Of a DNA stretch of 64,000 nt, positions 1 to 64,000 are shown in pieces. The DNA lies in assembly GCF_010894455.1 (NCBI RefSeq), contig NZ_JAAIXY010000008.1:186001-250000 (forward strand), given 5' to 3'. Both the position numbers and the translations under genes were made by a program. A model generated the notes under the pieces. It was not told the DNA's origin. It was given only the letters and a program-made list of their open reading frames with translations, and searched no databases. Position 1 is the first letter of the stretch; each line of letters starts with the position of its first letter. This DNA is from Myxococcus eversor. Lineage in GTDB: Bacteria; Myxococcota; Myxococcia; Myxococcales; Myxococcaceae.

Positions 1-2401
1 CGGGAAGCGGGTTGGCCGTGAAGAAGTTCGTGGACGCTGCGACCAGATAACCACCCGCGGGGAGTGACGTCACCGCGGTACCACTTGCATCGGTCACGGT
101 GCTCAGGGCCGCCTTGAGGTACTCGCGACGCGGCGTCGCAGTCGAATCACCGTTGACGAGAACCAGGACGAGGTCACTCAGGTCCGCGGCCGCGTCGCCA
201 CGGTTGTAGATCTCGATGAACTCCGCGTTGTCGGTGCCAATGTTGTCGTAGTCCACCTCGTTGATGACGAGCGAAGCGCCCTGGGGCGGAGGCGTGAAGC
301 CGTTGAAGTTCGCGCTGTTGTTCGCGGGATTGACCGGCTTGCCACCCAGGTCGGTGACCTCGCCGGAGACGGTGGCCGTATAGGCCGTACCCGCGGTCTG
401 CTCACTCGTCGTGAGGGTCACCAGCACGCCGTCAACCGCGACGCCCGAGATGGTCAGGTTGGCGATGGTGAAGTCCGAGGCCTGCGCCGAAGCCGCATCA
501 ATCTTGCGGTCGAACGTGAGCCGAGCCTCCGTAGCGGACACGGCGGTTGCCGTGAGCAGCTTGGGCGCCGGGCAATCGAGCGTGATGTCCGAAGCGGAGG
601 TGACCGACGGCTGCGGAGTGGTGCCAAACCGCCACATGGGGCCCGTGAAATTGAACTGGCAGCCCTGGGCGGCGTCGAGCGCCTGGGAGATCGCCGACGG
701 GAAGCGCAGGCGGATGGCGTTGGTGGCGGGCATGCCGACCGTCGTGATGGCGAAGCCCGTGAACCCCGTACCCAACGAGCCTCCAACACCGAGGGTTCCA
801 GAGAGAGTGACGAGCTCATACTCGTAGGTGTCCAGCGCGGTGATGAGGTCCTCCGCGGCGGAGCGGTCCACGGCGAGCGAGTTGACCGAGTGGCCCTGGC
901 TGATGCGGGTCAGGCCCGTGACGGTCTTGGCGAGGTCCTGCTGACTGACAAGCTCCTTCAGCGCGACCGTCAGGCTGACGCGGTCACCCACAGCCACCTG
1001 GCCCAGGGCCGTGGCGTCGGAGACGAACATGGCGGGGCCATTGGGCTCCGCCTGGAGGAAGAACCCGACGGGCTCGGAGGCAGCCTGGCCCTGCACGGCG
1101 GGCTTCAGGGCCGTGACGTAGGCACCCTCGACAGGCAGGTTGGTCGCGTCATTGGCGGCGGCCAGGAAGGCGGTGATCTGCGCGCTGGTCTCAGCCGCGG
1201 TGGGGCCGGGGGCCGTCTCGCAGGCGTGGGTGGTCGTGTTGCAGACCTGGCCCGCCGAGCAGTTCGCGTTCGTCAGGCACTGCACGCACTCCGTGCGGTT
1301 GTTGCAGACCGCCTTCGCGGGGTCCACACCCGCGCACTGCGCGTCGGTGACGCAGACCTCGCACTGACCCCGGCCGTTGTTGCCCGTCAGGTCGCAGAAG
1401 TCGCGCTCGCTGCCCGCCACTCCGGCGCACTGGCCATTGTCCGTGCAGCCGCACAGGAAGTTGGCGTTGCAGGCCGGCTTGGTCGCATCGCAGTGGGTGG
1501 TGTCGCCCGGGGTGCACTCGACGCACGTCGTCGGCGTGGTGTCCGTGCGGCAGACCGGCGTCTCGGGAGCGCACGACGCGTTGTCCGCGCAGCCCTCGCA
1601 GGCGGTGCCCGTGGCGTTGCACGTCTGCTCACCCTGGCAACCCTCGGTGGCGTTGCAGACCTTGCACTCGCCAGCGCCGTTGTTGGCCGCCGTGTCGCAG
1701 ATGTTGGTGGGCGAGGAGCAGCCCAGGTCGGGGCTCGTCAGCGAGTCGACGCAGACCTTGCAGGCGCCAGCGCCGCTGTTGGCCGTCGTGTCGCAGAGGG
1801 GGGCCGTGGCGGAGCAACCCAGGTCCTGCCCATTGCCCGTGGCGGAATCCGTGCACGCCTTGCAGACGCCCACGCCGTTGTTGGCGGCGGCGTCGCAGAC
1901 CGGCGTCGTGGCGGAGCAGCCCAGGTCCTGCCCGTTGCCCGTGGCGGAGTCGCGGCACGCGGTGCACACGCCCTTGCCGCCAGCACCGGCGGTATCGCAG
2001 ACAGGCGCGACGGAGGAGCAGCCCTCATCCGTGCCCGCGCCCGTGGCGGAGTCGCGGCAGGTCTTGCACACGCCCGCGCCGGAGCTGACATCGCACAGCT
2101 CGCCCGCGGCGCACGCCGGGTTGCACGTTACGCCTGCGTCCGGAGTGCCGGAGTCTGGAGTGCCCGAGTCCGGCGTACCTGAATCCGGCGTACCCGAATC
2201 TGGAGTGCCCGAGTCAGGCGTCGGAATGTTGATGGTGACCTGCTCGCAGGTCCCGTCATTACAGGTCCACTCCTTGCCCTGATCTGGCTGGCCATTGTCG
2301 GCGCGACAGTCGAACTGGTCGACGCACTCATCTCCACAGCCCGTGCCCAGCGTGACGAGCACGGCGGTCATGAGCGCTGCAAGCCAATTTCGCTTCTGCA
2401 T
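1..2401 (-). CDS. Cys-repeat lipoprotein with C-terminal lamin-tail domain (3' end outside window)
   Basis: Exported surface protein of about 800 residues within the window, with no stop before the left edge. The N-terminus is a signal peptide with a lipobox-like end (VTLGTGC). After it come a PDSGT-repeat linker (about residues 60-90), then roughly five Cys-rich units of about 39 residues (CxxC plus CDTA..G.C patterns, about residues 95-260), a bacterial Ig-like part, and near the edge a lamin-tail (LTD) signature (LVINEVDYDN, then AEFIEIYNRG). Lamin-tail domains occur in secreted nucleases and surface proteins; the part carrying any catalytic domain would lie outside the window. The ATG at 2401 is preceded by GGAGGGG 4-8 bases upstream. 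The PDSGT linker is probably a cell-wall or periplasm spacer. The exact function is unknown. Confidence 0.85.
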   Translation of the reverse strand, partial: MQKRNWLAALMTAVLVTLGTGCGDECVDQFDCRADNGQPDQGKEWTCNDGTCEQVTINIPTPDSGTPDSGTPDSGTPDSGTPDSGTPDAGVTCNPACAAGELCDVSSGAGVCKTCRDSATGAGTDEGCSSVAPVCDTAGAGGKGVCTACRDSATGNGQDLGCSATTPVCDAAANNGVGVCKACTDSATGNGQDLGCSATAPLCDTTANSGAGACKVCVDSLTSPDLGCSSPTNICDTAANNGAGECKVCNATEGCQGEQTCNATGTACEGCADNASCAPETPVCRTDTTPTTCVECTPGDTTHCDATKPACNANFLCGCTDNGQCAGVAGSERDFCDLTGNNGRGQCEVCVTDAQCAGVDPAKAVCNNRTECVQCLTNANCSAGQVCNTTTHACETAPGPTAAETSAQITAFLAAANDATNLPVEGAYVTALKPAVQGQAASEPVGFFLQAEPNGPAMFVSDATALGQVAVGDRVSLTVALKELVSQQDLAKTVTGLTRISQGHSVNSLAVDRSAAEDLITALDTYEYELVTLSGTLGVGGSLGTGFTGFAITTVGMPATNAIRLRFPSAISQALDAAQGCQFNFTGPMWRFGTTPQPSVTSASDITLDCPAPKLLTATAVSATEARLTFDRKIDAASAQASDFTIANLTISGVAVDGVLVTLTTSEQTAGTAYTATVSGEVTDLGGKPVNPANNSANFNGFTPPPQGASLVINEVDYDNIGTDNAEFIEIYNRGDAAADLSDLVLVLVNGDSTATPRREYLKAALSTVTDASGTAVTSLPAGGYLVAASTNFFTANPLP
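2131..2220 (-). repeat. 15-bp tandem repeats encoding PDSGT linker
   Basis: Five adjacent 15-base units (2141-2155, 2156-2170, 2171-2185, 2186-2200, 2201-2215) with partial flanking copies encode PDSGT repeats between the lipobox and the Cys-rich repeats. The units differ at synonymous positions, which suggests selection on the protein rather than very recent slippage. Pro/Asp/Ser/Thr linkers like this are common just after the lipobox of myxobacterial lipoproteins. Confidence 0.85.
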
Positions 2402-2524
2402 GCGGTCCCCTCCAGGGATGCAGGTAGTAACTCGCCCCCCTTACACCTGAACCTGGAGAGGGTCCATTGCGGGGCCCCCGTGACACCGCCATGTCACGCA
2501 AGAATCCCTTGAAATGTCAGGTTT

Positions 2525-3943
2525 TCACGGAGTCTTGCGGGACGCCTGGGGTCGTGGACCCGCATACAAGTCGATGACCTGTGAAATCGCGTCCTGACAC
2601 ACCGCGCAGAAGGGCACGCGGTCCCGTGAGAACATCACGCAGTCGAGCTGGGGTCTGTAATACCCCCGGGCCTCGTAGTTGGCTCCTTCGAAGGCCCCGA
2701 CCTTGTTCGAGTACTTCTGCGAGGAGAGGAACTTCTCCTCCCAGTCGCGCTGCGCCACGAACAGGGAGTCCATCTCGGACTCCGGCTTGCGCTGGGCACG
2801 CACCTGACGGCGGCGCTTCTGCACGTCATTGGAGTGTGTCTCATAGGCCTCCTTGCTCCATGGCGTGGGCAGGGGCGTGCCGGGTGTCATCAGGTGCTTC
2901 CACTTGAGCTGCTCCGGGTCCTTGAGCGCGGTGACGTTCTTCTCCCAGGGCTCCAGCCGGTCCGCGTTCGGCACGTAGACGGACTCGGAGGTGTAGTACT
3001 CGTCGGCGAGGCCGGCGAAGTGATGGCCGAACTCGTGGACGAAGACATAGGGCGCCCACAGGCTGTCGGCCGCCACGGTGCCGTAGAGGCCGAGGATGCC
3101 TCCGCCTCCGTAGGTGTTGCCGTTGGACAGGATTTCGACGAACTCGTAGGGCGCGAAGGCGGACAGCTCGCGGAAGGCCTTGTTGTCGAAGGTCAGGATG
3201 TAGCGCTCGCTGCCGAAGGCGTCATAGGTGGTGCCCACGGGCGACCGTCGGTGGACGCCGGTGGACGGCCTGGAGATTCCGGACTGCGCGGCGGCAGGCA
3301 TCAAGCCCCAGACATTGAAGTCTGTCTTCCGTTCCTTGAAGGGAGAGAAGGTGAAGAGGATGTCCACCATACGCTTGGCGTCCTTCTCGAACTTGGGGCG
3401 CTCCGCTTCGGTGTAGCCGTCGCCGAGGATGAGCAGGTCCACCTTCTGTTCGGGTGGCCCGTTCTCCATCAGCTTCAGCAGTGGGCCCGGAGCGGGCGGC
3501 GAGGACGGGTCCACGAACATGTCCTTCGGGTCCACGATGAGTGACCACACCTCGCGGAAGGCGTTCTGCGCGTCGCGCTTCTTGAGGAGCACCTGGACGG
3601 GGCGCTCGGGCGTGGGGAAGCGAAGCGACTCGTGGAAGGTGCGGTGCTGGCTCTTCGCCTCGGTGGTGAGCTCCCACTCTCCGTAGATGGAGGCGAAGCC
3701 CCGGGAGAAGAGGACCTGGTTCGTGTCCCGGTCCCTCACCTCGAAGAGGTACTTGCCGAGGTTGGTGTCGTCGACCGCGCGTGCCGCATGGCCCGGCCAG
3801 GGCAGCGGCTCGAGGACCACCTTGTCGAGGCTGAAGCGTTCCTCGGTGGCATTGCCGGTATGGAAGTAATCCACCCGGAGGGTGCGAGGGGCCGCGGCGG
3901 AAGCGCTCGTGGCCAGGAGCAAGGCAAGAAGGGCACGCGTCAT
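2525..3943 (-). CDS. Secreted M64-family metallopeptidase (IgA peptidase M64)
   Basis: Predicted zinc metallopeptidase of 472 residues. It has a signal peptide (MTRALLALLLATSASAAA), an N-terminal beta-sandwich region with a FHTG..ERFS motif, then the M64 catalytic part. The zinc site HEFGHHFAGLADEYY (HExxH with the family-typical GLADEY extension) lies at about residues 306-320. LLILGDGYTEAE and GGILGLYGT are further family-like segments, and a C-terminal CVMFSRD...FCAVC pair of cysteines may form a disulfide. M64 enzymes are secreted endopeptidases, so this is probably an outer-surface or predation-related protease. An ATG at 3943 puts the signal peptide at the start; a GTG three codons upstream is also open. 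It sits between the PEGA and lamin-tail genes on the same strand. Confidence 0.9.
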   Translation of the reverse strand: MTRALLALLLATSASAAAPRTLRVDYFHTGNATEERFSLDKVVLEPLPWPGHAARAVDDTNLGKYLFEVRDRDTNQVLFSRGFASIYGEWELTTEAKSQHRTFHESLRFPTPERPVQVLLKKRDAQNAFREVWSLIVDPKDMFVDPSSPPAPGPLLKLMENGPPEQKVDLLILGDGYTEAERPKFEKDAKRMVDILFTFSPFKERKTDFNVWGLMPAAAQSGISRPSTGVHRRSPVGTTYDAFGSERYILTFDNKAFRELSAFAPYEFVEILSNGNTYGGGGILGLYGTVAADSLWAPYVFVHEFGHHFAGLADEYYTSESVYVPNADRLEPWEKNVTALKDPEQLKWKHLMTPGTPLPTPWSKEAYETHSNDVQKRRRQVRAQRKPESEMDSLFVAQRDWEEKFLSSQKYSNKVGAFEGANYEARGYYRPQLDCVMFSRDRVPFCAVCQDAISQVIDLYAGPRPQASRKTP

Positions 3944-4011
3944 GCGCGGCACTCTATGCGGCGGCGAGGGTATCGGCGCGAATGGAGAGCGATTCCTGGG
4001 AGGTCTGGAAG

Positions 4012-5538
4012 TCAGAAGGTGCCGGAGAGGCTGGCCGAGAACTCCTCGCCATTCGTGGCGACACCCACCGAGACAGGCGGCGGTGCTTGGGGTGTGGGCG
4101 ACAGGAGGAAGAGCACGGCCCCCGCCGCGACCGCGGCGCCGCCTCCGGCGAGCAGTCCGGTGAGGACGTTGCTCTTCTGGACCAGGGAGTTGCGAAGCCG
4201 CAGCGCCTCCTGGTCCGTGGAGAGGATTCGGCCGTTTTCGAGCCGCTTCTCCAGGTCATCGACGTTCTTCTGGGCGAGGAACCTCACCACACCTGCCCCG
4301 CCCAGTGCAGCCACGCCGGTGCCGAGCAGGACATAGGACGCCACACGCAGTGCCGGTGTGGGTCGGTCCGCGGTGTCCGCGATGCCGTCCGAGAGAAGGT
4401 CCGGAGCGCTGATGTCCATGCTGCCTCCGTGTTGGGCACCAAGCTTGTCCGAGGTCACAGCCTGCTCCCAGGGAGCACGCCCATTGGCATTCATCACCAC
4501 GAGGTTGGAAGGAGATCGACCCGTGGTCACGAAGTCCACCAGGGCGGAGAGTGCTTCCGCTGGGGCATCCAAGCCCTGTGTCTTGAAACCGCCTTCTCGA
4601 AGCTTCTGGCCGCCCTCGACATTGAGCACCGTGGCGGCGAACCACTTGGGGCCACTGCTGGGGCGCTCCAGGCGCACGACGATGACCTCTTCGACACCGA
4701 GCGTGCCGCCCAGCCGGACGGCGTGACTGAGGGTCTGCTCCATGCTGGCCTCGGGCACGGAGAGGCAGGGGAACGGCGTGGCGGAGACGGAGCCCTCATA
4801 AGCGAGGTCCACGAGCAGCGGTGTGTCAGCGCCCTGCGCCTGAATCTGTCGAGGGAAGCTGATGGCTTCGCTCTTCACCAGGGTGAGGTCATAGCTGCCC
4901 GCCAGCACGTCAATCGTCAGGGGCGTCTGGCCCATCTTGATTCCGTCGAGATATACGTCCGAGGTGGGCAACGTGGACTTCACCGAGAGCTTCACTTTGC
5001 GAGTGAGGTTCAGCTCCCGCCGCAGCTTGTCGAACCCCTGGCGCACCGAGGGCGCGAAGTAGTCCGGGTCGAGCTCGTAGGCGGGCTGGAGCCGCAACAC
5101 GCTCCGGAACGCGGTGTCGCTCTCCTTTTGTTTGCCCATGGCCCGATAGTTCAGGCCGTGCAGGAGTTGGGCGTTCACGAAGAGCTTCCAGCGCGCATCG
5201 CCCACGGGCAGTCGATTGATTTGCTGGAGGGCTTCGTCGATGGCCACGGCGGCTTTGCCGTTCCGGCTCTCGTAGAAGTGGTCCTGAGCGGAGTCGAGTT
5301 GTCGCTGGAGGTCTTCGTAGCTCTTGGTGGGTTGCGGAAAGAGCCGCTCGCTGAACCCGGACGCGCTCAGGACATCCTGCTCCGGGCGGGAGACGAGGGC
5401 ACTGAGGAACGCGTTGGCCTGGCTGCCCAGCTCCGCGTCCTTGCAGTCTCCACTCGCGACGACCAGACGGCGAGGTGCTGCGAGCCCGAGTGTCGGAAGG
5501 GTCGCGAGGAGGAGAATAACGATTCGAAAATCTGTCAT
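4012..5538 (-). CDS. PEGA-domain exported protein
   Basis: Protein of 508 residues with a cleavable signal peptide (MTDFRIVILLLATLPTLGLAA). The first ~150 residues are helical and TPR-like (LHGLNYRAMGKQKESDTAFR). Next is a PEGA domain around residues 170-240 (LPTSDVYLDGIKMGQTPLTI, the typical 'decorated hairpin'). The C-terminus has two hydrophobic stretches (VASYVLLGTGVAALGGAGVV and VLTGLLAGGGAAVAAGAVLF) separated by a short coiled region. This architecture is frequent in myxobacterial periplasmic or envelope-anchored proteins of unknown function. The ATG at 5538 is preferred because the signal peptide begins there; a longer frame from 5577 lacks a ribosome site. The M64 peptidase follows about 70 bases downstream on the same strand. 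Confidence 0.75.
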   Translation of the reverse strand: MTDFRIVILLLATLPTLGLAAPRRLVVASGDCKDAELGSQANAFLSALVSRPEQDVLSASGFSERLFPQPTKSYEDLQRQLDSAQDHFYESRNGKAAVAIDEALQQINRLPVGDARWKLFVNAQLLHGLNYRAMGKQKESDTAFRSVLRLQPAYELDPDYFAPSVRQGFDKLRRELNLTRKVKLSVKSTLPTSDVYLDGIKMGQTPLTIDVLAGSYDLTLVKSEAISFPRQIQAQGADTPLLVDLAYEGSVSATPFPCLSVPEASMEQTLSHAVRLGGTLGVEEVIVVRLERPSSGPKWFAATVLNVEGGQKLREGGFKTQGLDAPAEALSALVDFVTTGRSPSNLVVMNANGRAPWEQAVTSDKLGAQHGGSMDISAPDLLSDGIADTADRPTPALRVASYVLLGTGVAALGGAGVVRFLAQKNVDDLEKRLENGRILSTDQEALRLRNSLVQKSNVLTGLLAGGGAAVAAGAVLFLLSPTPQAPPPVSVGVATNGEEFSASLSGTF

Positions 5539-5610
5539 CGGAGTGGTTCCGTGAAGTGTGCCGACCGCGGGCTCCACAAGAGTGGAAGGGAGCGAGGGAA
5601 CATTTGAACG

Positions 5611-7398
5611 CTAGCGATTGAGCCGGCGTACCCTCATTCGATATTCGGAGAGGAGGAGTTGTCGCCAGGACAGCACGAGTTCTCCAGTGCTCGTTTGTTG
5701 AAGCGTGTGCTGGTTGGTGAATACCCGGCCCTCGACTTTGAACGAGGCGTCTTCAAGTGACTCCCAATTCAGTCCCGTCCAGCGGCTGGTTCGCAAACGA
5801 CTGTCCGTGGAGGTGACCGTGCTTGTCCACGCGATGAATGGGGTGCCGGTAGAATCCGTTTCAAGCGCGGGTCCCGTCGTCGTGATGGTTCCTGCGGGTG
5901 GAAGCTGGGGTGACCCCAGCAGGGCCCAGTACGAATCAAACCAGTTTTCAGTGGCGACGCAGTCGTTTCCACTGCCGGTGTCAGCGAGCCATGTGAGGAT
6001 GGGTTGGTCCGTGGGGCCTAAGGCCAGGGATACGTAGGGGTCATTGATTCGAATATTGTGGTCCTCGGCGTCGAGAACCGTCCAGGTATTGTCGACGAAC
6101 TGGCTGACGTGGACGGCATGCTCAGGAGAGCCGGCGGCCACCCATGCGATGGTGGGGACCTTGCTGCGTGTGTATTTCAAGACCGGGTTCGTGGAGTAGT
6201 TCGATGTGCCCCGTGCGTCGAAGCAGTTTCCGAGAGGACGCCAATTGCTTGTAACCCACTCCGCGGCGCAAACAGTGGTTGTCTCAATGACATCCGATTC
6301 GCTCCAGGCAATGGCGGGTTGACCGGAGGGGGCCCATTCGAGATGAGGATGGGCCTTCTGTGGCATCGCAGCATCGACTTCGACACGCGCCCCGAGTGGC
6401 TCCCACTGGGTTCCAGTCCATCTCTTGACCTGCACGGTCGAGGAACTCGAACTGCCAGGCTGGGTCCAGGCAACGATAGGGTTTCCTGCGGAGTCCAGGA
6501 TGAGTGAGCTGTCAAGGAAGACTCCCTGGTTTGAGGATGCGAAGTGGGTCTGGCCGTAGGTCTTCCACTCGCCGTTTTCGTAGCGCTTGACATAGAGCCA
6601 ATGCGAGCCGTTGTCAGACAGGTTCCATATGGCCAGCAGGTTGCCGGTTGCGTCGAAGGCGTGGCTCTTCATCGAGCTGTCACGCGCACTCAGGAGAGCC
6701 CCATCACCAGTGCCCCAAGGAATCCAGAAAGGGATGGTCCAGTCCCAGTCGGCCGACTCGGTGGTCAGGCTGTTCCCCGCGAGATCCACCAGTTGCTCGG
6801 TAAGGACCAACTGAACTGGATGTGACGGCGCATACCCGGCTCCCGGTACCACCGTCAGCGTCTTCCCATCCCCCGACAGTGACACCGTCCGAACCACGTC
6901 CACCCCGCCCACGGTGAGTCGCACGGAGGCGCTCGTCATGGTGTCCACCTTCATCGGCTCGGAGAACACGGCCTGGATGGGGCTCTTCACCCACACATCC
7001 TGCGCCCCCGGCTCCGGCGCCCGTGACACCACCTGCGGCGCCGTGCGGTCCACCACCACCACGCGCTCCTCCCCCGAGAACACCGTCTCCCCGAACACCA
7101 CCCGCGCCCTCAACCGGTGCTCCCCCTCCGTCTCCCCCGTCGTGTCCCACGCATAGGTGTACGGCGACTCCAGCACCGCCAGCACCTCCCCGTCCCGGAG
7201 CAGCTCCACCCGGTCCGGGCGGTGCCCTGTCACCTCCAGGCCGATGTCCAGGACCCCCTTCGTATAGGCCGTCCCCTCGGGCGTGCGGATGCGCGCCTCG
7301 CCCTGGACGGGAGTGATGTCCGGCACCTCGATACAGGCCGGCGCGGACAGGAGAACGGCAACCACCCAGGGCAACAGGACAGGTCTTGGAGGAATCAT
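5611..7398 (-). CDS. Ig-like (SbsA-type) lipoprotein with repeated AW-motif blades
   Basis: Lipoprotein of 595 residues with lipobox LSAPAC at residues 17-22. An Ig-like fold (RVELLRDGEVLAVLESPYTY) is followed by a Big_5/SbsA Ig-like domain (SRAPEPGAQDVWVKSPIQAV, FSEPM). The C-terminal two thirds carry at least five repeats ending in I(A/V)W motifs (NPIVAWTQPGS, QPAIAWSESD, VPTIAWVAAGS, QPILTWLADTG, TPFIAWTSTV), consistent with a beta-propeller. It probably acts on the outer surface in adhesion or binding; no catalytic residues were recognised. The start ATG at 7398 gives the lipoprotein signal directly, although its ribosome site is weak. Confidence 0.75.
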   Translation of the reverse strand: MIPPRPVLLPWVVAVLLSAPACIEVPDITPVQGEARIRTPEGTAYTKGVLDIGLEVTGHRPDRVELLRDGEVLAVLESPYTYAWDTTGETEGEHRLRARVVFGETVFSGEERVVVVDRTAPQVVSRAPEPGAQDVWVKSPIQAVFSEPMKVDTMTSASVRLTVGGVDVVRTVSLSGDGKTLTVVPGAGYAPSHPVQLVLTEQLVDLAGNSLTTESADWDWTIPFWIPWGTGDGALLSARDSSMKSHAFDATGNLLAIWNLSDNGSHWLYVKRYENGEWKTYGQTHFASSNQGVFLDSSLILDSAGNPIVAWTQPGSSSSSTVQVKRWTGTQWEPLGARVEVDAAMPQKAHPHLEWAPSGQPAIAWSESDVIETTTVCAAEWVTSNWRPLGNCFDARGTSNYSTNPVLKYTRSKVPTIAWVAAGSPEHAVHVSQFVDNTWTVLDAEDHNIRINDPYVSLALGPTDQPILTWLADTGSGNDCVATENWFDSYWALLGSPQLPPAGTITTTGPALETDSTGTPFIAWTSTVTSTDSRLRTSRWTGLNWESLEDASFKVEGRVFTNQHTLQQTSTGELVLSWRQLLLSEYRMRVRRLNR

Positions 7399-7719
7399 CG
7401 CGAGGCGTCAGTGCAGGCCGTGTTCCGTTGCCCACTCGACAGTCTCATGCCCATAACAGCCCTCTCCCGCTTCCTCCAAACCACCCCAACTCCTTGCTTT
7501 CAGGCCCGGACCCACCGGCTCGGAGTCGTTCCACTTCGGGTGGAACCCAGAAGGCTCCGTCCCGGCGCTGGACACCCATCCCGTGCCCCGGAACCGCTCC
7601 GCCGCCCGCTCTCCGGGGGAGCCCCCAGGGGCATGGGTCACAAGCCCACCACCATCCCCATCTTCGGCGAGTCAGCCGTGCCACCCGTGCGCCGGCTCGC
7701 CCCTCGGAGGCCAGGGACC
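7399..7719. other. Intergenic region between divergent Ig-like lipoprotein and SDR genes
   Basis: These 321 bases separate two divergently transcribed genes, so both promoters should lie here. I see no gene or tRNA. The clearest structure is a hairpin at 7528-7546 (arms GTTCCAC and GTGGAAC, loop TTCGG) with no following T-run, so a regulatory or mRNA-leader role is as likely as termination. The SDR ribosome site (GGAGG at 7706-7710) lies at the right end. Confidence 0.5.
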
Positions 7720-8724
7720 ATGAAGCGTGCATGGAAGAACCGCGTCGTCGTCATCACCGGAGCGTCCAGCGGTATCGGCCGTGCCACCGCGCTCGCCCTC
7801 GCCAAGAAGGGCGCCCACCTCGTCCTCGCCGCCCGCCGCGAGGAGCCGCTCGAGGACCTCTCCCGTGAGTGCGTCTCCCTCGGCGTCCGCGCCGTCGCCG
7901 TCCCCACCGATGTCTCGGATTCCGCCTCCGTGCAGGCGCTCGCCCAGGAGGCCGTGCGAGCCTTCGGCCGCTTCGACGCGTGGATCAACAACGCCGGTGT
8001 CTACCTCATGGGCAGTCTGGAGGAGACCCCCGACGACGCCTTCCGCCAGCTCATGGAGACCAACTTCTTCGGCACCGTCAGCGGCACCCGCGCCGCCGTG
8101 ACGCAGTTCCGCCGCCAGGGATACGGCACCCTCGTCAATGTCTCCTCGTCCTTCGGCTCCGTCACCGCGCCCTATGTCAGCGCCTACGTCGCCTCCAAAC
8201 ACGCCGTGAGAGGCTTCACCGCCTCTGTCCGCCAGGAGCTCCTCGATACCGGCATCCACGTGTGCACCGTGATGCCCGCCGCCATCGACACGCCCCTGTG
8301 GCACCACACCGCCAACTACACCGGCTGGCGCGTGCGCCCCGTCGAGCCCGTCTACACCCCCGAGCGCGTCGCCCGCGCCATCCTCCGCGTCCTGCGCCAA
8401 CCCCGCCCCGAAGTCCTCGTAGGCCCCGCCGCCCGCGCCTTCGCCGCCATGCACGGCCTGATGCCTCGCACCTTCGAGCGCACCATGCACGGCGCCACCG
8501 AGGCCCTTCACTTCGAGGACGAACGTCAGGGCGCCACCCCCGGCAGTCTCTTCCACCCCATGTCCGAGGGCACCGCCACGTCCGGCGGCTATCACTCTCG
8601 AAGCAAGCAAGCCCTGCGCCGCCTGCTCTTCGCTGGGGGACTGCTCGCCACGGCCGCACTCTTGAGGCGGAGGGAGGTTCGGGGGCGGCTTGGAGCGCGC
8701 GTCGCCCACGTACTCGGGGTGTGA
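7720..8724 (+). CDS. SDR-family oxidoreductase with C-terminal hydrophobic tail
   Basis: Short-chain dehydrogenase/reductase of 334 residues. The Rossmann NAD(P)-binding motif TGASSGIG is at about residues 13-20, the NNAG motif at about 90, the catalytic Ser in VSSSFG at about 143, and the active-site pair YVASK at about 157-161. The core resembles the DltE/YqjQ-like SDR group. A C-terminal extension (SRSKQALRRLLFAGGLLATA) is hydrophobic and followed by Arg-rich residues, suggesting membrane association. The substrate cannot be told from sequence. The ATG at 7720 follows GGAGG by 9 bases; the frame stays open upstream but has no start with a ribosome site. A strong inverted repeat lies just downstream. 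Confidence 0.9.
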   Translation: MKRAWKNRVVVITGASSGIGRATALALAKKGAHLVLAARREEPLEDLSRECVSLGVRAVAVPTDVSDSASVQALAQEAVRAFGRFDAWINNAGVYLMGSLEETPDDAFRQLMETNFFGTVSGTRAAVTQFRRQGYGTLVNVSSSFGSVTAPYVSAYVASKHAVRGFTASVRQELLDTGIHVCTVMPAAIDTPLWHHTANYTGWRVRPVEPVYTPERVARAILRVLRQPRPEVLVGPAARAFAAMHGLMPRTFERTMHGATEALHFEDERQGATPGSLFHPMSEGTATSGGYHSRSKQALRRLLFAGGLLATAALLRRREVRGRLGARVAHVLGV

Positions 8725-8737
8725 GACGCACATTGTC

Positions 8738-8769
8738 GTCACGGGCCCTATCCATCGCGGGCCCGTGAC
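8738..8769 (+). terminator. Inverted repeat after SDR gene, probable terminator
   Basis: Perfect 11-bp arms (GTCACGGGCCC and GGGCCCGTGAC) around a 10-base loop, starting 13 bases after the SDR stop. There is no T-tract, but such GC-rich stems are usual terminators in high-GC bacteria. It lies in the short space before the next gene, so it could also act as an attenuator for the lipid kinase. Confidence 0.6.
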
Positions 8770-8805
8770 CGGGCCATGACACGGCCCAGGGAAAGTCCCG
8801 CCGCC

Positions 8806-9810
8806 ATGACCGACATCGCCGTCCTCGTCAATCTGCGCGCACGCCGGGGCTCCGAGGGAGTCGGCGGCCTGGTTCAGCGCTTCCTCCCGAAGGCTCGCCT
8901 GGCGCTCACCCGCTCGCTGGAGGAGGCCCGTCACTGGATTTCCGAGCTGCGGCCCAACCCTCCCTCCCTCCTGCTGGCCGGCGGCGGTGACGGCACCATC
9001 ACCGGTCTGCTCAACGAGCTGCGCGCGGCGGGCGTGGCCCTCCCCGCCATCGGCGTGCTCCCCATGGGCACCGGCAACGCCTGGGCTCGAGTCACCGGCG
9101 CCCCCCGTCCCGCCGTGGCGCTCAAGCAGATCGCCGCCATGCGCGAGGTCCTGCCGCCCACGCGTCCCTTCTCCCTGGTGCGCGTGGAGGGCAAGGTGGC
9201 GCCCTTCGCCGGCACGGGCTGGGACGCGGAGATGATTCAGGACTTCAAGGATCAGCTCTCCGCCGCGGGTCCGCTGCGCAGCCAGCAGGCGGGCCTGCGC
9301 GGCTACCTCACCGCCATGTTCACCCGGACGGTGCCTCGGCACATGTTCGGCTCCGGCAACCCCCGGGTGTCCGTCTACAACGTGGGTGAGCCCGCCCTCA
9401 CCGTGGACGCTCGCGGCAACGTGATTCCGGTGCCCGGGGGTGAGACGGGCGCGCTTCTGTACGAAGGGCCCGCGGGCGTGGCCGGCGCCGCCACGACACC
9501 CGAGTGGGGCTTCGGCTTCAAGGCCTTCCCCTTCGCCCAGAGCGTGCCGCACCGGCTCTCCGTGCGCGTCTACAGCGCCGGCGTGGTCGAGGCCACGCGC
9601 AACATGTTCAAGCTGTGGCGCGGTGAGCACCCGCTGCCGCACATGCATGACTGGTTCGTCCAGCGCCTGCGCATGGACTTCGACCGCGACGTGCCCTTCC
9701 AGATGGGCGGCGACGTCATCGGCCTGCGGCGCTCGGTGGAGTTCGACCTGGCCGAGGAGAGCGTCCAGCTCGTCGACTGGCGCAAGCTGTCCCGCATGGT
9801 CGACGTGTAG
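8806..9810 (+). CDS. Diacylglycerol kinase/sphingosine kinase-like lipid kinase
   Basis: Protein of 334 residues with the DAGK catalytic domain at the N-terminus: the nucleotide-binding GGGDGTI at about residues 62-68, and the [13 protein letters not shown] motif at about 83-95 (family usual GTGND-A; here GTGNAWA). The C-terminal half follows the YegS/DgkB-like beta-sandwich pattern. It would phosphorylate diacylglycerol or a related lipid in membrane lipid recycling. The ATG at 8806 is preceded by AGGGAAAG; an in-frame ATG ten codons earlier lies inside the inverted repeat region and lacks a ribosome site. It is separate from the following NUDIX gene, which has its own promoter. Confidence 0.85.
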
Positions 9811-9825
9811 CGGGCAGCACCCTCG

Positions 9826-9863
9826 TTGACTCGGGTGTGCTCCGGACACTATGCCGGTGCGCC
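9826..9863 (+). promoter_or_regulatory. Promoter/operator of NUDIX regulator gene
   Basis: A -35 like TTGACT (9826-9831) is followed 18 bases later by TATGCC (9850-9855). Lying between and overlapping them is GACACTATG (9845-9853), identical to the right arm of the perfect palindrome upstream of the next operon. The left half, five bases away, keeps the GTGT core (9835-9838). Promoter and half-site are positioned almost exactly as at 10611-10639, so one regulator probably binds both. The predicted transcription start (about 9862) is nearly at the GTG start codon. Confidence 0.65.
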
Positions 9864-10553
9864 GTGAGCTACACCTACGAGTACCCGAGACCTTCGTTGA
9901 CGGTGGACTGCGTCGTCTTCGGCCTGGACGACGATGACCTGAAGGTGCTGCTCATCCAGCGCGGGGTGGAGCCCTTCGAGGGCCGCTGGGCGCTGCCGGG
10001 CGGCTTCGTGAAGATGGACGAGTCGCTCGAGGCCGCCGCGCGGCGCGAGCTGGAGGAGGAGTCCGGCCTGCGCCCCGGGCACCTGGAGCAGCTCTTCACT
10101 TTCGGAGAGCCCGACCGGGACCCTCGGGGCCGGGTCATCACCGTGGCGTACTTCGCGCTGGTGAAGCTCAGCGCCCACTCGCTGCGCGCCGCCACCGACG
10201 CCCGCGAGGCCGCGTGGTTCTCCGTCTGGGACACGCCCAAGCTGGCGTTCGACCACGCGGACATCCTCAACACCGCGCTCCAGCGCCTCAAGGGCAAGGT
10301 GCGCTACCAGCCCATCGGCTTCGAGCTGCTGCCGCCCAAGTTCACCCTCACCCAGCTCCAGCGCCTGTACGAAGTCGTGCTGGAGCGCGAGCTCGACAAG
10401 CGCAACTTCCGCAAGAAAATCCTGGCCATGGACCTGCTGGAGGAGCTGGACGAGGTGGAGCAGGACGTCTCCCATCGCGCCGCGCGCCTCTACCGGTTCG
10501 ACCACAAGAAGTACCGCCAGCTCGAGAAGGCCGGCTTCAACTTCGAACTCTGA
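9864..10553 (+). CDS. NUDIX-winged helix regulator (NrtR-type)
   Basis: Protein of 229 residues. The N-terminal Nudix domain begins [19 protein letters not shown] and has a complete Nudix box ([12 protein letters not shown] then [10 protein letters not shown], matching Gx5Ex7REUxEExGU), so ADP-ribose-type hydrolase activity is possible. The C-terminal ~80 residues ([20 protein letters not shown]..., [12 protein letters not shown]) form the winged-helix part of the NrtR family, which represses NAD-metabolism genes and senses ADP-ribose. The GTG at 9864 is chosen because the predicted transcript starts at about 9862 and relatives begin SYTYEYPRP. The ATG at 9837 would lie upstream of the -10. 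The transcript would then be essentially leaderless. It probably represses itself and the downstream phospho-signalling operon. Confidence 0.85.
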
Positions 10554-10610
10554 CCCCTCGCTGTCCACCAGCGCACGGAGGCCCTGTCCTCCCGGCCGCC
10601 CGTGATTGCG

Positions 10611-10639
10611 TTGACATAGTGTCTAAGGGACACTATGTT
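10611..10639 (+). promoter_or_regulatory. Sigma70-type promoter with perfect palindromic operator
   Basis: A perfect -35 TTGACA (10611-10616) and a -10 TATGTT (10634-10639) are separated by 17 bases. The spacer is filled by a perfect palindrome at 10615-10637: arms CATAGTGTC and GACACTATG around TAAGG. A protein bound here would block RNA polymerase. The same right arm occurs at the NUDIX gene promoter, which points to the NrtR-type protein as the regulator. It drives the PP2C-kinase-hydrolase-vWA operon. Confidence 0.8.
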
Positions 10640-10660
10640 GGTGTCGTAGATACACGAATC

Positions 10661-10762
10661 CGGAGCGAGGCTCCGCGGGACGTCGCCACCAGAGGAGAGG
10701 CGCGGCCCGTGGAGTCCCCCTTCCGGGGCGTGGGAGGCCGCCGCTCCCGGGGACCCCGGGAG
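10661..10762 (+). promoter_or_regulatory. Structured 5' leader of the phospho-signalling operon
   Basis: The predicted transcript (start about 10646) has a ~180-base leader before the PP2C start. It holds two perfect hairpins: 10661-10675 (CGGAGC, loop GAG, GCTCCG) and 10744-10762 (CTCCCGGG, loop GAC, CCCGGGAG). They could be attenuation or mRNA-stability elements, but no known riboswitch was recognised. Confidence 0.4.
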
Positions 10763-10825
10763 ACGAGGCGCGTCACCTTGCAGCACCTTCGCGTGCCGAG
10801 CCCGTTCGCGGGCCACGGGAGAGCC

Positions 10826-11629
10826 ATGTCCTCGCTGCCCTTCGATGTCGCCGCCGCCTCCGTGCAGGGCCGGGAGCACGCGAGGGCGGGGCGCAACAAC
10901 CAGGATGCCTGGTGCGTGCGGGCCAGCGAGCATGGGCTGGTGGCGGTGGTGGCGGATGGCTGTGGAAGCCAGCCGTGCAGTGAGCTGGGCGCGCAGCTCG
11001 GCGTGCGGCGGGTGGCGCAGGCGGCGTTGGTGCGATTGGCGGAAGACGGGCGTGTGGATGAAGCCGGGTTCCTTCCCGGGCTGCGAGAGGACGTGCTGTG
11101 TCTGCTGAGCGAGCTCCGGGGGGAGCTGGGCCGCGACACCTTGGGGGACTTCCTCTTCACGGTGGTGGGCGCGGTGCTGACGCCCTCTCACACGCTCGTC
11201 TTCTCCGCGGGGGATGGGGTGTGGTGCCTCAACGGCGAGGTGCATGTGCTGGGGCCCTTCGCGAACAACGCGCCGCCCTACCTCGCGTATGCCTTGTCGA
11301 GCGGAGCGCAGACGCCGCTCGTCGCGCAGGCCCTGGTGCCGACGCGGGACGTGCATGTGCTGATGCTCGGGACGGATGGCGTCTCCGACCTGGCGAAGCT
11401 CGCGGAGGCGCGCCTTCCGTCGAGTGACGAGCCGGTGGGCGCGCTGTCGCGGTTCTGGACGGAGGACCGCTACTTCGCGAACCCGGATGCGCTGCGCCGC
11501 AGGCTGGCGATGCTCAACCGCGAGCACGTGCGCGCCGACTTCGAGGCGCGGCGACTGGAGCGCACGCCGGGCCTGCTCGCGGACGACACGACGATGGTGG
11601 TGCTGCGTCGTCGCATGGGGAGGGCGTGA
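10826..11629 (+). CDS. PP2C-type serine/threonine phosphatase (TerY-P triad)
   Basis: Phosphatase of 267 residues. Metal-binding PP2C motifs are present: NNQDAW at about residue 27, VADGCGS at about 45, GTDGVSD in the second half and LADDTTMVV near the C-terminus. This is the PP2C_2 branch found with TerY-type vWA proteins and dedicated kinases. It should dephosphorylate Ser/Thr residues of partners phosphorylated by the next gene's kinase. The ATG at 10826 follows GGGAGA; the reading frame is open upstream into the NUDIX gene but the palindromic promoter lies between. The stop is four bases before the kinase start, so the two are translated together. Confidence 0.9.
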   Translation: MSSLPFDVAAASVQGREHARAGRNNQDAWCVRASEHGLVAVVADGCGSQPCSELGAQLGVRRVAQAALVRLAEDGRVDEAGFLPGLREDVLCLLSELRGELGRDTLGDFLFTVVGAVLTPSHTLVFSAGDGVWCLNGEVHVLGPFANNAPPYLAYALSSGAQTPLVAQALVPTRDVHVLMLGTDGVSDLAKLAEARLPSSDEPVGALSRFWTEDRYFANPDALRRRLAMLNREHVRADFEARRLERTPGLLADDTTMVVLRRRMGRA

Positions 11630-11633
11630 CGCC

Positions 11634-13508
11634 ATGGACCTCTGGCTCGAAGGCAAGAAGGTGCGGCTCAATCCCGCGAAGGCGCTGGGCAAGGGCGGCG
11701 AGGCGGATGTGTTCGACCTGGGGGATGGCCGCGCCCTCAAGGTGTTCAAGCCGCCCGAGCACCCGGACTACACGGGGCTCGCCAGCGAGCAATCCGCCGC
11801 TCGCGCCCGCCTGGACGAGCATCAGCGCAAGCTGCGCGCCTTTCCCACGGGCTTGCCAGGGCGAGTGGTGACGCCGCAGGCGCTGGCCACGGACAAGAAG
11901 GGACAGACGGTACTGGGCTACGCCATGCGCAAGCTGGACGGCGTGGAGTCCCTGCGGCGCTTCGGCGAGCCCTCGTTCCGCCGCGTCGGCGCCACGTCCG
12001 CGCGCGTGGTGGAGGTGTTGTGTGGGCTGCATCGGACGCTCGCCGGGGTGCATGCGTCGGGCGTGGTGGTGGGCGACTTCAACGACTTGAACGTGCTGGT
12101 GACGGGGCCGGCGGACGCGCACCTCATCGACGCGGACAGCTTCCAGTTTGGAGGCTTCCTGTGTTCGGTGTTCACCGAGCGCTTCCTCGACCCGGTGCGC
12201 CTGGGCGGTGCGACGAGCCTCGTTCCGACGAAGCCCGCCTCGGATGTGAGTGATTGGTATGGCTTCACCGTGGCCGCGATGCAGTCGCTCCTCTGCGTGG
12301 GGCCTCACGGCGGCGTACACCGGGCGAAGTCCCCGGCGGCACGGACGACTCCCGCGGGGCGATTGCTCCAGCGCATCACCGTCTTCCATCCAGATGTACA
12401 GTATCCGAAGCCCGCGCTCCCGCTGCGCACGCTGCCGGATGACGTGCTCCACCACCTGCACCGCGTCTTCGTGGAGGACCTGCGCGGTGTCTTCCCGCTG
12501 CCACTGCTGGAGGGCCTGCGCTTCTCCGCCTGCGCGTCGTGTGGCGTCGAACATGCGCGGAGCGCCTGTCCCACGTGCCAGCCCCACGCGGTGGCGGCGA
12601 GCACACCCGTCACCTCGGCTCGCGGTCAGGTGACGGCGACGCGCCTGTTCTCCACGCGCGGCGTCCTGGTGCACGCGAGCGTGGAGGAGGGCGTCCCCCG
12701 CTGGCTGTACCACGCGGACGGAGCCTATCGACGCGAGGACGGACGCGTGGCGCTGCGCGGACCCCTGGACCCCTCCTTGCGCTGGTCGCTGCAAGGGGAC
12801 GCGACGCTGGTGGGGCGCGACGGGGTGGTGGCGGTGCTCGTCCCGGAGCGCCAGCCCGAGCGACTGAGCGTGGATTCCCCCGAGGGACGCCCGGCCTTCG
12901 CCTCCAATGCGAGACATCGCTACTGGGCGGTCGGCGGTGGATTGTGGCGGGACGGCGCGCAGGGTCCGGAGCGCATCGGTGACGTGCTGGAGGGGCAGAC
13001 GCGCTTGTTCGTGGGGCCCCGCTTCGGCCTGGGCTTCCATCGCGCGGGTGGACTGCGGGACGCGTTCATCTTCGATGCGGAGCGTCTGGGATTGCGAGAC
13101 GGACTCGTGTTGCCGTGGCCCTCGGGACAGCTCGTGGACGCGGACTGTGTCTTCGACGGGGCGCTGGCGCGGTTGTTCCTCGCGGAGGAGACGGCGGGGC
13201 GCACCCGGCACCACTGCGTGGTGGTGGGCTCGGACGGAGTGGTGCGCGCGAGCGATGTGGCCGAGGCGGGGGATGGCTCGTGGCTGGGCGGCGCGTTCCG
13301 GAGCGGACGGTGCGCGGTGGGGGAGGCGCTGTTCCGCGCGACGGACGTGGGCCTCACCCGCGTGGAGCTGCGCGGCGGCCGGCTGGAGGCCGTGCGCGAG
13401 TTTCCGGATGCCGAGCCCTTCGTGGACTCGGGTTGTCAGCTCCTGCTGACTCGGCAGGGGTTGTTGGTGGTGGGCAGACAGGACCTCACCACGCTGCGGA
13501 TGGCGTGA
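11634..13508 (+). CDS. Zinc-ribbon Ser/Thr protein kinase (TerY-P triad)
   Basis: Protein of 624 residues. The N-terminal kinase domain has the Gly loop LGKGGEADVF (about 18-27), the ATP-binding Lys in ALKVFK (about 37), the catalytic loop VVVGDFNDLNVLV (about 143-155) and the metal Asp in LIDADSFQFG (about 163). This is the divergent HRD-less 'GDxNxxN/DxDSF' kinase type that accompanies PP2C and TerY proteins. Next comes a zinc ribbon (CASCG at about 300, CPTC at about 312). The final ~300 residues are repetitive beta-rich sequence, possibly a propeller sensing domain. The ATG at 11634 has GGGGAGGG upstream inside the end of the PP2C gene. Confidence 0.9.
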   Translation: MDLWLEGKKVRLNPAKALGKGGEADVFDLGDGRALKVFKPPEHPDYTGLASEQSAARARLDEHQRKLRAFPTGLPGRVVTPQALATDKKGQTVLGYAMRKLDGVESLRRFGEPSFRRVGATSARVVEVLCGLHRTLAGVHASGVVVGDFNDLNVLVTGPADAHLIDADSFQFGGFLCSVFTERFLDPVRLGGATSLVPTKPASDVSDWYGFTVAAMQSLLCVGPHGGVHRAKSPAARTTPAGRLLQRITVFHPDVQYPKPALPLRTLPDDVLHHLHRVFVEDLRGVFPLPLLEGLRFSACASCGVEHARSACPTCQPHAVAASTPVTSARGQVTATRLFSTRGVLVHASVEEGVPRWLYHADGAYRREDGRVALRGPLDPSLRWSLQGDATLVGRDGVVAVLVPERQPERLSVDSPEGRPAFASNARHRYWAVGGGLWRDGAQGPERIGDVLEGQTRLFVGPRFGLGFHRAGGLRDAFIFDAERLGLRDGLVLPWPSGQLVDADCVFDGALARLFLAEETAGRTRHHCVVVGSDGVVRASDVAEAGDGSWLGGAFRSGRCAVGEALFRATDVGLTRVELRGGRLEAVREFPDAEPFVDSGCQLLLTRQGLLVVGRQDLTTLRMA

Positions 13509-13539
13509 GCGATTGAATTCTTCACATGGGGGTAGCGCG

Positions 13540-14604
13540 ATGAAGAAGCACTTGAAGGAACTTCCGATGCCTGGCTTCTACCGGGCGGACCACGCGGGCC
13601 AGTACAGCTATGGCCCCGACGCGGGAAGGCTCCAACTGGAGGCGGGCGCGTGGCGGGGCGCGCATGGACTCACTTCGGCGGCGGCGGATGGGTTCAACCT
13701 GCACCTGTTGCTCATCGACGTGCAGAAGGACTTCTGCTTCCCGGAGGGCTCGCTCTACGTCGCCGGACGCAGCGGACGCGGCGCGGTGGACGACAGCCGG
13801 CGAATCGCCGAGTTCATCTACAAGAACCTGGGCACGCTGACGAACGTCACGGCGACGCTGGACACCCACTTCGCGTACCAGATTTTCTTCCCGTCCTTCT
13901 GGGTGGACCAGGATGACAAGCCGCTCACGCCGTACCGCGAGGTGACTCGCGAGCACATCGAACGCGGGCAGGCCCGGCCCAACCCCGCGATGGCGAAGTG
14001 GCTGTGCGGCGGCAACTACCCCTGGCTGCTCAAGCAGGTGAAGTACTACTGCGAGGAATTGGAACGCGCGGGGAAGTACACGCTGTACCTGTGGCCGCCG
14101 CACTGCCTCCTGGGCGGCGACGGACACGCGCTGGCCGGCGTGGTGCAAGAGGCGCGGCTGTTCCACTCGTACGCGCGCGGCATGCAGTCCTGGGCGGAGG
14201 TGAAGGGCGGCAACCCGTTGACGGAGAACTACTCCGTGCTGCGGCCGGAGGTGATGAGCCGGCATGACGGCCAGCCGCTGGCACAGCGCAACACCCAGTT
14301 CCTCAAGACGCTGTTGACGGCGGACGCGGTGGTGATTGGCGGACAGGCCGCGAGCCACTGCGTGAAGAGCTCCATCGACGACCTGCTCGGAGAAATCGTC
14401 GCGCAGGACGCGGCGTTGGCTCGCAAGGTGTATCTGTTGACGGACTGCATGTCCGCGGTGACGGTGCCCGACGGCAAGGGCGGTTTCGCGGCGGACTTCA
14501 CCCCGCAGGCGGATGCGGCGCTGAAGCGCTTCGCCGACGCGGGCATGCACCTGGTGAAGTCCACGGACCCGCTGACGAGCTGGCCGGACCTGCGCATCGG
14601 CTGA
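13540..14604 (+). CDS. Nicotinamidase/isochorismatase-like cysteine hydrolase
   Basis: Protein of 354 residues, much longer than the ~210 of typical nicotinamidases. The catalytic Asp is in LLIDVQKDFCFPEGSL (about residue 64). Metal-site residues LDTH (about 115) and WPPHC (about 187-191, cf. WPDHC of PncA) are present; the third His of DxHxxxH is Gln here (DTHFAYQ). The cis-peptide/nucleophile motif GQAASHCVKSS sits at about 277. It probably hydrolyses an amide, possibly nicotinamide, linking the operon to NAD recycling, but the His-to-Gln change and two insertions leave the substrate open. The ATG at 13540 follows GGGGGTAG; it is the third gene of the operon. Confidence 0.8.
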   Translation: MKKHLKELPMPGFYRADHAGQYSYGPDAGRLQLEAGAWRGAHGLTSAAADGFNLHLLLIDVQKDFCFPEGSLYVAGRSGRGAVDDSRRIAEFIYKNLGTLTNVTATLDTHFAYQIFFPSFWVDQDDKPLTPYREVTREHIERGQARPNPAMAKWLCGGNYPWLLKQVKYYCEELERAGKYTLYLWPPHCLLGGDGHALAGVVQEARLFHSYARGMQSWAEVKGGNPLTENYSVLRPEVMSRHDGQPLAQRNTQFLKTLLTADAVVIGGQAASHCVKSSIDDLLGEIVAQDAALARKVYLLTDCMSAVTVPDGKGGFAADFTPQADAALKRFADAGMHLVKSTDPLTSWPDLRIG

Positions 14605-14610
14605 GAGTAG

Positions 14611-14654
14611 TCCCTTCGTCACGAATCTGATGCTCCGACCTTGCTCCGAAGGGA
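14611..14654 (+). other. Intercistronic inverted repeat
   Basis: Arms TCCCTTCG (14611-14618) and CGAAGGGA (14647-14654) flank 28 bases in the gap between the hydrolase and vWA genes. This is a possible RNA-processing or partial-termination element that would set vWA expression apart from the upstream genes. The loop is long, so confidence is low. Confidence 0.3.
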
Positions 14655-14705
14655 ACGAGGCGGGCGGAGCCATGCCCTCGGACCGAGGGAGAAAGTGAGC
14701 TGGAC

Positions 14706-15518
14706 ATGAGCAGTACGAGCAAGTCGACGTGGGCCCACCCGACGGCGGTGACGAAGCTCTTCGAGGACGCGCACGCGGAAGGAGTGCTGAGCCCCGCGGG
14801 GTTGCAGGCGCTGTCCGTGGTGGACCTGGGAGCGCAAATCCAGGCGGGGCTCGGCGTGCGCGTGGAGGACGTGCAGGCCAGCGAGGTGGTGCTGGTGACG
14901 GTGATGCCGGACGACTCGGGGAGCATCTCCTCGGGCGGGCACACGAAGACGGTGTGCGACGGGCACAACCTGGTGCTCGACTCGCTGTTGGCGAGCAAGC
15001 AGAAGGACGGCGTCCTCTTCCACACGCGCTACCTGAATGGCCATGTCCTCAATCCCTACCGGCCGCTGGAGGACGTGGTCCGGATGCACTCGAAGAACTA
15101 CAGCGCGGACCAGGGCACGCCGCTGTACGACCAGGCGGTGGTGCTGTTAGGCACGGTGCTGGCGAAGTCCCAGGAGTTCAGCGGCAACGGCGTGCCGGTG
15201 CGCACGGTGACGCTGCTGATTACCGACGGCGCGGACATGCACTCCAGCCGCGCCCGGGCGAAGGACGTGGCGGCGGTGGTGAATGATTTGCGCCGCGCGG
15301 AGAACCACATCGTCGCGGCGATGGGCATCGACGACGGGAGCACGGACTTCCGGCGCGTGTTCCTGGAGATGGGCATCGAGGACAAATGGATTCTGACGCC
15401 CGGCCAGACAGCGCAGGAGATTCGCGCGGCCTTCCAGGTGTTCAGCCAGTCCGCGGTGCGAGTGAGTCAGGGGGCCGCGAGCTTCAGCCGCACGGCCCTG
15501 GGGGGCTTCGGACGGTGA
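14706..15518 (+). CDS. TerY-like vWA-domain protein
   Basis: Protein of 270 residues with a von Willebrand A domain. The MIDAS motif is complete: DDSGSIS (DxSxS) at about residues 77-83, the Thr in DQGTPLYD at about 142, and the Asp in LLITDGADM at about 175. TerY-type vWA proteins bind a divalent metal and act as scaffolds or substrates of the partner kinase and PP2C phosphatase. It is the last gene of the operon, 100 bases after the hydrolase. It ends four bases from a convergent gene. Confidence 0.85.
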   Translation: MSSTSKSTWAHPTAVTKLFEDAHAEGVLSPAGLQALSVVDLGAQIQAGLGVRVEDVQASEVVLVTVMPDDSGSISSGGHTKTVCDGHNLVLDSLLASKQKDGVLFHTRYLNGHVLNPYRPLEDVVRMHSKNYSADQGTPLYDQAVVLLGTVLAKSQEFSGNGVPVRTVTLLITDGADMHSSRARAKDVAAVVNDLRRAENHIVAAMGIDDGSTDFRRVFLEMGIEDKWILTPGQTAQEIRAAFQVFSQSAVRVSQGAASFSRTALGGFGR

Positions 15519-15522
15519 GGCG

Positions 15523-15945
15523 TCAGGCCTCCTCTTCTTCCTCTACTTCTTCATCTTCTTCGATGTACTTGAAGACGAACCGTGACGTGTCGGTCAGGGC
15601 TTCGAGCACGGTGAAGCCCGGCCCAGCATCCATGACTCCTACAGCGTTCGTGTCGAGGTAGATTTCAATGTACCGGGCGCGCTCCAGGTCCTCGACGAGC
15701 CTCCAGCGGATGCCGCTCGGGGGAAGCCTGTCGCCTTCGCGGTAGCAGGGGACCTCGAAGGAGACGGGGGTGGAGAGCCGTGCCGGGTCGCCTCGGAAGA
15801 TGCGGGCGATGCGTCCTTCCACCACGGCCTCGCCCGGGGTGTGGGGCGGGAGCGTGACGCGGGTTACCTCGAGCTGGACGTGAAGCTTCGCGTGTCGGGC
15901 GGCGCCGGCATCGCGACGGGCATAATCAGAAGGAAGGAGGGCCAT
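15523..15945 (-). CDS. Hypothetical acidic-tail protein
   Basis: Protein of 140 residues, convergent with the vWA gene. No known family recognised. The middle (GEAVVEGRIARIFRGDPARL) resembles a small beta-barrel, and the last 12 residues are nearly all Glu/Asp. A C-terminal acidic tail suggests a cytoplasmic protein. The ATG at 15945 is chosen over an in-frame TTG two codons upstream; AGGGTAGG lies at a suitable distance. Confidence 0.65.
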   Translation of the reverse strand: MALLPSDYARRDAGAARHAKLHVQLEVTRVTLPPHTPGEAVVEGRIARIFRGDPARLSTPVSFEVPCYREGDRLPPSGIRWRLVEDLERARYIEIYLDTNAVGVMDAGPGFTVLEALTDTSRFVFKYIEEDEEVEEEEEA

Positions 15946-16013
15946 GTCCAAAGCCTACCCTGACGAGGCCCGGAGAGGGATTCCTCCCCGGGCCTGATGA
16001 TTCCCTTCGTGGC

Positions 16014-18758
16014 TCAGTGCACGCGGGCGGGCGGCAGGTTGGACGGCACCAGGCCCACGGACTTGAGGCCCGCCGTCGGCGCGCACACCAGCGCCTTCAA
16101 GTCATCGGCGCGCCGGGTGAGGTCGTCGAACGTGCGCACCGACTTCGTCATCGGGTCCGTCACCGTGGTGCCTCGCAGGTAGGGCGACAGCGCCGACGTC
16201 GCACCTCTTGAGCGAGGGGCCACGTGGACGAACTCCGTCTGCGTCTCACCCGCGTGACAGCCGCTGCACGTGTTGAGGGAGAACTTGTGGCGCACCTCGT
16301 TCGACACGTTCGGCGCGCGCCAGAAGAAGTCCAGCGGCACCAGCGAGTGGGCCGCGAGGAACGGGAAGCCCCCGAAGGTGTCGGGCACCACGTGCCGTTC
16401 CGCGAGCACGTCCGCGCTGTTCTCCGTCAGGTAGGTGGCCAGCAGTTGCGTGTTCTCGAAGTGCATCGCGGGCGTCAGCTTCGTCGTCGCCGGCATCAGG
16501 CCGAGCGGCGAGAGGATGAACTCGCGCATCTCCCACGGCTCCGCGAGCTCGATTTCATTGGTGCGAATCTGGTTCAGCGCGCTGCCCTCGTGCCGACCCG
16601 TCATCACCCCCCGCTTCGAGAAGCGGTCCGTGAGTGCCTGGAGCTTCGCGTTGTAGCCCGCGTTTCCAACCTTCACCGTGCCCAGTTCATGCCAGTCCGT
16701 GGCCCAGCGCTGGATGGACTCCGGCGTGGTGCCGGGCAGGGCGTACTCCAGGATGACGGTGAACTCGAGCGGCACACCGCTCGGGTCCACCACGCCGTAG
16801 ATGAAGCGTCCCTCTCCGGCCTGGATGCCCTGCTCGCGCAGGTCGATGCGGTTGATGATGGCCAGCAGCCGGAACGGCGCCGAGTTGAAGTCCAGCGGCG
16901 CCGACGGCCCGCCACTGCGCGCCTCCCACGGCCCCAGCACGCGCGTCTGCATCTCCGGGCGCGGGGGAATCTCCAGCCCGTTCACGTTCTGCTTCCCAAG
17001 CCACGTCTTCAGCCACGCACGCACCATCGGCGACGGGTCCTGTCCACCCGCCAGCTCGCGCATCACCGTGCCGAAGTGCCACGCGCCACCGGGCGCCGTG
17101 CGCACCGGGTCTTCGACGACGGACAGCGCCGTAATCATCAGCTCGCTCGGCTTGTCGATGGTGCACTGGTTGGTGGGCTGGCACACCGTGCGCGACTCGC
17201 AGCCGTTGGACGCCTTGCCGTCGCAGTCGTAGTAGCCCGGCGCGCAGGTGGTGCCGCACGTGGCCGCCACGCAGACGCCGTCCGCGTAGGGGCCGTCCTG
17301 GCAGGAGTTGCCGCAGGTGCCGCAGTGGTTGGGATTCGCCGTCAGGTCCACCTCGCAACCGTTGGAGGAGCGGCCGTCACAGTCCGCGGTGCCCGGCGGG
17401 CAGCGCAACTCATACGCGGGCCCTTCGGCGCACGTGGACACGTTGCCCGAGGCGTCCTTCGCTGAGAGGAACACCCGGTGGCTGCCTCCGGCGCTGAAGG
17501 GCGCGGTCGCGGTGAAGCGTCCCTCCGCGTCCGCCTGCACCGTGCGCGCGGGGGTTCCCGTGCACGCGACGTCGATGAAGATGGCCACGGTGGAGTGGGG
17601 CTCGGCGGTGCCCGTGACGACGAGCTGGCGGCCGCTGTTCAGGTACTGCCACTTCACGTCCGTGACGCGGGGCGGGGCCGGCGGGGTGCCGTCATTCTCG
17701 TACTCCATGGGATTGGAGCAGGGGGAAGGCGTGGAGTAGCCGCCCGAGTCCTTGGCTCGCGCGGACACGGTCACCTTCTCGTTCCTGGCCACATTGAACC
17801 GGGCGGAGAAGGAGCCGGCGCCATCCGTGGTCAGCGTCTGCTCCGCGATGCCCTGGCAGGTGGCGTTCTTGAAGAGCTCCACGGTGACGCGCGGCTCCGC
17901 GCGGCCGTTGAAGGTGGGCTGGAGGCTGCCACCGGGCGAGCCCGGGTTGGTGTTGAGCAGCACCGGGGCGAGCCGCGGTGTGCCGTCGCCGTAGGGGTAG
18001 TCCACGGTGGGGCTGCAGGGTGAGCCATTGCCGAGGTCGTCATAGGCGCGCGCGGAGTAGGTGGCTCCGGGCGTCGTCGGGACGTCGATGGGGACCTCGC
18101 AGTAGTTGTTGGAGCCCGCCACGGTGCTCGCGACTTCTTGTCCGTAGCAGTTCGGGCCCTCGTACACGCGCACGGTGGCGCCTGACTCGGTGTGGAGCGT
18201 GAGGCGGCGGAGCCTTCCGATTTCAGCCTGCGTCCAGGCGGGCGCGGGGGTCTCCGGAGGCGTGCGGTCCACTCGGACGGTGTTGCCGAGGCGGACGTTG
18301 TTGTCCTCGCGGGTCTCCGTGGCGACGCCGTCCGGGTCCACCCTGGCGCTCAGGAAGTAGCTGCCCTCGGGCACGGACCGTGCGCTCACCGAGGCGGAGA
18401 CTTCCCGACATTCGCCGGAGCGGAGGGAGAGGCGGTTGCTGGTGGCCAGGAGGATTTCATTCGTCCCAGGACCCGAGGCGGGGGTGAGGAAGAAGGAGGC
18501 CTCCGTCGAGCCGGCGCCGCCGCCCTCATTGCAGAGGCGCGCCCGGACGCGCAGTTCTCCCGTGCCGAGGGCGGAAGGGCCGGAGACGGACTCCACCTGG
18601 AAGTCGGGGCCGCCGAACTCGGGGCCAGGCTCGGTGGGGTCGGGCCGGGGCTGGGTGGGGTCCTCATCCCAGTCGTCCCAGTCGGGACCCTGGGGCTCCA
18701 CGATGCAGCCCGCAAGTGTTCCCGCGAGCGCGATTGCCCACCAACGACGCGCGTGCAT
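16014..18758 (-). CDS. Large CARDB/Ig-repeat lipoprotein with C-terminal CxxCH motif
   Basis: Outer-surface lipoprotein of 914 residues: lipobox LAGC at about residues 15-18, Asp/Pro-rich linker, CARDB domain (FQVESVSGPSALGTGELRVR at about 52-71, EDNNVRLGNTV at about 155), then three Ig-like repeats (VTVSARAKDSGGYS and related) and Cys-rich GCEVDL..CGTCGNSC repeats at about 470-530. The last 350 residues are a separate domain ending in LNTCSGCHAGETQTEF, a haem c-type CxxCH site. Related myxobacterial proteins are uncharacterised. The single CxxCH could bind haem or metal. The ATG at 18758 places the lipobox at the expected position. Confidence 0.8.
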   Translation of the reverse strand: MHARRWWAIALAGTLAGCIVEPQGPDWDDWDEDPTQPRPDPTEPGPEFGGPDFQVESVSGPSALGTGELRVRARLCNEGGGAGSTEASFFLTPASGPGTNEILLATSNRLSLRSGECREVSASVSARSVPEGSYFLSARVDPDGVATETREDNNVRLGNTVRVDRTPPETPAPAWTQAEIGRLRRLTLHTESGATVRVYEGPNCYGQEVASTVAGSNNYCEVPIDVPTTPGATYSARAYDDLGNGSPCSPTVDYPYGDGTPRLAPVLLNTNPGSPGGSLQPTFNGRAEPRVTVELFKNATCQGIAEQTLTTDGAGSFSARFNVARNEKVTVSARAKDSGGYSTPSPCSNPMEYENDGTPPAPPRVTDVKWQYLNSGRQLVVTGTAEPHSTVAIFIDVACTGTPARTVQADAEGRFTATAPFSAGGSHRVFLSAKDASGNVSTCAEGPAYELRCPPGTADCDGRSSNGCEVDLTANPNHCGTCGNSCQDGPYADGVCVAATCGTTCAPGYYDCDGKASNGCESRTVCQPTNQCTIDKPSELMITALSVVEDPVRTAPGGAWHFGTVMRELAGGQDPSPMVRAWLKTWLGKQNVNGLEIPPRPEMQTRVLGPWEARSGGPSAPLDFNSAPFRLLAIINRIDLREQGIQAGEGRFIYGVVDPSGVPLEFTVILEYALPGTTPESIQRWATDWHELGTVKVGNAGYNAKLQALTDRFSKRGVMTGRHEGSALNQIRTNEIELAEPWEMREFILSPLGLMPATTKLTPAMHFENTQLLATYLTENSADVLAERHVVPDTFGGFPFLAAHSLVPLDFFWRAPNVSNEVRHKFSLNTCSGCHAGETQTEFVHVAPRSRGATSALSPYLRGTTVTDPMTKSVRTFDDLTRRADDLKALVCAPTAGLKSVGLVPSNLPPARVH

Positions 18759-18925
18759 GTGTGACGTGCCTCCGGGGGAGCCTGGGGGTCCGGCCGTACT
18801 AAGGGGATGGCTCCACCGTGCCCCTGGACGGAGGGCGGCGGGGTTTATTCACGGGCAGCACCAGGAACCCTCGCGAGGTGGGTTCCCATCGGGTGGGTCG
18901 CCCGGGGCCGGGTAGATTCGGTCCC

Positions 18926-20116
18926 ATGGCTGGCTCTCCTCGTGTCCTTCTCCTCGCTGAACGCTTCCCGCCCGATATCGGAGGGCTTGCTCGCAGTGGC
19001 GCTCGCACTGCTGGCGCCCTGGCTCGACTGGGGGCTCGGGTGGACGTGCTCGCGTGGACGCGCACGGCGGCTCCAGGCGCTTTGAGCACGCTGGATGACG
19101 CGGGCGAGGTGACGCCGTTTGCTCGCGGTGTCACGTTGCATCGGCTGGGCCTGTTCGGAAGCAGCGACCTGTCGATGCAACACACGCTGGATGTGCTCGA
19201 CTATCTGCACTCGAAGCGGCGCTATGACCTGGTATGGGGGCACTACCTGTCGCCGCCGGGATTCCTCGCCGTCGTGTTCGCTGCCTCGGTGGGGATTGCA
19301 TCCACGGTGAGTGCTCGGGGCAATGACGTGGACCAGCACATGTTTCCTCCCGGGGATTTCGCTCGGCTCCTGTGGACGCTCCAGCGCGCGGATGTGCTCA
19401 CCGCTGCTTCCGCCGACCTGGGTCGGAAGATGGGGTTGTTGCTCGGGAAGGATGCTCGGGTGGAGGTCATCCCCAACGCCGTCGACACCGAGGTGTTCTC
19501 ACCGGGGCCCGCCGACCCGGTGCTGCGCGAGCGGCTCGGCATCGCTCCGGGTGAGGTGGTGCTCGGGTTCTCGGGGGAGCTGCGTCACAAGAAGGGACTG
19601 CCGTTCCTGCTCTCCGCGCTGTCGGAGGTGCGGCGGGCTCGGCCCGCGTGTCTGCTCGTCATCGGTGAGGTGCGTCCACGCGACGCGGAGCACCTCGTTG
19701 CCTACCGCGCGGAGCATCCCGAGGACGGTGCTCGCATCATCGTCTCCGGCGCGTTGGAGACACCCGAGGCCATCGCCGCGCACCTGCGCCTGTGCGATGT
19801 GTATCTCCAGCCGTCACTGTGGGAAGGGATGCCGAACGCGCTGCTGGAGGCGATGGCGTGTGCCTGCCCCGTCATCGCCAGTGACGCGGGTGGCATCCCC
19901 GAGGCCGTCGACCATCAGCGCAACGGATTCCTCGTGTCGAAGGCCCTGTTGAACCATCTGGGGCAGGCGTGTCTCGACGTGTTGTCGCTGTCGTCGGAGC
20001 ACCGGGCGGCGATTGGCTCCGCCGCGCGCAGGCGCATCCTGGAGCGGTTTCAGTCCGATGCCGAGGCGGAGGTGCTGCGCCGCGTGCTGGCCCGCGCGGT
20101 GCCCAGAGTGGGCTGA
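18926..20116 (+). CDS. Glycosyltransferase family 4
   Basis: GT-B enzyme of 396 residues. The N-terminal domain starts VLLLAERFPPDIGGLARSGA. The C-terminal donor-binding domain shows VIPNAVDTEVF (about 190), LGFSGELRHKKGL (about 215), and the GT4 motif EGMPNALLEAMACACPVIAS (about 302-321), with the E-x7-E pair contacting the sugar nucleotide. It is likely to act in polysaccharide or lipopolysaccharide synthesis. The ATG at 18926 directly precedes the Rossmann start; the reading frame extends 36 codons upstream without a supporting ribosome site. It converges with another glycosyltransferase. Confidence 0.9.
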   Translation: MAGSPRVLLLAERFPPDIGGLARSGARTAGALARLGARVDVLAWTRTAAPGALSTLDDAGEVTPFARGVTLHRLGLFGSSDLSMQHTLDVLDYLHSKRRYDLVWGHYLSPPGFLAVVFAASVGIASTVSARGNDVDQHMFPPGDFARLLWTLQRADVLTAASADLGRKMGLLLGKDARVEVIPNAVDTEVFSPGPADPVLRERLGIAPGEVVLGFSGELRHKKGLPFLLSALSEVRRARPACLLVIGEVRPRDAEHLVAYRAEHPEDGARIIVSGALETPEAIAAHLRLCDVYLQPSLWEGMPNALLEAMACACPVIASDAGGIPEAVDHQRNGFLVSKALLNHLGQACLDVLSLSSEHRAAIGSAARRRILERFQSDAEAEVLRRVLARAVPRVG

Positions 20117-20162
20117 GGGTTCGCGCGACGCTCGCCGCAGCTTCCCGAAGCGTGCGGACAGG

Positions 20163-21446
20163 TCACCCGTGTTCAGCCTCGCGCCTTCTCTTCAGTCCGA
20201 GCTGCTCCTCATAGGCCACCACCAGTGCCTCCCGCGCTCGGGTCCAGGTGAAGTCGCGCTCCACACGGGCGCGGGCCCTCGCGCTGAGCGAGGGTCCGAG
20301 TTCGGGACTGGCTCGCAGGTCTTTCACCGCCTCCGCGATGGCCTTCGGTGAGCCTGGCCTCACCAGCAACACCTCATCGGGCCTCGCGAGCGTCCGCACC
20401 ACCGGCAGGTTCGACGCGATGACCGGTGTGCCCGACGCCATCGCCTCCAACAGCTTCAGCGGACAGCAGCCCTGCACGCAGTTGCGGTCATTCACCGGCA
20501 GCGGCACCAGCACCGCGTCGCATTCGTGATGCAGCGCCGCCAGCGCGTCTTGCGGCATCGCCTCGCGCAGCTCCACCGCTCCCTCCAACAGCAAATCGCC
20601 ACACCGCTCCAGCATCGCCCTCCGCTGGTGCTTGCGCAGCGGCCCCACGAGCGTCAGCACCGCGGGCATCTCCGCTCGCAACAGCCGCAGCGCATCGATG
20701 GCGTGATGCACTCCCTGCCACGACGTCATCGTCCCGCTGTAGAGCAACCTCACCGGTCGCCCCGGCTCCATCGCGCGCGGCGGCGCATGACGAAACACCT
20801 CCAGCTCCACGCCGTTCCGAATCACCCGCACGCGTGACGCCTCCGCGCCCCGCTTCACCAGGTACTCCGCCGTCACCTCACTGGGGGTCACCAGCAGATC
20901 CGCGCTCGCGATGCACGCGTCCTCCTGCGCCACCAGCTTGAGCATCAGCTCCGCGTCCTCCGCCACGTCCGGGTGGTGATACTTCAGTTCAATCGATGGC
21001 AGCCCGTTCACCTCGAACACCAGCGCATCCGTCAGCGCTTGCTTCCTCCGCGCCACCGGATAGCCCTCGAAGATGGAGCGCACGTGGACCACCTTGGCCC
21101 GGGGTCTGTTCCGCCACCACGCCGCCAGATGCGTGCGGAACGACAACGCCTGCGCCACCAGGTCCCGCCCCCTCGCATCCAGCGGGTGATACGTCACTCC
21201 CTCCACGAGTGGATGCGGGGCCGCGCTCGCGGTGGGGCCCTCTCGCAGCGCCAGCAGGTCCACGTCCCCGAAGGCAGTACCCAGGGCCTCCACGAAGGCT
21301 CGGATGTGCACGGCGGCTCCCTTGGGAGCCGGAAAGCGGTCGAAAGAGGCGTAGATGATGCCGGACGCGGAAGCCACGCCCGCGTGGTATCGCGGCTCAC
21401 CCGGCTCGGCAAACCGGACGGTTTGCCCCGCTCCTCGCCGACCCAT
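20163..21446 (-). CDS. Glycosyltransferase family 4-like protein
   Basis: Protein of about 427 residues. The N-terminal half begins IIYASFDRFPAPKGAAVHIR, typical of GT4 enzymes; the C-terminal half has RVRVIRNGVELEVF, LLYSGTMTSWQGV, and PLKLLEAMASGTPVIASNLP. It should transfer a sugar during envelope or exopolysaccharide synthesis. The start is uncertain: the longest frame (21503) would overlap the divergent gene, the ATG at 21446 is used here, and a GTG at 21377 next to the conserved core is also possible. It is convergent with the preceding glycosyltransferase. Confidence 0.85.
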   Translation of the reverse strand: MGRRGAGQTVRFAEPGEPRYHAGVASASGIIYASFDRFPAPKGAAVHIRAFVEALGTAFGDVDLLALREGPTASAAPHPLVEGVTYHPLDARGRDLVAQALSFRTHLAAWWRNRPRAKVVHVRSIFEGYPVARRKQALTDALVFEVNGLPSIELKYHHPDVAEDAELMLKLVAQEDACIASADLLVTPSEVTAEYLVKRGAEASRVRVIRNGVELEVFRHAPPRAMEPGRPVRLLYSGTMTSWQGVHHAIDALRLLRAEMPAVLTLVGPLRKHQRRAMLERCGDLLLEGAVELREAMPQDALAALHHECDAVLVPLPVNDRNCVQGCCPLKLLEAMASGTPVIASNLPVVRTLARPDEVLLVRPGSPKAIAEAVKDLRASPELGPSLSARARARVERDFTWTRAREALVVAYEEQLGLKRRREAEHG

Positions 21447-21489
21447 ACACTCCGCGCTCGTTCCTTGGCTCCGAAGGGGAGCTGCCGCC

Positions 21490-22407
21490 TTGGCCTTCGA
21501 CATCGACCGCTTTCGTACGGAGAAGCGCTACAGCAACACCGCGCCCGTCTCCGAGCTGATGGAAGACCTGGGCGTCCTCGCGCGCTTCGACGTGGAGATG
21601 GATGTCGTCAAGCGCCGCTGGCAGCGGCGGGCCTTCATCGTGGGCGGCGTGGGCGCGGGCCTGTTCGTCCTGTCGAACGTCCTCGACTCCGAGCTCAACC
21701 CCACGTTGACGAGCGGCCTGCTGTTCGGGGGCATCGGCCTGCTCATCGTCATGGTCGTCCTCCTGTTCAAGGCCTTCCGGTTCGGCCGGAACGACCTGGA
21801 GGACCGCCGCTACCAACTGCCCACGCTGTTGCTGCGACGGCTGGGCCGTGACATCGCTCCCGAGGAGCCCGTGTCGCTGGAGTTGGACTTCCACGCCATC
21901 GACCACAAGGCCAAGTGGAAGGGCAAGGGCATGGCGGGCACGTGGAAGACGAATGAGTTCGAGGACCCGTGGCTGTCGCTCCAGGCCCGTCTGCGCGACG
22001 GCACGCACCTGCGCCTGGCGATGACCGAGTGGCTCCAGAAGCGCTCGCGCACCCGCCGCAGTCCCGGGGGCAAGTACAAGACGAAGCACAAGCAGAAGAG
22101 CGGCACGTACCTCCAGGCCCAGCTTCGCGTGAAGCCCGAGCGCCACCCCGGGCTCGCCCGACTCCAGAGCGCGGCCCGCTCGGCGGTGAAGCTCCCTCCG
22201 ACGGTGGCGCTCACGAAGCTGGAGGTGTCCGACGACCGGCTCGGCCTGCGCGCCCGGATGGACTCCGACTGGGAGGCAGCCGAGTACGTGCAGCTTCCCT
22301 CACGAGATGCGACCCGCACGTGTCTCATGATGTTGCTGAGCCTCTACCAGGTGCTCAACTTCTCCACCTCCCAGCGCAAGCAACTCCCCGCGAGGGCCTC
22401 TCCATGA
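21490..22407 (+). CDS. Uncharacterised two-TM membrane protein
   Basis: Protein of 305 residues, no family recognised. A short cytosolic N-terminus is followed by two adjacent membrane segments at about residues 54-96 (AFIVGGVGAGLFVLSNVL and LLFGGIGLLIVMVVLLFKAF). The remaining ~200 residues are a basic soluble domain with a Lys-rich stretch (GGKYKTKHKQKSG). The TTG at 21490 is the likely start, with GGGGAG about 10 bases upstream; no ATG is available near the conserved part. It heads a four-gene operon in which each start overlaps the previous stop, ending in a glycosyltransferase, so a role in envelope glycan assembly is possible. Confidence 0.7.
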   Translation: MAFDIDRFRTEKRYSNTAPVSELMEDLGVLARFDVEMDVVKRRWQRRAFIVGGVGAGLFVLSNVLDSELNPTLTSGLLFGGIGLLIVMVVLLFKAFRFGRNDLEDRRYQLPTLLLRRLGRDIAPEEPVSLELDFHAIDHKAKWKGKGMAGTWKTNEFEDPWLSLQARLRDGTHLRLAMTEWLQKRSRTRRSPGGKYKTKHKQKSGTYLQAQLRVKPERHPGLARLQSAARSAVKLPPTVALTKLEVSDDRLGLRARMDSDWEAAEYVQLPSRDATRTCLMMLLSLYQVLNFSTSQRKQLPARASP

Positions 22408-23057
22408 CGTTCCGCTCGCTCCTGCTGAGCCTCCTCCTCACCGCCGCCTGCTCGCGTCCGTCGGGCTCCGAGGCTCCGTCCTCCCAGACACAGGCCGCCA
22501 CCGCGGGCGACGAGGTCCCCCTCCCGGGCAAGCTCAAGTTCAAGGACGCCGACGACCGCGAGCGCTTCTCCCTCAAGCCCAAGGATGATGGCGCCAAGCT
22601 GGTGGACGGAGAGGACCGCGAGCTCGCCCGCTTCAAGTGGAAGGGCGCCGCCCTCAAGGTGTCCGGTCCGGATGACACGGCCCTGGGCTACGTCGTCGGC
22701 TCCGCGGGCGGCGCGCTCACCGTGAGGGACGGCGAGCAGCGGCAGGTGCTCTACACCCTCGCGCGACAGGGCTCCGGCTGGCGGCTCACCGACGCGAAGG
22801 GCGCGCTGCTCTACACCGTGTCCTCGGACAACGAGGGCGCGCGCATCGAAGATGCCTCCGGCACCGAGGTCGCCCGCGTGAAGGTGCGCGAGGGCAAGGT
22901 GTCCCTCCGCGAGCCCGGCGGCAAGACGCTGCTCGCCACCAAGTCGCTGGTACGCGCGGACGCGGCGGCGTGTCTCGCCTTCGAGAAGCTGGACCTGCCC
23001 TTCCGCGTGGCGCTGCTCCATCAAATCCAGACGCCGCCGTCCGAGTCCGCGCCATGA
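22404..23057 (+). CDS. Small lipoprotein, uncharacterised
   Basis: Protein of 217 residues with a lipoprotein signal (LLLTAAC). The mature part is built from short beta-hairpin-like repeats (FKDADDRERFSLKPKDDGAK, ELARFKWKG, TVSSDNEGARIEDASGTEVA). No enzyme motif was seen. Its ATG overlaps the stop of the previous gene (ATGA), indicating translational coupling. Confidence 0.75.
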   Translation: MTFRSLLLSLLLTAACSRPSGSEAPSSQTQAATAGDEVPLPGKLKFKDADDRERFSLKPKDDGAKLVDGEDRELARFKWKGAALKVSGPDDTALGYVVGSAGGALTVRDGEQRQVLYTLARQGSGWRLTDAKGALLYTVSSDNEGARIEDASGTEVARVKVREGKVSLREPGGKTLLATKSLVRADAAACLAFEKLDLPFRVALLHQIQTPPSESAP

Positions 23058-23428
23058 GTCCCTTCTCCACCGACGGCTGCGAGGTGAGCACGGGCTTCCT
23101 GTTCTCCCACCCGTGCGGCCTGCCCGCCGGCGCGCTGTGCCCGCGCTGCGGCAAGCGCGTCTGTGACGCGCACCTGACGAGTCAGGAGGACGCCCTCGTG
23201 TGCACGAGCTGCGCGGCCCTGGGCAGCGGCGACTCGGAGGACGACGGCTCGACGAACGAGGACTCGGACGACGCTAGCTCCTACTACACGGAATACGGCT
23301 ACTACGGCTCGGGCTCCTCGTGGTCGCGGGGCGCCTCGAAGGACCCGCACGACTTCACCGAGGCCGACGGCGAGAGCCTGCGGCACGAGCAAGATGCCTC
23401 CTTCGAGGAGGACCTGGGCGGAAGCTGA
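23054..23428 (+). CDS. Zinc-ribbon/B-box-like small protein
   Basis: Protein of 124 residues. The N-terminal half has a Cys/His cluster (FSHPCG, CPRCGKRVCDAH, CTSC) able to bind two zinc ions. The C-terminal half is Ser/Asp/Tyr-rich and probably disordered. Start ATG overlaps the lipoprotein stop (ATGA). The role is unknown; it may be a regulatory partner of the operon's membrane protein or glycosyltransferase. Confidence 0.7.
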   Translation: MSPFSTDGCEVSTGFLFSHPCGLPAGALCPRCGKRVCDAHLTSQEDALVCTSCAALGSGDSEDDGSTNEDSDDASSYYTEYGYYGSGSSWSRGASKDPHDFTEADGESLRHEQDASFEEDLGGS

Positions 23429-24465
23429 TGGGCGCGCGCTGGCTCATCTACGCGTTGGGCGGAGGCATGGGTCACTTCACCCGCGCCTGTGGACTCGCGC
23501 GCGTGGCGGCCCGACGGGGACACCGCGTCACCGTCGTGACGAACAGCGTCTTCGCTCCGGACGTCCCACTGGAGGACGTGCTGGGCGCGGGTGCCCACGT
23601 GCACCGGCTCAACCCGGACCTGGCCAAGGCCGCGGTGCGCGAGGCGGTGGAGTGCCTGCTCGACGGCGTGCGCCCCGAGGTCCTCGTGGTGGACACCTTC
23701 CCGCGGGGACTCGCGGGAGAGCTGGCGCCGCTGTTGCCCGGGCTGCGCATGGGCAAGGTGCTGGTGCACCGCGACTTGAATCCCACGTACGTGGAGCGCT
23801 TCAACGTCGCGGCGGCGGTGGAGGACTTCGACCTGCTGCTCGTCCCCGGTGAGGACGCGCCCTTCTCCCAGCACCCGCGCGCCGTGCGCACCGCGCCCTG
23901 GCTCCTCCTGGAGCGCGACGAGTGGCTCAGCCGTGCGCAGGCGAGACAGCAGCTCGGCGTGGACCCGGAGGATGCGCGGCCGCTGGTGGCGGTGATGGGG
24001 AGCGGCAACGCGGAGGAGGTGGCGGAGGCGGGCGCCATCGCCACGCGGCTCCAGGAGCGGCTCGGGGCTTCGGCGCCGGTGCGGTGGCTGGCACCTCCCG
24101 GGCCCTGGTTCCCCGTGCGGCCCTCGAAGTCCGGTGCGCCCACGCGCAACCTGCTCCAACCCGTGCGCGTGTGGCCGGCGCTGGCGGTGATGCCGGGGGT
24201 GGACATCCTGGTGGGCGCGGGCGGGTACAACACCGTGCAGGAGGCTCGCGTGACGGGCACTCCGCTGGTGGCCCTGGCGCGGGCCCGGCGCTACGACAGG
24301 CAGGCGGTGCGGCTGCGTCCGGAGGAGCTGGCCCGCACCGAGGCGGAGCTGATGGAGCGAGTCGTCGCGCTGGTGGGCCCTCGCGTCGCGCGCGCGCCGG
24401 AGACGTACTCCGGGGGTGCCAGGGACGCGGTGGCGCTCATCGAGCGCGCCGTGCTCAGTGCTTGA
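23428..24465 (+). CDS. MurG/UGT-like glycosyltransferase
   Basis: GT-B protein of 345 residues. The N-terminal domain begins WLIYALGGGMGHFTRACGLA, a Gly-rich acceptor motif typical of MurG and monogalactosyldiacylglycerol synthase-like enzymes. The C-terminal part has LVAVMGSGNAEE and the donor loop ILVGAGGYNTVQEARVTGTP. The acceptor may be a lipid. TGATG overlap with the previous gene places it last in the four-gene operon. Its 3' end overlaps the convergent gene by 11 bases. Confidence 0.85.
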   Translation: MGARWLIYALGGGMGHFTRACGLARVAARRGHRVTVVTNSVFAPDVPLEDVLGAGAHVHRLNPDLAKAAVREAVECLLDGVRPEVLVVDTFPRGLAGELAPLLPGLRMGKVLVHRDLNPTYVERFNVAAAVEDFDLLLVPGEDAPFSQHPRAVRTAPWLLLERDEWLSRAQARQQLGVDPEDARPLVAVMGSGNAEEVAEAGAIATRLQERLGASAPVRWLAPPGPWFPVRPSKSGAPTRNLLQPVRVWPALAVMPGVDILVGAGGYNTVQEARVTGTPLVALARARRYDRQAVRLRPEELARTEAELMERVVALVGPRVARAPETYSGGARDAVALIERAVLSA

Positions 24466-24838
24466 GGTCCTTGTGGCCCGGCGCCGGGTCGATGCCGTGC
24501 GCCATGATGAAGTGGTAGACGACCTGCGGGTCTTCCTTCGGCCCGCTCATCAACTCCACCAGGAAGTGGCCCTGCGTGCCCGAGTCCGGGTCCGGCGCCA
24601 CATTCACCTCGGTGACTTCGCGGCCCGCCATCACCAGCTCGCCCACGAGCACCTTGCCCTTGAGGACCTGGATGATGTGCTGACGGTCCTCCTCCAAGAG
24701 CAGCCAGTGGAAGTCGTCGTGGTCATACAGCATCGCGTCGACGGAGCCGCACCGGAGGATGCATTGGGTGTGTTCCTGGAGCCAGCGCCAGAAACCATCG
24801 AACTTCAGGGTACGTACCGGCTGGGGGAGCATGTCCAT
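24455..24838 (-). CDS. Conserved hypothetical protein
   Basis: Protein of 127 residues, no family recognised. The sequence is compact and hydrophilic (RQHIIQVLKGKVLVGELVMA), with Trp-rich FWRWLQEH near the N-terminus and a His-Lys C-terminal end. It is probably cytoplasmic. ATG at 24838 with GAGG upstream; a second in-frame ATG lies two codons inside. It overlaps the end of the convergent glycosyltransferase gene. Confidence 0.65.
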   Translation of the reverse strand: MDMLPQPVRTLKFDGFWRWLQEHTQCILRCGSVDAMLYDHDDFHWLLLEEDRQHIIQVLKGKVLVGELVMAGREVTEVNVAPDPDSGTQGHFLVELMSGPKEDPQVVYHFIMAHGIDPAPGHKDLKH

Positions 24839-25118
24839 GGTGGCCTCGCGCGCGGCCAGGGGAGCTCACGCTCGCCCGCCACGTCCGACCTTCCCTAGCA
24901 CGATTGCCCTCTCCCGGCGCTGATGCCGTGCGGGGAACCCCCACCACGCCCGGTTGCTGTCCACCCGGTGAATCCCCATCGTCCTGTCCTTGTTCCTCCA
25001 GTCATGAAGGGGGCGTTGCATCCACACCCGCCCTCGGCTTCCGCGAGGTCCCAACCGTGAGCTTCCCCGCCCAGAGCCAGGTCCTTCGTGGCGTCCGCCC
25101 GACGCATCCGGAGGCGAC

Positions 25119-26609
25119 ATGAGTCTGCGCGCCTGGCTCGCCGCCATCATGGGTGGACTCGCCCTGCTGACGCTCGTGGCCGCCAGCGCGCTCATCGCCC
25201 TGACGAACGCGCAGAACCACTCGGCGAACACGCTCGGCAACTCCGTGGAGGGCCTCCACCTGGCGGAGGAGCTGGAGATCGACCTGCTCATCCACTTCCG
25301 GCTCAGCGGCGTGGCGGGCCCCGTGGAGGCGACGTCGACGCTCATCCGGGGAAGGACACTCGAGAGCATCGAGTCCTCGTTCCCCCGCCTGCTGGACGCC
25401 CTCAACAGGACGGCTTCCGGCTCCACCGAGCAGGGGCTCATCCGGGAGGTGGACAAGAACTTCGACGCCTACCTCGTCGCCCAGCGAGGGGCCGCCGAGC
25501 TGCCCCAGCGTCTGCGCGCGCAGCGGGCCATCCCCTCCCTGGACGCCGCGCTGGATTCGTTGGAGCGGCTGGTCCAGCTCAACGTGGAGGAAGCCCGGGC
25601 GGCACGGGAGTCCTCGGCGGACCTCAACCGGATGGGCAACGTCGTGGGGCTGGTGCTGTGCGGCCTGCTGCTGGTGGGACTGGTGACGGGCACCTTCCTC
25701 TTGCGCCGCATCGCGTGGCAGCCCCTGCGTGACATCAGCCAGGCCATGCGCCGCTTCGGCGCGGGCCGCAAGCGCACCCGCGCGCCGGTGGCGGGGCCCA
25801 CGGAGCTGCGCGACATGGCGCGCACCTTCAACGAGATGGCCAACAGCCTCACGCACCAGCAGGAGCAGCAGCTCGCCTTCCTCGCCGGCGTGGCCCATGA
25901 GCTTCGCAATCCGCTGTCCGCGCTGAAGCTGTCCACCGCGCTCACCGAGCGCAGCCGCGCGCAGCTCACGCCGGAGCGCATGCAGCGCACGCTGGCGCTG
26001 GTGGGACGGCAGGTGGAGCGGTTGGACCGGATGGTGGGTGATTTGCTCGACTCCACCCGCATCGAGGCGGGCAAGCTGGAGCTGCGGCCGGAGGTGCGCG
26101 ACGCTCGCGAGCTGGCGCGGGGCGTGGTGGAGCTGTACCGCTCCAGCGACGGCGGACACGTGTTGCAGCTCGACGTGCCGGAGACGCCGCTGCTGGTGCG
26201 CGGGGACCCGGACCGGCTGGAGCAGGTGATGGCCAACCTGGTCAGCAACGCGCTGAAGTACTCGCCCTCCGGCAGCCGCATTGACGTGGCGGTGCGCCGC
26301 GAGGTGGACGACGTGCTCCTCATCGTGAAGGACCAGGGCGTGGGCATCACCGAGGACGAGAAGAGCATGCTGTTCGCCCCCTTCCAGCGACTGGGGGATG
26401 CCCGGAGCAAGCGCGCCCCGGGCGTAGGGCTGGGGCTGTCCGTCGCCCGGCGCATCGTCGAGGCCCATGGCGGGCACATCGAGGTGGAGAGCACGCCCGG
26501 CGTGGGTTCGACGTTCTGCGTCCGGCTGGCCCTCGTCACCCCGGAGGCGGCGGGCGCCGCGGAGCATCCGGAGGCGGGGGCCGTGGTGCCTCCGGACGCC
26601 CTGCACTAG
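25119..26609 (+). CDS. Sensor histidine kinase, orphan
   Basis: Protein of 496 residues. Membrane segment 1 (about 8-29), a ~140-residue helical sensor domain (four-helix-bundle type), membrane segment 2 (about 173-194), HAMP region, then HisKA with FLAGVAHELRNPLSALKL (phospho-acceptor His at about 261), N box NLVSNALKYSPSG (about 371), G1 DQGVGI and G2 GVGLGLSVARRI. It autophosphorylates on His and passes the phosphate to a response regulator; none is adjacent, so its partner is encoded elsewhere. The ATG at 25119 follows GGAGGCGAC. A hairpin terminator overlaps its end. Confidence 0.92.
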   Translation: MSLRAWLAAIMGGLALLTLVAASALIALTNAQNHSANTLGNSVEGLHLAEELEIDLLIHFRLSGVAGPVEATSTLIRGRTLESIESSFPRLLDALNRTASGSTEQGLIREVDKNFDAYLVAQRGAAELPQRLRAQRAIPSLDAALDSLERLVQLNVEEARAARESSADLNRMGNVVGLVLCGLLLVGLVTGTFLLRRIAWQPLRDISQAMRRFGAGRKRTRAPVAGPTELRDMARTFNEMANSLTHQQEQQLAFLAGVAHELRNPLSALKLSTALTERSRAQLTPERMQRTLALVGRQVERLDRMVGDLLDSTRIEAGKLELRPEVRDARELARGVVELYRSSDGGHVLQLDVPETPLLVRGDPDRLEQVMANLVSNALKYSPSGSRIDVAVRREVDDVLLIVKDQGVGITEDEKSMLFAPFQRLGDARSKRAPGVGLGLSVARRIVEAHGGHIEVESTPGVGSTFCVRLALVTPEAAGAAEHPEAGAVVPPDALH

Positions 26610-26626
26610 ACGCAAAGCGTTGCGTC
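26609..26626 (+). terminator. Hairpin terminator after histidine kinase
   Basis: Perfect 7-bp arms (GACGCAA and TTGCGTC) around AGCG, overlapping the last base of the stop codon. No clear T-run follows. It separates the sensor kinase from the lipoprotein gene. Confidence 0.55.
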
Positions 26627-26709
26627 CCGTGCTTCCGTCGGAGTCTCTGGGTGCGCCAGCGAGGCGTCGGACGTACCTTCCGGGCTCCATGACAGGAGCC
26701 GCCTGGAAC

Positions 26710-27309
26710 ATGAAGATTTCGCGCCGAGTCGCGCCGCTCGCCATCCTGCTGTCCGTGGGGGGACTGGGGGCGTGTGCCTCCCGCCAACCGGCGCCCGAGG
26801 CCCAGGCCGCGAAGCCCGCCGCCCCCGCCTCTGTCGTCCAGTCCACGGAAGGCGGCTTCTCCGTCGCGCTGCCCGGGCCGGTGAGCCAGGAGCGCCGCTC
26901 CCAAGTGACGGATGTGGGCGAGGTGACACTCCACACGTTCATCGCCGTCCGTCCGGAGTCGGACACGGCGTACTACGTCTCGTACACGGACTTCCCCTCG
27001 GCGGCGGTGTCGCAGGCGAAGCCGAGCGACGTGGTGTCCCGCGCCAGCCTGGGTGCGCTGGAGGCCCTGGGCGCCACGGGCGTCTCCTCGAAGCCGCTGA
27101 CGCTGGAGGGCTTCCCGGGCTGGGAGGTGGAGGGCGTCTCCGGGCCGCGCCGGCTGCGAGGCCGCTTCTACCTGGTGGGCCCGCGCCTCTATCAGCAGCT
27201 CCTCCTGCACCCGGAGGGCAAGCCGCCCCAGGACGCGGAGGGCTTCTTCGAGTCGTTCCGCCTGGACCCCCAGATGGCGGCCATGCTCTCGGGCGCGCAG
27301 CGCTCCTGA
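26710..27309 (+). CDS. Lipoprotein, uncharacterised
   Basis: Protein of 199 residues with signal peptide and lipobox (GGLGAC at about residues 20-25), then an Ala/Pro-rich linker. The mature domain (GGFSVALPGPVSQERR, FEGFPGWEVEG-like LTLEGFPGWEVEGV, RLRGRFYLVGPRLYQQLLLH) resembles a family of bacterial lipoproteins with a PsbP/MOG1-like fold. Function unknown; probably inner face of the outer membrane. The ATG at 26710 is preferred to 26689 because AGGAG lies between them. Confidence 0.75.
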   Translation: MKISRRVAPLAILLSVGGLGACASRQPAPEAQAAKPAAPASVVQSTEGGFSVALPGPVSQERRSQVTDVGEVTLHTFIAVRPESDTAYYVSYTDFPSAAVSQAKPSDVVSRASLGALEALGATGVSSKPLTLEGFPGWEVEGVSGPRRLRGRFYLVGPRLYQQLLLHPEGKPPQDAEGFFESFRLDPQMAAMLSGAQRS

Positions 27310-27363
27310 GCGCGGTGGGCCCGAGTGTCCTGGTGAGGGCGGGTGCGGTATGCCAGCCCCGCC

Positions 27364-28353
27364 ATGAATCTCTCGGCCATCGACCTCAACCTGTTCCTCG
27401 TGCTGCACGCGGTGCTGGAGACGGGGAGCGCCACGGGCGCGGCACGGCAGCTCCACGTCACCCAGTCGGCGGTGAGCAACGCGCTGGCGCGGCTGCGGGA
27501 GTTGTTGGGAGACCCGCTCCTGGTGCGGCAGGGGAAGGGGCTGGTGCCCACGCCTCGCTGCGAGGAGTTGAGGCCGCTGCTCGTCAACGCGGTGGCGCAA
27601 CTCCAGGTGGCCGTGGATGGCCAGCGCTTCCTGCCCGAGGAGAGCACGCGCCGCTTCACGCTGGCCTGCGGTGACAACCAGGACGTCTGCGACGTGCCCC
27701 GTGTCGTGGAGGCCTTCGCGCGCCGCATGCCACAGGCGCGGCTGCGCGTGGTGAGCATCGACTTCCTCGTCGCGTCGGATGGCATGGCGACAGGCGAGGT
27801 GGACGTCGCGCTGGGGCCTCGGCTGGTGGCCACGCGGGAGGGCTTCTGCGTGGAGGACCTCTACCTGGAGGATGTGGCCTTCGTCGTCCGCGAGGACCAC
27901 CCGCTCATCCACGGGACGGTGCTGACGCGGGAGGCGTTCAACGCCTGCAAGCACATCGACATCGTCATCACCCAGGGCCGCCCGGGCGTGGGGCGCTCCA
28001 TGTTCGAGCGGTTCCGCAAGGAGAACGGCCTGGAGTACAGCTCGGCGCTCGCCGTCTCCCACTTCATCGCCGCGGGCATGGCCGCCACGCGCACCGACTA
28101 CATCGCGGGCATGCCGGGACGCACCGCGGACGTCCTGTGCGCCATGCTGCCCTTGAAGCGCCTGCAGTTCGTGCCCGCGCCTCAGCCCATGACGATGTCG
28201 CTCATGTGGCACACCCGCACGGACGCGGACCCCGGCTCGCGCTACTTCCGGCAGTTGCTGCTGGACGTGTTGAAGGACATGCCGCCGGCTCGCACAGAGG
28301 CGCGCGCGAAGACCCCATCGTCAGGGTCCTCGCGCCGCGCCCGGAGCCGCTGA
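27364..28353 (+). CDS. LysR-family transcriptional regulator (NodD/NahR-like)
   Basis: Regulator of 329 residues. The N-terminal winged HTH (LNLFLVLHAVLETGSATGAA, VTQSAVSNALARLRELLGDP) is of the NodD/NahR/LeuO subgroup, recognised by DLNLF and the QGKGLVPTP turn. The C-terminal half is a substrate-binding-like co-inducer domain ending at a Ser/Arg-rich tail. The target is unknown; neighbours are a lipoprotein and a convergent pirin. The ATG at 27364 directly precedes the conserved N-terminus. Confidence 0.9.
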   Translation: MNLSAIDLNLFLVLHAVLETGSATGAARQLHVTQSAVSNALARLRELLGDPLLVRQGKGLVPTPRCEELRPLLVNAVAQLQVAVDGQRFLPEESTRRFTLACGDNQDVCDVPRVVEAFARRMPQARLRVVSIDFLVASDGMATGEVDVALGPRLVATREGFCVEDLYLEDVAFVVREDHPLIHGTVLTREAFNACKHIDIVITQGRPGVGRSMFERFRKENGLEYSSALAVSHFIAAGMAATRTDYIAGMPGRTADVLCAMLPLKRLQFVPAPQPMTMSLMWHTRTDADPGSRYFRQLLLDVLKDMPPARTEARAKTPSSGSSRRARSR

Positions 28354-28359
28354 CACCCG

Positions 28360-28377
28360 CTGGACCCGGTGGTCCAG
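28360..28377. terminator. Hairpin between convergent LysR and pirin genes
   Basis: Perfect 7-bp arms (CTGGACC and GGTCCAG) around CGGT, seven bases after the LysR stop and 31 bases from the end of the convergent pirin gene. It could stop transcription in both directions. Confidence 0.55.
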
Positions 28378-28407
28378 GGGCGTTCAGCGTGCTCGCCGCT
28401 CACCTCG

Positions 28408-29349
28408 TCACGGGGAGGCGACGGGGGCGTCCTCCGGGATTTCACCGAAGCCGCCGGACTCGAAGTCGTGAATGGCCTGCAGCACTTCGCGCTGGCTGTT
28501 CATGACGAACGGGCCCAGATGGACGATGGGCTCGCGGAGGGGCTCACCCGCGAGGATGATGACGTGCGTGTCCGTGTCGGCACGCAGGGACAGGAACTCG
28601 CCGTCGTTGGCGAAGAGGGCGAGCTCCCCCTCGGTGGCCGTCTCTCCGCCGGACGACACGCGACCGGAGGCGATGAGGACGATGGCGTTGTGGTGCTTCG
28701 GCAGCGGAACCTGGAGGTCCGTCCCCGCGCTCAGCCGCACGTCGAGCAGGGAGATGGGCGTGAAGGTCCGCGCGGGGCCCTGGGTGTCGTTGAAGCCGCC
28801 CGCGATGACTCGCACCGTGCCGCCCTCGACGGGGACGGTGGGAATCTGGGTCGCGGTGATGGGCTGGTAGCCCGGCGCGGCCCGCTTGTGAGCGCGGGGC
28901 AGGTTCACCCAGATTTGAAGCATCTCGAAGACGCCACCGCGTCGGGAGAAGGCATGCTCATGGTACTCCTCGTGGAGGATGCCGGACGCCGCCGTCATCC
29001 ATTGCACGTCGCCCGGGCCGATGACGCCCGAGTGGCCCGCGTTGTCGCGATGCGCGACGTTGCCTTCGAACGCGAGGGTGACGGTTTCGAAGCCGCGATG
29101 CGGATGCCAGCCGACGCCCCGCTGCCCCTTCGCGAGGGCAGGGTAGTGATGCGGAGGATGGTGGTCCAGGAGCAGGAAGGGGCTGACGCGCTCCTGCGAA
29201 ACGCCGCCACTGGGGACGAGTGTCTTGACGCGGAAGCCGTCACCGACCCAGTGGAAGGGCCCGCCGCCGTGGACGCTCTCGAGCGTCCGCGCACGGGGAA
29301 GCGCGTGGGGAACGATGGGGGGAGTGAGTGTCTGGGTCGTGGTGCTCAT
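28408..29349 (-). CDS. Pirin family protein
   Basis: Protein of 313 residues with two cupin domains. The N-terminal cupin keeps the pirin metal site: HHPPHHY, HPHRGFET (about 82-89) and HEEYHE (about 125-130). Bacterial pirins are iron-binding cupins, some with quercetin 2,3-dioxygenase activity, others acting as metabolic regulators. It is encoded just downstream of a LysR gene on the same strand, separated by a 60-base gap containing a palindrome, so it is a likely target of that regulator. Confidence 0.92.
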   Translation of the reverse strand: MSTTTQTLTPPIVPHALPRARTLESVHGGGPFHWVGDGFRVKTLVPSGGVSQERVSPFLLLDHHPPHHYPALAKGQRGVGWHPHRGFETVTLAFEGNVAHRDNAGHSGVIGPGDVQWMTAASGILHEEYHEHAFSRRGGVFEMLQIWVNLPRAHKRAAPGYQPITATQIPTVPVEGGTVRVIAGGFNDTQGPARTFTPISLLDVRLSAGTDLQVPLPKHHNAIVLIASGRVSSGGETATEGELALFANDGEFLSLRADTDTHVIILAGEPLREPIVHLGPFVMNSQREVLQAIHDFESGGFGEIPEDAPVASP

Positions 29350-29397
29350 GACACAGAACGTAAGGGCCAGGGCGGGTGTGTAAATCGCTCCCGCACA

Positions 29398-29412
29398 TGA
29401 TGCTTAGCATCA
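29398..29412. promoter_or_regulatory. Palindrome upstream of pirin gene
   Basis: Perfect inverted repeat TGATGC-TTA-GCATCA that overlaps the LysR stop codon (29410-29412) and lies about 50 bases upstream of the pirin start. It is a good candidate operator for the adjacent LysR protein or another regulator of pirin. Confidence 0.45.
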
Positions 29413-30339
29413 CGTCGTGTGATGGTCCGCGAGCGCGAGCTGGCAGAGCGAGGTGAGCCGGTTGGAGGCCCACGTCGCCACCGGGCCCAGCGGCGTGCCC
29501 TTGCGGCGCACCAGGGCGAGGGGCCGTTGGGGCGGAGGCCCGCCCTCATAGGCGGCGAGCCGCAGCCGCACCAGCCTCCCCGCCGCCAGGTCCTCGCTCA
29601 CCAGGTGCTCGGGCTCGTGGCCCCAGCCGAGCCCACCGAGGATGAGGGCATGTTTCGTCATCAGGTCCGCGACGCGCCAGCTTTTCGCCGAGAAGACGCC
29701 CCGGTCCGCCGTGCCCGCCTTTCCAGTGGGCAGACGCTCACTGAGGACGAGCTGGGTGGTGGTGGCGAGGTGCTCGTCGGTGATGACGCCCTTCACTTTC
29801 GCGAGAGGGTGTGACGGCGCGGCGACGGGGAGCATGCGCAGGAGCGCGATGGGGCGCTGCTCCAGGCCGGTGAGGTCCAGGTCCGCGCCCGCGATTCCGA
29901 GCGTGGCCTTGCGCTCGCGCAGGCGCTCCGTCACGGCGGAGAGCAGCTCCACCTCCAGCGTCAGTTCCACCTCCGGGTGTGCCTCCGCCAGCTCCTTCAC
30001 GAAGGACAGCAGCGCGGGCGTGGGGAACATGGCGTCGACGACGAGCGCGAGCTGGGTCTCCTCGCCGCTCTTGAGGCGGCCGACGACGGTCTGGAACGTC
30101 GCGAGGTCGTCATGCAGTCGCCGCGCGGCGGCGACCACGGCCTCGCCCTTCATCGTCAGGCGGGGGACGCGGCTGCTGCGGTCGAAGAGGCGCAGGCCGA
30201 GCTGCTTCTCCAGACGCTGCATGGCCTGACTGACGGCGGGTTGTCCCTGGCCCAGGCGCCGGGCCGCCGCGGAGAAGCTGCCCTCCTCGGCCACCGCGCG
30301 GAGCGTCCGGAGCTGGTCGATGGTGACGCTGTCGAGCAC
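29410..30339 (-). CDS. LysR-family transcriptional regulator
   Basis: Regulator of 309 residues. Winged HTH at the N-terminus (TIDQLRTLRAVAEEGSFSAA, QPAVSQAMQRLEKQLGLRLF), followed by a LysR effector domain starting LALVVDAMFPTPALLSFVKE. The start codon is GTG at 30339, since no ATG lies near the conserved N-terminus; the ribosome site is weak. It lies immediately upstream of pirin on the same strand and probably controls it. Confidence 0.9.
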   Translation of the reverse strand: MLDSVTIDQLRTLRAVAEEGSFSAAARRLGQGQPAVSQAMQRLEKQLGLRLFDRSSRVPRLTMKGEAVVAAARRLHDDLATFQTVVGRLKSGEETQLALVVDAMFPTPALLSFVKELAEAHPEVELTLEVELLSAVTERLRERKATLGIAGADLDLTGLEQRPIALLRMLPVAAPSHPLAKVKGVITDEHLATTTQLVLSERLPTGKAGTADRGVFSAKSWRVADLMTKHALILGGLGWGHEPEHLVSEDLAAGRLVRLRLAAYEGGPPPQRPLALVRRKGTPLGPVATWASNRLTSLCQLALADHHTT

Positions 30340-30391
30340 CTGGCGACTGCATCACATCGACGCGGGCGTTGCACGCGTGGCGGGCCTTGCC

Positions 30392-30982
30392 CTACTTGCG
30401 CGCGGACAACCAGGAGACGATGAGCGAACTCAGCGTCGCGGCGGCGGTGCTCTCCGAGATGGCGCCCCGGAGCATGTCGCGGGAAATCGCCTCCGCCGCG
30501 CCGATGATGCCCACGCAGCGCTGCCGCAGGGTCTCCTTCGGCAGCTCGCAGTAGGGCGCGAGCGTGTCCCGATAGAAGTCCACGTAGTTGTCCAACACGC
30601 CTTGATAGAAGTTCTCCATCTGCCCGTCGCCCTTGAGCGCGGCGGTGATGGCGTGCTGCTCGGGGCCGAGCGTCACATAGCAGTTCATGTACGCGCCGCT
30701 CATCACCCTGGCGACGTCCTCCAGCTTGCGCCGCGTGCGCTGGAGCGCCTCCTCGAGCTGGGTGACCTGCTTCGCGTCGAGGCGCTCATACAGCGCCATC
30801 AACAGCCCGGCGCGCGACTGGAAGTGCTCGTAGGGGATGGGCTTGCTGACGCCCGCGCGCTCGGCGAGGTGACCGAGCGTCAGCGCGTCCGTGCCCTCCT
30901 GCCTCACCACCGCCATCGCCACGTCGAGCAACTGCTCGCGTCGCTGGGCCTTGGGAAGCTTCTTGGCGGTGGGCTCACTCAT
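30392..30982 (-). CDS. TetR-family transcriptional regulator
   Basis: Regulator of 196 residues. The HTH is at about residues 12-55 (REQLLDVAMAVVRQEGTDAL, TLGHLAERAGVSKPIPYEHF). The C-terminal ligand domain is all-helical. It is divergent from two tandem saccharopine-reductase-like genes, with inverted repeats in the shared intergenic region, so it most likely represses them and itself. The ATG at 30982 is used; a GTG six codons upstream is an alternative. Confidence 0.88.
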   Translation of the reverse strand: MSEPTAKKLPKAQRREQLLDVAMAVVRQEGTDALTLGHLAERAGVSKPIPYEHFQSRAGLLMALYERLDAKQVTQLEEALQRTRRKLEDVARVMSGAYMNCYVTLGPEQHAITAALKGDGQMENFYQGVLDNYVDFYRDTLAPYCELPKETLRQRCVGIIGAAEAISRDMLRGAISESTAAATLSSLIVSWLSARK

Positions 30983-31067
30983 GGGACGTCGCGACGGCAC
31001 CCTTGGGGCTTAGTCGCCTCGACGCGGACGCGCAACCGGACCCCCACCGCGTCGAAATCGTGGCGAA

Positions 31068-31096
31068 CCTACTTTTGGTAACTTACTTTAAGTAGG
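31068..31096. promoter_or_regulatory. TetR-type operator between divergent genes
   Basis: An AT-rich patch in GC-rich surroundings carries an inverted repeat CCTACTT (31068-31074)/AAGTAGG (31090-31096) and, inside it, TACTT-T-AAGTA (31084-31094). The overlapping symmetric arms resemble operators of TetR repressors. It lies 86 bases upstream of the TetR start and 77 bases upstream of the reductase start. Confidence 0.5.
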
Positions 31097-31172
31097 GTCA
31101 ACGCAGCGCCATTTCCGCCGGCCCGCCGGCACCTTCAACCACTGCCCCATGGGGCAGGGGAGCGCACCCGTC

Positions 31173-32180
31173 ATGTCTTCGAACACTCGGAAACCCGTCC
31201 TCATCGTTGGTGGCTCGGGCGTCGTCGGCTCCCAGGCCGCCAAGGCCTTGCGCCGGCTGCAACCGGACCTGCCGCTCACGATTGGCGGCCGGGATTTGGC
31301 CCGCGCGCAGGCCGTGGCCCGCGAGGTCGGCCTCGCCGACGCGGCGACGGTGGACCTGTCCCGGCCTGACTTGGGCCAGCCCGCGAGCCGCGCCTACAGC
31401 GCCGTCGTCCTGTTCGTGAAGGACGACACGCTGAACTCGCTGCGGTACGCGCAGATGCACGGGCTGCCGTACCTGGGCATCTCCACGGCCTTGTTCGAGG
31501 TCGCTCCCGAGGTCGCCCTCCACATGCATCAGCCCACGCGCTCGCCCATCTTCCTGGGCAGCAGCTGGCTGGTGGGCGCCGCCACGCTGCCCGTGCTCCA
31601 GTTCGCTCGGGAGTTCCGCGCGCTGGAGTCCATCGCCATCGGCGCCGTGCTCGACGAGCAGGACGTGGGCGGGGCCGCCGCGTACGTGGACCTGGAGCGG
31701 CAGAAGGCCGCGCCCAACAACCTCATCCTGGAGAACGGACAGTGGCGCTGGGTGGGCGGGGCCGAGGCGCTGCGCACCTTCCGCGACACCGAGGGGAATG
31801 ACCTCCAGGGCCAGGCGTACTCGCTGATGGACGCCCCGAGCCTCGCCGCCGCGACGCAGGCGAAGTCCATCCGCTTCGATGTCGCCATCGGCACCTCCGC
31901 GCCGCGCCGCCGTGGCGAGCCCTTCTCCACCGAAATCATCTTCGAGCTGGAAGGCACGCTGCACGACGGAACCCGGGCGCGCGTGCGTCACGAGCTGATG
32001 CACCCGGAGGGGCAGGCACCGATGACGGCGGTGGGTGTCGCCGTGGGCGTCGAGCGGTTGCTCGGGCTCGCGGGAGGCGCGCCCGTCGCACCGGGCCTCT
32101 ACCTCCCCCATGTCCTCATCGAGCCGGAGTACCTGCTGCGCCGACTCCAGGAGTCCGGCACCCGGCTTCGTCGCGCGTGA
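31173..32180 (+). CDS. Saccharopine dehydrogenase-like NAD(P)-binding protein (copy 1)
   Basis: Protein of 335 residues. The Rossmann motif VLIVGGSGVVGS is at about residues 9-20, followed by LTIGGRDLARAQ. The C-terminal part is the mixed domain of saccharopine dehydrogenase-like oxidoreductases (YSAVVLFVKDDTLNSLRYAQ). Many such proteins are uncharacterised reductases rather than true lysine-metabolism enzymes. The ATG at 31173 follows GGGGAG. It is the first of two similar adjacent genes (copy 2 starts 35 bases downstream) under a probable TetR operator. Confidence 0.8.
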   Translation: MSSNTRKPVLIVGGSGVVGSQAAKALRRLQPDLPLTIGGRDLARAQAVAREVGLADAATVDLSRPDLGQPASRAYSAVVLFVKDDTLNSLRYAQMHGLPYLGISTALFEVAPEVALHMHQPTRSPIFLGSSWLVGAATLPVLQFAREFRALESIAIGAVLDEQDVGGAAAYVDLERQKAAPNNLILENGQWRWVGGAEALRTFRDTEGNDLQGQAYSLMDAPSLAAATQAKSIRFDVAIGTSAPRRRGEPFSTEIIFELEGTLHDGTRARVRHELMHPEGQAPMTAVGVAVGVERLLGLAGGAPVAPGLYLPHVLIEPEYLLRRLQESGTRLRRA

Positions 32181-32214
32181 TGTCCCTGCTTCTTCTCCTC
32201 ACAGGAGTCCCAAC

Positions 32215-33228
32215 ATGAACGCATCGAACCTGAAGCCCGTCCTCGTCATCGGTGGCTCCGGCGTCGTCGGACGCCGCGCCGTGAAGGCCCTGCGCGAACT
32301 GCACCCGGAGCTGGCCCTCCGAATCGGAGGACGTGATGTGAACAAGGCCGCGACGCTCGCGCGGGAGCTGGGCCACGCGGAGGCCGTGCGCATCGACCTG
32401 GAGCGCGAGGACCTGGGGCTGCCACCGGACGCCGCCTTCAGCGCGGTGGTGGTGCTGCTCAAGGACGACTCACTGCGCTCGATGAAGTACGCGCAGGCGA
32501 AAGGTGTCCCGTACGTCTCCTTCTCCGACTTCGTCTTCGACATCGGCCCGGCGGTGGCCCTCCACATCCAGCACCCCACCGCCGCGCCGGTGCTCTTCCT
32601 GGGGCACTTCCTGGGCGGCACCGTGGCCCTGGCCACCCTCCAGTTCGCGCGCGAATTGAAGAAGGTCCACGCCATCCAGATTGGCGCCGTCTTCGACGAG
32701 GAGGACGTGGGAGGTCCGGCGGCCAGCGGAGACATGGCGCGCCTGACGAAGGGCGTGCCCAGCCCGCTGATTCGCAAGGACGGGAAGTTCCTCTGGGCCA
32801 CCGCGGAGGAGGACGTGACGCGGACCTTCCAAGGCGCGGACGGCACGCAGTGGCAGGGCCGCGCCTATCCCCTGCTGGACGTGGCCACCCTCGCGGCGGT
32901 GACGGACGCGAGCACGGTGCGGCTCGACTTCGCGCTTCGGGCCGCATCCAGCCGGAAACCCGGCCAGGGACCGGGCCACGAGGTCGTCATCGAGCTGACC
33001 GGTGAGTCGCCGGAAGGGACGATGAAGCATGTCCGTTACACGCTCGTTGATGGGGATGTTCACTCGGGGCTGAGTGGACGGGGCGTGGCGCTCGCGGTGG
33101 AACGGCTGGTGGGACTCGTGGGCGCCGCGCCCGTTGGACCTGGAATTTTTTCACCTGAATGCGTGTTAGACTCGGCCCACGTCATCGAGCGCCTGAAGGC
33201 GTGGGGTACACGGATTCAACGTGCGTGA
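32215..33228 (+). CDS. Saccharopine dehydrogenase-like NAD(P)-binding protein (copy 2)
   Basis: Protein of 337 residues, clear paralogue of the preceding gene: same VLVIGGSGVVGRRAVKAL Rossmann start, RIGGRDVNKA, VVLLKDDSLRSMKYAQAKGV and the C-terminal GVALAVERLVGLVGAAPVGP segment. The pair arose by tandem duplication and has diverged across its length, so the two may differ in substrate or form a heteromer. The ATG at 32215 has AGGAG six bases upstream. Confidence 0.8.
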   Translation: MNASNLKPVLVIGGSGVVGRRAVKALRELHPELALRIGGRDVNKAATLARELGHAEAVRIDLEREDLGLPPDAAFSAVVVLLKDDSLRSMKYAQAKGVPYVSFSDFVFDIGPAVALHIQHPTAAPVLFLGHFLGGTVALATLQFARELKKVHAIQIGAVFDEEDVGGPAASGDMARLTKGVPSPLIRKDGKFLWATAEEDVTRTFQGADGTQWQGRAYPLLDVATLAAVTDASTVRLDFALRAASSRKPGQGPGHEVVIELTGESPEGTMKHVRYTLVDGDVHSGLSGRGVALAVERLVGLVGAAPVGPGIFSPECVLDSAHVIERLKAWGTRIQRA

Positions 33229-33364
33229 CGTGGGGGGATGACCCGCGCTCCAGCGTGGGACGACTCCGGAGGAGGGGCTCTTACGCCGTGCCAGGAGGCT
33301 GTCAGCCCTGGCGCGGATACTCGCGATTGGCGCCTTGCTCCGCACCCAGAGGGAACCTCATCCC

Positions 33365-33790
33365 ATGACGAGCCCGCTGTCCGCCGCACCCGTGTCGCTT
33401 CCGCCGCATTCCGCACCGCCTCCCACACGTGTCGCAGCCGAGAAGTTCGAGCTTTCCCGGTTCGAGGGCGTTCTCGCGGACAAGACGAACCCCGTTTCGA
33501 ATCCGAGCGCTCCTCAGGAGGTCGCCTCCGTGGGCGTGGTGCCTCCGGTGGCGAAGATGGATGGGACGGTGCTCAACGGCATCTCCCGCTTCGTGCAGGA
33601 GCTGGAGCAGGGCCAGCGCGTGATGGACCACCTCATCCGGTCCGCGTCCTCCGGCTCGCGCTACTCCAACGCGGAGCTGCTGTCGCTCCAGGCATCCATG
33701 TACCGCTACGCGCAGGTGTTGGACCTGGTGAGCCGCATCGTGGAGAAGGGCACCAACGGGCTGAAGGACGTCCTCAAGACGCAGGTGTAG
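33365..33790 (+). CDS. SctI/YscI-like type III secretion inner-rod protein, orphan
   Basis: Protein of 141 residues. The N-terminal half is Pro/Ser-rich and unstructured. The C-terminal ~75 residues match the SctI (YscI/PrgJ/EscI) rod family: [20 protein letters not shown] followed by [20 protein letters not shown], with the family-typical helix-break-helix and C-terminal Gln-Val. In type III systems it polymerises into the needle base. No other secretion gene is nearby, so it either serves a distant secretion-like locus or has another job. ATG at 33365 after GAGGGA. The stop abuts the convergent OhrR stop. Confidence 0.65.
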
Positions 33791-34291
33791 CTACCCCGTC
33801 TTGCGACGCCGGCTCGCGGTTGGGGGAGGGGGCTCCTCTTCCAGCCGCGCGCTCAGCGCCTCGCGGACGGCGAGGACGCGGGCCTTCAAGTCCCGCAGCT
33901 CCTCCACGTCGAGCCCCGACGCCTCCAGGATGGACACGGGCACGCACTCCGCCTTCGAGCGCAGCGCGCGGCCCGGGGTCGTCAGCCGGATGCGCACCTG
34001 GCGCTCGTCCAGCATGTCCCGCTCACGCTTGACGAGGCCCGCCGCCTCCAGCCGCTTGAGCAGCGGCGTCAGCGTCCCCGAGTCGAGGAGCAACCGCTCC
34101 CCCAGCGCCTTCACCGTGACGTCGTCCTCCTCCCACAGCACCATCATCGCCAGGTACTGGGGATAGGTGAGGCCCAGCTCCTCCAAGAGCGGCCGGTACG
34201 TCCGGTTGAGCAGGTGCACCGTCGAATAGAGGGTGAAGCACAGCTGCTCGTCGAGGTGGAGCGCGTCGACACGCTTCTTGGGCTGGGGCAT
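33791..34291 (-). CDS. ohrR: OhrR-like MarR-family regulator
   Basis: Regulator of 166 residues. The N-terminus carries [20 protein letters not shown], where Cys (about residue 18) is the peroxide-sensing residue of OhrR. The Tyr residues contacting it are present ([24 protein letters not shown]). Winged helix: [36 protein letters not shown]. OhrR represses the organic hydroperoxide resistance gene until its Cys is oxidised. No ohr gene is adjacent. The ATG at 34291 has AGGAA upstream. A long palindrome lies about 30 bases upstream of the start and is the expected autoregulatory operator. Confidence 0.88.
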
Positions 34292-34322
34292 GGCGGTTCC
34301 TGCCTGCAACATGCGGCCCAGG

Positions 34323-34340
34323 TCCATTGCGCGCAATGGA
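34323..34340. promoter_or_regulatory. 18-bp perfect palindrome, probable OhrR operator
   Basis: TCCATTGCG-CGCAATGGA is perfectly symmetric and lies in the 57-base gap between the response regulator stop and the OhrR start. MarR/OhrR proteins bind palindromes of this size that overlap their own promoters. Confidence 0.55.
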
Positions 34341-34348
34341 ATCGTGCT

Positions 34349-34732
34349 TCAGGTCTTTCCAGGAGGGCGCGAGCGGCGCAGCCAGTAGGGCACGTGCTCC
34401 AGGAGGGCGTGCCCGTCGAAGGGCTTGAGCAGGGTGTCGAGCACTGCGGGGTGGTGGACCCATCGGGATGTCAGGGCCACCACCGTCAGTCCAGCCCAGG
34501 CGGGGTGGCGGGTGATGCGCTCCAGGAAGGCGCGCCCGTCCATGCGAGGCATTTCCATGTCCAGAAGCACCAGCGAAGGCCGCCCGTGCACCTCCAGCCA
34601 GGTGAGCGCCTCCAGTCCATCCTTCGCGACCGCGCTGGGATAGCCCGCGCTCGTGAGGACGTCGACAACGGACGCTCGCAGGTCCGCGTCATCCTCCACG
34701 ACGAGCAAGGTTCCTTCGGAGGCTCCTGGCAT
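34349..34732 (-). CDS. Single-domain response regulator
   Basis: Receiver domain of 127 residues with no output domain. Acidic pocket VVEDDADLR at about residues 11-19, phospho-acceptor Asp in LVLLDMEMPRMDG (about 58), Thr in VVALTSR and Lys in LLKPFDG. Single-domain receivers act in phosphorelays or bind targets directly. It could be the partner of an orphan kinase, such as that at 25119, but nothing in the sequence ties them. ATG at 34732. Confidence 0.92.
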   Translation of the reverse strand: MPGASEGTLLVVEDDADLRASVVDVLTSAGYPSAVAKDGLEALTWLEVHGRPSLVLLDMEMPRMDGRAFLERITRHPAWAGLTVVALTSRWVHHPAVLDTLLKPFDGHALLEHVPYWLRRSRPPGKT

Positions 34733-34780
34733 GAGAGGTCATCTCCCTAGGTCAGGGTGGGTTTGAGGTACAGGGAACAT

Positions 34781-34800
34781 CTGCCGGTTCGCACCGGCAG
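34781..34800 (-). terminator. Hairpin terminator after XRE regulator
   Basis: Perfect 8-bp arms (CTGCCGGT and ACCGGCAG) around TCGC, 10 bases beyond the XRE stop on the minus strand, between that gene and the response regulator. Confidence 0.6.
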
Positions 34801-34809
34801 AAGAGGTCC

Positions 34810-35163
34810 TCAGGTCTCCTCGAACATGGCCTGGAGCACCCTCCAGGCGAGTTTCACTTCCTGGCCAGAGAGGCCGGAGAGGAAGTCGCAGATCTCCGCC
34901 ACTTCTTCAGTGCGCTCCTGCTCGAAGCCGTTGAAGAGCGTCTTGAGCGACACGTCCAGGCCTGTCGTCAGCTTGCCGAGCGTATCCAGCGACGGAGAGA
35001 ACGCTCCGCGCTCGATGCGGCGGATGGCATCCACGGAGAGGTCGCACCGCTCCGCGAGGGCCTCCTGCGTGAGCGTCCGGTTGACGCGAAGCTCGCGCAC
35101 ATGACCGCCGAATTTGCGATGGAACCTCGTCCAGTTCGCTACCTTGTTCTTCGCTTTCTCCAT
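34810..35163 (-). CDS. XRE-family helix-turn-helix regulator
   Basis: Protein of 117 residues with a Cro/C1-type HTH at about residues 18-72 (VRELRVNRTLTQEALAERCD, LSVDAIRRIERGAFSPSLDT, LGKLTTGLDVSLKTLF). The C-terminal ~40 residues are helical (QERTEEVAEICDFLSGLSG). The target is unknown. The ATG at 35163 begins the Lys-rich N-terminus; the longer reading frame upstream has low coding likelihood. Confidence 0.85.
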   Translation of the reverse strand: MEKAKNKVANWTRFHRKFGGHVRELRVNRTLTQEALAERCDLSVDAIRRIERGAFSPSLDTLGKLTTGLDVSLKTLFNGFEQERTEEVAEICDFLSGLSGQEVKLAWRVLQAMFEET

Positions 35164-35396
35164 ATTGGGTGACGGGTAATCTGGGGACGCCTTGGCCCAA
35201 GTGAAGTGAAGGTGTTGGCGGTTGGACCCTGGATTTCGCACGTTCGCCAACTCGGAGGCCCTGTGTGTCGCAGGGTTGCGCGAAACCAGGTGGCAAGGTG
35301 CGAGCGTGTCTCCGCCCGGCGCTCCCCCGAGGAGCAAGGAGGCTGGCGCGCCGGGAAAATGCGCGGGCGGAAGAGTTCGTCTACGCTGCACGCCGC

Positions 35397-36860
35397 ATGA
35401 CGCATTCGGAAGTCGGGTGGGGTGGACGGCGGGCCGTATTCCACGTCCTGGCCTGCTGTGGCCTCTTGGCCGCCTGTGAAATTGGTTCCGAGGTCCGCCC
35501 GCTCACCGCTGCTCGGGAGCCTGTCCCGGTGCCTCCGGCGGCGGTGGCGCGAGCGCTCGCGCCCGCCCCACGGCGGGTGGCGCCAGAGCCCACGGAGCGC
35601 ACGCGCGCGACGCAGGCGCTGGCGGTGAAGCTGGGGGCGCTCGGGGCGAAGGTGGATGACCCATGCGTGGCGCCCGGGGGCTCGGGCTGTGAGCGCACCG
35701 CGCTGGCGCCCTTCTTCGAGTCGCTGGACGCGCTGTCCGCGGGCACGGCGACGGGGCCCACCGTCATCGAGGCCTTCGGCAACTCGCTCATCGCGGGGGA
35801 CCGAATCGTGGACATCCTCCGAGATGATTTGGGTGCGGGCTTCGGCGCCGCGGGCCGGGGCGTGCTGCTGGTGGACCGGATGGCGCCCTACGGCGGGCGC
35901 GGACGCACCGGCTACAGCAAGGGCGGGTGGGAGCCCCGCACGCTGGGCGAGCTGCGCAAGCCCCCGCACCCGTTCGGAATCACGGGCGTGTACCACGTGG
36001 CCACCGTCGCCCGGGCGCGCAGCCGCTTCAAGCTGGAGGGCGAGCCGCGCGGCACCCTGTGGTGGCTGGACGTCCCGAAGGGCGGCGCGCTCACCGTGCT
36101 GAGTGGAGACACGGTGCTGGCGCGGACGGCGCCCGCGGGGAGTGGCGAGTCGAAGGCCACGCGCTTCGAGCTGCCTCCGGGCACGACGTCGGTGGACATC
36201 GTCGCCGAGGCGAAGGGCGCGGTGGTGCAGGGCGTGGTGTTGCAGCAGGCTCGGCCCGGCATCGTCCTGGACATGCTCGGGGTGCCGTCCGCGGACGCGA
36301 GCCTCTATGCGCGGCTGGATGACGCGGCGCTGCGCTCGCAGCTTTCGGAGCGCGAGCCCCGGCTGCTGGTCTTCTTCCTGGGCGGCAACGAGTCCAAGCG
36401 CCTGGAGTGGAAGCGCACGGACTTGGAGACGCTGCGCACGGACCTGGGCGCGCTTTTGCGTCGCGCGCGAGTGGCCGCGCCGAACAGCGCCTGTCTGGTG
36501 GTGGGGCCCATGGACGCGGTGCGCGACTCGAAGGACCAGGGCAAGGCCTTCACGCAGCGCCCCTTCCTGGAGGCCGTCGTCGACGCGGAGCGCGAGGTGA
36601 CGCAGGCGGAGGGGTGCGCCTTCTTCAACCTCTACGAAGCCATGGGCGGCAAGGGCGCGCTGTCGCGCTTCCACCAGTCCGGCTTCATGCACGAGGACCT
36701 GGTGCACCCGCGTGGCCGGGGGCTGGATGTGCTGGGGCACCTGGTGACGGACGCGCTGCTGCGCGCCTGGGTGGAGACGCCGCCCGCCTCCCGCCGCGTG
36801 GCCTCGCTGGCGCCCGCCGCTGGAAGCCCTCCCACTTCGACCGTGGAGGCCGCGCCATGA
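35397..36860 (+). CDS. SGNH/GDSL-like hydrolase lipoprotein
   Basis: Protein of 487 residues. Lipoprotein signal with lipobox LLAAC (about residues 20-24), then a Pro/Ala linker. The hydrolase domain has block I EAFGNSLIAGD with the catalytic Ser, block III FFLGGNES with the Gly-Asn oxyanion pair, and block V EDLVHPRGRG with the Asp-x-x-His pair. Between I and III is an inserted beta domain (about 195-290) as in PatB/Ape-type peptidoglycan or exopolysaccharide O-acetyl esterases. It probably removes acyl groups in the periplasm. It overlaps the start of the following serine hydrolase by four bases (ATGA). Confidence 0.8.
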   Translation: MTHSEVGWGGRRAVFHVLACCGLLAACEIGSEVRPLTAAREPVPVPPAAVARALAPAPRRVAPEPTERTRATQALAVKLGALGAKVDDPCVAPGGSGCERTALAPFFESLDALSAGTATGPTVIEAFGNSLIAGDRIVDILRDDLGAGFGAAGRGVLLVDRMAPYGGRGRTGYSKGGWEPRTLGELRKPPHPFGITGVYHVATVARARSRFKLEGEPRGTLWWLDVPKGGALTVLSGDTVLARTAPAGSGESKATRFELPPGTTSVDIVAEAKGAVVQGVVLQQARPGIVLDMLGVPSADASLYARLDDAALRSQLSEREPRLLVFFLGGNESKRLEWKRTDLETLRTDLGALLRRARVAAPNSACLVVGPMDAVRDSKDQGKAFTQRPFLEAVVDAEREVTQAEGCAFFNLYEAMGGKGALSRFHQSGFMHEDLVHPRGRGLDVLGHLVTDALLRAWVETPPASRRVASLAPAAGSPPTSTVEAAP

Positions 36861-39085
36861 TGACGCAGAGGTGGCTCTTCGCCGCGCTGTGGTTGCTCGC
36901 GACTCCCGCGCTGTCCGCGCCGCGCCTCACGCCGGTGTGCGAGCCCGTCAACGCGGAGGCCGTCGACGGTCCTCGCGAGTTCGCTCCCGAGGTGACGCGG
37001 GCGCTGGACGCCATCGTCCGCGCGGAGCTGTCGCAGGGGCCCGTCGCGGGGCTGACGGTGGGTGTCACGCGCGGGGCCCAGCGCTGGGTGTGTGGCTATG
37101 GCTTGCGGGACATGGCCAAACGCCTGCCCGCGACGCCGCGCACGACGTACCGCATGGCGTCCGTCACCAAGTCCTTCACCGCCGTGGCCGTGTTGCAGTT
37201 GGTGGAGCAGGGGAAGTTGGATTTGGACGCGGACATCCACACGCTGGTGCCGGGCTACCCGGCGAAGCAGTGGACCGTCACGGTGAAGGATTTGCTGGGA
37301 CACCTGAGCGGGGTGCCCACGTATGACGGGGTGGCCTCCAGCAACAACGTGAAGCCGGTGAGCACGCTCGAGGCCATCTCCGCCTTCTCCGAGAAGCCGT
37401 TGGCCTTCGAGCCGCGCACCCGCTACCTGTACAGCACCTGGGGCTACAACCTGCTGGGCGCGGCGGTGGAGGCCGCGTCGGGGAAGTCCTACCGCGACTA
37501 CCTGCGCGAGCATGTCTTCCAGCCCTCGGGGATGGAGCACGCGGACCTGGACGTCACCGCGACGCGCGACGAGCACCAGGCGGTGGGCTACCGCGTGAAG
37601 GACGGCGTGCTGAAGCCCTCGCGCTTCCTGGATGTGTCCAGCCGCTTCGGTGGCGGTGGGACGCGGGCCACGGTGGGGGACATGCTCGGCTTTGGCCGCG
37701 CGGTGCTGGCCCACCGGCTGGTGACGCGCGACACCATGGGGAAGATGCAGGCCTCCATGGCCACGAGCGACGGGCGCCTCACGGACTACGGCATGGGCTT
37801 CGCCACCTATCCCCTGCGCGGCCACTACCTGGTGGCGCACGCGGGAGGGCAACCGGAGACGACGACGCTGCTGGTGATGTTCCCCGCCGAGGACACGGTG
37901 ATTGCGCTGGCCACCAACATCGAGGGCGAGGCGAAGCGGCTGCGGCGCCTGTCCATCCGGTTGATGGAGGGCGTGCTGGAGGGTGGCGTCACGCGCAGGG
38001 ACGCGCACTTCACGGACCCGGTGGACTCGGTGGTGTACGAGGGCCTGGGCCGCATCGCCAGCTATGGCCTGGCGTACCACCTGTGGGCCACGCGCGGACC
38101 GGGCACGCTGCCGCCGGACGAGGACCTCCCGGGCGCCTTTGCTCGCGTGTCGGAGTTGTTGGACCGCAAGCGCATCGGCAAGGACGGGAAGGGAGCGCTG
38201 GAGCGCATCCGCAGCGGGCATGACCCGAAGCTGGGCTCCGTCTTCATCCGCGTGGGTGCGCAGATGGCGCGCACGTTGGAGAAGGCCCACGGTCCGGAGC
38301 GGCTGCTGGCGTACCCGGCGGAGGGGCCGCTGTCGTTCTTCGCGGACTACCTGGCGGCGTGTGAGGCGCAGGGCGTGCCGGACACGGAGCGCTTCGGCGA
38401 GCCGCTGCGCGCGGATTTGCTGCGCTTCGTCGCGGGGTGGAAGCGCGCGGAGGTTCCGGCGCTGCTGCGCCTGCGGCTGGACGAGGAGCAGAACCCGGAG
38501 CCGCACTGGCCCACGCTGAAGAAGGCGGCGGCGCTGTCGCCGGACGTGCGGCCGGACTACTCGGATGAGCTGCTGCGCATCGCGGAGGGCTTCGCCTGGC
38601 GCAAGCAGGCCGTGAATCGCGTGCGCTGGCTGGAGCGGGCGGTGGAGCTTCAGCCCAGGAGCGTGGACGCGCGGTGGGCGCTGTCCCAGGCGCTGCTCAC
38701 GGTGAAGCGGGACGGAGAGGTGCTGGCGCACCTTCAGGAGGCCCTGGCGACGCCGCAGGGCGCGGTGTCCCTGGCGCCGATGTCGTTCATCAAGCGTGTG
38801 GTGATGGACTCGGAGGCGCCGCCGCGCGTGGGGTTGGGCCTGCTGCGCGCGGGCGTGGCGCTGCACCCGGAGTCGCCCGAGCTGTGGGACGCGCTGGCGA
38901 AGCGGGAGAAGGCCCAGGGCCACAAGGCGGAGGCGAAGGCGGCCCTGCGGCAGGCCCGTCGCGCGCGAGAGGCCCGTCCGGAGCCGTCCTCGTCCGAGCC
39001 GCCGGCCAACCGGGCGGGCGTGGACCGTGGCTCGGGCCCCGTGCCGGATGACCACGGGCTCGTGCGTCCGCGTCAGACGCTGTGA
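36857..39085 (+). CDS. Serine beta-lactamase-like hydrolase with C-terminal helical repeats
   Basis: Protein of 742 residues with a signal peptide (MMTQRWLFAALWLLATPALS). The class C beta-lactamase/DD-peptidase fold shows the SxxK motif SVTK (about 101-104), YxN in TWGYN, and the third motif HAGG (about 330). After about residue 400 come ~340 residues of helical, TPR-like repeats (VELQPRSVDARWALSQALLT, LHPESPELWDALAKREKAQG). Likely a periplasmic esterase or peptidase acting on wall material. Coupled to the SGNH hydrolase, so the pair probably modifies the same polymer. Confidence 0.85.
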   Translation: MMTQRWLFAALWLLATPALSAPRLTPVCEPVNAEAVDGPREFAPEVTRALDAIVRAELSQGPVAGLTVGVTRGAQRWVCGYGLRDMAKRLPATPRTTYRMASVTKSFTAVAVLQLVEQGKLDLDADIHTLVPGYPAKQWTVTVKDLLGHLSGVPTYDGVASSNNVKPVSTLEAISAFSEKPLAFEPRTRYLYSTWGYNLLGAAVEAASGKSYRDYLREHVFQPSGMEHADLDVTATRDEHQAVGYRVKDGVLKPSRFLDVSSRFGGGGTRATVGDMLGFGRAVLAHRLVTRDTMGKMQASMATSDGRLTDYGMGFATYPLRGHYLVAHAGGQPETTTLLVMFPAEDTVIALATNIEGEAKRLRRLSIRLMEGVLEGGVTRRDAHFTDPVDSVVYEGLGRIASYGLAYHLWATRGPGTLPPDEDLPGAFARVSELLDRKRIGKDGKGALERIRSGHDPKLGSVFIRVGAQMARTLEKAHGPERLLAYPAEGPLSFFADYLAACEAQGVPDTERFGEPLRADLLRFVAGWKRAEVPALLRLRLDEEQNPEPHWPTLKKAAALSPDVRPDYSDELLRIAEGFAWRKQAVNRVRWLERAVELQPRSVDARWALSQALLTVKRDGEVLAHLQEALATPQGAVSLAPMSFIKRVVMDSEAPPRVGLGLLRAGVALHPESPELWDALAKREKAQGHKAEAKAALRQARRAREARPEPSSSEPPANRAGVDRGSGPVPDDHGLVRPRQTL

Positions 39086-39115
39086 GCCGAGGCCCTTCGG
39101 GAGGACTGTGCGAGG

Positions 39116-40009
39116 ATGCCTCGCGTGTCCGGCATCCCGTGTCCCTTCTGTCAGGCCCCCTTCGCACCCGGCGCTCGGCGCTGCGCGGCGTGTGGCGCTT
39201 CCCTCCTGGTCGCTCCGCCTTCCGACTCGCAGGTGGCCGTCTGTGCCATCCATCCGGAGTGGATGAGCTTTCATGCGTGCACGCGCTGCGGCGCGTTCGC
39301 GTGCTCGGAGTGTCTGCGCGAGGGGCCTCACGGCGAGCGGGCCTGCGCGCGATGCCATGAGCGCTCGCCGTACTCGCCGCTCGCGTGGGACCAGCGCGCG
39401 GAGCTGGGCTGGGCGAAGGCGTTCTGGACGACGTGCGTCGATGTGATGCTGCGTCCGGGAGCGACCTTCGGCCGGATGTCACCAGAGGGGAGCGTGGGCA
39501 GCTCGCTCTTCTTCGCGCTGCTCACGGCGCTCGCCGGCTACTTCGTCACCACGCTCCTCTACTTCGCCGTCCTGCTGGTGGTTCCCTACGAGAACCTCGC
39601 GTCCCGAGGGCTGGACGAGCCGGGCCCCGGCTTCTTCCGGGGCGCCGTCGTGTTCTTCTTCTTCCTCTGGATGGTGTTGATGCCCCTCTTCAGCGTGGGC
39701 ATCACCGTGGTGGCGTCCGCGCTGGACCATCTGGTGCTGCGGATGGCGGGCGCGCCGAGCACGTTCACCGCGACGCTGCGCGGACATGCCCTGTCCCAGG
39801 GCGTCTACCTGATAGGCCTGGTGCCCTTCTGCGGCATGTATGTGATGCCCTTCTGGAGCGCCGGCGCGCGGGTGGCCGCGTACCAGAAGCTGTATCGCGT
39901 GGGCTGGGGGCAGGCGGCGTTCGGCGCGCTGTTCGTGCCCGTCGTCACCTGCTGCCTGGGCGTGGGTGGCTACGCCGCGATGATGGCGACCCTGATGAGG
40001 TCTCCGTAG
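39116..40009 (+). CDS. Zinc-ribbon/B-box membrane protein (Yip1-like)
   Basis: Protein of 297 residues. The N-terminal ~80 residues hold several zinc-binding clusters (CPFCQAPFAPGARRCAACG, CAIHPEWMSFHACTRCG, CSEC, CARCH). A Yip1-like membrane domain follows, with four to five hydrophobic segments (FFALLTALAGYFVTTLLYFA, VVFFFFLWMVLMPLFSVGI, VYLIGLVPFCGMYVMPF, FGALFVPVVTCCLGVGGYAA). Such proteins are common and uncharacterised in myxobacteria. ATG at 39116 with GGGAGG about 10 bases upstream. Confidence 0.8.
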   Translation: MPRVSGIPCPFCQAPFAPGARRCAACGASLLVAPPSDSQVAVCAIHPEWMSFHACTRCGAFACSECLREGPHGERACARCHERSPYSPLAWDQRAELGWAKAFWTTCVDVMLRPGATFGRMSPEGSVGSSLFFALLTALAGYFVTTLLYFAVLLVVPYENLASRGLDEPGPGFFRGAVVFFFFLWMVLMPLFSVGITVVASALDHLVLRMAGAPSTFTATLRGHALSQGVYLIGLVPFCGMYVMPFWSAGARVAAYQKLYRVGWGQAAFGALFVPVVTCCLGVGGYAAMMATLMRSP

Positions 40010-40011
40010 GC

Positions 40012-40455
40012 TCAGTGCTTCGGGTCCGCGTCCGGCGGGGACTCGTGCCGGTCATCGTGTCCCTGGGCGAGGTGGCGTTGTCGGGCGCGCGCGTGCACGC
40101 GCTTGAACTGCTGGGTCAGCTCCGCGAGCTCCTCCTCGGTGGCGTCCTCCAGGTCCGTGAATTCATCGTGCGCGTGCTTCTGCGCGCGGATGAGCTCGTC
40201 GAGCTTGAGGTGGATGGCCTTCGCGTCCCGGTTCTGCGTGGCCTGGATGACGAACACCATCAGGAACGTGATGATGGTCGTCGAGGTGTTGATGACGAGC
40301 TGCCAGGTGTCGCTGAAGTGGAACAGCGGCCCCGACACCGCCCAGAGCAGGACGACGGACACGGCGACAAGCAGGGCCTGGACGGAGCCCACGCGCTCGG
40401 AGACGCCCTGGGCGAACTTGTGGAAGCGCTCATGCATCCCCGGAAGGATGGGCAT
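40012..40455 (-). CDS. Low-affinity iron permease-like small membrane protein
   Basis: Protein of 147 residues of the Iron_permease family (PF04120 type). Two membrane segments (VQALLVAVSVVLLWAVSGPL and WQLVINTSTTIITFLMVFVI) are followed by the conserved QATQNRDAKAIHLKLDELIR motif and a charged coiled tail. Despite the family name, most bacterial members have no demonstrated transport role. Start ATG at 40455; an ATG six codons later is also possible. It is convergent with the preceding gene, stops two bases apart. Confidence 0.85.
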   Translation of the reverse strand: MPILPGMHERFHKFAQGVSERVGSVQALLVAVSVVLLWAVSGPLFHFSDTWQLVINTSTTIITFLMVFVIQATQNRDAKAIHLKLDELIRAQKHAHDEFTDLEDATEEELAELTQQFKRVHARARQRHLAQGHDDRHESPPDADPKH

Positions 40456-40520
40456 GAGCGCGAGGGTCGGCTCGGTTGTCTGGACGCTGCCCGAGCGCCT
40501 GCTCGCCCTGCGGCCGGACG

Positions 40521-41618
40521 CTACTGCCCGGCGGACGTCCCCGAGGACGGGAGGGCGGCGGTGACGGTGCGCTGCTTGGGCCAGAAGCGCGCGCCATGCA
40601 CGCCGTCGAGCTGGGCCAGGCGCTTCTTGCTCCGCGCGTCGTAGATGCGCGCGCTGTGGTCCGACGCCACGAGCAGCAGGGCTCCCCGCACGCGCAGCTC
40701 CACCACCGACGTGGGCTCCAGCGACAGGGCCTCCGGCTCGGAGAGGCGATCATTCGCCTCCCAGCGCAGCGGTGGCATCAGCACCGGCAGCTCGCGCGCC
40801 GCCCGCCATGCGTACAGCGGGCCACCGTGCGTCTCCAGCGCGACCCAGGCGCCGTACTCGGTGTGGCCCTTGTCCTTCACCACCGCGTCCAGGCGCGCCG
40901 CCTCGCTGTCCTCGGTCAGCTCCGTCGCCGCGGGCGCATCCGGGTCCGCGCCGAACGTCGAGGACACCAACTGGCTCGCGGTGGCCAGCGCCGTCGTGCC
41001 CGGTGCGTCCTCCCTCTCGTACACCGTCGCCACGGATTCGATTCGCTTCCACGTCTCGCCCTCGCGGCGGTACGCGTGAGCAAGACCCGCCGGGCTGCCC
41101 TCCGTCTCCTCCGGCACCGGCAGCCGGCGGCCGTCCACGACGAAGACCTCCTCGCCGCGCTCCTCCTTGCGCGTCAGCCCCTCCAACTGGGACACGAGCG
41201 CGACGACACGGCCTTGTGCGTCAAAGCCAAGTGAGTCCGTATGGCCCTCGTCTGGGAGTGCGAGCGGCGTGAGGGCCTGAGGGGCGTCGAAGTCCACCTT
41301 CCAGGCGCGGGGCGGCAGGGTGCCGTTGCCCCGGTCCACCAGTGCGCCCTGCTTGCCGTCCGGGCTCCAGGCCAGGCCCAGGCGCTCGCAGGGGGCATCC
41401 ACGGTGGCCAGGGCCTTGCGTATGCCCGTGGGGTCCTGGCGTATCCAGGTACAGCCGGAAGGAGCGGCGTCCTGCAGGAGCGAGAGCGCGAACGAGGGCG
41501 CGGGCTCCGCGGAGGGAGGGGGCGCCGGAGTCGCGGGCGCGGGGTCCTGTGACTTCTTGCAGGCACCCCCGAGCAGCAGGGTTCCGAGGAAGAACGCGGG
41601 GCCAAGGCGGCGGAGCAT
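40521..41618 (-). CDS. Lipoprotein with propeller-like repeats
   Basis: Lipoprotein of 365 residues with lipobox LLGGAC (about 15-20) and a Pro/Ala linker. The mature part contains segments such as GLAWSPDGKQGALVDRGNG and DSLGFDAQGRVVALVSQLEG that resemble propeller blades. No catalytic motif was found. ATG at 41618 with GGAGAG upstream. Confidence 0.75.
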   Translation of the reverse strand: MLRRLGPAFFLGTLLLGGACKKSQDPAPATPAPPPSAEPAPSFALSLLQDAAPSGCTWIRQDPTGIRKALATVDAPCERLGLAWSPDGKQGALVDRGNGTLPPRAWKVDFDAPQALTPLALPDEGHTDSLGFDAQGRVVALVSQLEGLTRKEERGEEVFVVDGRRLPVPEETEGSPAGLAHAYRREGETWKRIESVATVYEREDAPGTTALATASQLVSSTFGADPDAPAATELTEDSEAARLDAVVKDKGHTEYGAWVALETHGGPLYAWRAARELPVLMPPLRWEANDRLSEPEALSLEPTSVVELRVRGALLLVASDHSARIYDARSKKRLAQLDGVHGARFWPKQRTVTAALPSSGTSAGQ

Positions 41619-41746
41619 GAGGCTCTCCGGTGCGGGTTCTCACCCACCATCGCAGAACGCCGGGAGTGGGAGGAAGTCACCCCAGGAGTACATGGCCGGA
41701 ACTTTCAGATAGCCCACGCGAGGCTGGGTGCCATCCAACCCGCCTG

Positions 41747-41787
41747 GCACCCCGAGGTGCTCTGTCGAGAACACTCGCTCGGGGTGC
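41747..41787 (-). terminator. Stem-loop downstream of mini-amidohydrolase
   Basis: 10-bp arms GCACCCCGAG (41747-41756) and CTCGGGGTGC (41778-41787) separated by 21 bases, just downstream (minus strand) of the stop at 41804. Probably a terminator. Confidence 0.5.
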
Positions 41788-41803
41788 GCCGCGTGCGTGC
41801 GGC

Positions 41804-42286
41804 TCAGACGAGCCAGCCGCTCTCGTCGAGGAAGAGGGCCTCGTTGAAAGCGTCTTCGTCCTTCTTCTCGCGCTTCTCGCGCGCGGGAGGCGTGTCCGCG
41901 AAGTAGAGGCTGCGGCCGTCCTTGACGACGTGCAGCACGCGCAGGTCCTCGCGGGCGCGAGGTGTCACGACGAGCGGGTTGCCGGAGAGGACGACGAAGT
42001 TGGCGCGCTGGCCCGGGGCGAGGGTGCCCTGGGGTTCCGGCTCCTCCTCTTCCGCGTTGCTGTTGTTGTTCGACAGCTTGTCGACGACGGCGGGAATCAC
42101 CGTGCCGCCCTGGAGGGGGACGACTTCCGTGTCGGGGCCGCGGAGCGCGAGGATTTCAGCACGGGTGCCCACGGCGAGGATGTGGCCGTCCTGGAGGGCC
42201 AGCGCCTCGGCGGTGGGCTGATGCTCGTTCATGGTGAGCAGGGTTCCGCCCTCGAAGATGCGGTCGGCGAATCGGGAAGGGTTCAT
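41804..42286 (-). pseudogene. Internally deleted amidohydrolase (N- and C-terminal segments fused)
   Basis: Open frame of 160 residues. Residues 1-65 match the N-terminal composite beta-domain of YtcJ-type amidohydrolases (RIFEGGTLLTMNEHQP, TAEALALQDGHILAVGTRAE, GGTVIPAVVD). Residues 84-140 match the C-terminal end (QGTLAPGQRANFVVLSGNPL). The whole catalytic TIM barrel with its metal-binding histidines, normally ~380 residues, is missing; the join is a low-complexity linker (KLSNNNSNAEEEEPEPQ). The frame is intact and has a GGAG ribosome site and terminator, so it may be a stable mini-protein rather than decay. It cannot be an active amidohydrolase. Confidence 0.7.
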
Positions 42287-42512
42287 GGCCTTCGCTCCGG
42301 GGGACACGCGGGTGGACCTTTAAGGTGCGGCCGCGCGGGGGAAGCGTCCATGGGGGCAGGGAGATGTTGTCCTGTCGCCCGAGTGCCAGCCCGCTGGGGC
42401 GGGAGTGCCGAGCGAGCGGTCCCCGTGTGACTCCGGGCGCGGGTTGCTGGCGAGAGGTGGCGTCCTCACGGTGGAGGGTGGCGGTGTGCTGACGGGCCGC
42501 CTTGCGCGCGCC

Positions 42513-43232
42513 ATGTCCTTCGACCTGACTGAACCGAATGTGCAGGAGCAGGTCATCTCCTTGGGGACGCTGATCGCGGACCTGTTGGGGGTGTTCTCCG
42601 GCTCGGTGCTGGGGGCGCTCCTGGCCGAGCGGCGGAAGATGGACCTGATGGGCTTCCTGGTGCTGGGGCTCGTGTCCGGCGTGGGGGGCGGAATCCTTCG
42701 GGACACGCTGCTGCAGGTGGGGCCGCCGCTGGTGTTGGTGAAGCCGGCCTATCTGGTCGCGGCTTTCTCGGGGGCGTTCGCGGCGTTCATCTTCGAGCTG
42801 CGGCATGGGCCGACGGTGAAGCTGTTGTCGGCGTTGGATGCGCTGACGCTCGGCTCGTTCGCGGTGGCGGGGACGCAGCGGACGTTGGAGGTGGGGCTGA
42901 GTCCCGGGACGGCGGTGCTCATCGGCATCATCACCGCGGCGGGGGGCGGCATCATCCGCGACGTGCTCATCCGGCGCACGCCCACGGTGATGCGGCCGGA
43001 GCCGGGGTACTACGCGCTCGCCGCACTGGCGGCGAGCCTGGTGTGTCTGGCGTTCTCGCTGACGGGGCATCGGCGGCTGGCCCTGGTGGCGGGGATGGCG
43101 GTGGGTGCGGCGGTGCGTCTCATCTCCGTGCGGAAGGGATGGAGGCTGCCCGTCAAGCGCACGCGCGAGGTGCCCCGGAAGGGCGACGACTTTGGCGGGC
43201 CCGGCGAGGACGAGAGCTGGACGAAGCCGTGA
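42513..43232 (+). CDS. UPF0126/TRIC-family cation channel-like membrane protein
   Basis: Protein of 239 residues with seven hydrophobic segments organised as two repeats. Each carries the family motif: GGGILRDTLL (about residues 61-70) and GGGIIRDVLI (about 150-159), with Lys/Arg contacts as in prokaryotic TRIC channels, which form trimeric monovalent cation pores. The C-terminal tail is charged. ATG at 42513; upstream frame has no strong start. No functional partner is adjacent. Confidence 0.88.
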   Translation: MSFDLTEPNVQEQVISLGTLIADLLGVFSGSVLGALLAERRKMDLMGFLVLGLVSGVGGGILRDTLLQVGPPLVLVKPAYLVAAFSGAFAAFIFELRHGPTVKLLSALDALTLGSFAVAGTQRTLEVGLSPGTAVLIGIITAAGGGIIRDVLIRRTPTVMRPEPGYYALAALAASLVCLAFSLTGHRRLALVAGMAVGAAVRLISVRKGWRLPVKRTREVPRKGDDFGGPGEDESWTKP

Positions 43233-43241
43233 GGCCTGGGG

Positions 43242-43433
43242 TCAGGGCTGTTTCTTGCGGAGGACCTCGGCGGGGAGGTTGCGCCGGAAGGGGCGCAAGA
43301 GGGCCGCGACGACGGGCGCGACGGGGATGGGCAGGGCGACGAGGATGAGGATGAAGAGGAGACGGAAGGCGCGACGGATGTGGCGCGCGAGCGCACGCAG
43401 GAAGGCGAGCGCCCGGGAGAGGAACCGGGACAT
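43242..43433 (-). CDS. Small basic membrane protein
   Basis: Protein of 63 residues with one hydrophobic segment (LLFILILVALPIPVAPVVAA) flanked by Arg-rich ends; the hairpin-like PIPVAP turn may let it form two short spans. Unknown function. ATG at 43433 with AGGAG five bases upstream supports translation. It lies downstream of another small exported protein on the same strand. Confidence 0.65.
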   Translation of the reverse strand: MSRFLSRALAFLRALARHIRRAFRLLFILILVALPIPVAPVVAALLRPFRRNLPAEVLRKKQP

Positions 43434-43487
43434 GGGTGCTCCTGTGACTGAGAGGACTTCCGGAAGGTGGGGCGTTTCCGGGAGGGC

Positions 43488-43799
43488 TCAGTGAAGGAGC
43501 GACGCGTGGAGCAGGTACAGGCGCCGGGTGGGGCCTGGAGGATGGCGCCGGGCGTGACTGTGGGCCGGGGCGGGTGGTGCGGCGGAGACGGCGGGAGTGG
43601 ACCGTGCCGGGCGTAGGAAGTGCCGGGCGTAGCGGACCAGCTCGGGGGCGCGCGGGGTGGAGGCGGAGCCGCCGGACTGTGCGGCGGAGACCGGAGCCGG
43701 GCGGGGCAGGGCCTGCGCCGAGGCACCACTCCCAACGAGCGTCAGACAGGCGAGGAAGAGCCTGAGCCAGCGCAGCAGGTGGGAGGAGTGCCCGTGCAT
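43488..43799 (-). CDS. Small exported protein, hypothetical
   Basis: Protein of 103 residues with a probable signal peptide (LLRWLRLFLACLTLVGSGAS, AQA cleavage). The remainder is Pro/Ala/Arg/His-rich and unlike any family I recognise. A TTGACT plus TAATCT promoter-like pair lies just upstream on the minus strand with a very short leader. Existence as a gene is moderately supported. Confidence 0.45.
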   Translation of the reverse strand: MHGHSSHLLRWLRLFLACLTLVGSGASAQALPRPAPVSAAQSGGSASTPRAPELVRYARHFLRPARSTPAVSAAPPAPAHSHARRHPPGPTRRLYLLHASLLH

Positions 43800-43854
43800 T
43801 CTGGCCCAAGATTACCACGGGGTGCGGCGAGTCAAGGTGACGGGGGCTGTGCGT

Positions 43855-44586
43855 TCACCGTCTGGACCTTTCGAGGTCTGTGTTGTCCTCGATGAGGGCC
43901 TGGAAGTGGCTGAGCTGCTCGGCGCCGCGCATGCCCACGCGAATGTGGAAGGTGGAGTCTTTGGGGCGGCGATAGAGCCGGATGGCGGCATCCTCCTGTT
44001 CGAAGATCATGCTGTGGTGTGGATACGGCAGTCGGATGAATCCCATTTTCTCGAAGATCCGGGCGACCTCGTCTGCGGACGCGTGTTTCCCTTCGTGCCC
44101 GCCGCTGAAGTCGACATGGTGGGAGAAAGTTGGCAGGCAGATCTCCGCCATCGCCTTGAGAAAGAGCATCTCGCGGAAGCCGTTGTAGATAGGCCGCAGG
44201 TCTTTCTTCCAGGCGTGCTCGCCGAAAGGCATGAGCACCACCTGGTGGTCTTCATCCTCCGTAGGTGCCTCCAGGTCGAGCCAATGGCAATCCGAAACCA
44301 ACGGGTCGCGACTCCCAAAGAGGAAGAGGAACCTCCTGGGTGGCATCACGCTCTTGGGGGCGAGCCGGTAGTTCTCCGCGACTCCCAGGATGGGGTCGTA
44401 TGAGGACAGCTCTCGAAAGAGGGGTCCTCCATTGGCGCCCATGACGTTTGCGAACTGGCGATAGGCCGCTGGGAGAGGACTGCCAAAAACCTCTTCCAGC
44501 TCGTCGATAATCAGGTCTGGATACCCACGGACCTGGCCGCGGTATCCGGGACGGTATCGCTCGAGGAGATTCAGGAGCTCTTCCAT
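43855..44586 (-). CDS. SMI1/KNR4 (SUKH)-type immunity protein
   Basis: Protein of 243 residues with a SUKH-fold N-terminal half (LEEVFGSPLPAAYRQFANVM, ANGG, FLFLFGSR). SUKH proteins are the commonest immunity proteins of polymorphic toxins. The C-terminal part (about 140-240) is an extra domain. It begins three bases after the stop of the PAAR-like toxin gene, in the typical effector-immunity order, so it most likely neutralises that toxin. ATG at 44586. Confidence 0.8.
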   Translation of the reverse strand: MEELLNLLERYRPGYRGQVRGYPDLIIDELEEVFGSPLPAAYRQFANVMGANGGPLFRELSSYDPILGVAENYRLAPKSVMPPRRFLFLFGSRDPLVSDCHWLDLEAPTEDEDHQVVLMPFGEHAWKKDLRPIYNGFREMLFLKAMAEICLPTFSHHVDFSGGHEGKHASADEVARIFEKMGFIRLPYPHHSMIFEQEDAAIRLYRRPKDSTFHIRVGMRGAEQLSHFQALIEDNTDLERSRR

Positions 44587-44589
44587 GGG

Positions 44590-45933
44590 TCAGGCGCACT
44601 CCTTGGTGTTGTCGCAGAGCATTTCGGGAAGGAGTTCCTGGCACTCCTTGCAGGAGACAACCGTTTCGCCGTGTCCGAATTCTCGGCTTTTGGGCGCGGT
44701 GCCTTTGACGTCGGTGTGGCTGTACTGGATTGCGGACGTGGACGTTCCCATGGGGGAGAACCATCGCTCGGACATGGTGCGTGCTTTGTGGCCGGCCGCG
44801 CCTCCTGCTTGAATGAGCTTGGGGGCAGCGCACTCCCAGTTGCGCTCCCGCCCGTCGATGACCTGCTCTTGATGGTCGCTCATCTGGAAGCTCTCGACCA
44901 ACTCGAATGAAGAGGTTCCATGCGCCGCATGGATGGTCTGCTGCATGACCTGACGAAACCCAGGTGTCACATCGCTGCCGGAAATGGCGATCAGGGCTTT
45001 TTTGGCGCATCTACAGAGAAGCACTCCAATCATGTAGCCCTTGGTGTAGTTCTTCTCGTCCTCATGCCAGCGTAACAGCGGGGGCATGCTCTCGAGCTGG
45101 CTCTTGAGGACGTTCATTTCGCGAGTCAGGGCGTCTTCATTCTCGATGTCCAACTTTCTCTTCTTCTTGGCCGCTTGCTCCGCAGCTTTGACTTCTTCTT
45201 GAAGAGGGATGAGTTGATCCTTGATGGTGGATTTGTCGGCTGCTGCTGGCGACCTGACGACCTCGCGCAGTTCATTCAGCCTCTGCTTCTTTGGAGTGAG
45301 CCGTAACGCTGCGTCGTGGAATTCGTTCAGCGACTTCTCATTGAGCACTTTTCGTTTCTGCTTCAACTCGGAGTACTGGGCGATGAATGGACGCTGCCTA
45401 TGGAACTCCTTCATCAAATCCGCGAAGAACGTATCCATATGGACCACGACGTCATCCGTCTCGTGGACACGATGCTCGTCCAGTGACTTGTCGCAGGCCG
45501 TGCACTGCGCGTCGTCGCCGTAGGCCCAGGCGGTGCGCCCGTCGGAGATGAAGGTGGTGTTGTAGGTGTTGCCGTTGTGCAGGGTGACGTCGAGGTAGCG
45601 GACCACTCCCTTCCCCTCGACCTTCACGTCCACGCTGCCGCTGCCCCAGGCCATCTTTCCCTTGAACTTGGAGGAGATGAGGCCTCCCGCCGTCCCCGGC
45701 TCGTCTCCCGTGCTCGTGCTCAGCTCCGAGCTCGTCAGCGCCACGGGGTTGCCCTCAATCGTGACGCTCGTGCTCCCCTTCGTGAGCATCGAGTCCTGCG
45801 CGGAGTTGACGAAGGGCGTCGGCACAGGTCCTCCCGGTGTCGGTACCTTACAAACATCCGGCGCAGCCGAGGTGTGCGTGTTGCCGTCACCCTTGTGGAG
45901 AATCGAACGGCCATTCGCATAGACGCGACCCAT
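44590..45933 (-). CDS. PAAR-like (DUF4150) type VI effector with deaminase-like C-terminus
   Basis: Protein of 447 residues. Residues 1-110 are the DUF4150 PAAR-like domain (MGRVYANGRSILHKGDGNTH, NSAQDSMLTKGSTSVTIEGN), which caps the VgrG spike. A long helical, Lys-rich middle (about 160-290) follows. The last ~150 residues look like a toxin domain: a beta-hairpin (GYMIGVLLCRCAKKALIAIS), then WECAAPKLIQAG and SCKECQELLPEMLC. A Cys before a CxxC in this layout is typical of nucleic-acid deaminase toxins, though the usual catalytic Glu two residues after the first Cys is Ala here. Ribosome site GAGGAGGAACC. Paired with the SUKH gene. Confidence 0.8.
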   Translation of the reverse strand: MGRVYANGRSILHKGDGNTHTSAAPDVCKVPTPGGPVPTPFVNSAQDSMLTKGSTSVTIEGNPVALTSSELSTSTGDEPGTAGGLISSKFKGKMAWGSGSVDVKVEGKGVVRYLDVTLHNGNTYNTTFISDGRTAWAYGDDAQCTACDKSLDEHRVHETDDVVVHMDTFFADLMKEFHRQRPFIAQYSELKQKRKVLNEKSLNEFHDAALRLTPKKQRLNELREVVRSPAAADKSTIKDQLIPLQEEVKAAEQAAKKKRKLDIENEDALTREMNVLKSQLESMPPLLRWHEDEKNYTKGYMIGVLLCRCAKKALIAISGSDVTPGFRQVMQQTIHAAHGTSSFELVESFQMSDHQEQVIDGRERNWECAAPKLIQAGGAAGHKARTMSERWFSPMGTSTSAIQYSHTDVKGTAPKSREFGHGETVVSCKECQELLPEMLCDNTKECA

Positions 45934-45945
45934 GGTTCCTCCTCT

Positions 45946-46986
45946 TCACGCCTTCGGAATCATCTCCACCACGCACGCCCCCACTCGCCCCCCGTCCGCG
46001 CTCCCGTAGATGAGCGTCCTTCTCGCCGCCGGCTCCCCCCACCGGGCTCGATGCAAGGCCACGCCCAACATCACGGGACCCGCGCCTGCCCCCGCGTCTC
46101 CCAGCCCCTCACCCGAGAGGTGGACCCGCAGCGGCTCGGGCATCAGGCCCGCGTTTCTCAAATACGCCCGCGAGAACTCCGTCCCCCACCAGGTCTCTCC
46201 CGGCTGACAGGCCAGCACTCCATCCACCCGCCGTGCTCCCATCACCCCGTCGCCCCGCACACTCCTCAGCGCCTCTGTCAGCCCGTCCGCGAGACCTGGC
46301 GTCATTCGCGCGAAAGGGCGAGGTTCGACCGCCAACGCTGTCCCCAACACCACCCCTGTCTCCTCCAACCCCCATGACTTCGATGCCCCTGGCCGCGTGA
46401 GCGCTATGAAGCCCGCCGCCTCGCCAGGAATCCGCCCGTCCGGGTTCTGTCGCCCCAGATGCAGCCGTGCCTTCGACAGCGCCTCCAGCGAAGCCGCATC
46501 CCCATACGAGTCCACCGCCCCCACCAGGGCCAGGGCTCCCGCTCGACCGGACTGGAGGTCTCTCGTCGCGGTGGCCAGTGCTTCGAAGAAGGCCGCCCGT
46601 CCTCCCTCGTGCACCTTCACCAGCTCCAGGCGCCCCGCGCCCTCTTCCAGAATCGCGGCCTCGAGGGCCTTCAGTTCCACCTCTGCCCCCAACCCCTGCT
46701 CCGGGAGCCCGAGGTACACAGGCACACGTCCCCGCGGTGGCAAGCATTCCAGCACGGGCCGCACGCCCACCAGCGCCTGACGCGCCAATGCGCTCATTCG
46801 CTCCGTTCGCGTCGCCGCGATGTCCAGGAGGCTCAACCGTGAGGCCCGCACGGGCTCCCCCAGGTCGTCCTCGACTTGCGTCTCCGCGAAGCGCACGAGG
46901 CCCGCTCGCAGGGATGCCAGTGTCAGGTGTGTCGTCGTCCCGATGGGCGTGCACAACCCCACCCCCACCACTCGCGCCCCGCTCAT
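45946..46986 (-). CDS. Ketosynthase-like protein of type VI accessory operon
   Basis: Protein of 346 residues with thiolase/beta-ketoacyl-synthase fold signatures (RVVGVGLCTPIG, ALALVGAVDSYGDAASLEAL, NPDGRIPGEAAGFIAL), but the catalytic Cys expected ~20 residues before ALALVG is not there (region VKVHEGGRAAFF). It is probably a non-catalytic relative with a structural or assembly role in loading the PAAR-like effector. Such genes recur beside DUF2169 and DUF4150 genes. ATG at 46986 with GGGAGG upstream; overlaps the DUF2169 stop by four bases. Confidence 0.75.
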   Translation of the reverse strand: MSGARVVGVGLCTPIGTTTHLTLASLRAGLVRFAETQVEDDLGEPVRASRLSLLDIAATRTERMSALARQALVGVRPVLECLPPRGRVPVYLGLPEQGLGAEVELKALEAAILEEGAGRLELVKVHEGGRAAFFEALATATRDLQSGRAGALALVGAVDSYGDAASLEALSKARLHLGRQNPDGRIPGEAAGFIALTRPGASKSWGLEETGVVLGTALAVEPRPFARMTPGLADGLTEALRSVRGDGVMGARRVDGVLACQPGETWWGTEFSRAYLRNAGLMPEPLRVHLSGEGLGDAGAGAGPVMLGVALHRARWGEPAARRTLIYGSADGGRVGACVVEMIPKA

Positions 46987-48005
46987 GTCACGTCCTCCCA
47001 CGGCTCCAGCAGTCGCACCGTGCTCACCTCGTGCGTCGCCAATCGCCGATGCGCCGGAAACATCGCCCGCCAGGTGAGCACCACCCGGCGCTCATCAGGC
47101 TCCAGCCGCACCGTGTCCAACGTCATGCGCCGCTTCTCTCGTTTCCCCGCGAACGTGCAGCGCGCCAGCAACCTGTACTCCGGAAGGTGGAACGCCAGCG
47201 GCCCGTCTGGAGACACTCCCTCCAGCACCACGGGCTCACCTCCTCGCAAGTGAGGCGAGGCTTGCAGTCCCTCTGGAGCCACCTGGAAGAAGCGCTCGTC
47301 GAAGTCCACGGGCCACAGCGGCGCGCGCCGCTCCACCCATGCGGCGTCATATGTCCCCGCCCATCTCAAGCGCGGCTGCCAGTGCCGAGCCACCGGTCCA
47401 AAGCCACACGGCGTCGGCCTGTCCGCCCATCCTCGCACCAGTGACTCCGGCGTCTCGATGGACGGCAGCGGCTGCTCCAACGCCTCCTTCGCACTCGTGT
47501 AGAAGCCGCGCCCCACGGGATTGCGTGGCTCGTATCCCGACGCCCGCGTGCCTCCGAAGCTGTACTCGTATCGCAGTGGCAGTGACTCGAACGGCAACGG
47601 GTCCGAGGCGCTCAGTCCGACCAATCCTCGATACCAGACACGCGTGCCCCAGACCTGTGCCCGCTTCTCCACGGGCCCCACACGCACTCGCACCTGGGTC
47701 CCTGTCACCTTGCGGCCACGCGGTGCCCATGCGCTCCCGTCCAACAACACGTCCGTTGCTCGCCGCGCATAGGACGACGGTGCTTCATGGCGAAGACTCG
47801 AGGTCTCCGGTGCTCCCCAGTGCGTATCCGTTCTTGGTGGCGAGGTCTGAACCTCGCTCAACGTCAGCGGCGCCACCGAGGCGCGTCCAGGCGCGGGCAA
47901 GGTGAAGGTGCCAGCCACGACGAGAACGAGACCGTCCTCGCCCTCCTTCGTCTGGGTCAGGAAGTCGGTGGCCGCGAACGGCGTGAGGTTTTCGAGAGCG
48001 GGCAT
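46983..48005 (-). CDS. DUF2169 type VI effector adaptor
   Basis: Protein of 340 residues of the DUF2169 family (ALENLTPFAATDFLTQTKEG, GTRVWYRGLVGL, RYEYSFGGTRASGYEPRNPV, GFGPVARHWQPR). DUF2169 proteins are adaptors that help DUF4150 (PAAR-like) effectors load on the type VI spike. Its position between TIGR02270 and ketosynthase-like genes in the same operon is typical. ATG at 48005 with GAGGA upstream. Confidence 0.85.
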   Translation of the reverse strand: MPALENLTPFAATDFLTQTKEGEDGLVLVVAGTFTLPAPGRASVAPLTLSEVQTSPPRTDTHWGAPETSSLRHEAPSSYARRATDVLLDGSAWAPRGRKVTGTQVRVRVGPVEKRAQVWGTRVWYRGLVGLSASDPLPFESLPLRYEYSFGGTRASGYEPRNPVGRGFYTSAKEALEQPLPSIETPESLVRGWADRPTPCGFGPVARHWQPRLRWAGTYDAAWVERRAPLWPVDFDERFFQVAPEGLQASPHLRGGEPVVLEGVSPDGPLAFHLPEYRLLARCTFAGKREKRRMTLDTVRLEPDERRVVLTWRAMFPAHRRLATHEVSTVRLLEPWEDVT

Positions 48006-48026
48006 GGTGGCGTGTCCTCGTCACTC

Positions 48027-49295
48027 TCAGCGAAGCGTGGAGATGAGCGGGCCGCTTCCCAACACCAGCCGCGCTCCTCGGGCCCGCGTGAGGGCCTCCC
48101 GCTGACGCGGGGCAAAGGCTCGCGTGGGAATGACGTGCTGCCCCTTCGTGCGGATGGCCAGTTCGCGCGCGAGCACGTGACGCCGCCGCATCGGACTCGT
48201 CTCCAGGGCTTCCAGCAGCACGGCGCCACTGAAAGGCCGCCCCAGCAGATAGCGCTGTCCCTTCACGAAACGGCTCCGTGACTCCGTCCACCAACCTCGG
48301 ACCGCCGACGCGTTCGGCCACGGCAGGTCATCCTCGGGACGCACCGTGAGGTCGGCCTCGGGGTCATCGGACTCCTCGGGCTCCTCTCCTTCGAGCAGGG
48401 CGTACGGCCCCTCCAACACGAGCCCCGTCATGGCCGAGAACGCCTCCCCCGCGAGCCGGGCCACGCAAGGCACATGGAGCAGCCTCGCGCAGACCTCCAT
48501 CGCCGCGAGCCGTCCGCTGAACCCCAGCGCCCACAAGGCCTCGGGACGAAGCTCGTCGTCCTTCGCCAGTCCCACCAGGAAGTCCGCGTCTTCCTCCCCG
48601 CCACCCAGCGCGAGCAACACCCTCGCCTCCGGACTCGAGGCCTCCTCCTCCCGTGCCTCCTTGCCGCACGCCTCCCATGCCATCCGCAGCCCCGCGGTCA
48701 ACCCCGCCTCCATGGCCGCCAGCCGGATGCCGGGATGCGCGGAGGCGAGCAGCGCCGGCAGCACCTTCCGCGCGAGCTCCTCGGACAGTGGCCTCGCCCC
48801 ATTGAGCGCGGCGATTCGCGCCCTCGGCTCGTCATGCAGGAAGTACCGCGCCAGCACCTCGGACGACGTGGACTGTCGGAAGGCCAGGACCTCCAATACA
48901 TGCGCTTGAAGGTCCAGGTCGCCTGTCTTCAACAGGGACTCGACCGCGGTGCTCACTCCCTCGACCTCGCTGACCTCCAGCGCGCGGCGCATGGCGGCAC
49001 GGGGTTCGACCTCCGCCCCTCGCAGTCGCGACAACACTTCGTCCACGGCGCCCTGGCTCAACAGCGCGTGGGTGGCGACAGAGACTCGTGCTGCTTCCTC
49101 CGAGTCGAACGCCGGCCTCACCACCGCGTCGAGGGCTTCCCGCTCCGCCAGCCCTTCCAGATTCCCCAACAGACGTTCTTCCCGCTCCGCCACCTCCGAC
49201 AGCGTCGCATCCGGAGCCACGAGCGCTCGCTCCCATTGCTCCCATCGGAAAGACGCCTCGTCGAGGTGCTCTTCCCAGACATCCACCAACAGCAT
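48027..49295 (-). CDS. TIGR02270-family HEAT-repeat protein
   Basis: Protein of 422 residues of the TIGR02270 type, found beside type VI effector genes. The N-terminus (LVDVWEEHLDEASFRWEQWE) is the family start. Residues about 70-290 form helical HEAT-like repeats; the C-terminal part (LPWPNASAVRGWWTESRSRF, GQRYLLGRP) is conserved. Likely a scaffold in effector assembly. The ATG at 49295 has GGGGGGAGG upstream, much better than an upstream alternative at 49430. First gene of the five-gene operon. Confidence 0.82.
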   Translation of the reverse strand: MLLVDVWEEHLDEASFRWEQWERALVAPDATLSEVAEREERLLGNLEGLAEREALDAVVRPAFDSEEAARVSVATHALLSQGAVDEVLSRLRGAEVEPRAAMRRALEVSEVEGVSTAVESLLKTGDLDLQAHVLEVLAFRQSTSSEVLARYFLHDEPRARIAALNGARPLSEELARKVLPALLASAHPGIRLAAMEAGLTAGLRMAWEACGKEAREEEASSPEARVLLALGGGEEDADFLVGLAKDDELRPEALWALGFSGRLAAMEVCARLLHVPCVARLAGEAFSAMTGLVLEGPYALLEGEEPEESDDPEADLTVRPEDDLPWPNASAVRGWWTESRSRFVKGQRYLLGRPFSGAVLLEALETSPMRRRHVLARELAIRTKGQHVIPTRAFAPRQREALTRARGARLVLGSGPLISTLR

Positions 49296-49622
49296 TGAAG
49301 CCTCCCCCCGCCGAGCACCCAAATCCTCGCGTGGCGCTCTGACACGGGGCTTGCGGGTCCGGAGCGCCTCACGCATGTCGTGAGGAACCACGGGTGGTCC
49401 GCCAGGTTGTTGAGTGTGAAAAGGGCTCACAGCCCCGGAGGCCCGGCCTTCAATTCACTGGCCAATCGCCACCGGGACATGAACGCCACGGCTTCGCGAC
49501 TGTCGTCCACGGGGCACGCCTCGGCCACACAGCCTCCACGGCACACGTCTGGTCCACGACGCAGGACGGGCCATGCCGCGACGCGGACCGGTGGGCCCGG
49601 CGAGCACAGTGAACGCCTGCGC
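49296..49622. other. Gap upstream of type VI operon
   Basis: 327 bases between the TIGR02270 start and the end of the GNAT gene (both minus strand). No gene was supported: frames here are overlaps from neighbours. It should contain the promoter of the type VI operon; the most visible element is TGTGA-N7-TCACA at 49415-49431, whose spacing does not match CRP sites. Confidence 0.5.
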
Positions 49623-50024
49623 CTACACCGTGTCGATGAAGTGGTAGGCGGAGCCGCGTCCTGGCAGCTCACGCACCACGAAGCCCCGGCGCTCGAGCAC
49701 TCGACGCAGCTTGAGGTTCGGATGGGCGCAATGCACCGCGTGGACAATCCACTCGACCTGGGGCACCCCGCGCGCGCTCGCCAGTTGACGCGCCAGACGC
49801 CACAGCGCGAGCAGAATCCCCTGGCCGCCCCGGTCCACCTGCGCCAGCTCCACCTCGAGTCGGTCCGGCAGCCGCCGGAAGCGCCCCAGCAGTTCGCCGC
49901 TGCCCACCCGGAGAATCAATGCCTCACCGGTGAACGCGAAGGCCTCCAACTCCTCCGCCGGCATGCGCAGCAGCTCCTCGGCGGAGTAGCCCTCGATGAG
50001 CTGGGTGGGGACGTCGGTCTTCAT
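49623..50024 (-). CDS. GNAT-like acetyltransferase
   Basis: Protein of 133 residues. The middle and C-terminal parts (LEVELAQVDRGGQGILLALW, and HPNLKLRRVLERRGFVVREL) fit the acetyl-CoA-binding core of GNAT enzymes, with the Gly-rich loop reduced to RGGQGI. The acceptor is unknown. The ATG at 50024 is preferred; an ATG six codons upstream is possible. Confidence 0.6.
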   Translation of the reverse strand: MKTDVPTQLIEGYSAEELLRMPAEELEAFAFTGEALILRVGSGELLGRFRRLPDRLEVELAQVDRGGQGILLALWRLARQLASARGVPQVEWIVHAVHCAHPNLKLRRVLERRGFVVRELPGRGSAYHFIDTV

Positions 50025-50099
50025 CACCACCCCGCGTAGCACACGGCGCCGCCTGTCTCGATTCGAAAGACAGGCGGGCCGGGAGCCGCGGACCGCTCG

Positions 50100-51212
50100 C
50101 TACTCGGTGAACAGCTCACCGGACGAGTACATCTCCGGCTCTTCCTGGCTGGTGCCACCGACGACGAGCACCTTGCCGTTGGTCAGAAGCGTGGCCGTAT
50201 GCCCATACGTCGGTGTGTCATTGCCCACGACGGAGAGCTGCCACGTGGCCGGGCTGAACAGCTCCGTGGTGCCGCCAATCTGGTTGCGCGTGCCTCGCGC
50301 GACGAGCACCTTGCCCGACGGCAGCAGCGTCATCGAGTGGCTCCGCCGACGCTCCTCGGTGGCATACGAGACGTACTCCCACTCGTTGTCCTCCGGCCAG
50401 AACAGCCATGCGCCGCTCGCGTACTGTCCCGTCTCCTGTCCCGTGGCCAGCACCGCGCCCTGGTTCAGCAGAATCGCCGCGTGTCCGTAGAAGGCCGGCG
50501 GGTCCGACACGCGGCTCCACGTGCCCGTGCTCGCGTTGTACACCTCCGCCGCGCCCGTGACGCCGTCGTCGTTGATGACCAGCACATTGCCCGAAGGCAG
50601 CAGCGTGGCGCTGACCTTCCCCGAGACGACCGACGTGGAGCCCGTCGCCGCCCACGTCCCCGTCGCCGGGTTGTACAGCTCCGCGCTCTTCAGCGCCGTG
50701 GCTCCGAAGCCGCCGAACACCAGCACCTTGCCCGAGGCCAGCAGCACCGCCTGATGGCTGCCGCGCGCCGTGCCGAGGCTGCCCGTGGCGCTCCACGTGT
50801 TCGTGGTGGGGTTGTACAACTCCGCGCTCGCCAGCGTGCCCGCGCCCTGGCCGCCGACGACGAGCACCTGTCCCGACGCCAGCAACGTCGCCGTGTGACG
50901 CGCCCGCGTCTGGCTCATCGTCGCCGCCGCGCTCCAGGTGTTGGTGGCCGCGTCATACGTCTCCGTCGACGCCGTCACCGAGCCCCAGCCATTGCCGCCC
51001 GTGACGAGCACCTTGCCCGAGGGCAGCCGCGTCGCCGTGTGGAACGCGCGAATCTGGCTCATCGACGCCGCTTGAGACCAGGGAGAGATGAAGGCCGTGC
51101 GTGCCTCGACGCGTGGCGCTTCCGCGACCGCCGTGGAAGCCCCGGCCACCGTCGCCAACGCTCCACACAATCCCAGGCCAAGCCACGTCTTCGCTGTGGT
51201 TGCTCGTGTCAT
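50100..51212 (-). CDS. Secreted kelch-repeat protein
   Basis: Protein of 370 residues with a signal peptide (LGLGLCGALATVAGASTAVA). Six to seven kelch repeats follow, each with HTATLL.SG.VLVVGG and AELYNP.TNTW signatures, giving one beta-propeller. Such proteins are abundant in myxobacterial secretomes and bind glycans or proteins. ATG at 51212 with GAGGA 5 bases upstream; the frame extends 32 codons further without a ribosome site. Confidence 0.85.
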   Translation of the reverse strand: MTRATTAKTWLGLGLCGALATVAGASTAVAEAPRVEARTAFISPWSQAASMSQIRAFHTATRLPSGKVLVTGGNGWGSVTASTETYDAATNTWSAAATMSQTRARHTATLLASGQVLVVGGQGAGTLASAELYNPTTNTWSATGSLGTARGSHQAVLLASGKVLVFGGFGATALKSAELYNPATGTWAATGSTSVVSGKVSATLLPSGNVLVINDDGVTGAAEVYNASTGTWSRVSDPPAFYGHAAILLNQGAVLATGQETGQYASGAWLFWPEDNEWEYVSYATEERRRSHSMTLLPSGKVLVARGTRNQIGGTTELFSPATWQLSVVGNDTPTYGHTATLLTNGKVLVVGGTSQEEPEMYSSGELFTE

Positions 51213-51342
51213 CCGTTCCTCGTGGTGAAGGGTGAGGTCCGCATTGTGCCGAGGGGGACCGACGCTCCGCGCGCCCCTCCTCGTCAACATCGCGTGACGA
51301 CGCGGCATGACAGTGACTCTGTTGCATTGGAAATACAGTGGT

Positions 51343-51362
51343 TATAAGTCCCACTCGTGGGA
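51343..51362 (-). promoter_or_regulatory. Possible promoter with palindrome upstream of kelch gene
   Basis: On the minus strand a TATAAC -10-like hexamer (51342-51347) lies right after the palindrome TCCCAC-TC-GTGGGA (51349-51362). AT-rich sequence is rare here. No convincing -35 was seen, so an activator-dependent promoter is possible. The gene starts about 130 bases downstream. Confidence 0.35.
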
Positions 51363-51508
51363 TTGTGGGCCGCTCCTCGCCTCGCGGGTCCTACACCCGC
51401 GCCCATGGCTTCCCCGGCTGGACGGCCGGAACCATGTTCGCGATGGAGTCGCTCGGCGGCCTCGCGTTGCTCGCGGGGGGATGGCCTCCTGTCACGCCGG
51501 AGCGACGC

Positions 51509-52849
51509 TCAGGGTTCGGCCGCCCAGACCTCGACCTCGTGAGCCCGTGCCCGCGCGAGTCCGTCACCCACGACGACGGAGTAGGGTGGCCTCGCGGGCT
51601 CCAGCGCGCGCACCTCTGCGGGGAGTCGGGACAGCTCCCTCCGCGCGTGCTGACGGACCTCTTCCAGAGACGGAGACGCATCGGGCAGGCGCTGGCCCGC
51701 GCGCATCACCGGCCGCAGCAGCGGGCGCCCGCTCGCGACGTCTCCGCGCCGCACGAGCAAGTCCCTGCGCGCCACGCCGTCCTCGTCCTGGCGATACACC
51801 TGCTTGGCGCCGGGCAGCAGCGCCTTGCCCGCGGACAGCTTCACGCGGCCCTTGCCCGCGTACTCCACCAGCTTGTAGGCCATGTCCAGCGAGGGCGCGT
51901 CCGCGGACACGCCCATCGCCGTGCCCACGCCGAAGCCATCCAGCGGCGCGCCACGCGCGAGCAGCTTCGCCACCGAGTCCTCGTCCAGCCCGCCGCTCCC
52001 AATCAGTCGCACGCGCTCCAGGCCCGCCTCGTCCAACAGCTCGCGCGCCGCCAGCGACAGCGCCAGCAGGTCTCCTGAGTCCAACCGCAGCGCTCGCACG
52101 CGGAAGTCCTCACCCAGCTCGCGCGCCAGTCGAATCACGTGCTGCACGCCGCGCAGCGTGTCGTAGGTATCCACCAGCAACGTCGCGTCGGGGTAGACGC
52201 GGGTGAAGGCGCGGAACGCCTCCAGCTCATCGTCATGCGACTGCACGTAGCTGTGCGCCATCGTGCCCGACAGCGGAATCCCATACCGCATCCCCGCGAG
52301 CACGTTCGACGTGGACTCCACGCCCGCCAGATACGACGCGCGAGCGACCTTCAGCCCCGCGTCCGTTCCATGGATGCGCCGCAGGCCGAACTCCATCACC
52401 GGCCGTCCCGCCGCCGCCGTCACCACGCGCGAGGCCTTGGACGCCGCGAGCGTCTGGAGGTGCACGTGGTTGAGCAGGTACGTCTCCACCAACTGCGCCT
52501 CGGGCAGCGGCGCGCGCACCTCCAGCAAGGGCTCCTGACCAAAAACGGGAGTTCCCTCCGGCATCGCGTCCAAGTCGCCGCTGAACTTGAAGCGCTCCAG
52601 CCACCCGAGCAGCCGGTCCGAGAACCGCCCCTGTGAGGCCAGCCACTCCAGGTCCTCCGCGCGGAAGCGCAGCTGCTCCAGCGTGTGGAGCGCGTCCTCC
52701 AGGCCCGCCGCCAGCAGGTAGTTGCGCCGGGTCGGAAGCCCGCGGACGAAGAGGCTGAAGACCGCCTCGTCCCACTGGCCCTCGGCCAGATACGCCTCCG
52801 TCATCGTGAGCTGGTAGAGGTCCGTCAACAGCGCGGCCTCGGGCTCCAT
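51509..52849 (-). CDS. pncB: Nicotinate phosphoribosyltransferase
   Basis: Enzyme of 446 residues converting nicotinate and PRPP to nicotinate mononucleotide in NAD salvage (Preiss-Handler pathway). Signatures: LLTDLYQLTMTEAYLAEG at the N-terminus, EFGLRRIHGTDAG (about 153-165), GTMAHSYVQSHDDELEAF with the active-site His, VDTYDTLRGV, LDSGDLLALS and GVGTAMGVSADAPSLDMAYK. It fits the type 3/4 bacterial form. ATG at 52849 with AAGGAGG. Located after the thioredoxin gene on the same strand. It would use nicotinic acid made by a nicotinamidase, cf. the hydrolase at 13540. Confidence 0.95.
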   Translation of the reverse strand: MEPEAALLTDLYQLTMTEAYLAEGQWDEAVFSLFVRGLPTRRNYLLAAGLEDALHTLEQLRFRAEDLEWLASQGRFSDRLLGWLERFKFSGDLDAMPEGTPVFGQEPLLEVRAPLPEAQLVETYLLNHVHLQTLAASKASRVVTAAAGRPVMEFGLRRIHGTDAGLKVARASYLAGVESTSNVLAGMRYGIPLSGTMAHSYVQSHDDELEAFRAFTRVYPDATLLVDTYDTLRGVQHVIRLARELGEDFRVRALRLDSGDLLALSLAARELLDEAGLERVRLIGSGGLDEDSVAKLLARGAPLDGFGVGTAMGVSADAPSLDMAYKLVEYAGKGRVKLSAGKALLPGAKQVYRQDEDGVARRDLLVRRGDVASGRPLLRPVMRAGQRLPDASPSLEEVRQHARRELSRLPAEVRALEPARPPYSVVVGDGLARARAHEVEVWAAEP

Positions 52850-52902
52850 GGCCGGCCTCCTTCAATCAATGCGCGACATGCGCCGCGCGCTGGGTGCGGG
52901 AC

Positions 52903-53355
52903 TCAGGCCGTGGCGCCCGCTCCGGGTGGGCCCGCCGTCGCGCTCGACACCCACCGCTCCAGCTCCGGCCTGGGCAGCACACCGCTGCGCCGCGCCACCT
53001 CGCGCCCGCCAGAGAAGACGATGAACGTCGGAATGCCTTGCACGTTCAAGGCGCTCGCGGGACGCGGGTGCTGCTCCGTGTTCAGCTTGAGCACCAGCAG
53101 CCGGCCCGCCTGCGCGCGGCCCACCTCATCCAGGATGGGGCCCGCCACGCGACAGGGCGCGCACCACGGCGCCCACAAGTCGAGGAGGACGGGCACGGGA
53201 GAGCCGAGCACCGCGCGGTCCAGCGCCTCGCCGTCCACCTCCTGCGGCGCGCCCGACAAATCCAGGGCCTTGTGGCAGCGGCCACACTCCGGTGCCCCGG
53301 TAGGGCGGGGCTCTCGTACGCGGTTGAACGCACCACAGGCTGCACAGCGGAACAT
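52903..53355 (-). CDS. trxC: Thioredoxin 2 (TrxC type)
   Basis: Thioredoxin of 150 residues with the TrxC N-terminal zinc finger (CAACG at residues 4-8, CGRCH at about 24-28) and the active site WAPWCAPCR (about 61-69), then GIPTFIVFSGG with the cis-Pro. A disulfide reductase in the cytosol, often induced by oxidative stress. C-terminal Ala/Gly tail is longer than usual. GAGGAGG before the ATG at 53355. About 50 bases upstream of pncB on the same strand. Confidence 0.95.
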   Translation of the reverse strand: MFRCAACGAFNRVREPRPTGAPECGRCHKALDLSGAPQEVDGEALDRAVLGSPVPVLLDLWAPWCAPCRVAGPILDEVGRAQAGRLLVLKLNTEQHPRPASALNVQGIPTFIVFSGGREVARRSGVLPRPELERWVSSATAGPPGAGATA

Positions 53356-53615
53356 GACGCCTCCTCGGAGCCTCGTTCCGAAAAGGTAGGCCGTGTCGCC
53401 TCCGGAAGCGGCCCGCGCGACGTGCTTCTAACGACGCCCCCGCCTGGCCGCCAGCCCCCGGAGCGCCCGAGGCTTTTGCGTCCACTCCAAGACGTGTGCA
53501 GCTTTTGCGCGGTCCCTCCTCGCCTCGCTCCTCTTGCGCCCACGCATGGTGTGAGCGTTGCAATGGCGACCGACCGGACGCGGCGGGCACACGGCCCGTC
53601 GGCGGGAGAGCAGGC

Positions 53616-54635
53616 ATGCGGCTGGCCGTCTTCGACACCCATCGGTATGACCGGAGCGCGCTGGAGGATGCCAACGCGGAGTTCGGTCATGCGCTGACGT
53701 TCCTGGAGCCTCGACTGACGCTCCAGACGGCGCGGCTGGCGGAGGGCTTCCATGCGGTGTGCTCGTTCGTCAACGACCGCCTGGACGCGCCCACGCTGGA
53801 GATATTGCGGGCGGGGGGCGTGCGGCTCGTGGCCACGCGCTCCGCGGGCTACAACCACATCGACCTGGAGGCCGCGCGGCGCCTGGACGTGCGGGTGACG
53901 CGGGTGCCGGAGTACTCGCCGCACGCGGTGGCCGAGCATGCCGTGACGCTGGTGCTCTCCCTCAACCGCCACATCCCCCGAGCCTTCGCGCGCGTGCGCG
54001 ACTGGAACTTCTCGCTGGATGGGCTGGTGGGCTTCGACATGGCGGGCAAGACGGTGGGCGTGGTGGGCACGGGCCGCATCGGCCAGGTGGCCGCGCGCAT
54101 CTTCAAGGGCTTCGGCTGCGACGTCGTCTGCTTCGACGTCGCGCCGGACGAGGCGTTCGCCCGGGAGGTGGGCGCGCGCTACGTGTCGCTGGACGCGCTG
54201 TATTCGGCCTCGGACATCATCTCGCTCCATGTGCCGCTCACTCCGGGCACACGGCACATGGTGGACGCCAAGGCGCTGACGCGGATGAAGCGGGGCGTGT
54301 TGCTCATCAACACGGGCCGCGGCGCGCTCATCGACAGCCGCGCGCTCATCGATGCGCTCAAGTCCGGCCACATCGGCGCGGCGGGCCTGGACGTGTACGA
54401 GGAGGAGGAAGGCATCTTCTTCCAGGACCTCTCCGGACAGGTGCTCCAGGACGACGTGCTCGCGCGCCTGCTCACCTTTCCCAACGTGCTCGTCACCTCG
54501 CACCAGGCCTTCCTCACCCGCGAGGCCCTGGTGAGCATCGCCCGCACCACGCTGGCGAGCGTCCGGGCCTTCGAGCATGGCGAGCCCCTGGTGAACGAGG
54601 TGCGCGTCGAACAGGTGCGGCCCGCCGGAGCGTGA
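53616..54635 (+). CDS. D-2-hydroxyacid dehydrogenase (D-lactate dehydrogenase type)
   Basis: Protein of 339 residues. Substrate loop ATRSAGYNHIDLEAA with the catalytic Arg, NAD-binding VGVVGTGRIGQVAARIF (about 148-164), conserved INTGRGALIDSRALIDAL, LDVYEEEEG with the catalytic Glu, and TSHQAFLT with the catalytic His (about 295). It resembles fermentative LdhA enzymes that reduce pyruvate to D-lactate. ATG at 53616 after GGGAGAGCAGG. The universal stress gene follows 56 bases downstream. Confidence 0.9.
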   Translation: MRLAVFDTHRYDRSALEDANAEFGHALTFLEPRLTLQTARLAEGFHAVCSFVNDRLDAPTLEILRAGGVRLVATRSAGYNHIDLEAARRLDVRVTRVPEYSPHAVAEHAVTLVLSLNRHIPRAFARVRDWNFSLDGLVGFDMAGKTVGVVGTGRIGQVAARIFKGFGCDVVCFDVAPDEAFAREVGARYVSLDALYSASDIISLHVPLTPGTRHMVDAKALTRMKRGVLLINTGRGALIDSRALIDALKSGHIGAAGLDVYEEEEGIFFQDLSGQVLQDDVLARLLTFPNVLVTSHQAFLTREALVSIARTTLASVRAFEHGEPLVNEVRVEQVRPAGA

Positions 54636-54691
54636 GCCGCGTGTGCAGGGCGGATGGGCATGACGCCCGTCCGACTCGTGGAGGAACCGCC

Positions 54692-55984
54692 ATGTCCATC
54701 GTCTGCGCCACCAACTTCTCCGACGCCGCGCGCCGCGCCAGTGACTTCGCCGCCGAGCTGGCCCGGAAGGCGGACGTGCCGCTGTTCCTGGTGCACGTGC
54801 TCAACCCCAACTCCGCGCGCGCCTTCGGCAAGGCGCTGCACCAGGCGGCCGAGGCGGCGCTGGGAGACGAGGCCCGTCGACTGACGAAGTCGGGCGCCCG
54901 GGTGGAACAGGAGCTGCGCACCGGCGAGGCGGCGGTGGAGGTCGCGGAGGTGGCCCGGGAGCGCATGGCCACGCTGGTGGTGACGGCGCCTCCCACGCAG
55001 GAGGCGCCGTTCCTCGGCGTCGGTGGGACGGTGGACCGGCTGGCGCAGTCGCTGGACGCGCCGCTGCTCGCGGTCCGCGACGCGGAGGTGCTGGAGGCGT
55101 GGGTGCGGGGCAAACGTCCCCTGCGCGTGGTGCTCGGCGTGGACCGCTCGGTGCCCTTCGAGGCCGCGCGGGAGTGGGTGCGCGGCCTGCGCGCGTGGGG
55201 ACCGGTGGAAGTCGTCGGCGCGCGCGTGGTGTGGCCGGATGAGGAGTACCGCCGCCTGGGCTTGTCGCGCCCGCTGGAGCTGGCCGAGATGACGCCGGAG
55301 CTGCGCGCCGTGCTGGACCGGGAGACGGAGGCCTTGGTGGCACCGCTGGCCTTTGGAGGCGCGGCGGCGCGCACGGTGCTGGAGCCCTCGCTGGGGCGCA
55401 TCGCGGACCACCTGGTGGAGCTGGCCGAGCGGGAGCGCGCGGACCTGCTCGTGGTGGGGACGCATCACCGGCGCGCGCTCGGGAAGATGTGGAGCGTGTC
55501 CCACCATGCGCTGCGGCTGGCGCGGATGTCCGTGGCCTGCGTGTCCTCGCGCGCGGTGCCGACCGGCGTGGACGCGCCCCTGCCGTCGTTCCGCGACGTG
55601 CTGGTGGCCACCGACTTCTCGGAGACGGGCAACCGCGCGGTGGCGCACGCCTTCGGCCTGGTGGCGCCGGGCGGCACCGTGCACCTGCTCCATGTCGCGG
55701 AGGCGGGCCCGTCGGTGGAGACGGCGCAACGCAAGCTGGAGGCGCTGGTGCCTCGCGAGGCCGAGGCCACCGGACGTCACGCGCGGGTGGAGGTCATCGT
55801 CGACGGCAAGGACGTCGTGACGGCGCTGGCCCAGGCGGCGGAGCGACTCGCCGTGGATGCGCTCGTGCTCGGGACGCATGGACGCACGGGGCTGAAGCGC
55901 GCGGTGCTCGGCTCGGTGACGCAGGCCGTCCTCGCGCGCACCGAGCGGCCGGTGCTGCTGGTGCGTCCGCCCCTGGCCGGATGA
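54692..55984 (+). CDS. Universal stress protein with three tandem Usp domains
   Basis: Protein of 430 residues. Domains: Usp1 (about 1-128, SIVCATNFSDAARRA ... LAQSLDAPLLAVRD), Usp2 (about 140-290, LRVVLGVDRS ... LLVVGTHHRRALGKMWSV), Usp3 (about 303-427, DVLVATDFSETGNRA ... LGTHGRTGLKRAVLGSVTQA). Only the third keeps a clear ATP-binding GxxGx9GS(V)T pattern. Three-domain Usp proteins are unusual; they likely give resistance to energy stress or oxidants. GGAGG before the ATG at 54692. Together with the dehydrogenase it may serve low-oxygen survival. Confidence 0.9.
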   Translation: MSIVCATNFSDAARRASDFAAELARKADVPLFLVHVLNPNSARAFGKALHQAAEAALGDEARRLTKSGARVEQELRTGEAAVEVAEVARERMATLVVTAPPTQEAPFLGVGGTVDRLAQSLDAPLLAVRDAEVLEAWVRGKRPLRVVLGVDRSVPFEAAREWVRGLRAWGPVEVVGARVVWPDEEYRRLGLSRPLELAEMTPELRAVLDRETEALVAPLAFGGAAARTVLEPSLGRIADHLVELAERERADLLVVGTHHRRALGKMWSVSHHALRLARMSVACVSSRAVPTGVDAPLPSFRDVLVATDFSETGNRAVAHAFGLVAPGGTVHLLHVAEAGPSVETAQRKLEALVPREAEATGRHARVEVIVDGKDVVTALAQAAERLAVDALVLGTHGRTGLKRAVLGSVTQAVLARTERPVLLVRPPLAG

Positions 55985-56101
55985 CCCAGGGTGTCCAGTT
56001 CCGAAACGAGCCCCGGGTCACCTGATACATCGCCGCCCCGGGGGCCCCTCGCGGAGTGTTGACCCGTCGGTATCCCGGGCGTCCAGTGCTTTGGCGGGCC
56101 G

Positions 56102-56113
56102 CCAATGCATTGG
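56102..56113. promoter_or_regulatory. Palindrome upstream of sodB
   Basis: Perfect 12-bp palindrome CCAATGCATTGG about 72 bases before the sodB start. Possibly an operator of a redox or iron regulator; no known consensus was matched. Confidence 0.35.
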
Positions 56114-56184
56114 AGTCGAGCCCCTTTCGCGGGTAGGAGGGTGATAGTTCTCCGCATCCCTTTACCCTGGAAAGGACCCGACTC

Positions 56185-56769
56185 ATGGCCTTCACGCTGC
56201 CTGAACTTCCGTACCGCAAGGACGCGCTCGCCCCTCACATCAGCGAGGAGACGCTCGAGTATCACTACGGCAAGCACCACCAGGCGTACGTGACGAACCT
56301 GAACAAGCTGCTCGCCGGCAAGCCCGAGGAGAGCAAGTCCCTGGAGGAGATCATCCTCTCCAGCGACGGTGGCGTGTTCAACAACGCGGCGCAGGTCTGG
56401 AACCACACCTTCTACTGGCACTGCATGAAGCCGAGCGGTGGCGGGCAGCCGACGGGCGACCTGGCCGCGGCCATCACCCGTGACTTCGGCTCCTTCGACA
56501 AGTTCAAGGAGGAGTTCTCCCAGGCCGCCGCGACGCAGTTCGGCTCGGGCTGGGCGTGGCTGGTGCTGGACAAGGACAAGCTCGCCATCACCAAGACGGG
56601 CAACGCGGACCTGCCGATGAAGCACGGCCAGAAGGCGCTGCTCACCATCGACGTGTGGGAGCACGCGTACTACATCGACTTCCGCAACCAGCGTCCCAAG
56701 TACATCGAGACCTTCCTCACCAGCCTGGTCAACTGGGACTTCGTCGCCAAGAACCTCGCGGGGCGCTGA
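56185..56769 (+). CDS. sodB: Iron superoxide dismutase
   Basis: Enzyme of 194 residues that dismutates superoxide in the cytoplasm. Metal ligands: the N-terminal His in ETLEYHYGKHHQAYVTNLNK (about residue 27), WNHTFYWHCM (about 74), and the C-terminal DVWEHAYYIDFRNQR with Asp and His (about 157-161). AATQFGSGWAWLV fits the Fe-type. ATG at 56185 with GGAAAGGA upstream. A large nested hairpin follows its stop. Confidence 0.96.
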   Translation: MAFTLPELPYRKDALAPHISEETLEYHYGKHHQAYVTNLNKLLAGKPEESKSLEEIILSSDGGVFNNAAQVWNHTFYWHCMKPSGGGQPTGDLAAAITRDFGSFDKFKEEFSQAAATQFGSGWAWLVLDKDKLAITKTGNADLPMKHGQKALLTIDVWEHAYYIDFRNQRPKYIETFLTSLVNWDFVAKNLAGR

Positions 56770-56784
56770 GTCCTCGCAACCAGC

Positions 56785-56824
56785 GCCGCTTCATCCCGCT
56801 CGTGGGCGAGCACGGTGAAGCGGC
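56785..56824. terminator. Bidirectional terminator between sodB and outer-membrane protein gene
   Basis: Nested stem: outer arms GCCGCTTCA (56785-56793) and TGAAGCGGC (56816-56824), inner arms GCTCG (56798-56802) and CGAGC (56807-56811) around TGGG. It lies between the convergent stops of the two genes. Confidence 0.65.
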
Positions 56825-56844
56825 TCTGGGTGGGGCGGGCGTCG

Positions 56845-57516
56845 TCAGAAGGCGATGCCCGTCTGGATTTGGGGCGAGAAGCTGATGCCCGCGTCGCCCG
56901 GCGCTCCGGTGACGAAGAAGGGCAGGTCCAGCTCCACGAACCACTTCAGATGTTCGGTGATGGGGAAGCCCTTGATGATGATGGGGACGATGCCTCCGTT
57001 GAAGGGCACGCCCTCGCCCACCTGCATGGCCAGCCGCAGGCCGCCCTTGAACGCTCCGAAGTCGTAGATGACGCCCGGGTCCAGCACGAAGCTGGTGCTG
57101 ACGCTCGCCGGAGTGCCGTCGTCCTCGAACTGCCAGCGGCTGAAGGCGATGAACTCGAAGTCGAGGGCCCAGCGCTCGTTGAGGTGCAGGGTGATGCCCG
57201 GCGCGAGGCCCACGGTGAAGAAGTCCCCGAAGATGACGGTGGTGTCCTCGTCCGTGACGCTCAGGAAGGGAATCACCGCGGCCACGTGGCCACCCACGCG
57301 AGGCCCCATCATCGCCGCCGCGCCCGAACCACCCGTGGCGGCCGCCTCCCGCTTCGCCCGCTCCTCTTCCTTCTTCTTCTGCTTGTCCTTGTGGTGATGC
57401 CCCAGGGCCAGGGCCTCGTCCACGTCCGCTTTCGCGCTTCCCGGAGCGAACGCCGCGAGCGCCGCGCAGAGCCCACCCAGTCCCACTGTCCCCCTCCAAC
57501 TCAGCCCACCGCCCAT
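56845..57516 (-). CDS. Outer-membrane beta-barrel-like protein
   Basis: Protein of 223 residues with a signal peptide ending at about residue 30 (LCAALAAFAPGSAKA), a Lys/Glu-rich stretch (HHHKDKQKKKEEERAKREAA), then alternating hydrophobic strands (VIPFLSVTDEDTTVIFGDFF, FEFIAFSRWQF, SFVLDPGVIYDFGAFKGGLR) and a final aromatic-rich strand (ISFSPQIQTGIAF) with C-terminal Phe, typical of an outer-membrane barrel. Function unknown. ATG at 57516 with GGGGGAG upstream. Confidence 0.75.
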   Translation of the reverse strand: MGGGLSWRGTVGLGGLCAALAAFAPGSAKADVDEALALGHHHKDKQKKKEEERAKREAAATGGSGAAAMMGPRVGGHVAAVIPFLSVTDEDTTVIFGDFFTVGLAPGITLHLNERWALDFEFIAFSRWQFEDDGTPASVSTSFVLDPGVIYDFGAFKGGLRLAMQVGEGVPFNGGIVPIIIKGFPITEHLKWFVELDLPFFVTGAPGDAGISFSPQIQTGIAF

Positions 57517-57645
57517 GTCGCCGTTCTCCCCCGGGCGAAAGCGTCCGCCCCCTGTCTTGGCAGCCAGGAGGTTGGGGAGGCTCTCAAGTCAGGACAAGCC
57601 GGTTGCGACTCGGGGGCGAAGGGCCGTTGGATTCCGACGACGCGC

Positions 57646-58704
57646 TCAGGGCAGCTCGCAGTCGAGGAAGTCCTTCTCGAACACGGGGCCCAGGAGCATC
57701 CGCTTGCCGAAGACCGCGGCGGTGGCCGTGCCGGCCGTCTGGCTTCCGTCGTCCAGATACACCTCGGTGGCCTTCAGGTCCGCGCCCGTGCCCGTCACGC
57801 GCAGCACCTGTGCGGGCGCCCGGCTCTTGCCCGTCAGGTCGCCCGCATAGGAGGCGAAGTCGAGCATCTTGGGGTGGGAGGCAATCCAGAGGTTGCCGTC
57901 GGCATCCAGTTCGATGTTGTCCGGGCCGGACTTCAAATCCAGCGTGTTGAGCAGCGTCAGCGCGCCCGTCTCCAGGTTGCGCTCGTAGCTGCGCAGTGAG
58001 CGACCCACCGACTCCGCCAGGTACACGGTGCGCCCGTCCGCGGAGCGGTTGATGCCGTTGGCGTACTTCGTGTCCTGGATGACCTCCTGGAAGCGCTGGC
58101 CGTCGAAGTAGAGGACGTTGCCCAGGGCGAGTTGGAGGTAGTCCTCCAGCACCTGCCTCGCGCCCGGCGGGTAACCGTGGTCATTCGTCACGTAGAAGCG
58201 CTGCGCGTCCACGGCGACGACGTCGTTGGGGGACACGAGCAGCGCGTCGCTCAACGAGGCGCGGTGCACCAGCAGGCCGTCCTCGCCGACCTCGAAGCGC
58301 TCGATGCGCTGGCCTTCGGACCGGGAGTGGTTCACCACGAACAGCGTCTGCGCGCCGGACGACGGGTCCACGTGCAGGCCGATGCCGTGCGGATGGAAGT
58401 CGGGGGAGAAGCTTCCCGTCAGCAGCACCGGAGGCGTGGTGCCGGAGAGGTCATAGCGGTAGATGCCGCCGGGCACGGGGCGCCCCGCCAGCGTCGCGCG
58501 CCGGTCATCCGAGGAGACGTAGGCGTAGCCCAGGCTCGGGTGGAAGGTGATGTCCTCCGCGCCGGGCATGCCCGACACCGGCGTGCACTTGCCGGGCGCG
58601 TGGGGGGTGAGGTGCTTGAACTGTCCGGCGTCGGAGAGCGTCTTGAGGACGAGCCCTCCAAGCGCCACGAACAGCACACCCGCGATGATGAGGAGCTTCT
58701 TCAT
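57646..58704 (-). CDS. Paraoxonase/SMP-30-like calcium-dependent lactonase
   Basis: Protein of 352 residues anchored by an N-terminal membrane segment (LLIIAGVLFVALGGLVLKTL). The six-blade propeller keeps paraoxonase signatures: GAEDITFHPSLGYAYVSS with the calcium-binding Glu-Asp pair, PHGIGLHVDP with the His, SPNDVVAVDAQRFYVTNDHGY, YANGINRSADGRTVY and SGPDNIELDADGNLW. Paraoxonase-like enzymes hydrolyse lactones and aryl esters, which could degrade quorum-sensing lactones. The ATG at 58704 is used because the membrane segment starts there; the longer frame lacks a site. Confidence 0.85.
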   Translation of the reverse strand: MKKLLIIAGVLFVALGGLVLKTLSDAGQFKHLTPHAPGKCTPVSGMPGAEDITFHPSLGYAYVSSDDRRATLAGRPVPGGIYRYDLSGTTPPVLLTGSFSPDFHPHGIGLHVDPSSGAQTLFVVNHSRSEGQRIERFEVGEDGLLVHRASLSDALLVSPNDVVAVDAQRFYVTNDHGYPPGARQVLEDYLQLALGNVLYFDGQRFQEVIQDTKYANGINRSADGRTVYLAESVGRSLRSYERNLETGALTLLNTLDLKSGPDNIELDADGNLWIASHPKMLDFASYAGDLTGKSRAPAQVLRVTGTGADLKATEVYLDDGSQTAGTATAAVFGKRMLLGPVFEKDFLDCELP

Positions 58705-58901
58705 GGAGTCTGGAGCCTCGCCGGGAAAACGACGCGACGACGCTAGCAGGGTGCGAGGGGCGTCACATCTCCGGCTCATGACGCGGGCGGCCCGCGAGCC
58801 GACACGGCCGGCGCCAGGTGCCCTTCGGCGAGGACGTGACGGCGACAAGGCGACGTCCAAGGGACGTGGCGGACCGAGCCTTTCCCGCGCGGGCCTTCGG
58901 G

Positions 58902-59360
58902 CTACATCGTGAAGAGGGAGAGCAGGAAGGTGTTCGTGCCCGGCACGTGGAGCACCGTCCCGTGTTGGAGCGGAGGCCGGTAGAAGGCGGAGGCGTCATA
59001 GGCCCGGGCGCCCGCGAGGGACTTGCGCGTGGAGGCCGGCAGCCAGCCTCCGTCGTCCAGCGTGGGCGGTGCGAGGTCCGTGGGTTTCAGCGTGGCCAGG
59101 AGCGCCTGGGCCTCGGCCTCCGAGTACTCGAGGACGGCCAGCACTTCCCAATCGGTGGGGCCCATCCCCGGTGTTCCGCGAATGGCCTTTCGCCACTGGA
59201 CGGAAATGGGGCGACGGGGAAGGTTGACCACCTGCTCCAGGGACGCGAGGTCCGTGCCTGTCCTGGCGGGCTGGGTCGTGGGCGCGGGGCTCGAGTCCTT
59301 GCAACCGAGGCCACTCCATCCCAGGGCGAGGATTGCGACGAGGAGACGTGGCGTGGGCAT
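58902..59360 (-). CDS. Small lipoprotein, uncharacterised
   Basis: Protein of 152 residues with lipobox SGLGC (about 16-20) and a Thr/Pro linker. The mature domain (WRKAIRGTPGMGPTDWEVLA, YSEAEAQALLATLKP) has no recognised family. Probably periplasmic. ATG at 59360; the ribosome site is weak. Confidence 0.65.
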   Translation of the reverse strand: MPTPRLLVAILALGWSGLGCKDSSPAPTTQPARTGTDLASLEQVVNLPRRPISVQWRKAIRGTPGMGPTDWEVLAVLEYSEAEAQALLATLKPTDLAPPTLDDGGWLPASTRKSLAGARAYDASAFYRPPLQHGTVLHVPGTNTFLLSLFTM

Positions 59361-59406
59361 TCGGGAAGGGCGTCGACCTGGCATTCTCGGTGTCTTCCTC
59401 TACGGG

Positions 59407-59877
59407 TCAGGCTTCTTCGTCAGGGAGGAGCGTGCGGAGCAACTCGTCGTCAGGCCCGAGTGGACGCCAGCCGGCGGGGGGCGGATTCGCACGAAGAGCG
59501 GCCATGACTTGATCGGCTCGTTCCTCATACGAATCAGGAATGTAGGCCGACCATGAGCCAAGAGCCTTCCCAATCAGGAAGCGGGTTCCGTCATCCATCA
59601 CTGCTGGCCACCCGTGCGGGAGGTTCTGGGATAGCAGGCGCACGAGAACATCGCGGACAAACCGTGTGGTGCTCTTGCGCTGCTCTGCCTCGGCGAGCAG
59701 CCCCTTCAGTACCTGCACACCGGCGATGTCATCCTCGCCAAGCTCCTCGGCCAGCTCCACCAACGGGACGGCCGGGCGTGCTTCGGCAAAGGCCGTAAGC
59801 GAATCGTACCCACGCTCGCGGACACGCTCATACAGGCGGGCCTTCCAGTTCCCCTGCCATGAACGTCCGTCTGTCAT
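59407..59877 (-). CDS. Cognate immunity protein of SitA-like toxin (SitI-like)
   Basis: Protein of 156 residues, no signal peptide, helical and acidic (NWKARLYERVRERGYDSLTA, LAEELGEDDIAGVQVLKGLL). No independent domain recognised. It overlaps the toxin stop by four bases (ATGA), the standard toxin-immunity arrangement in SitBAI operons, so it most likely neutralises the upstream gene product in the cytoplasm. It ends 46 bases before an unrelated lipoprotein. Confidence 0.7.
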   Translation of the reverse strand: MTDGRSWQGNWKARLYERVRERGYDSLTAFAEARPAVPLVELAEELGEDDIAGVQVLKGLLAEAEQRKSTTRFVRDVLVRLLSQNLPHGWPAVMDDGTRFLIGKALGSWSAYIPDSYEERADQVMAALRANPPPAGWRPLGPDDELLRTLLPDEEA

Positions 59878-61277
59878 CGGCTTCTCCCCTTGGTGAACTT
59901 CATCGGGATGTCGTAGAGCTTCATGTTCTCCGCGACGATGTTCAGGATCTCGTTGCGGGTCAACGTCCGGCCCGTCTCTCTCTCGGCCTTGCCCAACAGC
60001 CGCATGATCATCCGGTTCCACTCATCGGGCCACATGCGCCCCAGCTTCCAGTTTCCCCCACCGTGAATCGCCTCGTGGTGGGCCTGTTCCAGCCGGACGC
60101 AGAACTGGTCGATGTCCATGTCCCCCTTGAAGCCGCGCTGCTCGAACCACTCGCGATGCTCCTTCGGCAGGACATGGTGCTTCGGCGCCTCCGACATGCC
60201 CGCTCCTGCCTTGCCCGTCACCCGCATGCCTCGCACTTCCGGGCTGTCGCCCAGCGCATCGCGGACCCCCTTGGGCAGGTCCTGGTGCGCTTGCGCCATC
60301 AGCACCTGTCCGCCGTGAATGCGGACGGCCGCGCTGACGGCGGGAACAGAGAGGACGCCCGCCTGCACGAGCCTTCGCATCATCTCCACCCACTCCGCGG
60401 AGACGACGATTCGCGAGCCCGCCATTACACCACCTGAACTCATCACCAGCCTCGCGCCGAGCGTCGCGGGAGCAGCGGGCGGCAGCCGAGGCAACGACAT
60501 CTTCAGCGTGGAAATCAGGGCAAGCATCTCCAGCGCCTGGGCCGCCGCCATGACCTGCCCGGCTACTTTCATGGCCTCGCGGGCATCTCGATGGATTGCA
60601 TCGAACTCATGCGTCAGCTTCCCCATCAGCTCGGGCATCGAGGTCGCCGCCGCCTCGACCCGCTCAGGCTCCAGCGAAGTGAGCTCCTTCAGCGTGGGCT
60701 CCATCATTTCGCGCAATCGATGCAGGTCCACGAACAGCCTCTCGAAGCCGTACATGGGGCAGTCCCGGAGCACGGCTTCCGCGAGGTGAAGGAAGTCGAC
60801 CCAGGTGGCCAGCAACAGGGTTCCGAACAGGGCAGACTGGAGTCGAGGTCCCGTCATGCGGAGCAGGGCCAGCTCCATGTCCGAATCGTCGACTTCCGAC
60901 GCCACTTCCGTCAGCGCGGTGGCACGCCCCAACGAACCACGAAGCGACATCAGTTGATGGGAGCCGTGGTCGAGATAGCGCGTGAACACGCCGTCGAGAC
61001 TCCCTCGACCATGCGCCGGAGCACGCGCCGCGAGCGTGGAGAGCGCGGCCTCGCTCCCGTCCAATGAGTCCGCTACCTCGTCAATCGCTTGGAGGACTGC
61101 CTGCCGAGTCAGTGCGCCGCTTTGTCCCCCAGCTCCAGCCAGACGGCCTTGCCCGGCGTACTCAGTGACCGTATGCGGCGCGTAGTTCAAGGTCCTCCTC
61201 CGCCCAGGTGCACGCTCCACGGACGCGCACCCCGTGGACAGCAACAACACGAGCAACAGCAGGACGTCAGCGCGCAT
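59874..61277 (-). CDS. SitA-family (DUF2380/TIGR02269) lipoprotein toxin
   Basis: Protein of 467 residues. Lipoprotein signal (LLLLVLLLSTGCAS, lipobox STGC). The N-terminal and middle region (about 20-330) resembles the DUF2380 myxobacterial paralogous lipoproteins. The C-terminal toxin domain (about 370-467) is His-rich: KHHVLPKEHREWFEQRGF, AHHEAIHGGGNWKLGRMW, consistent with an HNH/His-metal nuclease. SitA toxins are passed between Myxococcus cells by TraA/B-dependent outer-membrane exchange and kill recipients lacking the matching SitI. Start ATG at 61277 has GAGG upstream. Confidence 0.8.
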   Translation of the reverse strand: MRADVLLLLVLLLSTGCASVERAPGRRRTLNYAPHTVTEYAGQGRLAGAGGQSGALTRQAVLQAIDEVADSLDGSEAALSTLAARAPAHGRGSLDGVFTRYLDHGSHQLMSLRGSLGRATALTEVASEVDDSDMELALLRMTGPRLQSALFGTLLLATWVDFLHLAEAVLRDCPMYGFERLFVDLHRLREMMEPTLKELTSLEPERVEAAATSMPELMGKLTHEFDAIHRDAREAMKVAGQVMAAAQALEMLALISTLKMSLPRLPPAAPATLGARLVMSSGGVMAGSRIVVSAEWVEMMRRLVQAGVLSVPAVSAAVRIHGGQVLMAQAHQDLPKGVRDALGDSPEVRGMRVTGKAGAGMSEAPKHHVLPKEHREWFEQRGFKGDMDIDQFCVRLEQAHHEAIHGGGNWKLGRMWPDEWNRMIMRLLGKAERETGRTLTRNEILNIVAENMKLYDIPMKFTKGRSR

Positions 61278-61419
61278 GGTCCAACCTCAGGTCCAACGGC
61301 TTTCCAGCCGCGTCAGGAATGCGCAGCGTATCCCCGACCCCTGCGCTCGAAGCGCCGCTCCACCACGCGGTAGGATTGCTCCGGAGCAACGACTCCACCT
61401 CGCGCGTCCATTGCTTCAT
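61267..61419 (-). CDS. Short frame upstream of SitA-like gene (possible remnant)
   Basis: A 50-codon frame (from 61419; open further to 61512) whose stop overlaps the toxin start region, ending GKPLDLRLDHAR. It could be a tiny leader-type gene coupled to the toxin or a remnant of a SitB-like gene, which usually precedes SitA. No ribosome site and no family match, so it is weakly supported. Confidence 0.3.
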   Translation of the reverse strand: MKQWTREVESLLRSNPTAWWSGASSAGVGDTLRIPDAAGKPLDLRLDHAR

Positions 61420-61527
61420 GCGCGGTCTGTCGCGGCCCGCCTTGCGGTCGTGGAGGCGCCCGAGGATGCTCACTCGATGGGAGGCGTCTGGGTGGGGCTC
61501 GCGAGCCCTCACCGACGAGGCGAGAGC

Positions 61528-61896
61528 ATGGACCTGGAAGAGTTGCGTGCCTTCGTGGGCGTCGCGGAGACGGGCTCGTTCCTGGCCGCGGCCGAGTCCC
61601 TCGCCGTGTCACGGACCACGCTGCGCAGACGCGTGGAGGCGCTGGAGGCTCGCGCGGGTGTGCCGCTCCTCACGAGCACTCCCACGGGCATCGTCCTGAC
61701 GGAGGCGGGAGAGGTGCTCGCCCGTCGTGGCCGGCTGATGATGCAGGAGACGAGCGCGCTGGTGGCCTCGCTGCGCGAGGTGGGCCAGGCCCCCTCCGGC
61801 GTGCTGCGGGTGGTGCTGCCCGTGGGCTTGCCGCCACATCTGCTCGCGCCCCTCTTCGCGCTGCTGCGAGCCTCGTATCCGCAGACGAGGCGATAG
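61528..61896 (+). pseudogene. Truncated LysR regulator
   Basis: Intact LysR N-terminus: HTH LEELRAFVGVAETGSFLAAA, VSRTTLRRRVEALEARAGVP, and the start of the effector domain (VLRVVLPVGLPPHLLAPLFA). After LLRASYPQTRR the frame stops at about residue 122, where LysR proteins continue for ~180 more residues. The following bases are unlike coding sequence and contain inverted repeats. The gene was probably cut by insertion or deletion; without its effector domain it may at most bind DNA constitutively. Start ATG at 61528 with GAGG. Confidence 0.75.
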
Positions 61897-61934
61897 AAAA
61901 CCCCAAGCAGGACGCGCTGTTACCCGCTATCGCC
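61889..61934. repeat. Inverted repeat at LysR truncation point
   Basis: Arms GGCGATAG (61889-61896) and CTATCGCC (61927-61934) separated by 30 bases, the left arm containing the premature stop of the LysR fragment. This coincidence suggests a recombination or insertion junction. Confidence 0.45.
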
Positions 61935-61977
61935 TTGATTCTCCTCGGGTTCGTTATCCCGCCCCGTCCCAGCCTGT

Positions 61978-62023
61978 CCCCCAGTGTGCCGCCCCATTCC
62001 ACGCTGGAGGGGCACACTGGGGG
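61978..62023. repeat. 13-bp inverted repeat in junction region
   Basis: Perfect arms CCCCCAGTGTGCC (61978-61990) and GGCACACTGGGGG (62011-62023), spacer 20. It lies 44 bases past the end of the Imm52 gene. It may be the terminator of the toxin-immunity operon, or a recombinase site marking the edge of an inserted segment. Confidence 0.5.
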
Positions 62024-62066
62024 CACATGAGGCCAACTCCACCAGCTCAAGAAGCAGGGGGGAAGG

Positions 62067-62786
62067 TCACACCGCGAGGGGCTTCAACAGCCCTGCTCGG
62101 TCCAGCAGCTCGCGCACCTGCTCGGCCAGCGACACATGCTCCGGATTGCTCACAGTGAAGCGCTCGGGAGTGAGGACAATCAGCGTGCCCTTGTCCTCCA
62201 CTGACTCGACACGCACTGGAGAGGGGAGGGGAGGCACCGTGCCGCGATGACGCGCGAGGTACGTTACCCATCCGACGTAGGGTGACTTCGGGACGCGCCG
62301 AGGCTCGACCATGTCCCGATGGGAGTGCGACATGGCCACGCCCCAATCAGGCTCCCAGGACGTGGCGGTCACTCGCATCAATGAGGCAAGGACATCTCCC
62401 GTGAGCACGCGGCCTGCATTCGCTCCTTGAATGGGCAAATCGAACAGCCAGAAGTTGCTGACTCGTACCGAACGGCCCCCGCACGTCACATCAAAACTGC
62501 TGGCATCACGTTCATCGAGAACTCCGTTCCAGCCACGGAAGCGAAACCCCAGGTCCTCAATCACGCGGTCCTTGCCGCGACTAATCAACCGCTCCAGGTC
62601 CTGCACATTCGGCTCAATAGAACGCCGAAGCGCATCGGTTCGTGACTTGCCCTGCTGGAACCATCGGGCAAACGAGGGGTCAACAGTGGGGAGCATCGAG
62701 AGCAACGTCCCTGTGCGCACAGCGCATTCCCCCGCCAGTTCCTTGCGAGCCCCCCAGTAAGTTCCCAAGTAGTAAGTTTCGTTCAC
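62067..62786 (-). CDS. Immunity protein 52 (Imm52) family
   Basis: Protein of 239 residues beginning NETYYLGTYWGARKELAGEC, the Imm52 signature (YYxGxYWGxR), with DPSFARWFQQGKSR and WNGVLDERDASSF following. Imm52 proteins neutralise Tox-REase-5 toxins, exactly what the upstream gene encodes. The GTG at 62786 is chosen since it begins the family motif and has GAGGAGA at the right distance; an ATG at 62837 would lie inside the toxin gene. Cytoplasmic. Confidence 0.82.
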   Translation of the reverse strand: MNETYYLGTYWGARKELAGECAVRTGTLLSMLPTVDPSFARWFQQGKSRTDALRRSIEPNVQDLERLISRGKDRVIEDLGFRFRGWNGVLDERDASSFDVTCGGRSVRVSNFWLFDLPIQGANAGRVLTGDVLASLMRVTATSWEPDWGVAMSHSHRDMVEPRRVPKSPYVGWVTYLARHRGTVPPLPSPVRVESVEDKGTLIVLTPERFTVSNPEHVSLAEQVRELLDRAGLLKPLAV

Positions 62787-62799
62787 GGTCTGCGTCTCC

Positions 62800-64000
62800 T
62801 CATGGGAGAGGGGGCGTAAAGACAACCTCGATTTCATCTATGTTTCGGCCTCGCAAGAGCTGCCGAATGGCATCGGCGGCCTGCTTCTCCGCAACATGCC
62901 AACGAATTGGCACACCCGAAGGCGCCTTTTCGACCTGTCTTTGGGCCTGCTGGATGAGCGCCTCCGCCCCTGAGTTCTTGAACCAGCGCTTCGGGTCGAG
63001 CCCCTCGAAGAACTTGGCATAGCCCGGTCCCTTCGCCTCCAGCAGCACGCGCTTCCCGTACCCATCGAACTTCACGCCTCCGCTGCCCTTGCCTACGCCA
63101 CCGACCCAGTATGCCTCGTCGGCAGTGTGCCCCGTGATTTGTTCCTGGTAGCGCCGCGCACGGGGGGACATGGACTCTTGGGCAGGTCCCCACTGGCCAG
63201 GCCCTTTCGACGGTGCCCCGCTCTTCGCGGCCGTACTCGCCCTCTGGAGGATGATGGCTGCGCCAGGCCCACCGCTCAGCACCGCCGCCGCGCGCCCCAC
63301 CGGCACCGCCACGCTCTCCATGGCGAGCACCCCTTGGGCGGACAGCGACAGCTTCGGCACTTCCGCCATGGCGAGCGAGGCGCCTTCCAACGTGCGTGTG
63401 GTGGCGGACACCGTGCCCCACGTGGCGACGATGTTCGTCACCAGCTTGGAGACGGCCTGCACCTGCTCGCCGCGCGGCATGTACTGGAAGCGCTCCAGGT
63501 ACTCGGGCGACGAGGCCAGCAGCGCCGCCACGGCGGCAGGCATGTGTCTCAGCGCCGCGAGGGTGTCCGCTGGTGACGTGGAGAGGAGCTGCCCCACCGC
63601 CAGCGCCAGCCCGACGAAAGCCTCTTCGGCTCCGTCCAGTGTGCGGCTCAGGTAGTCGGCATCGTCGTGGACGTCCGCGAAGGCGCCTTCTCCGGTCTCC
63701 TCCAGCCGCGCGTTCAGTTGTCGGAAGACACCGCCCTTGCCCGAGTAGAAGACGCCCAGCTCGAACTGGCCGGACCGGAAGCCACCGTCCTTCCACTCCA
63801 CGGTGCCCACGCGCTGCTGGGTCTGCCCGCTGCGCACCCACGCGAGGCAACCGTCAGGACGGAGGACCGCCAGTTGCGTGAAGCGCCCGACTCGCCGCAC
63901 CAGCTCGGCGCGCGACACTTCGCCCGCGGCGAGCACCTCGCGCAGCATGAAGCCCACCGCGACGCGTGCCGGGAACTGCCCCAGCGTCACGTCCTTGCCC
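62800..64000 (-). CDS. Polymorphic toxin with C-terminal Tox-REase-5 domain (5' end outside window)
   Basis: About 400 residues visible; the frame runs through the right edge, and the first visible possible start (GTG at 63990) sits inside what appears to be ongoing sequence (GKDVTLGQF). The visible N-terminal part is helical. The last ~115 residues are a restriction endonuclease-fold toxin: RYQEQITGHTADEAYWVGG, GVKFDGYGKRVLLEAKGPGY with the catalytic Asp and ExK. DNA cleavage in rival cells is expected. The delivery domain lies outside the window. Its stop overlaps the immunity gene's leader. Confidence 0.82.
   Translation of the reverse strand, partial: GKDVTLGQFPARVAVGFMLREVLAAGEVSRAELVRRVGRFTQLAVLRPDGCLAWVRSGQTQQRVGTVEWKDGGFRSGQFELGVFYSGKGGVFRQLNARLEETGEGAFADVHDDADYLSRTLDGAEEAFVGLALAVGQLLSTSPADTLAALRHMPAAVAALLASSPEYLERFQYMPRGEQVQAVSKLVTNIVATWGTVSATTRTLEGASLAMAEVPKLSLSAQGVLAMESVAVPVGRAAAVLSGGPGAAIILQRASTAAKSGAPSKGPGQWGPAQESMSPRARRYQEQITGHTADEAYWVGGVGKGSGGVKFDGYGKRVLLEAKGPGYAKFFEGLDPKRWFKNSGAEALIQQAQRQVEKAPSGVPIRWHVAEKQAADAIRQLLRGRNIDEIEVVFTPPLP

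Follow-up and report, generated by a model that had tools for sequence, protein, structure and literature searches.

Introduction

Inner rods of the SctI family serve as adaptors between the export gate and the filament of type III secretion systems, and canonical members such as PrgJ, YscI and MxiI are encoded within their type III locus. The systems closest to the gene described here are two myxobacterial ones, the 'long' NF-T3SS or T3SS* (MXAN_2434-2464 type) and the 'short' NF-T3SS. In their available parts, three papers call T3SS* needleless (PMC12075869, PMC10433427, PMC3459982), and two of these present it as an open question of myxobacterial predation how T3SS* exports without secretin, needle or translocon (PMC10433427, PMC12075869). 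The Kil Tad pilus of M. xanthus, a predation machine that is functionally tied to T3SS*, has interchangeable tips according to the accessible portion of PMC12075869.

Here we analyse an SctI-like gene from a 64,000 nt stretch of the Myxococcus eversor genome (contig NZ_JAAIXY010000008.1, positions 186,001 to 250,000; hereafter the window). The encoded protein resembles the T3SS* rod in family, in diagnostic residues and in a C-terminal region ending in TQV, and its FEGVLADK box is the counterpart of FDGVLADK there. Unlike the T3SS* rod it is encoded at an unlinked site, is preceded by an own TGTCAG-N10-GATACT element and is about 45 residues shorter at the N-terminus. With the rod of the 'short' system it shares the family and the predicted region, but it differs at most diagnostic columns and falls into a separate clade. 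To canonical inner rods it is linked by a match to Pfam family PF17001, but with a weak profile score. In the titles and abstract openings of the open-licence papers listed by our literature searches, neither unlinked rods nor needle-like genes are described for myxobacterial T3SS*.

Results

Identification of the inner-rod gene

The gene (positions 33365-33790, forward strand) has an ATG start and encodes 141 amino acids followed by a stop codon. Counted from a TTG at 33335, its frame has G+C contents of 0.66, 0.45 and 0.87 at the three codon positions, which is typical of coding DNA here. Residues 66-140 (33560-33784, +), a predicted helical hairpin with the TQV end, match PF17001 (SctI/YscI) with E 6.5e-4 and 20.5 bits. 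This agrees with the original observation that the C-terminal ~75 residues match the SctI rod family, at a score below the curated cut-off of 32.4. The match to the NCBIfam SctI model was weaker (E 0.041, 14 bits; cut-off 39). We attribute the low profile score to the lineage, since the two in-locus rods of the same genome reached 26.5 and 21.6 bits and are likewise below the Pfam cut-off. PF17001 was found with E <= 0.01 in 40 of 47 aligned myxobacterial rods and was the sole family reported for these. Because both the in-locus rods and these 40 relatives match, the family call is sound despite the weak scores of the protein itself. In sum, the ORF is real and a member of the SctI inner-rod family.

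The protein matched the rods of two type III loci on other contigs with E 9.9e-22 (contig C31) and E 3.7e-12 (contig C91), both encoded just upstream of SctJ. Its identity to the T3SS*-type rod is 51% over residues 34-141. The N-terminal FEGVLADK box (residues 33-40; 33461-33484, +) is common to T3SS*-type rods, where it reads FDGVLADK.

A phmmer search of the PDB with the window protein returned a dynein light chain with E 3.9e-5, better than the protein's own SctI scores. We reject this match as chance: the alignment covers residues 40-114, mostly linker, and a profile of the 47 relatives does not find dynein. The best PDB match of that profile had E 0.4, and no rod of known structure was found among its matches.

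For the structure model and the Pfam scan 47 of 52 rods were used. The AlphaFold2 model contains a disordered N-terminal half, a short helix at the FEGVLADK box (residues 31-38) and a hairpin of helices 63-96 and 102-140. The C-terminal helical hairpin is thus predicted within a low-confidence model (mean pLDDT 63.8, pTM 0.35), with a pLDDT of 75-88 in the hairpin block. A Foldseek search with the model returned nothing significant (best E 0.72) and, like the profile search, no rod of known structure.

Two type III loci on other contigs

The gene is placed outside any type III locus within the window and 22 kb of flank. When the 37 ORFs called in both type III loci were compared with this region (tblastn, E <= 1e-3), only the two rods matched there, in agreement with the earlier statement that the window holds no needle, ring or export gene. 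Calling the rod 'lone' fails for the genome as a whole (11.39 Mb, 124 contigs), which carries two SctV genes and two further rods on other contigs, i.e. three rods in total. Contig C31 contains a large type III locus for which Pfam supports SctI, SctJ, a TPR protein, SctN, SctQ and SctV; a FliA-like sigma factor, SctL, SctR, SctU and further LcrH-like TPR proteins were read from the sequence. Contig C91 contains a short locus with SctI, J, Q, R, T, U and V. In content and size the C31 locus agrees with the descriptions of T3SS* (MXAN_2434-2464) and of the 'long' Myxo locus given in the available parts of PMC10433427 and PMC3459982, respectively. Judged by gene content, it would be of the T3SS* type.

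It had been proposed that an orphan rod could be scavenged by a remote type III-like locus. Two such remote loci do exist in this genome; nothing needs scavenging, however, because both come with a resident rod gene directly ahead of sctJ.

A 93-aa protein that resembles the C-terminal part of SctU (L010:2532-2813) is encoded directly behind the full-length SctU-like gene in those T3SS* loci that we examined. Each of the two type III loci further encodes one of two related proteins of 160-187 aa (L009:7411-7974 and L011:16961-17443), which show weak C-terminal matches to the needle profile (E 0.066 and 0.041); the one of the short locus lies just upstream of the rod.

Relation to the rods of the two loci

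In a tree of 55 rods, from which a fragment (L068) and an internally deleted rod close to a contig end (L071) were left out, all orphans are located on the T3SS* side, and the split from the short-locus rods is supported by 100/100. Among the orphans there are three clades; the tree does not fix how these branch with respect to the in-locus T3SS* rods. Ten of the last 76 alignment columns separate T3SS* rods from short-locus rods. At these diagnostic columns (52 rods; L049, L068, L069, L070 and L071 left out), the orphans show the T3SS* residue in 180 of 210 cells, the short-locus residue in one and neither in 29. The window protein has the T3SS* residue at eight of the ten columns and neither at two. 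By sequence comparison, the gene in the window thus encodes the third rod of the genome, at an unlinked site, and is a paralogue of the T3SS*-type rod lineage.

Since a short locus with a rod of the same family is present in the genome, one may ask whether the orphan rod serves the C91 system. The single short-type residue among the 210 cells and the 100/100 split argue against this, and we regard it as extremely improbable.

Occurrence and genomic site

At least one rod was found in 95 of the 96 family genomes (own included). Within the genus the orphan rod is intact in 16 of 27 genomes (own included), C-terminally altered in two (G057, G058; same site) and absent in nine. The nine non-carriers all have genomes of 9.0-9.5 Mb, and only two rods were found in each. 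Outside the genus, five of 69 family genomes have a third rod (G015, G040-G043). Three carriers have species names, namely Myxococcus llanfair..., Pyxidicoccus caerfyrddinensis and Myxococcus dinghuensis; the same search also found a T3SS*-type rod in a metagenome-assembled genome. Four orphan rods are altered or fragmentary (L049 in G064, L068 in G073, L069 in G057 and L070 in G058): three are without the usual C-terminus, one is without the N-terminal part. Genome G027 gave three rod matches, the extra one being L071, which is of the in-locus type and was not counted as an orphan.

Nine of the 16 intact genus carriers (own included) have both flanks largely in common, comprising a pair of related proteins upstream and a large part of the downstream flank. 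Six keep the downstream side only, up to a GDSL-like protein and a serine hydrolase, and one (G079) has neither flank. By Pfam, the downstream neighbours are MarR, response regulator, HTH, GDSL and beta-lactamase-fold proteins. Only one of the two upstream proteins gave a Pfam match, an NADP-binding one below the cut-off. No close copy of the upstream neighbour was found in the nine non-carriers (matches at most 34% identical, no match in two genomes), and both gain and loss of the rod would fit this.

A CARDB/Ig-like protein is encoded about 15 kb from the orphan rod (window positions 16014-18758, reverse strand), and homologues occur near the third rod in all four loci fetched from genera g8 and g9 (L064-L067). 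This is perhaps the trace of an older shared site.

An unlinked gene among regulators and enzymes without a known tie to secretion could have taken on a role other than type III secretion. Co-option of this kind, which the original prediction had also allowed for, appears less likely because the orphan rod retains the T3SS*-specific residues; moreover, further rod genes are present in all 26 other genus genomes and in every genome with a third rod. We consider it quite unlikely.

Upstream element

A promoter-like element, TGTCAG-N10-GATACT, lies 44-65 bp before the start codon (33300-33321, +). Among 24 orphan upstream stretches (21 intact, 3 altered) it is exact in 20 and has at most one mismatch in 23, with two mismatches in one altered copy; it is placed 50-69 bp before the start. 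In 12 representatives chosen by hand from the 24, 11 of the 12 core columns are invariant compared to none of the 65 spacer and flank columns. The element is retained where the gene sits elsewhere, in G040-G043 and, with one mismatch, in G079.

The exact pattern occurs 35 times in the 96 genomes compared to three times for a reversed control, and 20 of the 35 occurrences precede orphan rods. Five of the other 15 precede a gene for a 63-aa protein in genera g3 and g7. The family of this protein (L151-L153, L157, L158, L180-L190; genera g3, g7 and g20) ends in ..PRSEGEALLRRIFSR.. and its clear members have the element with at most two mismatches in 10 of 11 cases, about 53-58 bp before the start; four weak matches (L191-L194) were left out of the family count.

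Four stretches that surround the two type III loci lack the element, bar one near match. The single one-mismatch match to TGTCAG-N9-GGATACT in this genome lies inside the sigma-like gene of the T3SS* locus. An element common to the orphan rod and the T3SS* locus was rejected, as at most two mismatches were seen in only three of 17 T3SS*-type upstream stretches. Before needle-like genes (see below) the rod element was absent from the 22 stretches examined, the best having four mismatches. With up to two mismatches the pattern occurs 40 times in this genome and the reversed control 46 times; therefore no regulon can be claimed here. We infer that the element would be a promoter read under particular conditions. 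Since it was not seen around the type III loci or before needle-like genes, control of the orphan rod is probably separate from that of T3SS*.

Selection on the orphan rods

For 15 pairs, chosen by hand among the 21 intact orphans, dN/dS of the whole gene ranged from 0.06 to 0.55. For the C-terminal 76 codons it was 0-0.35 in 14 pairs and 0.63 in one. These values come from simple counting on a short gene and are rough. The orphan rod is under purifying selection. Comparison of the intact with the altered copy in G064 gave about 1.1. The altered pair L069/L070 (G057, G058) gave 0.57 and hence seems to be still under some constraint.

The altered copies in G057, G058 and G064, the fragment in G073 and the absence from nine of the 27 genus genomes would fit a decaying duplicate without function. 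The low dN/dS of the intact copies and the conserved upstream element speak against this, and we hold decay to be very unlikely.

Orphans have a shorter N-terminal region than T3SS* rods, and this region varies more than their C-terminal part. Together with the own upstream element, this would suit a rod-derived regulator or early exported substrate, which would be recognised by the T3SS* export gate and build no rod. Such a protein would compete with the resident rod or time it during substrate switching, or would itself be released. Against this speaks that purifying selection acts on all of the C-terminal hairpin, the final residue included, as it does in the in-locus rods. We judge it unlikely, while a regulator or early substrate using the same docking surface would be the nearest rival to the reading that we prefer (see Discussion).

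Needle-like proteins in T3SS* loci

The C31 locus encodes a 71-aa protein (L010:4686-4901) that matches the needle profile PF09392 with E 7e-4, below the cut-off. Relatives were found in 35 of the 96 genomes (L195-L238 among loci), as close-set copies in several genera and in some as single unlinked copies elsewhere. G003 has six of them in the interval from SctU to SctV. Six T3SS* loci were taken from genomes that had given no direct match, three of these being 9-Mb-type genomes without the orphan rod. In every one of the six, a profile built from ten of the proteins detected weaker copies (E 7e-5 to 0.008; 4905 frames searched).

PF09392 matches six of 31 needle-like proteins with E <= 0.01 (best 4.9e-5), and two unrelated families match one member each. 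The NCBIfam needle model matches one of 31 (E 0.0052), which is noise level since four other models match one or two members at similar or better E. Against structures, the profile of the needle-like proteins matched a 43-residue chain of 7y6c (E 1.5e-5) that the depositors labelled needle co-chaperone although it looks like a needle fragment; MxiH aligned end to end at only E 0.47.

In 61 of 79 distinct stretches upstream of needle-like genes we found GGAAA[CT] followed by ATAA, most commonly as GGAAACT-N16-GATAA or GGAAACT-N17-CATAA. The 18 stretches without a GGAAACT-type element include most unlinked g8 copies and the g5 copies. An example of this promoter-like GGAAACT-N16/17-[GC]ATAA element precedes the C31 needle-like gene (L010:4593-4620). 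A scan of 12 stretches with this pattern gave 16 matches, each of them ahead of a needle-like ORF; shuffled sequences gave an expectation of 0 to 0.1. The GGAAAC part resembles an ECF-type -35. From weak profile scores, position and promoter, we regard the small T3SS* proteins as putative members of the needle family, with moderate confidence at best.

Discussion

We consider it somewhat probable that the orphan gene provides T3SS*, the system for contact-dependent predation on the other contig, with an alternative inner rod that is switched separately. This reading draws on the T3SS*-rod paralogy, the diagnostic residues, the selection, the conserved element and the conserved site. The TGTCAG-N10-GATACT element would act as a promoter under particular conditions, and the orphan rod would be exported by T3SS* and replace the resident rod or mix with it. 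Export and rod exchange are suggested by the adaptor role of SctI noted above. The machine would then be built with a rod of shorter N-terminal region (141 compared to about 186 aa), which may suit another needle-like subunit, substrate set or prey.

Several observations weigh against the alternative-subunit reading. The orphan rod is not essential, being altered in two and absent in nine of the 27 genus genomes. The window protein scores below both curated cut-offs, confidence in its modelled structure is low, and none of the Foldseek matches was significant. Furthermore, the tree does not fix the order of orphan clades and in-locus rods, and the upstream element was not found to be common to the T3SS* locus.

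Overall, the data suggest that the predation machine may use interchangeable parts. In this it would resemble the Kil Tad pilus, since alternative subunits would be found in both; those of Kil are minor pilins, and no sequence relation is claimed. Our boldest reading arises from taking the unlinked rods and the unlinked needle-like genes together: T3SS* would be no needleless system; it would be a modular injectisome whose rod and needle-like subunits are interchangeable and whose filament can be rebuilt for different prey or conditions. Its parts would be the in-locus SctF-like genes, in tandem in several genera and mostly each with an own GGAAACT element, SctF-like copies at unlinked sites in some genera and, in others, rods encoded away from the locus behind the TGTCAG element. 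We put this forward tentatively, as a doubtful proposal.

A selected, separately controlled and unlinked rod paralogue, together with the needle-like genes, provides named genes for the study of T3SS* export. Needle-like genes in supposedly needleless loci suggest the retention of a needle-like protein in the earliest-branching type III lineage, and they speak against the needle loss inferred in the available part of PMC3459982. If the needle-like proteins are real, T3SS* would be a modular rod/needle machine.
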